DNA of 33,281 nt from a virus. The DNA lies in the IMG/VR virus record IMGVR_UViG_3300048015_000365, positions 1 through 33,281 of that record. One strand, given 5' to 3'. Below are positions 1 to 33,281 of this stretch, piece by piece. Positions within the stretch are counted from its first letter, which is position 1. Every line of letters starts with the position of its first letter. The position numbers were made by a program, and so were the translations under genes. The notes below the pieces were generated by a model. That model worked only from the letters and a program-made list of their open reading frames with translations. It had not been told where the DNA came from and made no database searches.

Positions 1-1200
1 TCACAAAGCCGCCGCCTGGAAGCCAAGCAACCCGAAATTCGTGCTCCCAATGGCCGCAGTCACATCACCAGGGCCAAAAGTGACCGTCAGCGGCCAAGGG
101 ATGGGATTTGCGAACGTGCTCGCAGGCAGGACGGTGCCGGGGTTGTTGAAATTGGTCAGGTCGATCTTCTGGGCGAAGATGTTGGCGTGGTCGTTCATAA
201 CCTGGGCCAATCCTCCGGGCGGCAGGTTGGTGGCGATGCCGCCGCAAACCGCGTTGTTGCCCCAGCCCAAACCGTTCAGGTTCCAGGTGGATTTCATGCT
301 CAGACAGGCACCGTGATTCTGGCCGGGTTGGCCGGGGCCGGCTGGCTGCGTGTTCGGGCTGGGGGTCGGCCAGTCCAGAATGCTCGGGGGCATGTGTTGG
401 GTTTGGTCGAAGCTGTTGCCGGTGGGGAATCCATTGGCTGCTACACCTACGTATTCCCAAAGGGTGCAACTGTTGAAGTAGTTTGTGCTGATCTGGTAGC
501 CGGGTGATGTGGAAATGGGATCAATCGTCGTCCAGATGCCTGCATTCGCACCAATCGCCGGGATGCTGGAGCTGCCCAAGAGGGTGTTGGCTTGCGCGGT
601 CAGTGCTGCCCAGCCATACGTGGGATCAGTGGGATTGAATGGACCGCTGCCGCCCGGCTGCAACATGGTGCCGCTGAGGGTGGCGACGTAGGTGCCGGTG
701 AAGTTTACCGAGCCAAGAGTGGGCCCAAGGTACGCCGTTCCATGGTACGTGACGGTAAAGGTGGTGTTCGTGATGGTGATGGTGTCCACGGTTCCCGCCC
801 CGAAAAATGTGCCGCTCGTGGTGTTGGTGGGTACTTGCGGCTGCGCTTGGTCAACGTACTGCGTGAACTGTGTCGTGACCGTTTTCGATCCGCCGTAGCT
901 CTCGGTCCATTGCTCGGTGCACTGATTGTAAACGTACGGCCATACCGAGGCCAGATACCACGGGTTGGGCGAGCTGGTGCCCAACATCCGACTGTAATTG
1001 AACATGCCGCCGCCGACGCTGATCAGGCCGGGGTTGTTCAGGCTGCTGTTGACGAACGGGCCGTAACCCCATAACGGGATGCGGGCGCACACGATGGAAA
1101 ATGGGGAGATGCTTCCAATTTGGCGGGTGCGGGCCTGGCAGTTTGATCGGACGAAGTTTTGATCTTTTGACTTCGTGAAAATTGGGGTCGTTGCGGACAT
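1..1200 (-). CDS. Putative distal tail / receptor-interacting protein, unknown family
   Basis: 399-residue protein and the last gene of the leftward late operon. I chose the ATG at 1200 because it sits two bases past the TAA (1202-1204) of the hub gene; a longer reading from 1263 would overlap that gene. The protein is rich in Thr, Asn, Gly and Pro, with alternating polar/hydrophobic stretches (residues about 105-190) that suggest beta structure, and has a Pro/Gly linker (about 295-310). No signal peptide or membrane segment is visible. I do not recognise the family. The place after tape measure and hub suggests a tail-tip or fibre part, which is inference from gene order. The stop codon is at the very edge of the window, so the gene is complete. 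Confidence 0.6.
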   Translation of the reverse strand: MSATTPIFTKSKDQNFVRSNCQARTRQIGSISPFSIVCARIPLWGYGPFVNSSLNNPGLISVGGGMFNYSRMLGTSSPNPWYLASVWPYVYNQCTEQWTESYGGSKTVTTQFTQYVDQAQPQVPTNTTSGTFFGAGTVDTITITNTTFTVTYHGTAYLGPTLGSVNFTGTYVATLSGTMLQPGGSGPFNPTDPTYGWAALTAQANTLLGSSSIPAIGANAGIWTTIDPISTSPGYQISTNYFNSCTLWEYVGVAANGFPTGNSFDQTQHMPPSILDWPTPSPNTQPAGPGQPGQNHGACLSMKSTWNLNGLGWGNNAVCGGIATNLPPGGLAQVMNDHANIFAQKIDLTNFNNPGTVLPASTFANPIPWPLTVTFGPGDVTAAIGSTNFGLLGFQAAAL

Positions 1201-1201
1201 A

Positions 1202-3961
1202 TTATTTTGACCAGGCGCGGCCGTCGGCGTTGATATCAAGGAATTGCGCCGCCATCGTGACATTGAAAGTTGCGCTGCCGGTAGTGACGCCGCAAGCCGT
1301 GAGTGTCGGATTAGCGGTGTAATTACCTCCAGTCAGGAGTTGAAACGTGGCGATGGCACCACCACTCACAGTCAAAACTTTGATCGTGCCCTTGGTGCCG
1401 GTTCCAGTGGCCAGCGTGAGCACTTGATTGACGCTGTATCCGCTGCCAGCGCTCACCAAGGCGACGCTGGCTACGGTGGTCGGAATTCCGCTGCAGATGT
1501 TTGTACTCACCGGCATGGCATAAATAATATCGCTCGTGACCGGGTCCGGCGTCATGTAATCCGTCTCACTGCTGCCATCTGAACCACTCACGCCGCGCGT
1601 GAAATAAGCGTACGGCCCGGAACTGCCTGAAATATAAACGCCCGTATAGCTGTAGGTGTACGTCACCGTGCGGATCGTCTCGGAACCAATTGCATTGCCC
1701 CCAGCGCGGAGCTTGTATGGCTTCACCACATTATAATTAACCACGCCCTGCGTCGTCCCATCCCAAGTGTTGCACACCCAATAATCTCCGTCGTCGCTAA
1801 CAATCTTGAACTGCTGCAAACCGCCCGAAGCCGCCGCGCTGATCTGCGACCACGAATTGGCCTGATAACCACCCTCCGTCACGCAGCGCCAAAGCGCGTT
1901 TCCGGATGCATCCACATACAAATCACCAACATGAAACCACGCGCCATTATTCGACGCCGTCAGCAAGCCCACCAGCGGAGCGCCGCCGCCCGAATAAACC
2001 GGGGCAATCGTGCCAGTGATGAAATTTGTCCCAAGAACAGGGTCGCTTTGCGCGACCGTGACACGCCCGGTCGTGCCATCCAACCGCATCACATTTGTGT
2101 TGCCGCTCACCGTATCCAGACCCGCCACGTTCGAGACCGCATTGACCTGCGGCAACGGCACCGAATTTTCCTTTGGCCCATCATTCCCCAAGGTCACCTG
2201 GCCGCCGCTCATATCCGTCCCGGCCAGACGCTCGCTCGGGTTAATCTTGGAAAGATCGCGATTCGTGAACAGGTTGAAAATCTGGATCAGCTCGCCGATA
2301 TCCAAGTGCTCGACCGGCCCGCACTTCACGGTCGTCTTTGCCGTCGTGACACCATTTGCCGGATTAAACGAAAACACAATATCCACGCCCTGAACCATGG
2401 CATTCATGGTGGACCAAGCGGTCGCCCCGCCGCTGAGATTGAGGCAATGCTTGCCCGGCTTGATCAACGTCGCGAACGGTGACTCTTGAATCGTATGGGT
2501 GAAATTATACTGCAGCGTCGAGAGAGAATTATAAACCGCCTGAGCCAGGCCGGTCGGATAAACTTCACCAGTCGAAAGCGTCTGCGAAAGGTTGAAAGTG
2601 GAGGTGGCCACGCTGCAGAGCTTCACGCGCACCGTATGCATGTGCTCAGCAACTACGTCCACCAGCGTTGTGCCGCCCGACGTGGTGTTTTTGTTGTATG
2701 TGAAAAATCCGATCACATTGGCCTCAATCACCGAGACCGTCATCCAGGAAGCAGGCGTCCCCTTCAGCAGCTCGTATCCGTACGTCGTCAAATTGATTGG
2801 ATTCCCGGAATCATCAATGACCTGGATTCCCTTCGGCGTGCCGCTGCCTGGATTAATCGCCGTGCTCAAGAGCGCCAGCGCCCCCGCACCGCTCGCCGGA
2901 ATCTGTCCGCCATACGCCGTGGATTGGAGAGCGGGCACCTTGCTGGCCCACCATGTGAGTGATGCCGGATTAAATGCGGCCGTCGTCAACGTGGCTTGAG
3001 TCTTGGACAGCTTCGGCCCTGTCATATCCACACTGACATCCAGCGACCGCAGGCCTGATGAAACAGCGGGATAGATATCCGTGCCGATGGATACCACCGG
3101 TTGATTGTTCACTGTGGCGGTGGATTTGATATAAATCCCCACCCGCGTCGGGATCAGCTCCGGCCTCGGCTGAACCTGGCTCGTCAGGTGGATTTGATTT
3201 CCACTCGCGCTTTTGTAAGGGAGCGTGACTGATGTGAGGTTCGACCGCTGCCGGATATTGAAAGTCGGCGGCGTCGTGGTGTAATCAATTTCGCTGGTAC
3301 AATCCGGATGCACGCGCAGCGCGATCTTGATCGCCTCCGCGCAACGCATCGAGCGCACGGGGTAAAATGGCACATAACACGCCGGATCAATCGTTCCGAT
3401 CTGGAGATTGACGCCGCCGAAACAAATCGCGTATGCCAGAATCTCGTAAATGCTCTGACCGGTGGTGATGTGATAATACACTGGCAGCGGCGAGTAAGTG
3501 GCAAACGAGCCATTCGGCTGGAGTTGGCCGTTCAGCGACTCCTGGAAGAGCACGCAATCCGGCCAGGTGTACGTCGTGCCGAAGATTGGCGTCGTGCCAG
3601 AATATCCCGTGATATTCGCCCAGGCAGCTTGCAGCGTTAATTGACGCAGATCATACCAGGCATCTTCAATCACGATCTCCTGTGAGGCCCCGGAGCCGCT
3701 GGCGGTACCGGAATTATCGGTGCGCCGTCCCTGGAAAAACAAAGTCCCGCCCGATCCCACCGCCGTGCGCCCGGTGTAAATCTTGCAGGGAGCCTCAAAG
3801 GGGATCGCGACGGCCGTCTCCGGAGGCAGCGTCACCAATGGCAGCGTCACCTTGGATTCACCGTGCGTCCCGAACGCCGCCCGCATTTCCAGTCCGACGC
3901 CCAGCGACGTGAGTGACACCTCAGTCCATGTTGAGCTGGCGTAATAAGCAATCGTTTCCAT
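1202..3961 (-). CDS. Large tail hub / baseplate-type protein with C-terminal glycine-rich repeat
   Basis: 919 residues, directly downstream of the tape measure gene. The first ~330 residues resemble hub-type tail proteins that follow the tape measure in siphoviruses: a compact beta-rich start, a segment 'RCAEAIKIALRVHPD' and then 'FNIRQRSNL'. The last ~90 residues carry a 'GSGYSVNQVL...GGNYTANPTLTACG' pattern, a beta repeat common at the ends of phage fibre and tip proteins. Likely role: tail tip hub with a host-contacting C-terminus. The hub assignment rests on gene order and general style; the C-terminal repeat is visible in the sequence. No lysozyme or peptidase motif was recognised. The start ATG at 3961 lies 15 bases after the tape measure stop. 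Confidence 0.65.
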   Translation of the reverse strand: METIAYYASSTWTEVSLTSLGVGLEMRAAFGTHGESKVTLPLVTLPPETAVAIPFEAPCKIYTGRTAVGSGGTLFFQGRRTDNSGTASGSGASQEIVIEDAWYDLRQLTLQAAWANITGYSGTTPIFGTTYTWPDCVLFQESLNGQLQPNGSFATYSPLPVYYHITTGQSIYEILAYAICFGGVNLQIGTIDPACYVPFYPVRSMRCAEAIKIALRVHPDCTSEIDYTTTPPTFNIRQRSNLTSVTLPYKSASGNQIHLTSQVQPRPELIPTRVGIYIKSTATVNNQPVVSIGTDIYPAVSSGLRSLDVSVDMTGPKLSKTQATLTTAAFNPASLTWWASKVPALQSTAYGGQIPASGAGALALLSTAINPGSGTPKGIQVIDDSGNPINLTTYGYELLKGTPASWMTVSVIEANVIGFFTYNKNTTSGGTTLVDVVAEHMHTVRVKLCSVATSTFNLSQTLSTGEVYPTGLAQAVYNSLSTLQYNFTHTIQESPFATLIKPGKHCLNLSGGATAWSTMNAMVQGVDIVFSFNPANGVTTAKTTVKCGPVEHLDIGELIQIFNLFTNRDLSKINPSERLAGTDMSGGQVTLGNDGPKENSVPLPQVNAVSNVAGLDTVSGNTNVMRLDGTTGRVTVAQSDPVLGTNFITGTIAPVYSGGGAPLVGLLTASNNGAWFHVGDLYVDASGNALWRCVTEGGYQANSWSQISAAASGGLQQFKIVSDDGDYWVCNTWDGTTQGVVNYNVVKPYKLRAGGNAIGSETIRTVTYTYSYTGVYISGSSGPYAYFTRGVSGSDGSSETDYMTPDPVTSDIIYAMPVSTNICSGIPTTVASVALVSAGSGYSVNQVLTLATGTGTKGTIKVLTVSGGAIATFQLLTGGNYTANPTLTACGVTTGSATFNVTMAAQFLDINADGRAWSK

Positions 3962-3976
3962 GGTGAGCTTGTCGAA

Positions 3977-5449
3977 CTATTTATTGCCGCCCGGCATGTT
4001 CCTGATCTTCGCCGCCAGCGCACGATTCTCGGCCGTGATATCGTTGAGCGTCTTTAGCAGCGCCGCCTTTTGTTCACTGTCCGAATTACCCATGTCCTGC
4101 AACGCCGCCATGACCTGCGCCGTCGCTGCAGCGGCTGATTTCTGCGCCGAGATCGCGTCCCTTGTGCCAGTCGAAGTGTTGTTGCCCTCCGCTGCATGTT
4201 CGCGGGCCATGGCCGTGATTGCCGCTTGCACCGCTTGGGTGACAACTGTCGCCGTGCGCTCGGCATCCATCTCAGCCATCGCCTGTTTGATAGCCTCCTT
4301 TAAAATGTCAGCTTGGCCTTGCGCGGTGCCCGCCTGGGTTTCGAGTTCTGAACGCCGCTTATTGCGCTCGTCCGCATTTTCCTCCACGTAAGCCCCGGTC
4401 GCAATCTCCGCCTCAGCCTGCCCCTTGCGCGTTTGCTCGCGCTTCATGGGATCAGTGCCGTCAAAGGTGTAACCGTAACGTTTAAAAAACATCCAGAAAT
4501 CCTCTTCCTTTTGCACCGCTCCGCCCAGGCCGGAATATTCAGCGATGTTTGGATTTTCCAGCCGCTTGATCAGCGCAATGGCATCCTCAATTTCCTTGAG
4601 TGCCTTTTTTGCGCTTTCAGCATTTTCCTTGGCCGCGCCTTCCGCCGAGGCATTGCCGGTTGGAACTGCTGCCGCCTCCTTGCGTTTGGCCTCAGCCTCG
4701 GCCTCCAGCCTGGCCTGCTCGCGTTTCATCGCTTCGATCTGAGCCTGTTTCTCCGCATCGGAAGCGGCGGACCCCTTTGCCCCGTAGGAAGCTTTGATGC
4801 TCTCCTGGGCCGCCAAGTAAGCCTCCGGGCTCATTTGCCCTTGTTTCGTGGCCAGCGCCGCCAGCGCTTCCTGCTCTTCAATCGCCAGAATCTTTTGCAG
4901 CAAACTGTATTTTTTCTCAAGCGCGGAAACCTCGCGCTGTTCCATTGCCTCGGGAGAATTTGCGCCCTCAGCCACCTTGCGCCTGGCTTCGGCATATTCA
5001 TTCCATGCCTTGGCATTGGACGTGATCGCAGCGCTGTCGTCTTTCACCTCGATATCAATAGGCCCCTTGATCGCCTCCTGGATATCCTCGTAAGTTTTAA
5101 ACAGGAATTCCAGAGCCGCACCCACCCCAAAAGCCGCCACCCCCATCTTGCCCATGGAAAGCGCTCCCAGATCAGACACACCGATCATGTTGCCGAGATC
5201 ATTAGCCAGCCGACGTATCTCCCGACCGCCGCTCTCGGATTTCTCCCCCGTCTTCCCAATCTCCTCGCCAAGTTTCTTCGTGGCGTCCGAATGTTCACCC
5301 AGGTTGGAGGCCGCTTGTTTCGATTGGTCCCCCAGATCGGTAGTGGCACCCTTCAACCGTTGCGTCGCATCAGTGGAAGCCTGAGCCGCATCAACGAAGC
5401 TCGAAGCGTCGCCTTCGATCAGCAGCTTGAATTCTTGGGAGTCGGGCAT
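3977..5449 (-). CDS. Tail tape measure protein (short)
   Basis: 490 residues. The N-terminus 'MPDSQEFKLLIEGDASSFVDAAQAST' followed by a long Ala/Glu/Lys/Gln-rich helical stretch (about 20-75 and 190-290, with heptad-like spacing) is typical of tail tape measure proteins. One hydrophobic segment lies at about 100-120 ('MGVAAFGVGAALEFLF'). It sits just before the hub gene, as expected. It is short for the family, whose members are often 600-1500 residues; at about 1.5 angstrom per residue it would set a tail near 70-75 nm. Strong Ala and charged-residue bias agrees with coiled coil. Upstream is an A/T-rich run (5458-5483) rather than an overlapping gene, so this gene may have its own translation start signals. 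Confidence 0.75.
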   Translation of the reverse strand: MPDSQEFKLLIEGDASSFVDAAQASTDATQRLKGATTDLGDQSKQAASNLGEHSDATKKLGEEIGKTGEKSESGGREIRRLANDLGNMIGVSDLGALSMGKMGVAAFGVGAALEFLFKTYEDIQEAIKGPIDIEVKDDSAAITSNAKAWNEYAEARRKVAEGANSPEAMEQREVSALEKKYSLLQKILAIEEQEALAALATKQGQMSPEAYLAAQESIKASYGAKGSAASDAEKQAQIEAMKREQARLEAEAEAKRKEAAAVPTGNASAEGAAKENAESAKKALKEIEDAIALIKRLENPNIAEYSGLGGAVQKEEDFWMFFKRYGYTFDGTDPMKREQTRKGQAEAEIATGAYVEENADERNKRRSELETQAGTAQGQADILKEAIKQAMAEMDAERTATVVTQAVQAAITAMAREHAAEGNNTSTGTRDAISAQKSAAAATAQVMAALQDMGNSDSEQKAALLKTLNDITAENRALAAKIRNMPGGNK

Positions 5450-5457
5450 ATCAATGC

Positions 5458-5483
5458 AAAATTAAAAATTAAAAATTAAAAAA
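5458..5483. repeat. A/T tandem tract, AAAAATT units
   Basis: Three imperfect copies of (A)AAAATT followed by an A run, directly upstream of the tape measure start on the - strand. A similar tract occurs at 23138-23164. Such AAATTAAAAATT tracts are common dispersed sequence in many environmental bacterial genomes. Here the tract separates the secreted-protein genes from the tape measure gene. Confidence 0.7.
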
Positions 5484-5487
5484 CGGG

Positions 5488-5877
5488 TCATTGGCCCAAC
5501 TGGTTTTTCAGCCGAAAAAACAGTTGGGAGTTTGTGCTGGCCAGGTACACGACGGCCGCTGGGGTCGTCTGTAATTCAAAGGGCTGGTACCAGGTCACCA
5601 GATCTTCGCTCACGCTGACTACGGTGTATTCGTTCGTCACCACCACCACGTTGGACCAGGAGAGGCTGATGACTGTGGGTTGCGCATCCGTCTGCAGCAC
5701 CACCGCGCCCATGTCCAGGGCGTCGGTGATGGGGATGATGGGCGGGGTGAGGTTGATCAGGTCCTGGGCGGGTGACGGGGTTTGCCACAGAGACACAGAG
5801 GCACAGAGGAAAACCAAGGCCAATAATGATCTTGGAGCAAGATGCTCCAAGCACGTTGTTGGGGTCGTAGATTTCAT
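5488..5877 (-). CDS. Small secreted beta-domain protein in tail operon
   Basis: 129 residues; the start ATG (5875-5877) overlaps the stop of the upstream gene by ATGA. The N-terminus up to about residue 38 is a plausible signal peptide with hydrophobic core 'LLALVFLCASVSLW' and a possible cleavage after 'SPAQ'. The mature part contains 'VSVSEDLVTWYQPFEL' and ends 'SQLFFRLKNQLGQ'. This matches the 'S-x-DL-x-W ... FYRL' pattern of short extracellular beta domains that I associate with Verrucomicrobiota secreted proteins. A secreted protein inside a tail gene cluster is unexpected. Role unknown: possibly a moron that alters the lysogen's surface, or a virion part using a host-like fold. Its signal peptide overlaps a dispersed repeat (5784-5812) and a palindrome (5831-5851). 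Confidence 0.6.
   Translation of the reverse strand: MKSTTPTTCLEHLAPRSLLALVFLCASVSLWQTPSPAQDLINLTPPIIPITDALDMGAVVLQTDAQPTVISLSWSNVVVVTNEYTVVSVSEDLVTWYQPFELQTTPAAVVYLASTNSQLFFRLKNQLGQ
5784..5812. repeat. Dispersed ACAGAG-type repeat (host-genome style)
   Basis: Imperfect tandem of ACAGAG/CACAGAGG units. On the + strand it would translate as 'HRDTEAQR', a phrase widespread as a spurious translation of dispersed repeats in Verrucomicrobiota and Planctomycetota genomes. Its antisense here encodes the hydrophobic core of a signal peptide. A degenerate relative is at 8261-8288. Confidence 0.6.
5831..5851. repeat. Perfect 9-bp inverted repeat
   Basis: Arms CTTGGAGCA and TGCTCCAAG flank a 3-base loop AGA. 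It lies near the 5' end of the small secreted gene and beside the dispersed repeat at 5784-5812. It has no T-run on either strand, so it is not an obvious terminator. Confidence 0.65.
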
Positions 5878-6758
5878 GGGAATTGGCGGAAGCCGGAAAC
5901 ATTGATCATATTCAAACCATTGGTAAGCCCATCGGCGCAGAGATTAGTCCACACCGCCGGATCACTGATGAACGGGCCAGAGGAGGATGCCGTGTGGGTG
6001 GCGAACAAAAACACCGGTTGCTCACCATAAACCAAAAATTGAGGGCTCGAAGAATCCCCCGGCCAGGGCAAAGTCCCCTGCGCCCAAGGGCTCGCTATAT
6101 CCGACGCGGGGAAAAATGTGGTGGGAAACCACTCTTTGCCTGGCTCCGTGCCAGCCTCAACACCAGGTATGTCACTAGATACCACCATTAATTGCATCCA
6201 CCCCTCGTTTGGGTGTGGCCAGATGGAGGGGATTCCTTGCAATGAGTGAGCCGCAAGAAAATTTGTGAAATTCGGCGGCAAAATCCCCGGCAACGGTATG
6301 GTGGCAGGAGCGCGATTGCTGAAAATGGCCACGCAAAAATCTCCGGAAACATTCACGCAATTGCTCACCCAACCTTGCCACGGCACCCCATTAGTATCAA
6401 TGAAGTCCATCGCCGTGCCCACCAACTCGGTCAGGCTATAACCCACCACATGCCCCGCGTACACCGCCTCATTCGGCGTCACCAACGTGGCCGCGTAATA
6501 TAGCGTCTTCATCTGGCCGGCGCAGGCCAGGTTAACTGGCCAGGTCCACAGGGCTGAATTTGTCCCGAAATTCCAGGAAGACCATACCCAGGTGGCATTC
6601 GTGTTTTGGGCGAGGGCGGAAATTCCCCCACTCAAAGTCTGCGCCAGGTTCGGTGTCAGGGCAACCGTATCCGCTTGGACGTGGCCGAACAATCCATCCG
6701 CCCGGGTGCCGTCACCCAGACCGAGGCAAACAAGGAGAATGATGAGAGCGGGATTCAT
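5874..6758 (-). CDS. Secreted protein of unknown function in tail operon
   Basis: 294 residues from the ATG at 6758, chosen because it overlaps the upstream stop by ATGA and because it gives a signal peptide (MNPALIILLVCLGLGDGTRA). A reading from 7247 would only shadow the upstream gene in another frame. The mature chain is rich in Trp, Thr, Asn and Pro, with three Cys in the middle region (LACAGQ, VSNCVN, DFCVAI) that could pair outside the cytoplasm. No enzyme motif was recognised. It overlaps both neighbours by 4 bp, so it is translated as part of the late operon. Either an exported moron product or a virion surface protein; I cannot decide. Confidence 0.6.
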   Translation of the reverse strand: MNPALIILLVCLGLGDGTRADGLFGHVQADTVALTPNLAQTLSGGISALAQNTNATWVWSSWNFGTNSALWTWPVNLACAGQMKTLYYAATLVTPNEAVYAGHVVGYSLTELVGTAMDFIDTNGVPWQGWVSNCVNVSGDFCVAIFSNRAPATIPLPGILPPNFTNFLAAHSLQGIPSIWPHPNEGWMQLMVVSSDIPGVEAGTEPGKEWFPTTFFPASDIASPWAQGTLPWPGDSSSPQFLVYGEQPVFLFATHTASSSGPFISDPAVWTNLCADGLTNGLNMINVSGFRQFP

Positions 6759-8344
6759 GGCCCGGTGAGGTAGTTGGTGTGGGTCGAGGTCACCCAGTAG
6801 AGCGCATTGTTGCTGTTCCACAAGATGCCCGCGCCCGGCAGGGCGGCGGGGGCCACAATAGCACTGTTGGCGGCCACAATCAGTTGGCCGGTGATGGTGG
6901 TATTGGCTGAGATCGTCACGGCGGCGACAGATGATGTTCCACCGGCAATTTCGGCGCGGAAATATATATTGGTGACACCAGCAACCAGTGGAGCGGTGAC
7001 GTAATAATATCCGCCGCTCAAAGTGGTGACCTGGCCCGGTAACGACGCCCAAACCACACCGTAAAGGTTGGTGGCATATTGGGCCGTGGGCGGAATCTGG
7101 CTCTGGATTTGCAACACGATATTCGTGGTGACGGAGACGCTCACCATAACGGGAGGCGTGTTCGAGACGATGGTTGGTGCGAGCGAGAGAAATGATTTGC
7201 CGTAGCCGGAGAGCACAAACGCATTGCTGGGATTGTTGACAGACCAAATACCATTGAAAGTGAGCCCATCACCCGCGAGGTTCACATTCGCCTGGGCCGG
7301 ATATTGCGACCAGGTGGCGGCGGCCATGGCGGCAATGCCATCCGCGCCAGCCACGGACACCGCGCTACGGGAGTCGCTGATTTGCGTCACCAGGGTGATT
7401 TGGCCCGTGAAATCATTCGTGGTGCCGAGCAGGTTGGTTTCCGCGTAGCTGTACACCGTGACATTGCTGTAGGTATCAGCCAGCGCCGTCGGGTCATAAA
7501 GCGACACAAGCACCGGCAGCACCGTATTACTGATACTCCCGTTCCAGTTCGTGCCATCAAGCGACCACTGGACATCGTAATTTGGGAAGACCAGGCCGGC
7601 ATTCGTCGGTTGCGCGAATCCAGTGATTTCTGCGGCCGCGAATGACGGCACCGTCCCCAGGATCAGCCGGTTGGTATAGGTGAACGAAAAGAAGGCTGGA
7701 ATGACTGAGGACAAATTAGTGTTCAGACTGATGTAGGTACCGGAATTGACCTGCTGGCTGATGCTGACACTGTAATTGGTGACCGAGACGTTGGTGGTCC
7801 AGGTGATGTCCCCGTAAGGGTCCACCTGGAGGAGTGAGCCCGACGGGAAATTGGTGGTGGCAATGACATTGCTGATGGGCAGCGGGTTGATGAGGGTGAG
7901 GTTGCCAAAGGTGGCATTGCCCCCGTTGGTGAATCCGGCAGTAATATTTGTAACGCTTAAATTCAGTGGCGAGAACTGATTCGTGTTGATCAGGCTCACC
8001 GCGTTAAGGGTGTTCGTGCTCACCGGCACCACGATGTGGATGCCACGCGGCCAGCCGTCCACCGTGATGGTGTAGCCCCACGGCACGAGGTTCGTCGTCA
8101 CCTGTCCGCCGACCGGCTGGATCGTGAACGCCTGCGTCGGCACCAGATTCGTTCCCCACCAAAGCGGCGTCCCGTAAGATTCATCCGGCTGCACCAGGAT
8201 GGAGTAGTTCGCCGCCGTCCCCACGAGATTCTGCATCGAGAACAAGACAGCGGTTGTTTGGCCGCAGAGGCACAAGGGCACGGAGACCAGAACCGCCAAA
8301 GCAATGGCCATTAAGCGGCCGGTAATAAGTGTTTTATTTTTCAT
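6755..8344 (-). CDS. Large secreted beta-sandwich protein in tail operon
   Basis: 529 residues. N-terminal signal peptide: MKNKTLITGR then hydrophobic 'LMAIALAVLVSVPLCLCGQ', with cleavage likely near residue 28. The Cys pair there is not a clean lipobox. The rest is Asn/Thr/Val/Ser-rich with many 'TN' steps and a segment 'NYDVQWSLDGTNWNGSI', like the modular extracellular beta domains of Verrucomicrobiota. The C-terminal part (about 430-529) contains 'GQLIVAANSAIVAPAALPGAGILWNSNNALYWVTSTHTNYL', resembling shaft or fibre segments. It stands between the tail-tube region and the tape measure, where most siphoviruses encode tail chaperones. Role uncertain: surface adhesin expressed with the tail, or a virion decoration. 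Confidence 0.6.
   Translation of the reverse strand: MKNKTLITGRLMAIALAVLVSVPLCLCGQTTAVLFSMQNLVGTAANYSILVQPDESYGTPLWWGTNLVPTQAFTIQPVGGQVTTNLVPWGYTITVDGWPRGIHIVVPVSTNTLNAVSLINTNQFSPLNLSVTNITAGFTNGGNATFGNLTLINPLPISNVIATTNFPSGSLLQVDPYGDITWTTNVSVTNYSVSISQQVNSGTYISLNTNLSSVIPAFFSFTYTNRLILGTVPSFAAAEITGFAQPTNAGLVFPNYDVQWSLDGTNWNGSISNTVLPVLVSLYDPTALADTYSNVTVYSYAETNLLGTTNDFTGQITLVTQISDSRSAVSVAGADGIAAMAAATWSQYPAQANVNLAGDGLTFNGIWSVNNPSNAFVLSGYGKSFLSLAPTIVSNTPPVMVSVSVTTNIVLQIQSQIPPTAQYATNLYGVVWASLPGQVTTLSGGYYYVTAPLVAGVTNIYFRAEIAGGTSSVAAVTISANTTITGQLIVAANSAIVAPAALPGAGILWNSNNALYWVTSTHTNYLTGP
8261..8288. repeat. Degenerate dispersed repeat under a signal peptide
   Basis: CCGCAGAGGCACAAGGGCAC and flanks are a weaker version of the ACAGAG-type repeat at 5784-5812. 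Read on the - strand it encodes 'SVPLCLCGQ', the end of the signal peptide of the 529-residue protein. Confidence 0.4.
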
Positions 8345-8353
8345 TTTTAATTG

Positions 8354-8376
8354 CCACCGCGCTCACGGCGCGGTGG
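8354..8376. repeat. Gene-junction hairpin, 9-bp perfect stem
   Basis: Arms CCACCGCGC and GCGCGGTGG with a 5-base loop that contains the stop codon of the upstream gene (8363-8365). The next gene starts at 8344. No T-run follows on the - strand, so it could slow ribosomes or stabilise RNA rather than terminate. It belongs to a wider habit of hairpins at gene boundaries in this operon. Confidence 0.6.
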
Positions 8377-8770
8377 ACGTGATGTCATTGCAGGAAAACG
8401 TCATTGTATGCAGAACCTGAATTCCGGACTGATCATGCGCGCTGCTGGTCAGCGTGGCGTTCGGGAAATAAACCGTGGTAGCACCCTGGATCGCCTCCAG
8501 GTGCACCGCTTGCCCCTTGAACGTGGACCTAAGCGTATTGATCGCTGCCAGCGCCGCATCCGGCGTGGCGTAGCTGCTTTTCCAAGCGAACGTCACCGAC
8601 CCCACCGTATTTGATTGAGGAATTAACGATGCATTAGCCGCCCCGTAACCAGGTGAAGTCTGCACCTGGTCACGGAACGACGGATCAAATTTTGAGCAGG
8701 CATCCCCACCCGACTCGCTGTAAAGCGCCGAGTAAGAACCCCCGCCCACAATTTTGTAATTCACATTCAC
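8363..8770 (-). CDS. Putative tail protein, unknown family
   Basis: 135 residues. Start ATG at 8770 overlaps the stop of the tail tube gene by ATGA. No signal peptide or membrane segment. The segment 'ATPDAALAAINTLRSTFKGQAVHLEAIQGATTVYF' is well ordered, and the protein ends with a short beta-rich tail. I do not recognise the family. Position right after the putative tail tube suggests a small virion or assembly protein. The stop codon lies in the loop of the hairpin at 8354-8376. Confidence 0.6.
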   Translation of the reverse strand: MNVNYKIVGGGSYSALYSESGGDACSKFDPSFRDQVQTSPGYGAANASLIPQSNTVGSVTFAWKSSYATPDAALAAINTLRSTFKGQAVHLEAIQGATTVYFPNATLTSSAHDQSGIQVLHTMTFSCNDITSTAP

Positions 8771-9762
8771 GCGGAGAACACGAGGATCGGCTGCGGAGCC
8801 CCGATGGTAAACGTCATGCCGGGGACAAACCCGATCTCGCCGTTCCCGAGTTTTGTGCCGCCGAATTCAAACCCCGCCCCCTTGATGTCAGAATTGATCA
8901 AGGAGATCGTTTTGGAGTTCGGCCCGGTCAGCAGCAAGGTCGCTGCATTCGCGCTCGCGCCCAGGCGGAGGCCGAGCGTGTAGGCCAGCAGCGCCGCAGC
9001 GATCTGGCTTTGCGTCGGGCCGACCGGACGGAATTTCACCATGAAGGAAACCGAGTCGAGAACGTAATGCCGCGTCAAGCCCTGCACATCCACCGGGTGA
9101 TATTTAATGTCCGGCACAATTTGAAAGCCGTCCTCGGCCTCCATCGCCGCTCCACCATCGCCGCCGAACCCGGCCAGCGTTCCCCAGGCTGCCGACCAAC
9201 GGCCCTGAACGAAATCAGTGAGTCCGAACGCATCGCCGGGATCGGTCGCACCAGATTCCGTGATGGCGCTTGCAGTTAGTAGGAATGAACTCGCGCCAGC
9301 CAGCAGCGTTGAATCGCCCAGAGCGGTGATCTTGGTCGCTCCAAACAAGTTCGCCTTGGCGCTCAGCGTCAAAGTCGGATGCCCCGTGATCGCCGCCCGC
9401 ACGAAGTTGTAGAGCCGCCCGTCAGGCGTGTAGAGCTTGCACGGCTGATTGGCTGCTCCATGCGGCCTCGTGCCAATTACGAGCGCACCGGCTGCGTTGC
9501 CAGTGCCGCTCGCCGTCGTCACGCCCAAATAAGACGGAAACAGCGTCGGCAATAAATGCCAGGAGCCGAACGGTGTCACGTCAATGTCCGCCGTCACATC
9601 CGTGACCACCTCCGCAATCTTGCCGAAGATCGCCGCGCCCGCGTCGGCGGTCTTGGTATTGATCGTTACCTTGGCTTGGCCTTGAGCGCCCGACGCCTGC
9701 AACGCAACCGAGTTCACGCCCAGATAGGTTTTCGCCGGTCCCGTGTAAAATGTTTGGCTCAT
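8767..9762 (-). CDS. Putative major tail tube protein
   Basis: 331 residues. The start 'MSQTFYTGPAKTYLGVNSVAL' and the segment 'VVTDVTADIDVTPFGSWHLLPTLFP' have the character of tail tube proteins of siphoviral Mu-like phages: beta-rich, few Cys, no coiled coil. It lies two genes after the putative tail terminator, where the tube is expected. Family membership is my inference from sequence style and gene order. The start codon is preceded by the hairpin element at 9764-9779, and the gene overlaps the next one by 4 bp. No sheath gene lies nearby, which argues for a non-contractile tail. Confidence 0.55.
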   Translation of the reverse strand: MSQTFYTGPAKTYLGVNSVALQASGAQGQAKVTINTKTADAGAAIFGKIAEVVTDVTADIDVTPFGSWHLLPTLFPSYLGVTTASGTGNAAGALVIGTRPHGAANQPCKLYTPDGRLYNFVRAAITGHPTLTLSAKANLFGATKITALGDSTLLAGASSFLLTASAITESGATDPGDAFGLTDFVQGRWSAAWGTLAGFGGDGGAAMEAEDGFQIVPDIKYHPVDVQGLTRHYVLDSVSFMVKFRPVGPTQSQIAAALLAYTLGLRLGASANAATLLLTGPNSKTISLINSDIKGAGFEFGGTKLGNGEIGFVPGMTFTIGAPQPILVFSA

Positions 9763-9763
9763 A

Positions 9764-9796
9764 GTGGTGAGGCCACCACGGGCCGCTGGGGGAGTC
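9764..9796 (-). promoter_or_regulatory. Start-codon hairpin element, copy 2
   Basis: On the mRNA strand a conserved flank (GACTCCCCCAGCGGCCC) is followed by a stem GTGGTG, loop GCCT and stem CACCAC, then one base and the ATG of the tail tube gene. The same design occurs at 12325-12357 and 10928-10960 with different but fully paired stems. Confidence 0.65.
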
Positions 9797-9825
9797 TCCG
9801 CCCAGCGCCCGAAGCGGCGTTAAGT

Positions 9826-10134
9826 TCAGTTGGTTGAGGTTGTGTTTGTTTCCGCCGCGCCAGCGGCCGTGGCCACACCGCTAGGTGTTTTTGCCGCCGC
9901 CGCCGCCGCGATGGATGCTTGCGCCGCCTTCGATGGCCGGTTCTTGAGGGTTTGAAACATCTGCAGCCGGTCCACAAACGTTCCCTCCCAATCCACGAAA
10001 TCCGCCCGGTCATGGCCAGCCGCATTGAACGCTTCCAGTTTGATGCTCTGCGTGGCCAAAGGGTCCTTGCCGAGCGCCGTTAAAGCCGCGTTAGACGCGG
10101 TTTGATACAGATCGAACATTGTTGTTTTATTCAT
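9826..10134 (-). CDS. Small hypothetical tail-region protein
   Basis: 102 residues. The first ~65 residues look helical ('MFDLYQTASNAALTALGKDPLATQSIKLEAFN'), followed by an Ala-rich run and a Thr/Asn-rich tail. I do not recognise it. It lies between the putative tail terminator and the tail tube, so it is probably a late structural or assembly protein. A 63-bp stretch follows before the tail tube start; it holds hairpin element copy 2. The start ATG at 10134 is 10 bases downstream of the previous stop. Confidence 0.55.
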   Translation of the reverse strand: MNKTTMFDLYQTASNAALTALGKDPLATQSIKLEAFNAAGHDRADFVDWEGTFVDRLQMFQTLKNRPSKAAQASIAAAAAAKTPSGVATAAGAAETNTTSTN

Positions 10135-10144
10135 AATTTTGATT

Positions 10145-10927
10145 TTAGTTTGCTAACCAGATTCGCTGCACGCCGCTCGCGATATACGTTTCCCCATCCA
10201 CATACGCTCGCGCGCGCAGCCAGCACCCGCCCTGGGGAATGTTCACTGGCCCCGTATAAAGCGTCGCCGTGCTCTGTGGATAAACCGTCTTGTCCCCATT
10301 GAACGGAAAAGAATCATCCGTCGTGTACCAGATCGCCGCGCCCGGCGTGCCGCTGGCCAGCGCGCACTGAGCCGGGAGCGTTTGCGTCGGCGCTGCCGCC
10401 AGGATCGAAGGAATCTGCACCGCCGTCATTTGCACCAAGCCCAGCTCCATGCACTCAAAATTCACCTGGTAACTAACGAGATTCTCGCTGATGGATTTGC
10501 CATCGGCATCCTTCAGCTCGGCAGGTTCGATGCAAGGCTTGCCTGTCTGCATGTTGCCGATCAAGCCGGTCATGTTCTGATTTTTAATCGCATCGCGGAT
10601 TCGCCGCGCCACTTGGCGGGCCGATTTCTTGATTCCCTGGTCATCGTGATTCAACTCCACGTTTTCAATCACCTGGAATGCGGGCCTGAGCAACATCGGC
10701 CCAAATTGCAGATCGTTGGATACGTCATCCGCGATCACCTGCAGAACGATCACCGCCACGCCGCGCTTGCCGCTCTTGGCATTGATCACGGCCTGCGACT
10801 CCTCGATGCTCTTGGAGAGATTACCTTTCTCCGCCACGACCACCGGGATCAGTTGAAAGAAAGAATCCGTGAGCAGGCAATTCGCCAGCTCGCAGGGCAA
10901 CCGGTCAATGATATCGTAGTTTTGCAT
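10145..10927 (-). CDS. Putative tail terminator with C-terminal CHB_HEX_C-like domain
   Basis: 260 residues. The N-terminal ~175 residues look like a tail-completion or terminator protein ('RPAFQVIENVELNHDDQGIKKSARQVARRIRDAI'), which fits its place right after the gpG-like gene. The last ~85 residues ('LPAQCALASGTPGAAIWYTTDDSFP...TLYTGPVNIPQGGCWLRARAYVDG') match the pattern of the chitobiase/beta-hexosaminidase C-terminal beta domain, often found as a surface module. The fusion is unusual for a tail terminator and could decorate the head-tail joint. The start ATG at 10927 directly abuts hairpin element copy 3. Confidence 0.6.
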   Translation of the reverse strand: MQNYDIIDRLPCELANCLLTDSFFQLIPVVVAEKGNLSKSIEESQAVINAKSGKRGVAVIVLQVIADDVSNDLQFGPMLLRPAFQVIENVELNHDDQGIKKSARQVARRIRDAIKNQNMTGLIGNMQTGKPCIEPAELKDADGKSISENLVSYQVNFECMELGLVQMTAVQIPSILAAAPTQTLPAQCALASGTPGAAIWYTTDDSFPFNGDKTVYPQSTATLYTGPVNIPQGGCWLRARAYVDGETYIASGVQRIWLAN

Positions 10928-10960
10928 GTCGTCAGGCGACGACCGGCCAATGGGGGATTT
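10928..10960 (-). promoter_or_regulatory. Start-codon hairpin element, copy 3
   Basis: On the mRNA strand: flank AAATCCCCCATTGGCCG, then stem GTCGTC, loop GCCT, stem GACGAC, immediately followed by the ATG of the tail terminator gene. The stem is a perfect 6-bp pair but differs in sequence from the other copies. Confidence 0.65.
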
Positions 10961-11000
10961 CCCCAGGACAGTCTCGAATATTTTGTTGTTTGTTTTTCAT
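10932..11000 (-). CDS. Possible 22-residue microprotein or leader peptide
   Basis: An ATG at 11000 opens 22 codons (MKNKQQNIRDCPGEIPHWPV plus VA) ending at TGA 10932-10934, five bases before the tail terminator start. The same frame can also begin at 11027, overlapping the gpG-like stop by ATGA (31 residues). The ATG at 11000 follows a leader that resembles the one before the small gene at 18128-18277. The stop lies inside hairpin element copy 3. It may only mark translational coupling across a structured spacer; there is no functional evidence. Confidence 0.3.
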   Translation of the reverse strand: MKNKQQNIRDCPGEIPHWPVVA

Positions 11001-11026
11001 AATCGGGTCCAGCGTCACGCTGGTCA
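10996..11026 (-). promoter_or_regulatory. Post-stop hairpin leader, copy A
   Basis: Begins with the stop TGA of the gpG-like gene, then CC, stem AGCG (extended by CC/GG), loop TGA, stem CGCT, then GGACCCGATTATGAA with an ATG. It aligns without gaps to 18273-18303, about 24 of 31 positions identical, with paired changes in the stem. Confidence 0.5.
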
Positions 11027-11617
11027 TGCTCCCATCTTCCCCCATTCGTCCGTGATGGCTTTGGAAATTTGCTCCTTATACACAGGCCGTGATTCCGCCA
11101 GGCCCGTGCGGAACGGCGCACGCTCCGGCATCTCCACGTCGTAAGCCTTGCCCTGAACCGTCGTCTCTCGCGCACGTTTGTGATTCGCCCTGGCGAACAT
11201 CAGCAGATTGGAATTACCCAGTTGCTTGACCAGATTACCGCGCGCATCCACCCGGTGCCTGATCTTCATGGCCCTGGCCGGATGATAAATGCGTCCGCCG
11301 AACTCGTGGATCGCCGCATAAACCACATTGCTGCCAATCGCGCTCTGCAGCTTCCCACTGCCGATCTCCTGGGTACCGCTCTCGAAAACCGAGCTGCGCA
11401 GGCGACTAGTCACCACACCCAGGCGATGCGCATCAGGCGGGAACGGCCCTTTGCCCGTCATGTGATCCTTTTGAATCTTCGCCACCGCAAATTGATTGGC
11501 CACGTCCATGCCCCGCGCAATCGCGGTCATTATGCGGCCTGGCAACGTCTGCATGCCTGCCACAATCTTTTCCGCCTGCGGTGTCAGCGAGATTTTGAAA
11601 GGCGCGTCCTGGCTCAT
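11024..11617 (-). CDS. Phage virion morphogenesis protein, gpG / HK97 gp10-like
   Basis: 197 residues. Contains 'HMTGKGPFPPDAHRLGVVTSRLRSSV' (about 53-78), 'YAAIHEFGGRIYHPARAM' (about 100-117) and 'MPERAPFRTGLAES' (about 160-173). This is the pattern of Mu gpG and phage virion morphogenesis proteins, where 'IHEFGG' and 'RPF' are hallmarks. These proteins join head to tail or complete the tail. ATG at 11617 overlaps the upstream connector stop by ATGA. The middle of the protein is longer than usual because of an inserted basic segment around 118-155. Confidence 0.75.
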   Translation of the reverse strand: MSQDAPFKISLTPQAEKIVAGMQTLPGRIMTAIARGMDVANQFAVAKIQKDHMTGKGPFPPDAHRLGVVTSRLRSSVFESGTQEIGSGKLQSAIGSNVVYAAIHEFGGRIYHPARAMKIRHRVDARGNLVKQLGNSNLLMFARANHKRARETTVQGKAYDVEMPERAPFRTGLAESRPVYKEQISKAITDEWGKMGA

Positions 11618-12324
11618 GTGAGCGAATACCTCCGATAATATTTCAGCGTCTCCTTCACCTGGGGGACCAGTTCCAGGCTAACCAATGCTTCGCTGCCGCC
11701 CGTTTTGCTGCCCACACCGAGGATGTTGTTACCCACCTTGTCGATGGCTTCCCACGCCTTGCGGCATTGCGTCACCCAGGCCAGCAGCAGGTCGGAGTTT
11801 TCGTTGTTCGGTCCCGGCAAAAGAAATTTGTTCGGATCAATCCCCGCTTGATTGGCTGAGATGTCCGCAGGGATCGCGGCGAAATAGGCCGCGCTCATTG
11901 GGTCCAGATAATTCGCGGCGTCCGGCTCCAGCGTGTTGAAGTAAAACCCACCATTGTACGTCAACCGCACCTGCAGCGGATTCTGGCCGAGGGTGTAGCC
12001 GAAATGGATCAGGCCCTTCTCCTCATCCGCGCTCACGGGCTGGCCGCTGATATCCGTCCAGGCGTCTGGACGGAAAAAGCGCAGCTCAACTTTCGTGAAC
12101 TGAGTCACCGGTTTGCGCCGTGTGTACCAGAACGGACGATCTCCCGTGAACACTTCCTGAAGCCCCTGGGCATAACTCAGCTCGCGGTTGCAGTACCGAT
12201 CAAACGAAGATGCCACGCCGCGCCCAATCGCGAGCAGTTTATCATCAAACGATTTGTCATTCTTCAGCGTGTTGGCGAGCAACTGCCGCTTGAGATAATC
12301 AAGATTTGAGAATCCAGCATTCAT
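11614..12324 (-). CDS. Head-tail connector / adaptor protein
   Basis: 236 residues. The N-terminus 'NLDYLKRQLLANTLKNDKSFDDKLLAIGRGVASSFDRYCNREL' resembles gp6/DUF1320-type head-tail adaptors, which begin with helices that bind the portal ring. A beta segment follows ('TQFTKVELRFF ... WTDISGQPVSADEEKGLIHF ... PLQVRLTYNGGF'), then an insertion and a C-terminal helix pair. It sits between the capsid region and the gpG-like gene, as in Mu-like phages. ATG at 12324 is directly preceded by hairpin element copy 1 and overlaps the stop of a 57-residue reading frame by ATGA. Confidence 0.65.
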   Translation of the reverse strand: MNAGFSNLDYLKRQLLANTLKNDKSFDDKLLAIGRGVASSFDRYCNRELSYAQGLQEVFTGDRPFWYTRRKPVTQFTKVELRFFRPDAWTDISGQPVSADEEKGLIHFGYTLGQNPLQVRLTYNGGFYFNTLEPDAANYLDPMSAAYFAAIPADISANQAGIDPNKFLLPGPNNENSDLLLAWVTQCRKAWEAIDKVGNNILGVGSKTGGSEALVSLELVPQVKETLKYYRRYSLT

Positions 12325-12494
12325 GAGCGGAGGCCCGCTCGGGCCATTGGGGGAGTCTTTGCGGTAGTGCTCGAAGGTTTTTGCGCGGTAGCGCCGTGGC
12401 CACCCCGCAAGGGGTCCGCCGCAGGACGCGGCTCAGGTTGAGGCCGGGCAAATTGACCGGTCCTGATCATGCGATCCTGCGGCGGTTTGTTCAT
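12321..12494 (-). CDS. Small Pro/Arg-rich protein
   Basis: 57 residues from ATG at 12494 to TGA at 12321-12323, overlapping the connector start by ATGA. The sequence is Pro-, Arg- and Ala-rich with no predicted fold ('MNKPPQDRMIRTGQFARPQP'). Its C-terminal codons coincide with hairpin element copy 1 (12325-12357). The overlap supports translation, but part or all of the frame could be a by-product of the structured element. No family recognised. Confidence 0.4.
   Translation of the reverse strand: MNKPPQDRMIRTGQFARPQPEPRPAADPLRGGHGATAQKPSSTTAKTPPMARAGLRS
12325..12357 (-). promoter_or_regulatory. Start-codon hairpin element, copy 1
   Basis: mRNA strand: flank GACTCCCCCAATGGCCC, then stem GAGCGG, loop GCCT, stem CCGCTC, immediately followed by the connector ATG (12322-12324). 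An alternative pairing GGCCCG with CGGGCC is also possible. The TTCGAG about 20 bases upstream of the flank is shared with copy 3. Confidence 0.65.
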
Positions 12495-12542
12495 TTTTAA
12501 GGGACAGTTAAACAGTGCTTAATGGTGGGTCCAGGCACCTGG

Positions 12543-13421
12543 TCAGAACGCACCGGTCTTGCTGGCTTTGCTGGTGACTTCCAGCACGATGTTGGTCTGC
12601 CAGTTCGTCCCCACCGTGACGAATGGCACAGACATCGTGTTGAAACGGATGTACCCCGGCCCGAATTGCGACAGGGTGACGTTCGTGCTCACGAAGCTGG
12701 TATTGTTGGCAACCAGAGTTTGACGCCAGGCCCCCACATTCCAATTAATCAAGTCATCGGAATAATCAGCGGTGAGCGTGGCCGTTTGCACACTATTGCT
12801 AGCCATGGCGAAACCCCAGAACACATCCAGCAGATCATTGTTCACCACGCTGATAATGCCAGGCGTGGTGATCGTGACGTTGGTTGTATAGCTGGGCGTA
12901 TTCGTGGGCGTGCCATTCACGACGGACCAGTTTGCATTCGTCGTGATGGACGTGGTGTTAGTCACCGGGGTGGCATACGTGTTCGTTCCCAGGTTGTTGT
13001 TGGTCCCGCCATTCAGGCCGGCGATGTAATACACATGGTAGGTGCCAGGAGCGCCCACGGCCGTGGTCTGGACTTGGGCCGTGGCATTCACACCAAGCAG
13101 TACCAGACAACCCAGCAAGAGGGCTGCAGCAGCTTTCCCAGCCGGCTCCAACCAGCGGCGCAGCGCGGCGAGCTGCCACGGATAACATTTGGTTGTGGCA
13201 TCCTTCTCCACTTTCGCGCCGTCAATCGTGATGGCGTGATCGGCGATGTTTTTCACTTCCACCAGCTCGGGCTCTTTCCACTTCTTGAGCGCGACGGCGA
13301 AGTCAATGAGTGCTTTGTCACGACCATAATTACGGTCGTCAGTGCGGGTGCGGCGCAGATCAATGACGAACTTTTGGAGTTCCTCAAGCGTCAGGCCGCG
13401 GATTTCAGTTTCGGTCTTCAT
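12543..13421 (-). CDS. FluMu-like domain fused to a membrane segment and an extracellular beta domain
   Basis: 292 residues from the ATG at 13421; a longer reading would run into the capsid gene. Residues about 1-90 include 'PELVEVKNIADHAITIDGAKVEKDATTKCYPWQLAALRRWLEP', resembling the small domain found after the capsid gene in Mu-like phages. Then a hydrophobic segment (about 97-113, 'AAAALLLGCLVLLGV') and 'NATAQ' look like an internal signal anchor. The remaining ~175 residues are Asn/Thr-rich beta sequence with 'ADYSDDLINWNVGAW', the Verrucomicrobiota-style extracellular motif. A cytoplasmic capsid-region domain joined to an exported one is odd. It could be an old gene fusion or a membrane-anchored assembly factor. 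Confidence 0.55.
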   Translation of the reverse strand: MKTETEIRGLTLEELQKFVIDLRRTRTDDRNYGRDKALIDFAVALKKWKEPELVEVKNIADHAITIDGAKVEKDATTKCYPWQLAALRRWLEPAGKAAAALLLGCLVLLGVNATAQVQTTAVGAPGTYHVYYIAGLNGGTNNNLGTNTYATPVTNTTSITTNANWSVVNGTPTNTPSYTTNVTITTPGIISVVNNDLLDVFWGFAMASNSVQTATLTADYSDDLINWNVGAWRQTLVANNTSFVSTNVTLSQFGPGYIRFNTMSVPFVTVGTNWQTNIVLEVTSKASKTGAF

Positions 13422-13467
13422 AATCAGATACTTTTGATTCGTTTTTGATTCGTTTCGGTTGTGGAGG

Positions 13468-14904
13468 TTATGCCGCCGCCGTGCTGAGCACGCTGAACGG
13501 CTTGAGCGTAGTGCTCCCGGCCTGGGTGAGCATCTTGACGCCCGCACGCATCAGACTGCGATAGGCCATCAAGTTTTGCGGGAATCCAATGTCAGCGCTG
13601 GTGGCCAATTCCAGGTCCACGCGGACACCAACGTCTTGACCCATCGGATCGCCAAAGGCGATCACAGGCTGGCTGTTTCCATCGGCGCTGGGCGCGACGG
13701 CCGTGGGATGCACGGGATGACCAAGAATGCTGCCAATGCTTCCGGGGTTCGGCACCTCTTGCCAGGTCTGGAAGATCGGGCGGCCGTTGTTGTCCCGGAT
13801 CAGGGCGATGCGGGCCATTTGCTGCGGATGACACCACCACATAGGTTTCCGGTTTAGCACTTCGGCACTGACGCCCAGGAGCGCGGCGACAAAGTCATCG
13901 AGCTTGAGGTTCCCCACGGTAGTGCGACCCGCGCCAGCGGTGATACCGAGGTTCGTATTAGCGAGCGCGGCATTGAAGATGCCAACGTAACCGCCGTTCG
14001 TGGTGTCCGCATTGCCGGTGCCGATGAACGCGGCCGTGTCCATACCCCAATTGATGGATTGGATCATCTGCTTGATCGTGTACGGTGCCAGGTCAACCGT
14101 AGAGTCCTGCAGCAACTCGCGGCTGATATACATCAGCACGGCGAGTGTCTGAATGATCAAGATCACTTCCGAACCGCTGAACGCTCCCGACGGGATCATA
14201 GAACCTTCCGACAATCCCGATTGCGCGCCGATCCAATAAAACTGCGGACGAGCCGTGGCCACAGGAAGCACGTTCGTGCGAGCACCAACCTGATGAACGT
14301 TCAGTGTGGCATAATCACCGTACTCCAGGAGCAAGTCATAAATCTCGTTGAAGGTATCGGTGGGAACGGTGGCCTGGCCGAGGCCGGCATCAATACCGGT
14401 GAGGGCTTTGTGCTTCGTGTTCATGTCCTCCACGGCAGTTTTGTGCGCGGGATCGAGCGGCATCCCGAACTTACAGTGGGCAATGCAGCGGACCATGGCA
14501 TTGAGTTTGAAGCGAAATTCCTCGTTAGCCAGGGCGCGTTCAACCGGGCTGCGGAAGCTGGATCGGGCCGTGAGCGCCACCTGCTTTTGGACCGCTTCCA
14601 TCTTCTTCATGACATCCTCGAACGTGCTGTTCGATTTGTTTTTGACCAGGGTAAGCTCCTCAATGGCTTTCTTCCCTTCCTTGTCAATCCGGTCCAGATC
14701 GCCCAGGACTTTTTGGATGTCGTTCTGTTGTTTCTCCTGGGTGGTAGTGATTCGCTTCACGCCATCCAGGACCGTTTTTTCAAACGTGCCGTTGCCATCG
14801 GCACCATCCTTGTCGAGGTGAAACCCACGCAGCGGCGGACGCCCTGCACCGTAGAAGCCACTCGGCGCAGCAGCGCAGAGGGCGATATTAATTTTTTTAT
14901 TCAT
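13468..14904 (-). CDS. Major capsid protein, HK97 fold
   Basis: 478 residues. Residues about 40-112 form a charged coiled coil ('EKQQNDIQKVLGDLDRIDKEGKKAIEEL') like the scaffolding delta domain of HK97-type capsids. The shell domain then starts near 'VERALANEEFRFKL'. Typical HK97-fold cues include 'TYD/FNEIYDLLLEYGDYATLNVHQ' (after about 180), 'ISRELLQDS', 'FIGTGNADTTNGGYVGIFN' and 'FGDPMGQDVGVRVDLELATSADI'. The protease gene lies directly upstream, so the delta domain is probably cut off during prohead maturation. ATG at 14904 lies 10 bases from the protease stop. Confidence 0.85.
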   Translation of the reverse strand: MNKKINIALCAAAPSGFYGAGRPPLRGFHLDKDGADGNGTFEKTVLDGVKRITTTQEKQQNDIQKVLGDLDRIDKEGKKAIEELTLVKNKSNSTFEDVMKKMEAVQKQVALTARSSFRSPVERALANEEFRFKLNAMVRCIAHCKFGMPLDPAHKTAVEDMNTKHKALTGIDAGLGQATVPTDTFNEIYDLLLEYGDYATLNVHQVGARTNVLPVATARPQFYWIGAQSGLSEGSMIPSGAFSGSEVILIIQTLAVLMYISRELLQDSTVDLAPYTIKQMIQSINWGMDTAAFIGTGNADTTNGGYVGIFNAALANTNLGITAGAGRTTVGNLKLDDFVAALLGVSAEVLNRKPMWWCHPQQMARIALIRDNNGRPIFQTWQEVPNPGSIGSILGHPVHPTAVAPSADGNSQPVIAFGDPMGQDVGVRVDLELATSADIGFPQNLMAYRSLMRAGVKMLTQAGSTTLKPFSVLSTAAA

Positions 14905-14914
14905 ATGTTTGATT

Positions 14915-15601
14915 TCAGATTTTGTTGACCGTCATTTGGTATTCCAAGAGGAAGCGCTCCTGCGCCCGCTGCCGGGCCAACTCGACGGCAGCGGGACCAT
15001 CGGTCGAGTTGGCGGTTGCACTGTTCGCTTTCTGCAGGGAAATCTTTTCCAGCCAGGCATCATCCAGAATGCCCGCCTTGTAGGCTCGGGCGACCGCGTC
15101 CGGGTTGGCTCCAATTACGCAGGCGCTCAGCTCGAGCTGCTCTTGCGTCATGTAAATGCACCGCACATTGTCCGTGGGTTTCAGGCCCAGCTCCTCGCAC
15201 TGCTCATTGAACTGGCTCGGATCGTTGTCCCACTTCGTCGCAAAGGTGAGTGGCATGAAACCCACGCTGACGGCCTTGAGGTAGCCAGCCTGAGTCATCG
15301 CGAAGCCCTTTTGCGCGCTGACATTTTGCGGCACATCAATGGCCCATTTCACCGTCTCAATGAGGTTTTTGCCCTGCACAGAGAAATCCAGCACCCGTCC
15401 CAGCAGGCAATCAATGGACTCATAGTTATGCGAATCCACGAACGGCGCGTTTTTCTGGAAGCGGTCGAACTGCCACCCGTCCGCCCGTATGATTTCGTTA
15501 TAGGAATCCACCGCCTCGTTGCTGGCGATGTATTCGACGATGCCCTGGGCGGCGTCGAGGACCTTGATCTGCGGATGAATTTCGCGGCGTAGTGTTTTCA
15601 T
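14915..15601 (-). CDS. HK97-family prohead protease
   Basis: 228 residues. 'APFVDSHNYESIDCLLGRV' places the catalytic His at about residue 58. 'GYLKAVSVGFMPL' gives the catalytic Ser at about 112. 'LELSACVIGANPDA' (157-169) is the conserved motif that closes the U35/S78 fold. It cleaves the capsid delta domain and itself during head maturation. It lies directly upstream of the capsid gene, as is standard. ATG at 15601 overlaps the stop of the 59-residue gene by ATGA. The Mu gpI scaffold/protease type is different, so this capsid module is closer to HK97-type than to Mu. Confidence 0.85.
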   Translation of the reverse strand: MKTLRREIHPQIKVLDAAQGIVEYIASNEAVDSYNEIIRADGWQFDRFQKNAPFVDSHNYESIDCLLGRVLDFSVQGKNLIETVKWAIDVPQNVSAQKGFAMTQAGYLKAVSVGFMPLTFATKWDNDPSQFNEQCEELGLKPTDNVRCIYMTQEQLELSACVIGANPDAVARAYKAGILDDAWLEKISLQKANSATANSTDGPAAVELARQRAQERFLLEYQMTVNKI

Positions 15602-15777
15602 TGCATGGGCGGCCGGATCACGGCCACAGGAATTTTGCTGTTCACCAGCGCAGCGGTTTCTTTGTTGGCGCGGTCCAGGCGGTAGGTGAGGCCGCCGCCG
15701 CTAACTTCCGTGAAACGACCCGCCTTCCGAACCTTCAGGTCGCTCCGCAAAATGGATTTGAAACTTTTTCTGGCCAT
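15598..15777 (-). CDS. Small basic hypothetical protein
   Basis: 59 residues from the ATG at 15777 (MARKSFKSILRSDLKVRKAG). I preferred this to 15828, because the portal stop is at 15780-15782 and the next ATG sits just after it. The N-terminus is strongly basic, the rest is beta-prone and ends 'KIPVAVIRPPMQ'. Overlap with the protease start is ATGA. Position between portal and protease suggests a small head protein. No family recognised. Confidence 0.55.
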   Translation of the reverse strand: MARKSFKSILRSDLKVRKAGRFTEVSGGGLTYRLDRANKETAALVNSKIPVAVIRPPMQ

Positions 15778-15779
15778 AA

Positions 15780-18131
15780 TTATTCGTCCCCCGGTTTCTT
15801 CATGACGGGAATCTCGATGCAATGACAATTGATCACGTTCCCCGGCGACCCACTCGGATCACCCGGATGCATCAGCTCCTCCCCGTCCACCACAAAAGCG
15901 TCGTTAATCGAGATCGGATTATCCGCGTAATCTTCCTCCGCCTGTTGATGCGCCTCGCGCACGGTCGGCCCGTGGCTGGTCAGCCAGGACTTAAGTTCGA
16001 TCCCGGCATCATCCATGGCCCGGTGCCGCGCGTAGCCGTAAGCCGCGCTGGTCTCGGTCATGGCAATGCGCTTAGCCTCGCCGGAACTCAGGCTGTTAAA
16101 TACACCGCGCACGCGGGCCGTGAGATCGGCAATGCTCTCGCCCTTATCAATTCCGATCTTAAGCGCCGTGTTGAGCTGGCTCTGGGCGGTCTCGCCCACC
16201 TTTTCCACCAGCTTGTCCCGGCCCTGGATAAATTTCAGGACCTGCGGCGGAGCCATCTTCCAGGGATCATCCTTGCGCCCGATCTCTTCAAAGAGTTGTT
16301 CGCCCGCTTCCTGCAGGACGCTACGGGCAATCGGGTCCAGATTCTTTTTCAAGTCCTGGCCGAATTGCGTTGCGTCAAAAATCACATCAATGAGCGACCG
16401 GACCTCAATGCTCTTTTCCTTGGGCGTATAAGCCGCCGATAATTTGCTCAGCGCTTTGCCCCGGTAATCGTTAAACAACCGGCTGCACTTGCTCTGATAC
16501 TTTTTGATCGCCGCCGAGCGCAGGCGCATATGTGCTTCCCAGATTTTCTTGGAGCCTGGTTTCCGCGTGGTAGGGATGGCGCGCTGCGCTGTCCGTTCCC
16601 TTAGCGCCCGCAGCATCGCCTTGATCTCGGGGTTGTCACCATCAGCCGGCGTGTCGCTGCCGTCATTGATTGTGTCTTCATCCCCATCAGCGGGAGCACC
16701 ATCATCCAGAGGCTCCGCAAAATCATCAGGCGCAGGAGCCAGCGGCACTTCACCAGCTTCATTGAGAACCGGCTGGATGTTGATCGGCAGGTACCCAACG
16801 TCCCAGCCAGGGAATTCCACGAGGCCCAGGGCCAAGTACTCATTGATGGCCTCCATCGGCATGCCCTGGCTCGCGAGCTTGGCGATGGCATCCAAACGCT
16901 CCTTGCGCACTTCCTGCATGCACGGGTGCTCGTCCCAGTTCAGACCGACCTCGATCCGCTCGCCCGTCAGTTTGAAAATCAGCTTTTCCAAGGCCCCGCA
17001 AAACTTTGCTCCCGTCGGAATGCACGTGTTGATCAGGAGCTGGAACATGTCAGAAGCCGAGCCAATGGAATAACTCGCCTTGATGTCCGCCATGCTCATG
17101 GGCACGCCAAACGCATTATAGATCTCATGCCGATGCTCAATGCGCTGCTCGACGAAGGATGAATCCACCGCCGCCAGCTCCGCGTTGTGGAGTTCAATAT
17201 CACCCCCCACAACCACATCGCGAGCCCGGCCCTGCAGACTCGCCTGGCGTCGCGCCTTGAACTCGTTGATCAACTGCTGGCGCTGCTCATCCGTAGGCTG
17301 GCCACCCTTCACCGCGATGATCCGGCTGGTGTCCCCATTGTTGGCCATCAGATTCCGGCTGAACTTCGCCGCCAGCCAATCCGCCTCCGCCGCGATATGC
17401 GCCGCCCGATATTCCCCCAGGCCCTTATTATCGTCGTAAGGGTTCCAATTACGCAGCCGCACCACCTGAGCCGGGTCCAGTTCAAACGCCTTTCCGCCCA
17501 CCTGGGTGTAAGTCCAAGCCACAACCTGACCCCCTTCAATCGTCGCCCGCATCCGGTTCGGAGCCGCGATGAGGATCGGCGGATAAGGATTGCTGGCCAC
17601 ATCCGGGAACGGCAACCGGCCAGCCGCAGAGTTGGGAATGATCCAGAAACATTCCTGCAGCTTCAGCCAGCCCACGGAAGCCTCGACAAAAGTCTGCCAG
17701 TCAAAGTCCGCCACTGGTTCTTTCAGCCAGGCTTCAAGCTGAGGCAACTCCAGCAGCTCATCCTCGGCCCGGTAAACGATTCCCCTGGCGGTGGACAATT
17801 GAGCCAGGTTCTTTCCCTTCCTCCGGACCTTCGTATTCGTCGGACGGCTGAACCTGATCTGGCAGCTCGACACCGGCCCGGCAATCTTCTGGATTGCCGA
17901 CCGTACCCAGGGCGAATCCGCGTACGGTGTATATAGGTTCTCGGAACTGGCATAATCCAGGGACCGGGCAAACCAGAACGCCGGAACCCCCTGGGTAAAG
18001 TCCCCGGTGCCGATGGAAAGATCGCCCGGATCGCGCGTGGTGATCCCACGGGCCATGGGGGAAGCCCCCCGCAAAACCGGGTGACTTGCCTTGATCGCCT
18101 CCAACACCTGGCCGGTGGTCGGGAAAGTCAT
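15780..18131 (-). CDS. Portal protein fused to Mu gpF-like head morphogenesis domain
   Basis: 783 residues. The first ~480 residues are an HK97-type portal ('FWFARSLDYASSENLYTPYADSPWVRSAI', then 'NGDTSRIIAVKGGQPTDEQRQQLINEF', 'RIEHRHEIYNAFGVPMSMADIKASY'). An acidic Asp/Pro linker (about 485-530) follows. The C-terminal part is a gpF / SPP1 gp7-type domain: 'MTETSAAYGYARHRAMDDAG' starts near residue 691, then 'DGEELMHPGDPSGSPGNVINCHC' with the NCHC signature at about 768-771. In Mu these are two genes, gp29 and gp30. The fusion predicts 12 copies of the minor head domain per portal ring. ATG at 18131 overlaps the stop of the small upstream gene. Confidence 0.85.
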   Translation of the reverse strand: MTFPTTGQVLEAIKASHPVLRGASPMARGITTRDPGDLSIGTGDFTQGVPAFWFARSLDYASSENLYTPYADSPWVRSAIQKIAGPVSSCQIRFSRPTNTKVRRKGKNLAQLSTARGIVYRAEDELLELPQLEAWLKEPVADFDWQTFVEASVGWLKLQECFWIIPNSAAGRLPFPDVASNPYPPILIAAPNRMRATIEGGQVVAWTYTQVGGKAFELDPAQVVRLRNWNPYDDNKGLGEYRAAHIAAEADWLAAKFSRNLMANNGDTSRIIAVKGGQPTDEQRQQLINEFKARRQASLQGRARDVVVGGDIELHNAELAAVDSSFVEQRIEHRHEIYNAFGVPMSMADIKASYSIGSASDMFQLLINTCIPTGAKFCGALEKLIFKLTGERIEVGLNWDEHPCMQEVRKERLDAIAKLASQGMPMEAINEYLALGLVEFPGWDVGYLPINIQPVLNEAGEVPLAPAPDDFAEPLDDGAPADGDEDTINDGSDTPADGDNPEIKAMLRALRERTAQRAIPTTRKPGSKKIWEAHMRLRSAAIKKYQSKCSRLFNDYRGKALSKLSAAYTPKEKSIEVRSLIDVIFDATQFGQDLKKNLDPIARSVLQEAGEQLFEEIGRKDDPWKMAPPQVLKFIQGRDKLVEKVGETAQSQLNTALKIGIDKGESIADLTARVRGVFNSLSSGEAKRIAMTETSAAYGYARHRAMDDAGIELKSWLTSHGPTVREAHQQAEEDYADNPISINDAFVVDGEELMHPGDPSGSPGNVINCHCIEIPVMKKPGDE
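18036..18064 (-). promoter_or_regulatory. Degenerate hairpin element inside the portal gene
   Basis: mRNA strand: TTCCCCCATGGCCC next to a 5-bp stem (CGTGG/CCACG) with a 5-base loop. It resembles the start-codon elements but lies inside coding sequence (near codon 25) and its loop is not GCCT. Resemblance may be chance. Confidence 0.25.
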
Positions 18132-18277
18132 GGTTTGACCCCCGTTTTAAACCCCATTAAAAGGCCATTAATTTCGCGCGTGGCGCGTCGGAGACCCCAG
18201 CGGCTATGGAGAGTGGCCCCAAATCGTCCTACGGCCTTCTGGAGGCCTTCGTTGGTGGGTAAAATTTGGTAGTTCAT
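18128..18277 (-). CDS. Small hypothetical protein between terminase and portal
   Basis: 49 residues from ATG at 18277; the stop at 18128-18130 overlaps the portal ATG by ATGA, the usual coupling in this operon. It fills most of the 169-bp gap after the terminase. It is Gly/Arg/Leu-rich without recognised motifs. The ATG follows a leader (18273-18303) that resembles the one at 10996-11026. A longer reading from 18379 would overlap the terminase and is less likely. Confidence 0.45.
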   Translation of the reverse strand: MNYQILPTNEGLQKAVGRFGATLHSRWGLRRATREINGLLMGFKTGVKP

Positions 18278-18303
18278 TATGGGGTCAAGGCTCAGCCTGG
18301 TCA
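18273..18303 (-). promoter_or_regulatory. Post-stop hairpin leader, copy B
   Basis: Begins with the terminase stop TGA, then CC, stem AGGC, loop TGA, stem GCCT, then TGACCCCATAATGAA with the ATG of the 49-residue gene. Compared with copy A the two inner stem pairs are swapped (CG to GC) so that pairing is kept. Confidence 0.5.
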
Positions 18304-19800
18304 GACGCATGAGGCCCATACCTGGGTGGCATTGGCACCAGCTTCGGTTGAGAGCGCCCCGGCCCAGGCGATATCGCAATGACTCGCCGGGTTAAGCATG
18401 TTCCGCCCCTCGGTAAACACCCATTTTTTACCCGAGAAGATTTTGCGCATGGCGAAGTAATCGGAAGCAATGTCCGGCTGATCCTTGGGGAACTGCTTTT
18501 CCGCCACCGACAATTGATTCATCAGCGAGAACCCCATGTCGTGCTTTTTGCTGGCAAAGTTGACCGCCGTAAAAATCCCAGGATAATGCTTGGCAAAGGT
18601 CCAGCAGATTTGACGGCCCAGGCCCGTCTCATCACCGGCTGCTTTTAGCGAGGTCAGCTTTTGGAGGAAGGTGTGACCAGCCGTCTCAATGAAATCCCAA
18701 TCCGTCGTCCGGCAGGTAAGCAGCCCGGAGAGTTTCAGCGTCGCCGATTCCTTCTTGTCAATATAGTAGCAGCACAAATCACCCTCACCGCTGGACGCCA
18801 CGTCGAAGCCGAGGCGATGATGCTCCGCCTGCTTAAACAACCCGGCAAAGCTGGTCAGAACAAACTGACGAATGCGGTCCCGTCTCGCCTGGGGATTGGC
18901 GGCGTTAAATTCACCAAACAGTTCCGTGATCTGGCCGGCCTCCAGGTGCACTCGTTCGATCTGATAATCCCGCTGGCAATTGGCAATGGAAGCCCAAGGC
19001 ACGATGGCGCTCGTCGAGCCGGAAGGATTGCAGTTGTATGCCTGCTCGTAAATTTCCGGCAGCCGGGCGCGATTCTTACAGTCCTGGATAAACCCCTCCC
19101 TGGTGAAATGCGTCCCTTGAGTCTCATTGATCTTTTCCACCAAGCCCAGATCGACAGCATCTTCCATCGTCACCCGGTAATAACTCCAACCGCCTTTGCC
19201 CGCCCGCGCCTCTTGGGCGAACTGATAGAACAAAGTGTCCGTTCCGTCATGCGCCGACCAGATGCCAAGGTCAAAACCCCACGTGATACGGCCTTGGGCG
19301 GTCTCCCACAGTTTTTCGGCCTGCTGATGTTTGGCAAACTCATCCAAGCCCACATCCCCGCCGAACACCGCCATCGCATAAGGATTGGAGCTGAACGCCA
19401 GGATGCGCGAGCCGTTGTCAAACTTGATATAGTTGAACTTGACCTCCTGGGTGAACTTTTCACCGCTGGCCGTCGTCCCGGAAATCGTCTGCGAATCCTC
19501 GCCGCGTGACACAATGCTCCGGGTAAAGTTGAAGATGTCCGCAAACTTTTCCACGATCCGCATGTATTCCACCGCGCTGGCCTGGTCCTTGGTCGCGAAC
19601 AAATAATCGCGGTTACTATTCAACAACCGCTTGCGGACGTTTTTAAACCCATCCGCGTATGTCCAACCGATCCGGACCGACTTTTCCGCGAAACGCATGC
19701 GCGACTCATCCATGATCCAGCACAGTTGGTGCGGCATGAAATACTTGGAGAGCTTCGCATCCCCGCTCTCGACATTCAGTGCTGGAAGGATTGCGGCCAT
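18301..19800 (-). CDS. Terminase large subunit (Mu gp28-like)
   Basis: 499 residues from the ATG at 19800, which forms TAATG with the small-subunit stop; a longer reading would only shadow the small subunit. Residues 39-46 'EKSVRIGW' replace a classical P-loop, as in gp28-type terminases whose motif reads EKSxRIGxT. Walker B is 'VGLDEFA' with D153/E154. The nuclease half begins at 'LGFDVASSGEGDLCCYYI' (about 310) with an Asp-rich metal site. The enzyme packages DNA into proheads through the portal; in Mu-like phages packaging is headful from the integrated copy. The spacing to the portal gene is wider than usual (169 bp) and holds a small gene. Confidence 0.85.
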   Translation of the reverse strand: MAAILPALNVESGDAKLSKYFMPHQLCWIMDESRMRFAEKSVRIGWTYADGFKNVRKRLLNSNRDYLFATKDQASAVEYMRIVEKFADIFNFTRSIVSRGEDSQTISGTTASGEKFTQEVKFNYIKFDNGSRILAFSSNPYAMAVFGGDVGLDEFAKHQQAEKLWETAQGRITWGFDLGIWSAHDGTDTLFYQFAQEARAGKGGWSYYRVTMEDAVDLGLVEKINETQGTHFTREGFIQDCKNRARLPEIYEQAYNCNPSGSTSAIVPWASIANCQRDYQIERVHLEAGQITELFGEFNAANPQARRDRIRQFVLTSFAGLFKQAEHHRLGFDVASSGEGDLCCYYIDKKESATLKLSGLLTCRTTDWDFIETAGHTFLQKLTSLKAAGDETGLGRQICWTFAKHYPGIFTAVNFASKKHDMGFSLMNQLSVAEKQFPKDQPDIASDYFAMRKIFSGKKWVFTEGRNMLNPASHCDIAWAGALSTEAGANATQVWASCV

Positions 19801-20396
19801 TATTTTTTCTTGATGCCCAATACCTCGTCCACCTTGTCCACAATCGCACGGCGATCCTCGTCGTTTAATGCCGCCTTCGGATCGCGGAGCGCCTTGATCT
19901 GATCCAACTGCGCCGCCTTGGTCTTGAGCAGGTCCAGTTTCTCCCGGTCGATTTCCAGCCGCCGCTTTTTCAGCTCGTAATCGCCCTTCATGGCATCCTC
20001 GGACTGTTGAATCTGGATCAACTGCAAGCGCTGGCTCTCGCCCAGGTTCATAAACGCAAGCTCGAATTTGTGCTGCGCGATCCGTTCCCGTGTGATCTTG
20101 TCGATATCCGCAGGCAACTCCGCCTTGGCCGTCTCCGCCGAGGCCGCCGCCTGGAGCGAGGCATACCTCAGACGAATATCCAGCGAATTGAAAAACGTGC
20201 CCAATGCCCGCTCCGAAATCTTGATGCCATAATCCTCCAGCCACTTCCGGGCCTGCTTGTAAGACATCTCCCCATTGAGAAACGAAGAGCAAAATTCCAA
20301 GGCCAATGGCTGCGCCCGCCGCTGCAATTGTTCCCACAGCGCGTGCTCCGGAAGCTTTCGGCCTGCCATCAAATCGGGTCTGAGTTCGGCGCTCAT
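19800..20396 (-). CDS. Terminase small subunit-like (Mu gp27 / DUF3486-like)
   Basis: 198 residues. Begins 'MSAELRPDLMAGRKLPEHALWEQLQRRAQPLALEF', with 'ARKWLEDYGIKISERALGTFFNSL' reading as a helix-turn-helix (about 48-72), followed by a long charged coiled coil (about 125-190). This matches the Mu gp27 layout of DNA-binding N-terminus plus helical oligomerisation domain. It lies directly before the gp28-like gene with a TAATG overlap. Likely role: recognise the packaging site and recruit the large subunit. Confidence 0.75.
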   Translation of the reverse strand: MSAELRPDLMAGRKLPEHALWEQLQRRAQPLALEFCSSFLNGEMSYKQARKWLEDYGIKISERALGTFFNSLDIRLRYASLQAAASAETAKAELPADIDKITRERIAQHKFELAFMNLGESQRLQLIQIQQSEDAMKGDYELKKRRLEIDREKLDLLKTKAAQLDQIKALRDPKAALNDEDRRAIVDKVDEVLGIKKK

Positions 20397-20591
20397 TCAT
20401 GAAAAAAGGGATAAAGGTTTATGTTCATCATCCGGAGCCAGCCAGGCATCGCTCACGCATCCGGCCTCGCGCCGCACCCGCCGCGAGATAAATGCCTGCA
20501 CGCAGCGCCGCACCAGATCGCCCGCACTCTCCCATCGGATGTGCCGCGTCTCCGGATGCCCGATTGGAAATTGGTTGCAGTTTGTAGCCAT
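20397..20591 (-). CDS. Small hypothetical protein
   Basis: 64 residues. Its TGA (20397-20399) directly adjoins the next ATG, and its own ATG at 20591 lies four bases after the upstream stop, so it fills the space exactly. Contains four or so Arg-rich turns ('VQAFISRRVRREAGCVSDAW') and two Cys. No family recognised. The tight packing is the main evidence that it is real. Confidence 0.5.
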   Translation of the reverse strand: MATNCNQFPIGHPETRHIRWESAGDLVRRCVQAFISRRVRREAGCVSDAWLAPDDEHKPLSLFS

Positions 20592-20594
20592 GAC

Positions 20595-20903
20595 TTATCC
20601 GTTCGAGTCGAGGAAGGCGATGCCCTGCTCAGTGATCCGCCAGGCGCGGTTTTCCGCGCTCACAGTTTTCAGGACCTCTTCGATCAGCCGCTTGGTCTCC
20701 AGATATTGCGACTCATCCAGGATCGCATCCCGCATAGCCTTGGCTGGTGAAGGTTCATCCTCCGTGGCAAAATCCTCCGCCCGGAAACCGAACATGCCTA
20801 GCTGATGCGCTAGCGCCACAACCCCGAGGCCATAGCGAGAGCGGTTCGTATCCAGCACCCGCAAAACCGCTTTGCGGAAAAGTTCTTTTTGTTGAGCGTT
20901 CAT
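20595..20903 (-). CDS. Small hypothetical protein, winged-helix-like
   Basis: 102 residues: 'MNAQQKELFRKAVLRVLDTNRSRYGLGVVALAHQLGMFGF' then an acidic turn and a second helical part ending 'WRITEQGIAFLDSNG', a common wing/strand ending of winged-helix domains. It lies between the DUF2730-like gene and the terminase genes, where Mu-like phages encode small regulatory or packaging proteins. The role is inference. Its start ATG (20903) touches the next stop. Confidence 0.55.
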   Translation of the reverse strand: MNAQQKELFRKAVLRVLDTNRSRYGLGVVALAHQLGMFGFRAEDFATEDEPSPAKAMRDAILDESQYLETKRLIEEVLKTVSAENRAWRITEQGIAFLDSNG

Positions 20904-21310
20904 TATTTCCTCTCAGTTAACCGGTCGAGCTTGGCGTCCATCCGGGCGAGTTGCTGGTTCTGCAGCTTCGTCTCCGATTGAAGACCCGAGACCTGCTGGC
21001 CCACCTGGACCAGGTCACGCCGGACCACTTCCACCCGCTGATCAATGGTCGAAGCGGCCCCGCGCTCCACCCCGCCGATCTTCTTGAAGATGTCGGCATG
21101 ATCCTCGCGGTTTTCTGCAACATGTTTTTCAAACACTTCCCGACCGGCAAAAATCTTATGCAGCTCCTCCGTGATCGTGATCGTGACTGGCTGCTCGACT
21201 TTTACCTCCTGTTTCCGACTCAGCGCCACAATCGAAACCACCACCGCGCAAATGGTCCCCAAGGCCATAACGATGGTGCAGCCCAAAATCCACTTTTCAG
21301 AGTCAGTCAT
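20903..21310 (-). CDS. Membrane-anchored coiled-coil protein (DUF2730 / Mu gp25-like)
   Basis: 135 residues. One N-terminal membrane segment (about 8-31, 'ILGCTIVMALGTICAVVVSIVAL'), then a charged coiled coil up to the end ('QVSGLQSETKLQNQQLARMDAKLDRL'). This layout and the place before gp27/gp28 match Mu gp25 (DUF2730). It could also act as an i-spanin, since it has one membrane anchor and a periplasmic-type coiled coil and follows a putative lysis gene. No overlapping o-spanin lipoprotein frame was recognised. Confidence 0.65.
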   Translation of the reverse strand: MTDSEKWILGCTIVMALGTICAVVVSIVALSRKQEVKVEQPVTITITEELHKIFAGREVFEKHVAENREDHADIFKKIGGVERGAASTIDQRVEVVRRDLVQVGQQVSGLQSETKLQNQQLARMDAKLDRLTERK

Positions 21311-21312
21311 AA

Positions 21313-22191
21313 TTATTTCAACCTCACCAGCGCAGCCTGATACGCCGCGATAAAATGGTCCAGGATCAGCACATCCTTGCGCAACTTGTAAACCTCATAA
21401 AGCCCCGATGCGTCCGACATTAGCTTGGTAAACCAGCCGGTATTGACCGCGTAAGAGTGCCACGGCAGGAGTAAGACTTCATTCCCACAATGCCGATAAC
21501 CCATCAGCACCCCCGGCGTGCGCGGCACGATGTCGTTTTCGTTAACCACCCGGAACGTGCGGTCGCCGAGCGCCTGCTCGTACATCGCCGCCCAGGCGGA
21601 GTTACCCACCCGCGGCTGGCCGAACGTATAGACGCCTGCCACCTGGATGCCACTGCGCCGCAATTCCACCGCGCACAGCAGCGCGATAGCACCGCCGAGG
21701 CTGTGGCCGGTGACAAAGACCTGCCCGTCCGGATGCACCGCGAGCAAATTGCGCACCTCCAGGGTGACCCGCGCATCAATCGCCGCATCCTCCAGGAAGC
21801 CAGCATGGACATAAGCCGGATTCATCGCCGTCGAATACCCCAGCCGCCGCATTTCAAACTTTGCATCCTGGATAAAGTCCTTGGTGGTATGCGACCCCGT
21901 GAAGGCCACGATGATTTTGAACCCGCTTGAATCCCTGAAGAGCGTCACCTGCGCTTCGGCGTTCGTATGCGGGTCATGAATATTGGCCTCGGTGTAAGCA
22001 TCCGCCGAATACATCGCGAGCATCTGGGCCAGCCCGACAGAAAAATTGACGGGAGCGGCGCTGGCCGGCTGGCCAGTCCCAACCGCTCCCGGCAAGATCG
22101 GCGATGCGTCCATCGCCGCGGCATTCATGGTTTTGTTAGAATCGCTATTCACGACTAATTTTGGAGTGCGCCAGCCCTCTGGCGCTTTCAC
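21313..22191 (-). CDS. Class 3 (alpha/beta hydrolase) lipase in the lysis-gene position
   Basis: 292 residues from a GTG at 22191. The nucleophile elbow 'TGHSLGGA' gives Ser 164. 'NENDIVPR' gives Asp 220 and 'DHFIAAY' gives His 279. 'VAFTGSHTTKDFIQDAKF' (95-112) fits the oxyanion/lid region of class 3 lipases (PF01764). So the full Ser-Asp-His triad is present and the enzyme should hydrolyse acylglycerols or phospholipids. No signal peptide is visible. The gene precedes the DUF2730 and terminase genes, where Mu encodes its lysis enzymes. Start uncertain: the frame stays open upstream without ATG, GTG or TTG, and an internal ATG at 22128 is also possible. Confidence 0.8.
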   Translation of the reverse strand: MKAPEGWRTPKLVVNSDSNKTMNAAAMDASPILPGAVGTGQPASAAPVNFSVGLAQMLAMYSADAYTEANIHDPHTNAEAQVTLFRDSSGFKIIVAFTGSHTTKDFIQDAKFEMRRLGYSTAMNPAYVHAGFLEDAAIDARVTLEVRNLLAVHPDGQVFVTGHSLGGAIALLCAVELRRSGIQVAGVYTFGQPRVGNSAWAAMYEQALGDRTFRVVNENDIVPRTPGVLMGYRHCGNEVLLLPWHSYAVNTGWFTKLMSDASGLYEVYKLRKDVLILDHFIAAYQAALVRLK

Positions 22192-22278
22192 CCGGATCAG
22201 GAGGCCGCCTCCGTAAATCCCTGATAGAATTTTGCAATCATTGAACTCATATATTTTGGTTTGTTTGAATAATGGCCC

Positions 22279-22294
22279 GTGGCGGCCTCGCCAC
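22279..22294 (+). promoter_or_regulatory. Hairpin element, copy 4 (opposite orientation)
   Basis: On the + strand: AATGGCCC, stem GTGGCG, loop GCCT, stem CGCCAC. On the - strand mRNA it follows directly after the TAA (22295-22297) of the outer-membrane-like gene. It shares loop, stem length and the GGGCCATT flank with copies 1-3 but is inverted and lies after a stop instead of before a start. Confidence 0.55.
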
Positions 22295-22870
22295 TTAGAA
22301 CGTGAACCCGGTCTCCGCCGAAATCACCGGCGCGGCCTGCGCCCTTTGCCGGGCGGAATCCCACTCGTAGCCGATCCGGATGCCGGCATAGGTATTCACC
22401 GTCAGGGATTTTCGGACATCGAGATAAGCGGTGATGGCCGGTGAAGCGGTGTCGAACCGATAACCCGCGAGGAGACCGCCGGAAAGCTCGATGTCTGGCG
22501 TGCTGGCCGGGATGAGGTAATAGCCACCCCCAGCCTGCTCGCTGACGATGATTCCCGCCACGCCCGCGTTGCGGGTGACCGATTCCACGAACAGCCCGGA
22601 CGCCGAGCCATTCGTGGCCGGAGTGCCGAACTTGTAGCGGATGCCGAAGTCAGACGCGATGTTCACCCCCGCCTGGTAAGCCATGCCCAGCGTAATTTCT
22701 GCACTGCCCCGAATCGTCAGATTGGGGTTGGAGCCGGTGAGGTAGCTGCCGACACTCCCAAAAAACGACGAGGCCGGCGCATTGGTGAGGAGGTTGCTGA
22801 TCTGGGCCGGCGCGGATGCGACGGATAGGACGCATAGGACGGATGCGAGGAGGAGTGTTTTGATTTTCAC
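22295..22870 (-). CDS. Predicted outer-membrane beta-barrel-like protein
   Basis: 191 residues from a GTG at 22870, chosen because it gives a clean signal peptide (MKIKTLLLASVLCVLSVASA then PAQ). An ATG at 22993 would add 41 residues of odd sequence. The mature chain shows alternating beta strands ('SAEITLGMAYQAGVNIASDFGIRYKFG', 'ITAYLDVRKSLTVNTYAGIRIGYEW') and ends in 'ETGFTF', a terminal Phe typical of barrel proteins handled by the Bam system. It is the first gene of the late operon after the terminator. It might change the outer membrane during lysis or shield the cell from adsorption; that is inference. The signal peptide is encoded over a GGATAGGAC-type repeat. Confidence 0.6.
   Translation of the reverse strand: MKIKTLLLASVLCVLSVASAPAQISNLLTNAPASSFFGSVGSYLTGSNPNLTIRGSAEITLGMAYQAGVNIASDFGIRYKFGTPATNGSASGLFVESVTRNAGVAGIIVSEQAGGGYYLIPASTPDIELSGGLLAGYRFDTASPAITAYLDVRKSLTVNTYAGIRIGYEWDSARQRAQAAPVISAETGFTF
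22814..22850. repeat. GGA(T/C)G-type short tandem repeat
   Basis: Imperfect copies of GATGCGACGGATAGGACGCA-like units; on the + strand it reads as 'DRTHRTDAR', another phrase frequent in dispersed repeats of Verrucomicrobiota-like genomes. Its antisense codes for the hydrophobic core of the barrel protein's signal peptide. Confidence 0.5.
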
Positions 22871-23053
22871 AGTTTTTATTTGGATGGTCCCCACCCGCGA
22901 GCCGGGGCGAACGCGCGCGACCGCGACACCGGAGGAATGGCCCACGGGTGGGAGAGTTTGGTTTTGGTTAACGGATGTCGCGCTCACAGGCACGACAATC
23001 GCAGAAGAAAGCAGACAACCCCGTCTCCGAGAGACTGAGATTTGGATTCTGGT

Positions 23054-23101
23054 AAGAAAAAGAAAAAAACGGAGCGGGCAACCAGCGGTCGCGCGCTCCG
23101 T
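23054..23101 (-). terminator. Intrinsic terminator of the leftward RHH-lipoprotein unit
   Basis: On the - strand an 8-bp stem CGCTCCGT/ACGGAGCG (arms at 23094-23101 and 23069-23076) with a 17-base loop is followed directly by seven T, then CTTTTTC. This is a classical rho-independent terminator placed after the lipoprotein gene and before the late operon, so the two leftward units are transcribed separately. Confidence 0.8.
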
Positions 23102-23198
23102 CAGGCAACTAAATCACAGGCGGGGCGGCAGTGCAATTCAAAATTAAAAATGCAAAATTTAAAATGGGGTGAAGACCTGACCGGGTTTTACCCCATTG

Positions 23199-23223
23199 CA
23201 AATGCGCATCGTTTGCGCATTTG
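23199..23223. repeat. Perfect hairpin 1 of a twin pair
   Basis: Arms CAAATGCGCA and TGCGCATTTG with loop TCGTT. A second hairpin of the same size and nearly the same arms starts nine bases further on. It lies downstream of the lipoprotein stop and upstream of the terminator. Confidence 0.8.
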
Positions 23224-23232
23224 AGGTAATTC

Positions 23233-23257
23233 CAAATGTGCAGACAATGCACATTTG
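23233..23257. repeat. Perfect hairpin 2 of a twin pair
   Basis: Arms CAAATGTGCA and TGCACATTTG with loop GACAA. Relative to hairpin 1 one stem pair is changed from C-G to T-A on both arms, so pairing is kept while the loop differs fully. It ends three bases before the lipoprotein stop codon (23260-23262). Confidence 0.8.
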
Positions 23258-23259
23258 AA

Positions 23260-23652
23260 TCACTCAGGCCGCTTAAAAATCAGCACAATTTTGCCCGTCC
23301 TGATATTGGAAAACCTGACGCGATTAGGGTCCATCTGCTGCGTGGTTGGATTATAAACCGGCGTGTCATCAAAATCAGCATCTGGAACCGTTTCAGTTTG
23401 CGGCAATGCGGATACAAGTTCCCATCCCTTGTGCCCGAGTTCGTCAATATCCAGATCGTAAAAATCACCATCATCGCGCTTGGCTGCTCGCCATTGGTCA
23501 AGCGCGTTAGTTGATGGGCCAATCATGGCATCAATAGCCGCCTTGTGTGCGTGGTTCTCAACAGTCACAACCTTGTAGTCCCAGTGACTTGGCTTTTGGC
23601 CGCAGCCGCAGAGGAGAGCGGTTGAGGTTACCAGACAGAGAATTTTTTTCAT
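23260..23652 (-). CDS. Small lipoprotein with DUF4177-like domain
   Basis: 130 residues from ATG at 23652, which overlaps the RHH stop by ATGA. The signal peptide MKKILCLVTSTALLCGCGQ carries a lipobox (L-C-G-C) with the lipid-bearing Cys at residue 17. The mature part runs 'WDYKVVTVENHAHKAAIDAM ... LDIDELGHKGWELVSALP ... IVLIFKRPE', the pattern of DUF4177 proteins (WxYKVV, LNxLGxxGWELV, FKRP). It is co-transcribed with the leftward RHH gene, so it should be made in the lysogen. Phage-encoded envelope lipoproteins made from repressor operons often block superinfection; that role is inferred from position only. Confidence 0.75.
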   Translation of the reverse strand: MKKILCLVTSTALLCGCGQKPSHWDYKVVTVENHAHKAAIDAMIGPSTNALDQWRAAKRDDGDFYDLDIDELGHKGWELVSALPQTETVPDADFDDTPVYNPTTQQMDPNRVRFSNIRTGKIVLIFKRPE

Positions 23653-23855
23653 GATTTTGGTTTCTTTTTGGTTTGCGCGATTTCGCGGAGGACGGCATCC
23701 CGCTCCTCTGGCGAGAGCCATGCCATCAGCGCGCGGCGAACAATGTCGGATTTATTCGCCATCGCCAAGCGCGCCTCCCGTGCAACTGCCTCGGCCAGGG
23801 CGCGCGGGAGGGTGAATGAAATGGTGACGGTCGCTTGTGCCGGTTGGTTGGGCAT
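23649..23855 (-). CDS. Ribbon-helix-helix DNA-binding protein (leftward, putative lysogeny regulator)
   Basis: 68 residues. 'ATVTISFTLPRALAEAVAREARLAMANKSDIVRRALMAWL' (about 8-47) is a CopG/Arc-type RHH domain: a short beta strand, then two helices with the 'K/SDIVRRAL' second helix. It is followed by 'SPEERDAVLREIAQTKKKPKS'. RHH proteins bind operators as dimers through the strand. The gene diverges from a second RHH gene; the 88-bp spacer has a 23-bp palindrome and a half-site. It most likely controls this promoter pair and, with it, the early operon. It precedes the lipoprotein gene with a 4-bp overlap. Confidence 0.75.
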   Translation of the reverse strand: MPNQPAQATVTISFTLPRALAEAVAREARLAMANKSDIVRRALMAWLSPEERDAVLREIAQTKKKPKS

Positions 23856-23863
23856 GTCCCGAA

Positions 23864-23874
23864 GGTATCTTATT
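23864..23874. promoter_or_regulatory. Operator half-site
   Basis: GGTATCTTATT matches 10 of 11 bases of the left arm of the palindrome at 23912-23934. It lies nine bases upstream of the leftward RHH start and 48 bp from the palindrome, so it could give cooperative binding or autoregulation. Confidence 0.5.
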
Positions 23875-23902
23875 TTTAATTATTCTTCAAATTCTTTCTT
23901 TT

Positions 23903-23931
23903 TTACTTGACGGTATCATATTCAATATGAT
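23903..23931 (+). promoter_or_regulatory. Candidate early promoter
   Basis: TTTACT (23903-23908) and TATGAT (23926-23931) with a 17-base spacer, upstream of the rightward RHH gene. The -10 box is inside the palindrome, so a protein bound there would block RNA polymerase. The -35 is only a 4 of 6 match. Promoter use in this host is not known. Confidence 0.45.
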
Positions 23932-23934
23932 ACC
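23912..23934. promoter_or_regulatory. 23-bp perfect palindromic operator between divergent RHH genes
   Basis: Arms GGTATCATATT and AATATGATACC flank a single central C. It lies 9 bases upstream of the rightward RHH start and overlaps its candidate -10 box. It is the strongest operator candidate in the window. Confidence 0.75.
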
Positions 23935-23943
23935 TTGGTCTCA

Positions 23944-24099
23944 ATGAGACGAAAGAAACGATTCAGTGACAAAGTGCCGGTGAGCATTTTGATCCCGGAG
24001 GCGCTCCAGCGGGCGATCCAGATTAAGGCTAATAATTCTGGTCGCTCTTTCAGCGCGGAGGTGCGCCAGGCCATCAAAACCCAACTCAAGATCAGCTAA
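23944..24099 (+). CDS. Ribbon-helix-helix DNA-binding protein (rightward, early)
   Basis: 51 residues (MRRKKRFSDKVPVSILIPEA...). 'VPVSILIPEALQRAIQIKANNSGRSFSAEVRQAIKTQL' is an Arc-type RHH: strand 'VSILIP', helix, 'GRSFSAEVRQAI' second helix. It is the first gene of the early operon, where Mu has ner. A small DNA-binding protein made early and opposing the lysogenic regulator would fit a Ner/Cro role. The stop TAA overlaps the next ATG (TAATG). Start ATG at 23944 is the only one in frame. Confidence 0.75.
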   Translation: MRRKKRFSDKVPVSILIPEALQRAIQIKANNSGRSFSAEVRQAIKTQLKIS

Positions 24100-24188
24100 T
24101 GGACCCCTTATTTATTATTCTCACGATCGTCGCCGTGGCCCTCGGCTACGCCATCCTGGAAATTATTTGGAAAGGAAAATCGAAATGA
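24099..24188 (+). CDS. 29-residue single-pass membrane microprotein
   Basis: ATG at 24099 (TAATG with the RHH stop) to TGA 24186-24188, overlapping the next start by ATGA. Twenty or so residues form one membrane helix ('LFIILTIVAVALGYAILEII') followed by a basic tail (WKGKSK). Overlap on both sides supports translation. Role unknown; small membrane proteins in early phage operons may tune host envelope functions. Confidence 0.55.
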   Translation: MDPLFIILTIVAVALGYAILEIIWKGKSK

Positions 24189-24532
24189 AAATTGAAGTGA
24201 GCGAGTCTGAACTGCACATCCTGGCTGAAGCTTTTGCCAGCAACATCCACGCGGCCGTGGTCACGATGCATCTGCGGCAATCTTGGGGCATCTGGGAATC
24301 CCGCTTGGGCGAATGCCCGTACCGCAGGGACCTTGCAGCCATCACGCGCATCCGGGCCGCGCTGCGCTCCATCGAGGACCCTCTTGCCCGGTACAACTTC
24401 CATATCTCCATCCGCTGCATCTTCCACAAACTACGCCGGGAAAACGGCACGGACATAAAGTGGCAGGATTACGTCTCCAGGGTGCGCCAGGCTTACGCTG
24501 ATCATCAGCGCAACAAACTGGAGGTCGCATGA
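24185..24532 (+). CDS. Hypothetical early protein
   Basis: 115 residues from the ATG at 24185 (MKIEVSESELHILAEAF), preferred to 24167 because it overlaps the upstream stop by ATGA. Mostly helical and charged, with 'WGIWESRLGECPYRRDLAAITRIRAALRSIEDPL' in the middle and an Arg/Lys-rich end. No membrane segment or recognised motif. Early-operon position suggests a role in takeover or replication; no closer call is possible. Confidence 0.6.
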   Translation: MKIEVSESELHILAEAFASNIHAAVVTMHLRQSWGIWESRLGECPYRRDLAAITRIRAALRSIEDPLARYNFHISIRCIFHKLRRENGTDIKWQDYVSRVRQAYADHQRNKLEVA

Positions 24533-24834
24533 AGGGGCCAATTCTGACTGACGCGGAGAGGGAGATGGTTTTGTCGGGGGCACCAAATAGGACCAATGGG
24601 GCCAATGGGACCAATGCGGTTGCTATTCCGGTGCCGATGTCGGCGCAGGCTTATCTTTTTTCGATCAGCCGGGTGACTGCGGCCGCTGATCTGCACGCGC
24701 TCAGCGCTGAGTTCATGGCTGATGAGGGCCTGGACTTGGCGGAGAAGTATGAGCTTCAGCAGGCGATCAATCTGCGGTTTGGGCAACTGAATTTGCAGGC
24801 GGCTGGCTCCATTAAACCGCGCTGGGCAGCGTGA
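24529..24834 (+). CDS. Hypothetical early protein with internal Thr-Asn-Gly repeat
   Basis: 101 residues; ATGA overlap upstream, GTGA overlap downstream. A 3 x 9-bp repeat (24590-24616) inserts 'RTNGANGTN' near residues 21-29 between two otherwise ordinary helical parts. The C-terminal half ('SRVTAAADLHALSAEFMADEGLDLAEKYELQQAINLRF') is helical and acidic. No family recognised. Confidence 0.55.
   Translation: MKGPILTDAEREMVLSGAPNRTNGANGTNAVAIPVPMSAQAYLFSISRVTAAADLHALSAEFMADEGLDLAEKYELQQAINLRFGQLNLQAAGSIKPRWAA
24590..24616. repeat. Three 9-bp tandem repeats in frame
   Basis: Units GGACCAATG, GGGCCAATG, GGACCAATG. The opposite strand reads 'GPIGPIGP', a phrase common in dispersed repeats of Verrucomicrobiota-like genomes. 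The unit length is a multiple of three, so copy-number change keeps the reading frame. Confidence 0.7.
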
Positions 24835-25274
24835 CGCTGCACCCCACCACTATGAAAACTAATTCCACTGCGGCCGGTCACTTTGAAAAAATTGCACGAC
24901 AGTTGATCGCCAGCGCGCGTGCCACTCGACAATTAATAGATTTGCCACCCGTTCGGTTGGATTTGGCACTGGCTCACCTGGCTCAAATTGGGCAGTCACA
25001 CGGTAGAAATCTATTGCGGCTTGAAATCTCATTAGCAGGACGCATCTCTGCCGTATATTCAGCCGCGCAGAAACCTTCGGTGCAGCGGCAAACTTCCGGC
25101 ACCAATCATCAGCCCAAGCCTCTTCGTCCGGCATCGGCGCGCTCCAGTCAGGAGTTCCGAGTGGAGACCGACTGGTTTGAGCGCGAAGTTTATCACGCGC
25201 AGCGCAAAGCAACTGGAACAGTTCGCCCAAGTTCATCAGCTCATCCTAAAACCACCAAAGCCCAAAAGCAATGA
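24831..25274 (+). CDS. Hypothetical early protein
   Basis: 147 residues if started at the GTG that overlaps the previous stop (GTGA at 24831); an ATG at 24852 would remove seven residues. The N-terminal ~80 residues are helical ('AGHFEKIARQLIASARATRQLIDLPPVRLDLALAHLAQI'). The rest is Ser/Pro/Lys/Gln-rich and looks disordered. A 125-residue frame on the other strand (24859-25236) was judged a shadow. The stop overlaps the next ATG by ATGA. Confidence 0.5.
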   Translation: MTLHPTTMKTNSTAAGHFEKIARQLIASARATRQLIDLPPVRLDLALAHLAQIGQSHGRNLLRLEISLAGRISAVYSAAQKPSVQRQTSGTNHQPKPLRPASARSSQEFRVETDWFEREVYHAQRKATGTVRPSSSAHPKTTKAQKQ

Positions 25275-25717
25275 TCGCGACCGCCACACAACGCTCGCTG
25301 CCCCTGGAGATCAGCGCCCGCAGCGTGCTGATCACTCTTGAGTCCGTGCGCATCGCGCGCGGTTGCGATGCCGAGAGCGTTCTTGACTGCGTGGGCGTTG
25401 CAACGCACCCGAGATTTCTGCGCTGGGTATTTGACCTAAGCGCGCGGGCCAATTCAAAAATCCGCGAGCTTCGTTTTTGGAAAGACGAAGTAATCTGCCC
25501 AGACGACAAGCAGGTTTACAAATTCGCCGACCCCCGCGTGATGATTGCCAACATTGTGCCCGCGCGCGAACTATTCCCCCGTGGCGAGATCGAAGTGCAA
25601 TGGACCATCAACGCGACCACCATTTCCAGACTGGTGCGGGCCGGTGAGCTGCAGGAGATCAATGGCAAACTCACCCGCGCCAGCCTGGCCGCGTTCCTCG
25701 AAAGGAGACTGCAATGA
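25271..25717 (+). CDS. Hypothetical early protein with C-terminal helix-turn-helix
   Basis: 148 residues. The C-terminus 'QWTINATTISRLVRAGELQEINGKLTRASLAAFLERRL' reads as a MerR/excisionase-like winged HTH: 'TISRLVRAGEL' fits recognition-type helices followed by the 'RASLAAFLE' closing helix. The N-terminal 60 residues are mixed. It may bind phage DNA next to the DnaA-like protein. An AGGAGA sequence lies in its last codons and serves the next gene. The HTH call is by eye. Confidence 0.55.
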   Translation: MIATATQRSLPLEISARSVLITLESVRIARGCDAESVLDCVGVATHPRFLRWVFDLSARANSKIRELRFWKDEVICPDDKQVYKFADPRVMIANIVPARELFPRGEIEVQWTINATTISRLVRAGELQEINGKLTRASLAAFLERRLQ

Positions 25718-26151
25718 CAACCATTTTTCTAACCCCGGTGGCCTTTGACGAGTTGCAACGTGAATTAATTAAGTCGGAGATAAAGATCGGCCAGCACCTG
25801 GACAAAATCGAACTGCCACGCATCAGTATCCGGAGGGCGTCAACCCAGAGCGTGTCAGCGCACCAGATCGTCAACCTGGTCTGCCAGCATTTCGCGGATT
25901 ACGGCGTCGGCGCAAAAGACGTGTTTGGCAAACAGAGACCTTGGAGAATTATTCGCTGCCGTCACACCGCCATCGCGTTGATGCGGAACGTTTGTCACCT
26001 GACCCTATGCGAAATCGCAACCGCCTTCAACGTGGACCACAGCGCCATCGGCTGGGCCTGCACGAGCATTGCCAATCTGCGCGGCACCTGTCCGGCATAC
26101 AGCGCGGCTTATGACGCGCTCGAAGCACAGATCAAATCCTGGAAATTATGA
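25714..26151 (+). CDS. Stand-alone DnaA domain IV-like DNA-binding protein
   Basis: 145 residues. Residues about 46-122 match the DnaA C-terminal DNA-binding domain (PF08299): 'SAHQIVNLVCQHFADYGVGAKDVFGKQRPWRIIRCRHTAIALMRNVCHLTLCEIATAFNVDHSAIGWA'-type order, with the signature DHSAIGWA (108-115) in place of DHSTVxxA. The AAA+ domain is missing, so it cannot act as a full initiator. It could recognise DnaA boxes in the host or phage, or act as a repressor. AGGAGA precedes the ATG. It overlaps both neighbours by 4 bp. Confidence 0.75.
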   Translation: MTTIFLTPVAFDELQRELIKSEIKIGQHLDKIELPRISIRRASTQSVSAHQIVNLVCQHFADYGVGAKDVFGKQRPWRIIRCRHTAIALMRNVCHLTLCEIATAFNVDHSAIGWACTSIANLRGTCPAYSAAYDALEAQIKSWKL

Positions 26152-26384
26152 ACCCCTTAATCCCCAATTTAGCGGCCTTTATGGGCATGCAATTAACCGA
26201 TGAGATCAAGCGCCAGGGCGACCGCATGAAGCGCCTGGGCGACCATCTTTGGAGCATCCGCAATCAGCTAAATTCAGAGACGGAGTTCCAAGCCTGGTTG
26301 AACGCGAACACGCCGGAAGTGAACCCGCGGATGATCAAGGATGCCATGCTGTTTTCCCTCGAATGCCAATCCAACCAAAAATAA
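26148..26384 (+). CDS. Small hypothetical early protein
   Basis: 78 residues, ATGA overlap with the DnaA-like gene. Helical and charged ('DEIKRQGDRMKRLGDHLWSIRNQLNSETEFQAWLNANTPEVNPRMIKDAMLF'). No membrane segment or recognised motif. The next ATG follows its stop by two bases. Confidence 0.55.
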   Translation: MNPLIPNLAAFMGMQLTDEIKRQGDRMKRLGDHLWSIRNQLNSETEFQAWLNANTPEVNPRMIKDAMLFSLECQSNQK

Positions 26385-26386
26385 TT

Positions 26387-27169
26387 ATGAACAAGCTCAC
26401 CAAGTCCACCCTCGCCAAACTGTCCACGTTTAAGCACAAGGAACACGCCGACCGCCTTGACGATCTCAACAATCAGGCTCAAGCCGCGCGCCGGGTTGAT
26501 GTTGCCCTTGGATTGTATTGCTTCGAACTAAAAGAGATTCACCTCCAGTCCGGACAGTTTGGAAAATGGCTGGCGGAAAACAAACCACACCTTGCCGAGA
26601 AGCACAGCAAATCTGGACTCTGGCAGCCATCGGGTTCACTGGAAACAGCCATGTGGTTCGCCAAGTCGGCGCTGGAGGTCTGCGGGTACAAAATCGGCGA
26701 CTACATTGACCTCATCAAAAAGCAAATCCCCTCCATGCAGGGGATTTTAGATTCAGGGCAGATGCTACTAATCCCCGACGCCAAACTTCCCGACGAATTT
26801 AAGGAACTTCGGGATCAGATTTTCAGTTTGGTGGATGGTAAATCGCAGCGTCAACTCCGCTCCGAGTTCAAGCAAATCGAAGATGGCAAGGTCAAGCGCG
26901 GCCGCGTGAAAGGCCAGGGCGGTGCCACTAAGGAACAGTGCGAGCTCGCCGCCCAGCGCCAGGAGGAGGAGCGCATTGCCGAGCTGGAGGAGCAAGCCAC
27001 TGAAACCACCGCCTGGCTGATGAATAATTCGGACTGCAAACACCTCGGCATGATTGATCAAAAGATTCTGCGCGCGCTTCGGGATGCCCTCGAAACCAGC
27101 ATCGGCTTCATCCGCCGCCTGGATGAATCACAGGCCGGTAAATGCGACGCCAACGGCAAAGCACTATGA
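26387..27169 (+). CDS. Early protein with coiled coil, upstream of transposase
   Basis: 260 residues from ATG at 26387; the longer in-frame reading from 26249 overlaps the previous gene and is rejected. The middle ('ARRVDVALGLYCFELKEIHLQSGQFGKWLAENKPHL') resembles DUF3102-type phage proteins, where cells or phages use it near plasmid/phage replication genes. The C-terminal third is a Gln/Glu coiled coil ('KEQCELAAQRQEEERIAELEEQATETTAWL'). It ends in an ATGA overlap with the transposase. Family assignment is weak. Confidence 0.55.
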   Translation: MNKLTKSTLAKLSTFKHKEHADRLDDLNNQAQAARRVDVALGLYCFELKEIHLQSGQFGKWLAENKPHLAEKHSKSGLWQPSGSLETAMWFAKSALEVCGYKIGDYIDLIKKQIPSMQGILDSGQMLLIPDAKLPDEFKELRDQIFSLVDGKSQRQLRSEFKQIEDGKVKRGRVKGQGGATKEQCELAAQRQEEERIAELEEQATETTAWLMNNSDCKHLGMIDQKILRALRDALETSIGFIRRLDESQAGKCDANGKAL

Positions 27170-29505
27170 TCTTTGAACTTGAAAACATTTTCCCTGGCGC
27201 AAGCCAGGCTTCCCCGCATGCGGCTGCGCGCGATAGCGCAGATACTAATGAAACAGGTGATACCACCCATGCGGGGCAAAATTTAGCGGCCGAGGCTGTA
27301 GCTTCCCCTGCGGGAGCCCGGCGGTCTGACGAGACTGGAAGCGAAAACGCATGTGGGTTGGCGGGGCGTGGTATGACGGGAAGTCCGTCGTCGGCGGCAT
27401 TAAGGGTTGCCGCTCATGAATCACCCGCCAGCTTATTTGGTTCAGCGCTCCCGGTCTGTCAACCCATCGCCGACGTGCCACAGTACCTTGCCACGCGCTC
27501 ACCACAGCCCAGCTACGTTGGAGAGGAATGCTTGCTCATCACGCTGCCCACAGAGGTTCAGCGCGAAGTCAAAGCCCTGGTGCGCGCGTGCAACTTCGTC
27601 TGGGCGCGCACCATCGGTAAAACATCTGTGCAATCAGCGTGCAACGAAGTCCTTAAGGTGTTCAGCTCCTGGAACTGGAAGCTCAAAACCTTCCGGGCGA
27701 AATTCGACCAATGGGTCGCGGCACGCGATTGGATCGTCCTCGTCAACCGCGCCAAAGCGCCAGCCAGTTGGCGCACTTGCCCATCGGCTGGGCTCCCTGA
27801 GCCCTTCCTTAATTTCGTCGCCGGCCGGTTCGGTCAATTTAAACGCGAAGACGGCAAACGTCAGGCACTGTTCAGTATCAAGCGCCAGTGGAAGACCGGC
27901 CGTAACGAGTTTGGCGACGATGAAATAATTCCCGGCTACGAAAAGGAATGGACCAAGCGCGAACGCGAAAATTTCCCCACCGGCTGGAGCTACAGCAACA
28001 TTCTGAATCAGATCAAGCAACGCGGCAAATTCACCGCCGTCGTGCGCGCCATGCTCCACGATTCCACGGTGGCCGCAACGCAGTTGCTGCCGCAGGTATT
28101 GGGCACCCGCAAAAATTTGGGCTTCCTGGAAAAAATAACCTTTGACGACGTGCGCACCGACTGGCTGATCTTCAACCCCGAGAGCGGCCAGGCGGAGGAA
28201 ATGTGGGTCCTCGTTGCGCGAGACGAAGCCACGGCCATGGTCCTCGGCTTCGTCATGCTGCCCGCCACCGTGCGCGAGGATGGCAAAGCCACGCACCTGG
28301 GCGCGCAGCAGATGAAAGAGCTGGCCGGCTACCTCCTGCAGACGTATCCACTGCCGCCTTACAAGGTGAACTGGGTCGTCGAACGCGGCACCGCGACACT
28401 CGCCGAGGCCGTCAAGCTCGCCCTGGGTGAACTATTCGGCGAACGGATCGTCGTTCACTACACCAGCATGATCGGCAATAAGTCACCGAACGGTTATGCC
28501 GAGAAGAAAAAGGGCAACTCGCGCGGCAAAGCCAGCCACGAATCCCACAACCGTTTATTCCATACCCAGGCAAGTTGGATCGGTGGCCAGACCGGCAACC
28601 GTTGGGACATCCGCCCAAGCGAATTGCCCGCGCGTGTCGCCGAAGCCCGCGAGACTTATTTGAGCAGCCAGGACATGCCCGAACATTTGCGCGACCAGGT
28701 TAAATATCCGCTGCCAACGCCCGCCAAAGCGCGCGACCTCTTCCGGCAATTTTGCATCGACCAGAATTTCCGCACCGATCACAAGCTGGAAGATTTCGAC
28801 GACGTGGTGGATATCTTCGTGGACGGGAAGTGGTGTCCGGTGTCTGAAGTTCCCAAGGGCCAGACCGGCCCGCTTAGAAAGCGCAAGGAGAAGCCGGTAG
28901 AACGCGCCATGCGCCTGATCCGGGCTGTGGAAAGATGGGATCAATGCTCACCCGATATCATCAAGAGCTTCCTGGAACACACTGTGCGCCAGCGCCCGGT
29001 CGAGACCAGCGGAGAGATTGAATTCACGCACGAAGGTAAGTTGCTCACCTTCAAAGCGCCGGACGGCCTGGCGCTGCCGCCTGGCACCAAATGCTTGTGC
29101 TACTTCCATCCGCAGGACCCGCAATTCCTGCACGTCACAAGCGGCGACGGCCGGTTCCACGGCACCTGGTATCTGCGCGGTCGCACCGAGTACCTGGACC
29201 GCGCCGCCCTCGAACAAGCCATGCGCTACACCCAGAGCGCCCGTAAGGCCGCGCTGGCCACCGCCCGCGAATTAGCTGGCCCTGAGATCGCGCAGCTAGA
29301 AGTCATGCGCGAGCACAACGAGCAGCTTCAAAATTTTGTGGTGACTGGATCAGTTCCAGAATGCGCCAGCATTATTGGCACTAACGCAGTTAGCGCAGCC
29401 ATCACAAGCACAAAGCAAGAGAAAGTCGAAACGAAAAAGAGAGACCAACGCCGCGACGCGGATCACCGCGCCGCACGCGAGGCGTTGCGTAACCTGTCAG
29501 CATAA
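27166..29505 (+). CDS. MuA-like DDE transposase with atypical N-terminus
   Basis: 779 residues from ATG 27166 (ATGA overlap); MuA has 663. Residues about 1-100 are low-complexity Ala/Ser/Gly/Thr sequence with no fold, where MuA has its enhancer- and end-binding domains. The catalytic core is recognisable: first acidic site in 'ITFDDVRTDWLIF' (D327/D328 or D332), third in 'GKASHESHN' (E459). The second site, usually 'DNG', reads 'VVERGTA', putting Glu at 406. Spacing (about 74-79 and 53) is close to MuA. A beta-barrel-like part ('GKLLTFKAPDGLALPPGTKCLCYFHPQDPQFLHV', about 620-655) follows. It cuts and joins phage ends into target DNA. Confidence 0.85.
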   Translation: MIFELENIFPGASQASPHAAARDSADTNETGDTTHAGQNLAAEAVASPAGARRSDETGSENACGLAGRGMTGSPSSAALRVAAHESPASLFGSALPVCQPIADVPQYLATRSPQPSYVGEECLLITLPTEVQREVKALVRACNFVWARTIGKTSVQSACNEVLKVFSSWNWKLKTFRAKFDQWVAARDWIVLVNRAKAPASWRTCPSAGLPEPFLNFVAGRFGQFKREDGKRQALFSIKRQWKTGRNEFGDDEIIPGYEKEWTKRERENFPTGWSYSNILNQIKQRGKFTAVVRAMLHDSTVAATQLLPQVLGTRKNLGFLEKITFDDVRTDWLIFNPESGQAEEMWVLVARDEATAMVLGFVMLPATVREDGKATHLGAQQMKELAGYLLQTYPLPPYKVNWVVERGTATLAEAVKLALGELFGERIVVHYTSMIGNKSPNGYAEKKKGNSRGKASHESHNRLFHTQASWIGGQTGNRWDIRPSELPARVAEARETYLSSQDMPEHLRDQVKYPLPTPAKARDLFRQFCIDQNFRTDHKLEDFDDVVDIFVDGKWCPVSEVPKGQTGPLRKRKEKPVERAMRLIRAVERWDQCSPDIIKSFLEHTVRQRPVETSGEIEFTHEGKLLTFKAPDGLALPPGTKCLCYFHPQDPQFLHVTSGDGRFHGTWYLRGRTEYLDRAALEQAMRYTQSARKAALATARELAGPEIAQLEVMREHNEQLQNFVVTGSVPECASIIGTNAVSAAITSTKQEKVETKKRDQRRDADHRAAREALRNLSA

Positions 29506-29521
29506 CAAAACACAAACCACC

Positions 29522-29526
29522 GGAGG
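29522..29526 (+). promoter_or_regulatory. Shine-Dalgarno for the MuB-like gene
   Basis: GGAGG eight bases before the ATG at 29535. Most other genes in the window have no clear Shine-Dalgarno and rely on overlap coupling, so this marks an independent start after the 29-bp gap behind the transposase. Confidence 0.6.
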
Positions 29527-29534
29527 AAAATAAA

Positions 29535-30536
29535 ATGTTATCACATCCAGAACAACAAGAACGCGACCCACAACCAGAAACAGGCAACGCCCCCAAGGTC
29601 CGTGCGCACGACAAAGTTTTGCGCCAACGGCTCATCGACCTGCTTGGTTGCACAGGCTGGAGCCGAAACCTGATTGCCAAACGCCTTGGCGTTAGCAGCT
29701 CACAAGTCAGCCAGTATCTGAACGAGGAAGGCTGTATCTACGTCGGTGATATCCCCAAGCTCGAACGCTCCATAAACGACCTGCTTGAAAATGAAACACG
29801 CCGCCGCGCCAGCGGAGTTGAAACCACGCAGACCACGATCACCGACCAGTTACGCGACGCCCTGGAATATATCCGGAAGACCAGCGACATCGGCGTGGTC
29901 CTAGCCGAGTCCGGCGAAGGCAAGACACGCGGAATTGAACACTTCGTTAAAAACAATCCCACGGCGATTCACTACCGCACCTTTTGCTGGAGCAACGATC
30001 TGCACAGCGTCGAGAACAGCATGTTTGAGATGGCCGGACGGACGGGCTACGACGGCAAGACCAAGCGCGTCCTATGCACCGTGAGGAATCTTCGCGGCTC
30101 CCAGCGCCTGATCATCATTGACGACGCGCACAAGCTCACGCGGCCCGCGCTGCAATGGTGGATTGATTTTCACGACGCGACCCAGTGCCCGCTCGGCCTG
30201 GCTGGCACGTTTGCGTTGCTGTCCAAGCTCGAAGACGACCCCCAACGCTTCAGCCGCGTCGGCCTGCATTTTGAGATCACCAACAAGGAGGACGGCATTG
30301 ACCGCCATTTGCTCGTCCACCTCATTGACACCCTCGTGCCGCATTGCCTGGACTCCGATAAATCGGAATTGATTGACCTCTGTGAGCAGGTAGCCAAGGA
30401 ACATGGCCATTACCGAAGTGTCCACAAGCAGCTCAAGCTCGCCGCTGAGATCAAGAGTAGCCGGGGCAAGCTCTCCATCCTCCAGGCATTCCGTTCCGCC
30501 CACACCATGCTGGTGCGCAACTACAACCTCAACTGA
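29535..30536 (+). CDS. MuB-like transposition AAA+ ATPase
   Basis: 333 residues. N-terminal helix-turn-helix ('WSRNLIAKRLGVSSSQVSQYLN', about 42-63) as in MuB. AAA+ domain: Walker A 'ESGEGKT' (125-131), Walker B 'LIIIDDAH' (192-199), a Thr/Asn-rich sensor strand 'LGLAGTFALL'. The C-terminal domain follows ('HYRSVHKQLKLAAEIKSSRGKLSI'). MuB forms ATP filaments on DNA, selects targets and stimulates the transposase. It directly follows the transposase, as in Mu. A short gap with GGAGG separates the two. Confidence 0.85.
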   Translation: MLSHPEQQERDPQPETGNAPKVRAHDKVLRQRLIDLLGCTGWSRNLIAKRLGVSSSQVSQYLNEEGCIYVGDIPKLERSINDLLENETRRRASGVETTQTTITDQLRDALEYIRKTSDIGVVLAESGEGKTRGIEHFVKNNPTAIHYRTFCWSNDLHSVENSMFEMAGRTGYDGKTKRVLCTVRNLRGSQRLIIIDDAHKLTRPALQWWIDFHDATQCPLGLAGTFALLSKLEDDPQRFSRVGLHFEITNKEDGIDRHLLVHLIDTLVPHCLDSDKSELIDLCEQVAKEHGHYRSVHKQLKLAAEIKSSRGKLSILQAFRSAHTMLVRNYNLN

Positions 30537-30600
30537 CCATGAGCGCCGCCTTGAACAATTCCCCGCGCATGACGGTGAGCAACGTCGAACCAACCAAACC

Positions 30601-30774
30601 ATGAAATTGCAATTCTTCAAAACCGGCCCAGGCAGAGGCTATGCGCGCGGCCTTGGGATAACACTGCAGTTTGGCAGAGTCCCAGATGGAGAATTCACGG
30701 TCGTCAAACAACTGAGCATTATGCTGGGTCTGTGGTTTGTCGTGATTCGCTTGATCCTGTGGAGGGAAAAATGA
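30601..30774 (+). CDS. Small membrane protein
   Basis: 57 residues from ATG 30601 to TGA 30772-30774, overlapping the ASCH start by ATGA. One hydrophobic helix near the C-terminus ('IMLGLWFVVIRLILW'). It starts 65 bases after the MuB stop; no gene was found in between. Role unknown. Confidence 0.5.
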   Translation: MKLQFFKTGPGRGYARGLGITLQFGRVPDGEFTVVKQLSIMLGLWFVVIRLILWREK

Positions 30775-31193
30775 AGGCGATTTCCCTCTGGCAACATTGG
30801 GCCTCAGCCATCGCCAACGGCGTCAAGAAAATCGAAACCCGTTCCTGGCGGACCTATCACGAAGGCCCGATTGCAATTCACGCCGCGCAAAAGACCGGCC
30901 CCGATCTTAATCAAAAATTTTACCGTTTAATGGCCGAACATCGGGAAATGTTTGAGGCGTTCTATGATTCGGGCGAAGAGCGGTTCGGCTGGCTCCCCTT
31001 CGGCTGCATCGTTGCCAAAGCAAACCTCGTCGAATGCGTCCGCACCGACATGCTGAACACGATCAGCCCACTCGAACGCGCCTTGGGAGATTATTCACCG
31101 GGCCGGTACGGTTGGATTCTGACAGACATCACAAAACTGAAAGTGCCAATCCCCGCGATTGGACGGCAACAACTATTCGAGGTGGAATTATGA
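30771..31193 (+). CDS. ASCH-domain protein
   Basis: 140 residues from ATG 30771, with GGAGG five bases upstream; a longer reading from 30732 is less likely. Begins 'MKAISLWQHWASAIANGVKKIETRSWRTYHEGPIAIHAAQK', the hallmark of ASCH domains (PF04266), which bind RNA or modified nucleosides. Later 'FGCIVAKANLVEC' and 'YGWILTDITKL' give the rest of the beta barrel. Some ASCH proteins are ribonucleases or N4-acetylcytidine hydrolases. In an early phage operon it could act on host RNA or nucleotides. Confidence 0.8.
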   Translation: MKAISLWQHWASAIANGVKKIETRSWRTYHEGPIAIHAAQKTGPDLNQKFYRLMAEHREMFEAFYDSGEERFGWLPFGCIVAKANLVECVRTDMLNTISPLERALGDYSPGRYGWILTDITKLKVPIPAIGRQQLFEVEL

Positions 31194-31318
31194 AATCCCT
31201 TTTTCCACACCCCATCGGCACGCTCCGCAACCTCGGCACTCCGCGCCAATGGCTCACGGATGCCATCTGGATGGCGATCTGCGCGGCAGTCTTATTGCTG
31301 GCTTACATCATCCTCTGA
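31190..31318 (+). CDS. Small membrane protein
   Basis: 42 residues from ATG 31190, overlapping the ASCH stop by ATGA. A basic N-terminus (MKSLFPHPIGTLRNLGTPRQ) is followed by one C-terminal membrane helix ('AIWMAICAAVLLLAYIIL') ending at the stop. No family recognised. Confidence 0.5.
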   Translation: MKSLFPHPIGTLRNLGTPRQWLTDAIWMAICAAVLLLAYIIL

Positions 31319-31323
31319 ATTTT

Positions 31324-31518
31324 ATGGCACGCAAAACCATCTTCCGAAAAAGCATCAGAATATCCGGCAACCAGGCGCGCGAGTTTTTTGCCGCCATCAT
31401 GGATGACGACCGGATTAAAAAGGAATTGGAGAATGAACATCTCGCGCCGGAAATGCGCGCGGCCATCGTTGCCGAGGCGTCCAAGAGAGACCTGATCCCA
31501 GGCAACTACCAGATATGA
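31324..31518 (+). CDS. Small hypothetical protein
   Basis: 64 residues from ATG 31324 (MARKTIFRKSIRISGNQARE). Basic start, then an acidic helical middle ('IMDDDRIKKELENEHLAPEMRAAIVAEASKRD'). The stop overlaps the next ATG. No family recognised. Confidence 0.55.
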   Translation: MARKTIFRKSIRISGNQAREFFAAIMDDDRIKKELENEHLAPEMRAAIVAEASKRDLIPGNYQI

Positions 31519-31793
31519 TCCCCACTGACTTTCCTGAATCCAATTGCGTGTTCGGCGCACCTTCCGACCTGGACGCTTCACAGGTTCTATCTATTCCTGC
31601 GCTCGCCGGAAAAATTCGCGGAGGCAACCTGGACGGCGCTCGGTTCGTTGCCATCGCCTGGAAGCCGACGCCGGAGGAAATCGAGCAGATCAAATCCGGC
31701 GCACCAATCTTTTTGAGCATGCTGGGCGGCCTCGCCCCGCATTTCCTCACCACCAACATCACCGAGGCCGCCTACACAAGTCACCTATCATGA
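31515..31793 (+). CDS. Small hypothetical protein
   Basis: 92 residues, ATGA overlap on both sides. Contains 'IPALAGKIRGGNLDGARFVAIAWKPTPEEIEQIKSGAPIFLSMLGGLAPHFLTTN', a compact alpha/beta-looking single domain. I recall similar short proteins near Gam in phages but cannot name the family. No signal peptide. Confidence 0.55.
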   Translation: MIPTDFPESNCVFGAPSDLDASQVLSIPALAGKIRGGNLDGARFVAIAWKPTPEEIEQIKSGAPIFLSMLGGLAPHFLTTNITEAAYTSHLS

Positions 31794-32353
31794 TCAGCAC
31801 AAATGAAAACATTGCGGGCCGCCAGATCACACTCGCTCAAATCGAGACTGGCTGTGAACGCTACGAAAAATCCAGTGCCATTCTGGAGCATCTCATTGCC
31901 GACCTAGAGGTCGATCTTGAAGCCGTCAAAAAGAAACACCTGGCTGCTATCAAGCGGCAAGCCGCCGAAGTCGCCCAACGTGAGGCTGAACTCACGAGCC
32001 TGTTGGAAACCGCAGGCACCTCCATGTTTGTTAAACCCAAAACCCTGACGATCCACGGCGTCAAGGTTGGCTATACCACCAGCCAGGGTAAACTGGTATT
32101 CGAGGACGAAGCCACTGTGATCAAGCTCCTCAAGAAATATCACAAGGATGATATCGACTGGCTGATCCGGACCATTGAGGAGGTCAATATGGATGGCGTA
32201 AAAACCCTTTCTGCTGAAGCACTGGAACGGCTCGGCTGCCGCATTGAAGGGGCAGGGGAAAAGGTGTTATGTAAGCGCGTCTCGGGAGAGGTGGAAAAGC
32301 TGATAAACAAGCTGATCTCGAAACTCGTTGAGGCCATGGTGGAAACCGAGTAA
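31790..32353 (+). CDS. Host-nuclease inhibitor Gam-like protein
   Basis: 187 residues from ATG 31790 (ATGA overlap). The first ~85 residues form a long coiled coil ('AILEHLIADLEVDLEAVKKKHLAAIKRQAAEVAQREAELTSLL'), then 'KTLTIHGVKVGYTTSQGKLVFEDEATVIKLLKKYHKDDIDWLIRT'. This matches Mu Gam (PF07352), which binds duplex DNA ends as a Ku-like dimer and shields them from exonucleases. It belongs to the early module next to A and B, as in Mu. Length is close to Mu Gam (about 174). Confidence 0.85.
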   Translation: MISTNENIAGRQITLAQIETGCERYEKSSAILEHLIADLEVDLEAVKKKHLAAIKRQAAEVAQREAELTSLLETAGTSMFVKPKTLTIHGVKVGYTTSQGKLVFEDEATVIKLLKKYHKDDIDWLIRTIEEVNMDGVKTLSAEALERLGCRIEGAGEKVLCKRVSGEVEKLINKLISKLVEAMVETE

Positions 32354-32571
32354 TGAATACTTCCACGACAGCATTAAAGCTTGCCCCTCCAGCCGACCCC
32401 ACTGGCTGTGAATTTAATATACACGGACCAGAGGGAACACACCGCTGCAATCAGCCTGCCACATGGAAGCGCAATTCTGGTTTTAGATATTGCAGCGAAC
32501 ACGCTGATCAGGTCACGAGGGCTTTAAAAAATCGCGGCAAGGTGATGCACCTGACTCCCTTTAATCCATGA
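32353..32571 (+). CDS. Small zinc-ribbon-like protein
   Basis: 72 residues; TAATG overlap with gam. 'GCEFNIHGPEGTHRCNQPATWKRNSGFRYCSEHADQV' presents Cys/His spaced as a possible metal site (C19, H25 or H30, C32, C47, H50 by eye). Function unknown; such small zinc proteins are common in phage early operons. It overlaps the next ATG by 4 bp. Confidence 0.5.
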   Translation: MNTSTTALKLAPPADPTGCEFNIHGPEGTHRCNQPATWKRNSGFRYCSEHADQVTRALKNRGKVMHLTPFNP

Positions 32572-33281
32572 ACCTTTCCTCGGCTCAGGTACAACGCTTC
32601 TGGCGTGAGTGGGGTAATACTTGCAAGGTCATGAACTGGACCCGAGCCGCTGGAATGACCACCGCCCAGATCGATTCGGAGCGTAAAGAGTTGCTGACCG
32701 GCTGCGGTTTTAATTCGCTAACAGAAGTTGATCGCACAGACGGATTCACGCGCGTCCTTAATGAACTACTCGTGCTTCAGGGGACAAGCATCCAAGCTGC
32801 TAAGGAAACGATTGACCCGTCACTTAACCAGGCTCGCGTTTTGCGCAACCAAATCCTCACGGAAATAATCCCCTGCCTTGAGTTGTATCGCGGCGAAAAC
32901 CTGAACGCCGACCTTGCCAAAATAATGGCGGATAAAAACCGATGGTGGAAATTGGACAGGCCTGAGCGTGGAATGACTTTAATGGACCTGGACGCTCGCC
33001 CCATTTTCCGGATCGATAAAGCATCCGGCCAGAAGAAATATTGCGGCTCACAATTGAGCCAGATTCAATGGACACTCAGTCGCTGGCTCAACGAGCTGCG
33101 CAACCAAGCCGGTGACACAGTGCATCAAATGAAAATCAAGTCCGGTGTCCCTTGTGATTGCGCCATCTGCCGAGGAATCAAGCCAGAGACCGTTTCAACG
33201 TCCTCGGACGAACTTGAAACCAACCTCTCAAACGATCCCGAACTCGGCGTCGCTTTCGGTGAACCCGTCGCCCCCTTTTAG
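32568..33281 (+). CDS. Hypothetical early protein with CxCxxC motif
   Basis: 237 residues, ending with TAG on the last base of the window. N-terminal helical part ('FWREWGNTCKVMNWTRAAGMTTAQIDSERKELLTGCGFNSL'), a middle with 'RWWKLDRPERGMTLMDLDARPIFRID' and a C-terminal 'VPCDCAICRG' that could bind metal. It lies where Mu has gp16/Mor-region genes, but it does not look like DUF1018 or Mor to me. Function unknown. Confidence 0.6.
   Translation: MNLSSAQVQRFWREWGNTCKVMNWTRAAGMTTAQIDSERKELLTGCGFNSLTEVDRTDGFTRVLNELLVLQGTSIQAAKETIDPSLNQARVLRNQILTEIIPCLELYRGENLNADLAKIMADKNRWWKLDRPERGMTLMDLDARPIFRIDKASGQKKYCGSQLSQIQWTLSRWLNELRNQAGDTVHQMKIKSGVPCDCAICRGIKPETVSTSSDELETNLSNDPELGVAFGEPVAPF

Follow-up and report, generated by a model that had tools for sequence, protein, structure and literature searches.

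Perfect hairpins stand exactly at gene joints in the window, 33,281 nucleotides of DNA from a Mu-like phage of verrucomicrobial bacteria. We give about even credence to the view that these GCCT-loop hairpins belong to a small, phage-restricted family of REP-like palindromes that is mobile and tolerated at gene edges, with a mechanism that we infer, and that has possibly been co-opted for stop/start coupling. The observations behind this reading are the two orientations, the gene-edge placement, empty orthologous sites, restriction to phage-like regions and fully paired stems whose pairs change on both sides. The copies, their neighbouring genes and a sister palindrome lie in the window as follows.

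12325..12345 (stem-loop 12325-12340), minus strand: GCCT palindrome copy 1, GGCCC + GAGCGG-GCCT-CCGCTC; model R1, 35.6 bits
11614..12324, minus strand: 236-aa gene 3' of copy 1, function suggested by gene order
12321..12494, minus strand: 57-aa ORF MNKPPQDRMIRT...TPPMARAGLRS*, its TGA overlapping the 12324 ATG (ATGA)
10928..10948 (stem-loop 10928-10943), minus strand: GCCT palindrome copy 2, GGCCG + GTCGTC-GCCT-GACGAC; model R1, 34.3 bits
10145..10927, minus strand: 260-aa gene 3' of copy 2, Fn3-associated/chitobiase-C domain
9764..9784 (stem-loop 9764-9779), minus strand: GCCT palindrome copy 3, GGCCC + GTGGTG-GCCT-CACCAC; model R1, 37.9 bits
8767..9762, minus strand: 331-aa gene 3' of copy 3, no family match of its own
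22274..22294 (stem-loop 22279-22294), plus strand: GCCT palindrome copy 4, GGCCC + GTGGCG-GCCT-CGCCAC
11009..11023, minus strand: sister palindrome CCAGCG-TGA-CGCTGG, then ACCCGATTATG, directly after the TGA of gene 11024-11617

The sequence-only reading had described three GCCT-loop hairpins abutting the start codons at 12324, 10927 and 9762. All three are present, copies 1 and 2 at 0 nt and copy 3 at 1 nt from the respective ATG, where dinucleotide shuffles of the window predict 0.003 hairpins with an ATG at the foot. The positions directly before start codons hold for these three; however, the hairpin at 12324 is coding sequence, comprising the last codons of the 57-aa ORF, rather than untranslated leader, and the fourth copy lacks an ATG. 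Copy 4 runs opposite to the late genes and, read on the minus strand, directly follows the TAA of ORF 22295-22993. In relatives, too, orthologues of the 12324 gene follow a similar short ORF (MLNQPP[RK]D[RK]M...), and a 22-codon mini-ORF (10932-11000) has its stop inside copy 2. The 236-aa gene, for which no Pfam or PHROG match of its own was found, would by gene order occupy the head-tail connector position, before the neck-1/tail-completion gene. The 331-aa gene may encode a tail tube, a weak assignment given that a tail-tube-like query from G038 matches the orthologous region in L180 and L190 at 27-29% identity.

All copies share the arrangement GGCC-N-[6 bp]-GCCT-[6 bp], and several carry AATAAT or a similar run on the outer side. 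Copies 1 and 3 carry the proposed upstream flank GACTCCCCCA-NN-GGCCC unchanged, whereas copy 2, at 10927, has GAAATCCCCCA-TT-GGCCG. This C-rich flank is peculiar to the window phage, since the 10 viral matches to GACTCCCCCANNGGCCC, tried as a family signature and rejected, all lack the hairpin. A 29-nt stretch is 83% identical between the copies at 12324 and 9762, the pattern that duplication within the phage would leave.

In total, we observed ten copies: four in the window and six in relatives, namely three in genome G001, one each in L102 and L173, and an inverted one in the G038 prophage. Further copies in relatives had been anticipated, and all six lie in Mu-like or tailed-phage regions. 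Their phage setting includes capsid and portal homologues, and the G001:C11 region also holds transposition-protein and tape-measure genes. Eight copies are in sense orientation and two inverted; all ten sit at gene edges, both inverted ones (22274-22294 in the window, and G038) at a stop codon. Within one phage, copies stand at the starts of different genes, three late genes in the window and two in the G001:C11 phage region, at a low copy number of 1-4 per phage. Further viral scans yielded convincing new copies only in L102 and L173. Pattern matches in L295, L014 and L015 look like chance copies and were set aside, the first despite an identical stem, about one such match being expected by chance. 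For the gene after copy L018, a search for orthologues found none. Among isolated relatives in the phage collection, capsid matches reach only ~23-25%, and the connector protein has no match. We found no description of such palindromes in this phage group in the open literature, and no window match above the gathering score in Rfam 15.

The claim that all six pairs are kept while the sequence changes is borne out. Every one of the ten copies keeps 6/6 pairs; across nine distinct sequences 100% of cells are paired, 5/6 pairs show two-sided changes, and none of 500 shuffles scored as high. Selection on the palindrome, or copying of it, is therefore real. The inference of selection on structure survives in this broader form, whereas a required control element is disfavoured by the empty sites described below. 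A stem that covaries perfectly usually counts as proof that an RNA is functional. In this family, covariation coincides with empty orthologous sites, with inverted copies and with other repeats that compete for the slot, which makes the family a compact test case for RNA selection versus maintenance of a DNA palindrome.

Orthologous sites show how sporadic the hairpin is. Among 35 leaders read before orthologues of the 12324 gene, the hairpin is present in four, from phages whose proteins are 52-58% identical, and absent from 31; several of these 31 retain the ATGA overlap all the same, and coupling can therefore do without the hairpin. At 10927 and 9762, it is absent from every relative read. 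These leaders weigh against a required translation-control element. In G038, L180 and L188, AATCGTAAATC-type runs occupy the 12324 slot instead, the one in G038 matching a host-dispersed repeat that occurs 57 times in 24/49 genomes of the family (reversed-pattern control, 0). Similarly, the end of the tail-tube gene is empty in L003, carries the sister palindrome in G043 and the inverted GCCT copy in G038. With such sporadic occurrence in related phages, the hairpin looks more like a mobile palindrome than a required switch. The alternative of a REP-like repeat at gene boundaries thus fits better than translation control, given the two inverted copies, the empty sites and the other dispersed repeats in the slot, although not as a host REP.

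The host genomes bear out this last restriction. In 320 genomes of the order, the ATG-abutting form was found only as prophage copies. In the 6 Mb genome G001, GGCCNGNNNNNGCCTNNNNNC matches 29 times and its reversed pattern 54 times; of the 29, only the three phage copies form the hairpin. No copy was found outside phage-like regions in G001 or among the matches listed for the 320 genomes (in large genomes, the covariance-model search scored part of the candidates), and we therefore rejected a host REP identity. Neither palindrome family lies within ~1.5 kb of the PF01797 (Y1 transposase) loci of G001, G027 and G038. The sister palindrome, for which we know of no name, is scattered through host genomes and prophages and lies at similar junctions.

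We postulate that the repeat unit is GGCC-N-[6-bp stem]-GCCT-[stem] and that it would move as a unit, spreading as DNA by duplication within a phage and exchange between phages. It would survive where it does least harm, in sense flush with a start codon or inverted at a stop codon. The palindrome may stay perfect because recognition or copying, by a transposase acting in trans or by template switching, acts on single-stranded DNA folded into a hairpin. Sense copies would probably have a secondary effect: the predicted RNA hairpin would occupy -1 to -17, the usual Shine-Dalgarno place, so that the downstream gene would need ribosomes finishing the upstream ORF at ATGA. Some observations sit uneasily with a mobile palindrome. 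The copy number is low, unlike that of REPs, and the analysis revealed neither a transposase nor any target duplication or movement. The 0-1 nt spacing to the ATG is tighter than mere tolerance predicts and is suggestive of function. Copies that share a long flank differ at 3/6 pairs beside a nearly constant loop and flank, for which simple duplication is no explanation.

Possible, if rather unlikely, is a translation-coupling or operator hairpin, an RNA stem-loop that hides the initiation region of late genes until the start is read by ribosomes terminating upstream at ATGA, or once a protein reading the GCCU loop releases. Ribosomes are known to terminate and reinitiate at ATGA overlaps (PMC6728339), and six sense copies (w12324, L016, L102, L173, L017, L018) end in an ATGA overlap with the upstream ORF. 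At each of the five independent sense sites the hairpin stands 0-1 nt from the ATG, GGCC and GCCT are invariant beside covarying pairs, and the 12324 hairpin is common to four diverged phages. The three window genes with a hairpin lack a Shine-Dalgarno sequence, but so do most window genes. Against this reading stand the 31 hairpin-less leaders, several with ATGA, and the two inverted copies away from starts; in-context RNA folding is mostly unremarkable, the 6-bp hairpin being the minimum-energy fold in one of six leaders (L016), with z-scores between 0 and -1.5 for five of the six. Should initiation prove to be under the control of a sense copy, the hairpin would amount to a portable start-codon module that transposable phages exchange, in a host phylum whose phages are little studied.

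Purely mutational covariation is decidedly improbable. Template switching (quasipalindrome correction), which creates and maintains perfect stems with multi-base compensatory changes (PMC8794818), would recopy one arm and keep a neutral palindrome perfect while it drifts. Copies 12324 and 9762 indeed differ at 6/12 stem but 2/17 flank bases, and the 5' arm in G038 takes in the end of the gene itself (...TCG TGA), which L003 has without a hairpin, as though the other arm were a copy of it; this coincidence is, however, ~1 in 18 by codon choice alone, and invariant GGCC and GCCT and the exact start/stop placement are left unexplained. Less probable still is that the stem is rewritten at each landing site, the loop and flank (GGCC...GCCT) being carried while the second arm complements the first. 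One arm would come from the target, or be rewritten by guide-target pairing or template switching, which would yield a fixed loop and flank with free yet always perfect stems; the G038 tail-tube stop is the sole hint of a target-derived arm.

Very little probability attaches to selection on a peptide, in which short upstream ORFs would end in the C-terminal tail M/L-A-R-x-G-L-T-T-stop and the hairpin would be a by-product. Tails at six phage sites are alike (MARAGLRS, KARGGLTT, LARGGLTT, MARGGLTT, MASGGLTA, MARRGLTT), but the alanine is always GCC without synonymous change, stem-paired amino acids vary freely, the 10927 frame with an upstream start encodes a different peptide, the 9762 LTT frame lacks an upstream start, and at this position the tails of relatives are unrelated. 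Chance or shared low-complexity sequence, as some accidental matches elsewhere might suggest, is refuted by perfect pairing in all ten copies and by the shuffles (expected versus observed: six-bp GCCT hairpins, 0.10 versus 4; preceded by GGCC, 0.003 versus 4; with an ATG at the foot, 0.003 versus 3).

Among known systems, the levivirus coat-protein operator and lambdoid boxB are phage mRNA-leader hairpins with a constant loop and a variable stem. The GCCT palindrome shares these features and differs in having no known RNA-binding partner, in its inverted copies and in most orthologous leaders lacking a hairpin. It shows the compensatory pairs of a translational operator (5/6; 0/500 shuffles) without retention at the same gene (4/35 at 12324, none at 10927 and 9762). 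ATGA termination-reinitiation junctions (PMC6728339), common to the six sense copies, do not depend on a hairpin, and in this phage group the overlap persists in orthologues that have none. SAS/ESAS repeats of cluster K mycobacteriophages, at the start codons of many genes, absent from the host and of unknown function, are likewise phage-borne, found at starts of different genes and rarely in opposite orientation (PMC3203893). However, SAS is a constant 13-mer, GGGATAGGAGCCC, that includes a Shine-Dalgarno core and stands 3-7 bp ahead of the start, and the arms of ESAS do not covary, for which reason its authors doubted an RNA hairpin (PMC3203893). The GCCT palindrome has a perfect covarying stem touching the ATG and no Shine-Dalgarno core, and the 13-mer is absent from the leaders read. 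REP elements are short gene-edge palindromes in GTAG- or CGTC-tagged families associated with RAYTs, GTAG REPs being described from Verrucomicrobia (Opitutus terrae); like the GCCT palindrome they occur in either orientation, and some fall within ORF ends or supply stops (PMC3733652). In contrast to REPs, the GCCT palindrome has few copies, in phage-like regions only rather than in high number on the host chromosome, a variable stem with fixed loop and flank, and a foot that aligns as GGCC-N with no constant GTAG/CGTC tag; no RAYT link was found. The sister palindrome CCAGCG-TGA-CGCTGG-ACCCAATTAT of the same hosts differs in its 3-nt TGA loop and in being part of a long interspersed repeat (G027, G038). 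It also has a compensated stem variant (CCAACG/CGTTGG) and, like the GCCT palindrome, combines a 6-bp stem, a 5-nt linker and ATTAT between stop and start codons.

The window spans an entire IMG/VR virus record of 33,281 bases, classed as linear, possibly a fragment. Its minus strand carries late genes with capsid and portal matches, plus weak terminase and neck-1 matches, and its plus strand encodes products that match transposition proteins as well as one resembling Mu Gam; these features point to a Mu-like transposable phage. We infer a verrucomicrobial host, since the closest prophage (locus L016, genome G001) sits in a Verrucomicrobiia MAG. The connector protein, named from gene order, has no match among annotated phages. 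A class 3 lipase-like protein (Lipase_3, 1.1e-31) is encoded within the late region (21313-22191, minus strand).

The three GCCT-loop hairpins that the sequence-only reading had placed before start codons are all present, and a fourth copy lies on the opposite strand.

Before the ATG at 12324, minus strand: copy 1, at the connector gene (11614-12324)
Before the ATG at 10927, minus strand: copy 2
Before the ATG at 9762, minus strand: copy 3
22274-22294, plus strand: copy 4, GGCCC-GTGGCG-GCCT-CGCCAC, directly against TAA

Shuffles of the window preserving dinucleotide content give an expectation of 0.10 six-bp GCCT hairpins per window, where 4 are observed; for hairpins whose foot abuts an ATG, the expectation is 0.003 and the observed count 3. 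Pattern scans, together with the proposed covariance model, yielded six further convincing copies: three before orthologues of the 12324 gene (L016 on contig G001:C53, L102 and L173), two on contig G001:C11 (L017, L018), where genes for transposition proteins and a tape measure are found nearby, and an inverted one in a G038 prophage. All ten are perfectly paired (6/6). Pairing is indeed kept while the stems change, with two-sided changes at five of six pairs among nine distinct sequences, counts that are inflated by relatedness; 0 of 500 shuffles reach the observed values, and slid registers score lower than the true one.

Orthologous sites share the hairpin only in part. It occurs in 4 of 35 leaders read for orthologues of the 12324 gene, some of them near-identical records, and is absent from the other 31, several of which retain the ATGA overlap; the leaders read for the 10927 gene in six relatives and for the 9762 gene in four all lack it. 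The 12324 slot is instead occupied by a AATCGTAAATC-type run in L180, L188 and G038 (L408), translated there as the tail of a small upstream ORF; a pattern for the G038 form gives 57 matches in 24 of 49 host-family genomes (control zero). The end of the tail-tube gene bears nothing in L003, CCAGCG-TGA-CGCTGG-ACCCAA in G043 and the inverted GCCT palindrome in G038. The window holds further hairpins and repeats:

11009-11023, minus strand: sister palindrome CCAGCG-TGA-CGCTGG
10954-10972, minus strand: hairpin TGGGG-AAATC-CCCCA just upstream of copy 2, apparently from a short insertion in the C-rich flank
5827-5851, minus strand: nine-bp perfect hairpin CTTGGAGCA-TCT-TGCTCCAAG, then ATCATTATT, resembling the other palindromes in layout
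5780-5806 and 8257-8283: CCACAGAGACACAGAGGCACAG-like repeat copies
5445-5507 and 23127-23189: AAAATTAAAAATTAAAAATT runs, each at a junction, separated by 17.7 kb and matching each other at 71% across 63 nt

The sister palindrome, followed by A[CT]CC[AG]ATTAT and often wedged between a stop codon and the next ATG, recurs at L020 5963, L176 326 and 2678, L188 12000 and L021 6928. It is present in other phages with a compensated stem CCAACG/CGTTGG, and within host interspersed repeats, including a long one in genomes G027 and G038. Read inverted, both families share a 6-bp stem, short loop, 5-nt linker and ATTAT.

The GCCT palindrome occurs sporadically, in either orientation and at gene edges, and shares slots with other dispersed repeats; this argues that it would be a mobile or duplicating element, phage-restricted and REP-like in anatomy. 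Between the two alternatives first offered, this pattern favours the mobile repeat and leaves translation control as a live rival, whose best argument is the flush fit to the ATG at five independent sense sites. The two readings may hold together, a palindrome of mobile origin having been co-opted locally for translation. When leaders were folded in 76 nt of context, L016 alone had the 6-bp hairpin as its minimum-energy structure; for the 12324 leader this hairpin is the centroid, the minimum being a competing GGCCC/GGGCC hairpin. Folding z-scores lie mostly between 0 and -1.5, and the -2.4 at 9762 is owing to other pairings. In nearly all copies the last stem base and loop form a GGCC able to pair with the upstream GGCC, so that two mutually exclusive hairpins are possible and a switch between them is conceivable.

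A single inherited change cannot explain the stems GAGCGG, GTCGTC, GTGGCG, GCGGTG, GTCGTG and GTGGTG. Perfect stems with fixed loop and flank could be kept by compensatory selection on RNA, by selection acting on the DNA hairpin in its folded form or by template switching (PMC8794818), each of which predicts perfect pairing. The hairpin is also in part coding sequence: at 12324 it forms the 3' end of a 57-aa ORF (12321-12494, C-terminus ...MARAGLRS) whose TGA overlaps the ATG, an arrangement repeated in L016 (KARGGLTT), L102 (LARGGLTT), L173 (MARGGLTT), L017 (MASGGLTA) and L018 (MARRGLTT). Amino acids at paired positions vary freely while pairing stays perfect, so the peptide tail is not what selection chiefly acts on. 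At 10927 a 22-codon mini-ORF terminates within the hairpin, and at 9762 the LTT frame has no upstream start.

A host repeat was rejected on pattern searches that diverged host copies could escape: a loose pattern without the ATG gave 29 matches in G001 (54 for the reversed control), only the three phage copies forming the hairpin; a search across 320 genomes of the order for hairpins that abut an ATG and have a G-C inner pair returned only these three; and GGCCCGTGGYGGCCTCRCCAC gave three matches, one real, across all GTDB genome contigs.

Among known systems, REPs (PMC3733652) resemble the GCCT palindromes in anatomy and gene-edge placement and differ in copy number, tag and host range. The SAS/ESAS elements of cluster K mycobacteriophages (PMC3203893) are likewise start-associated phage repeats, but their arms lack covariation and they contain a Shine-Dalgarno core.
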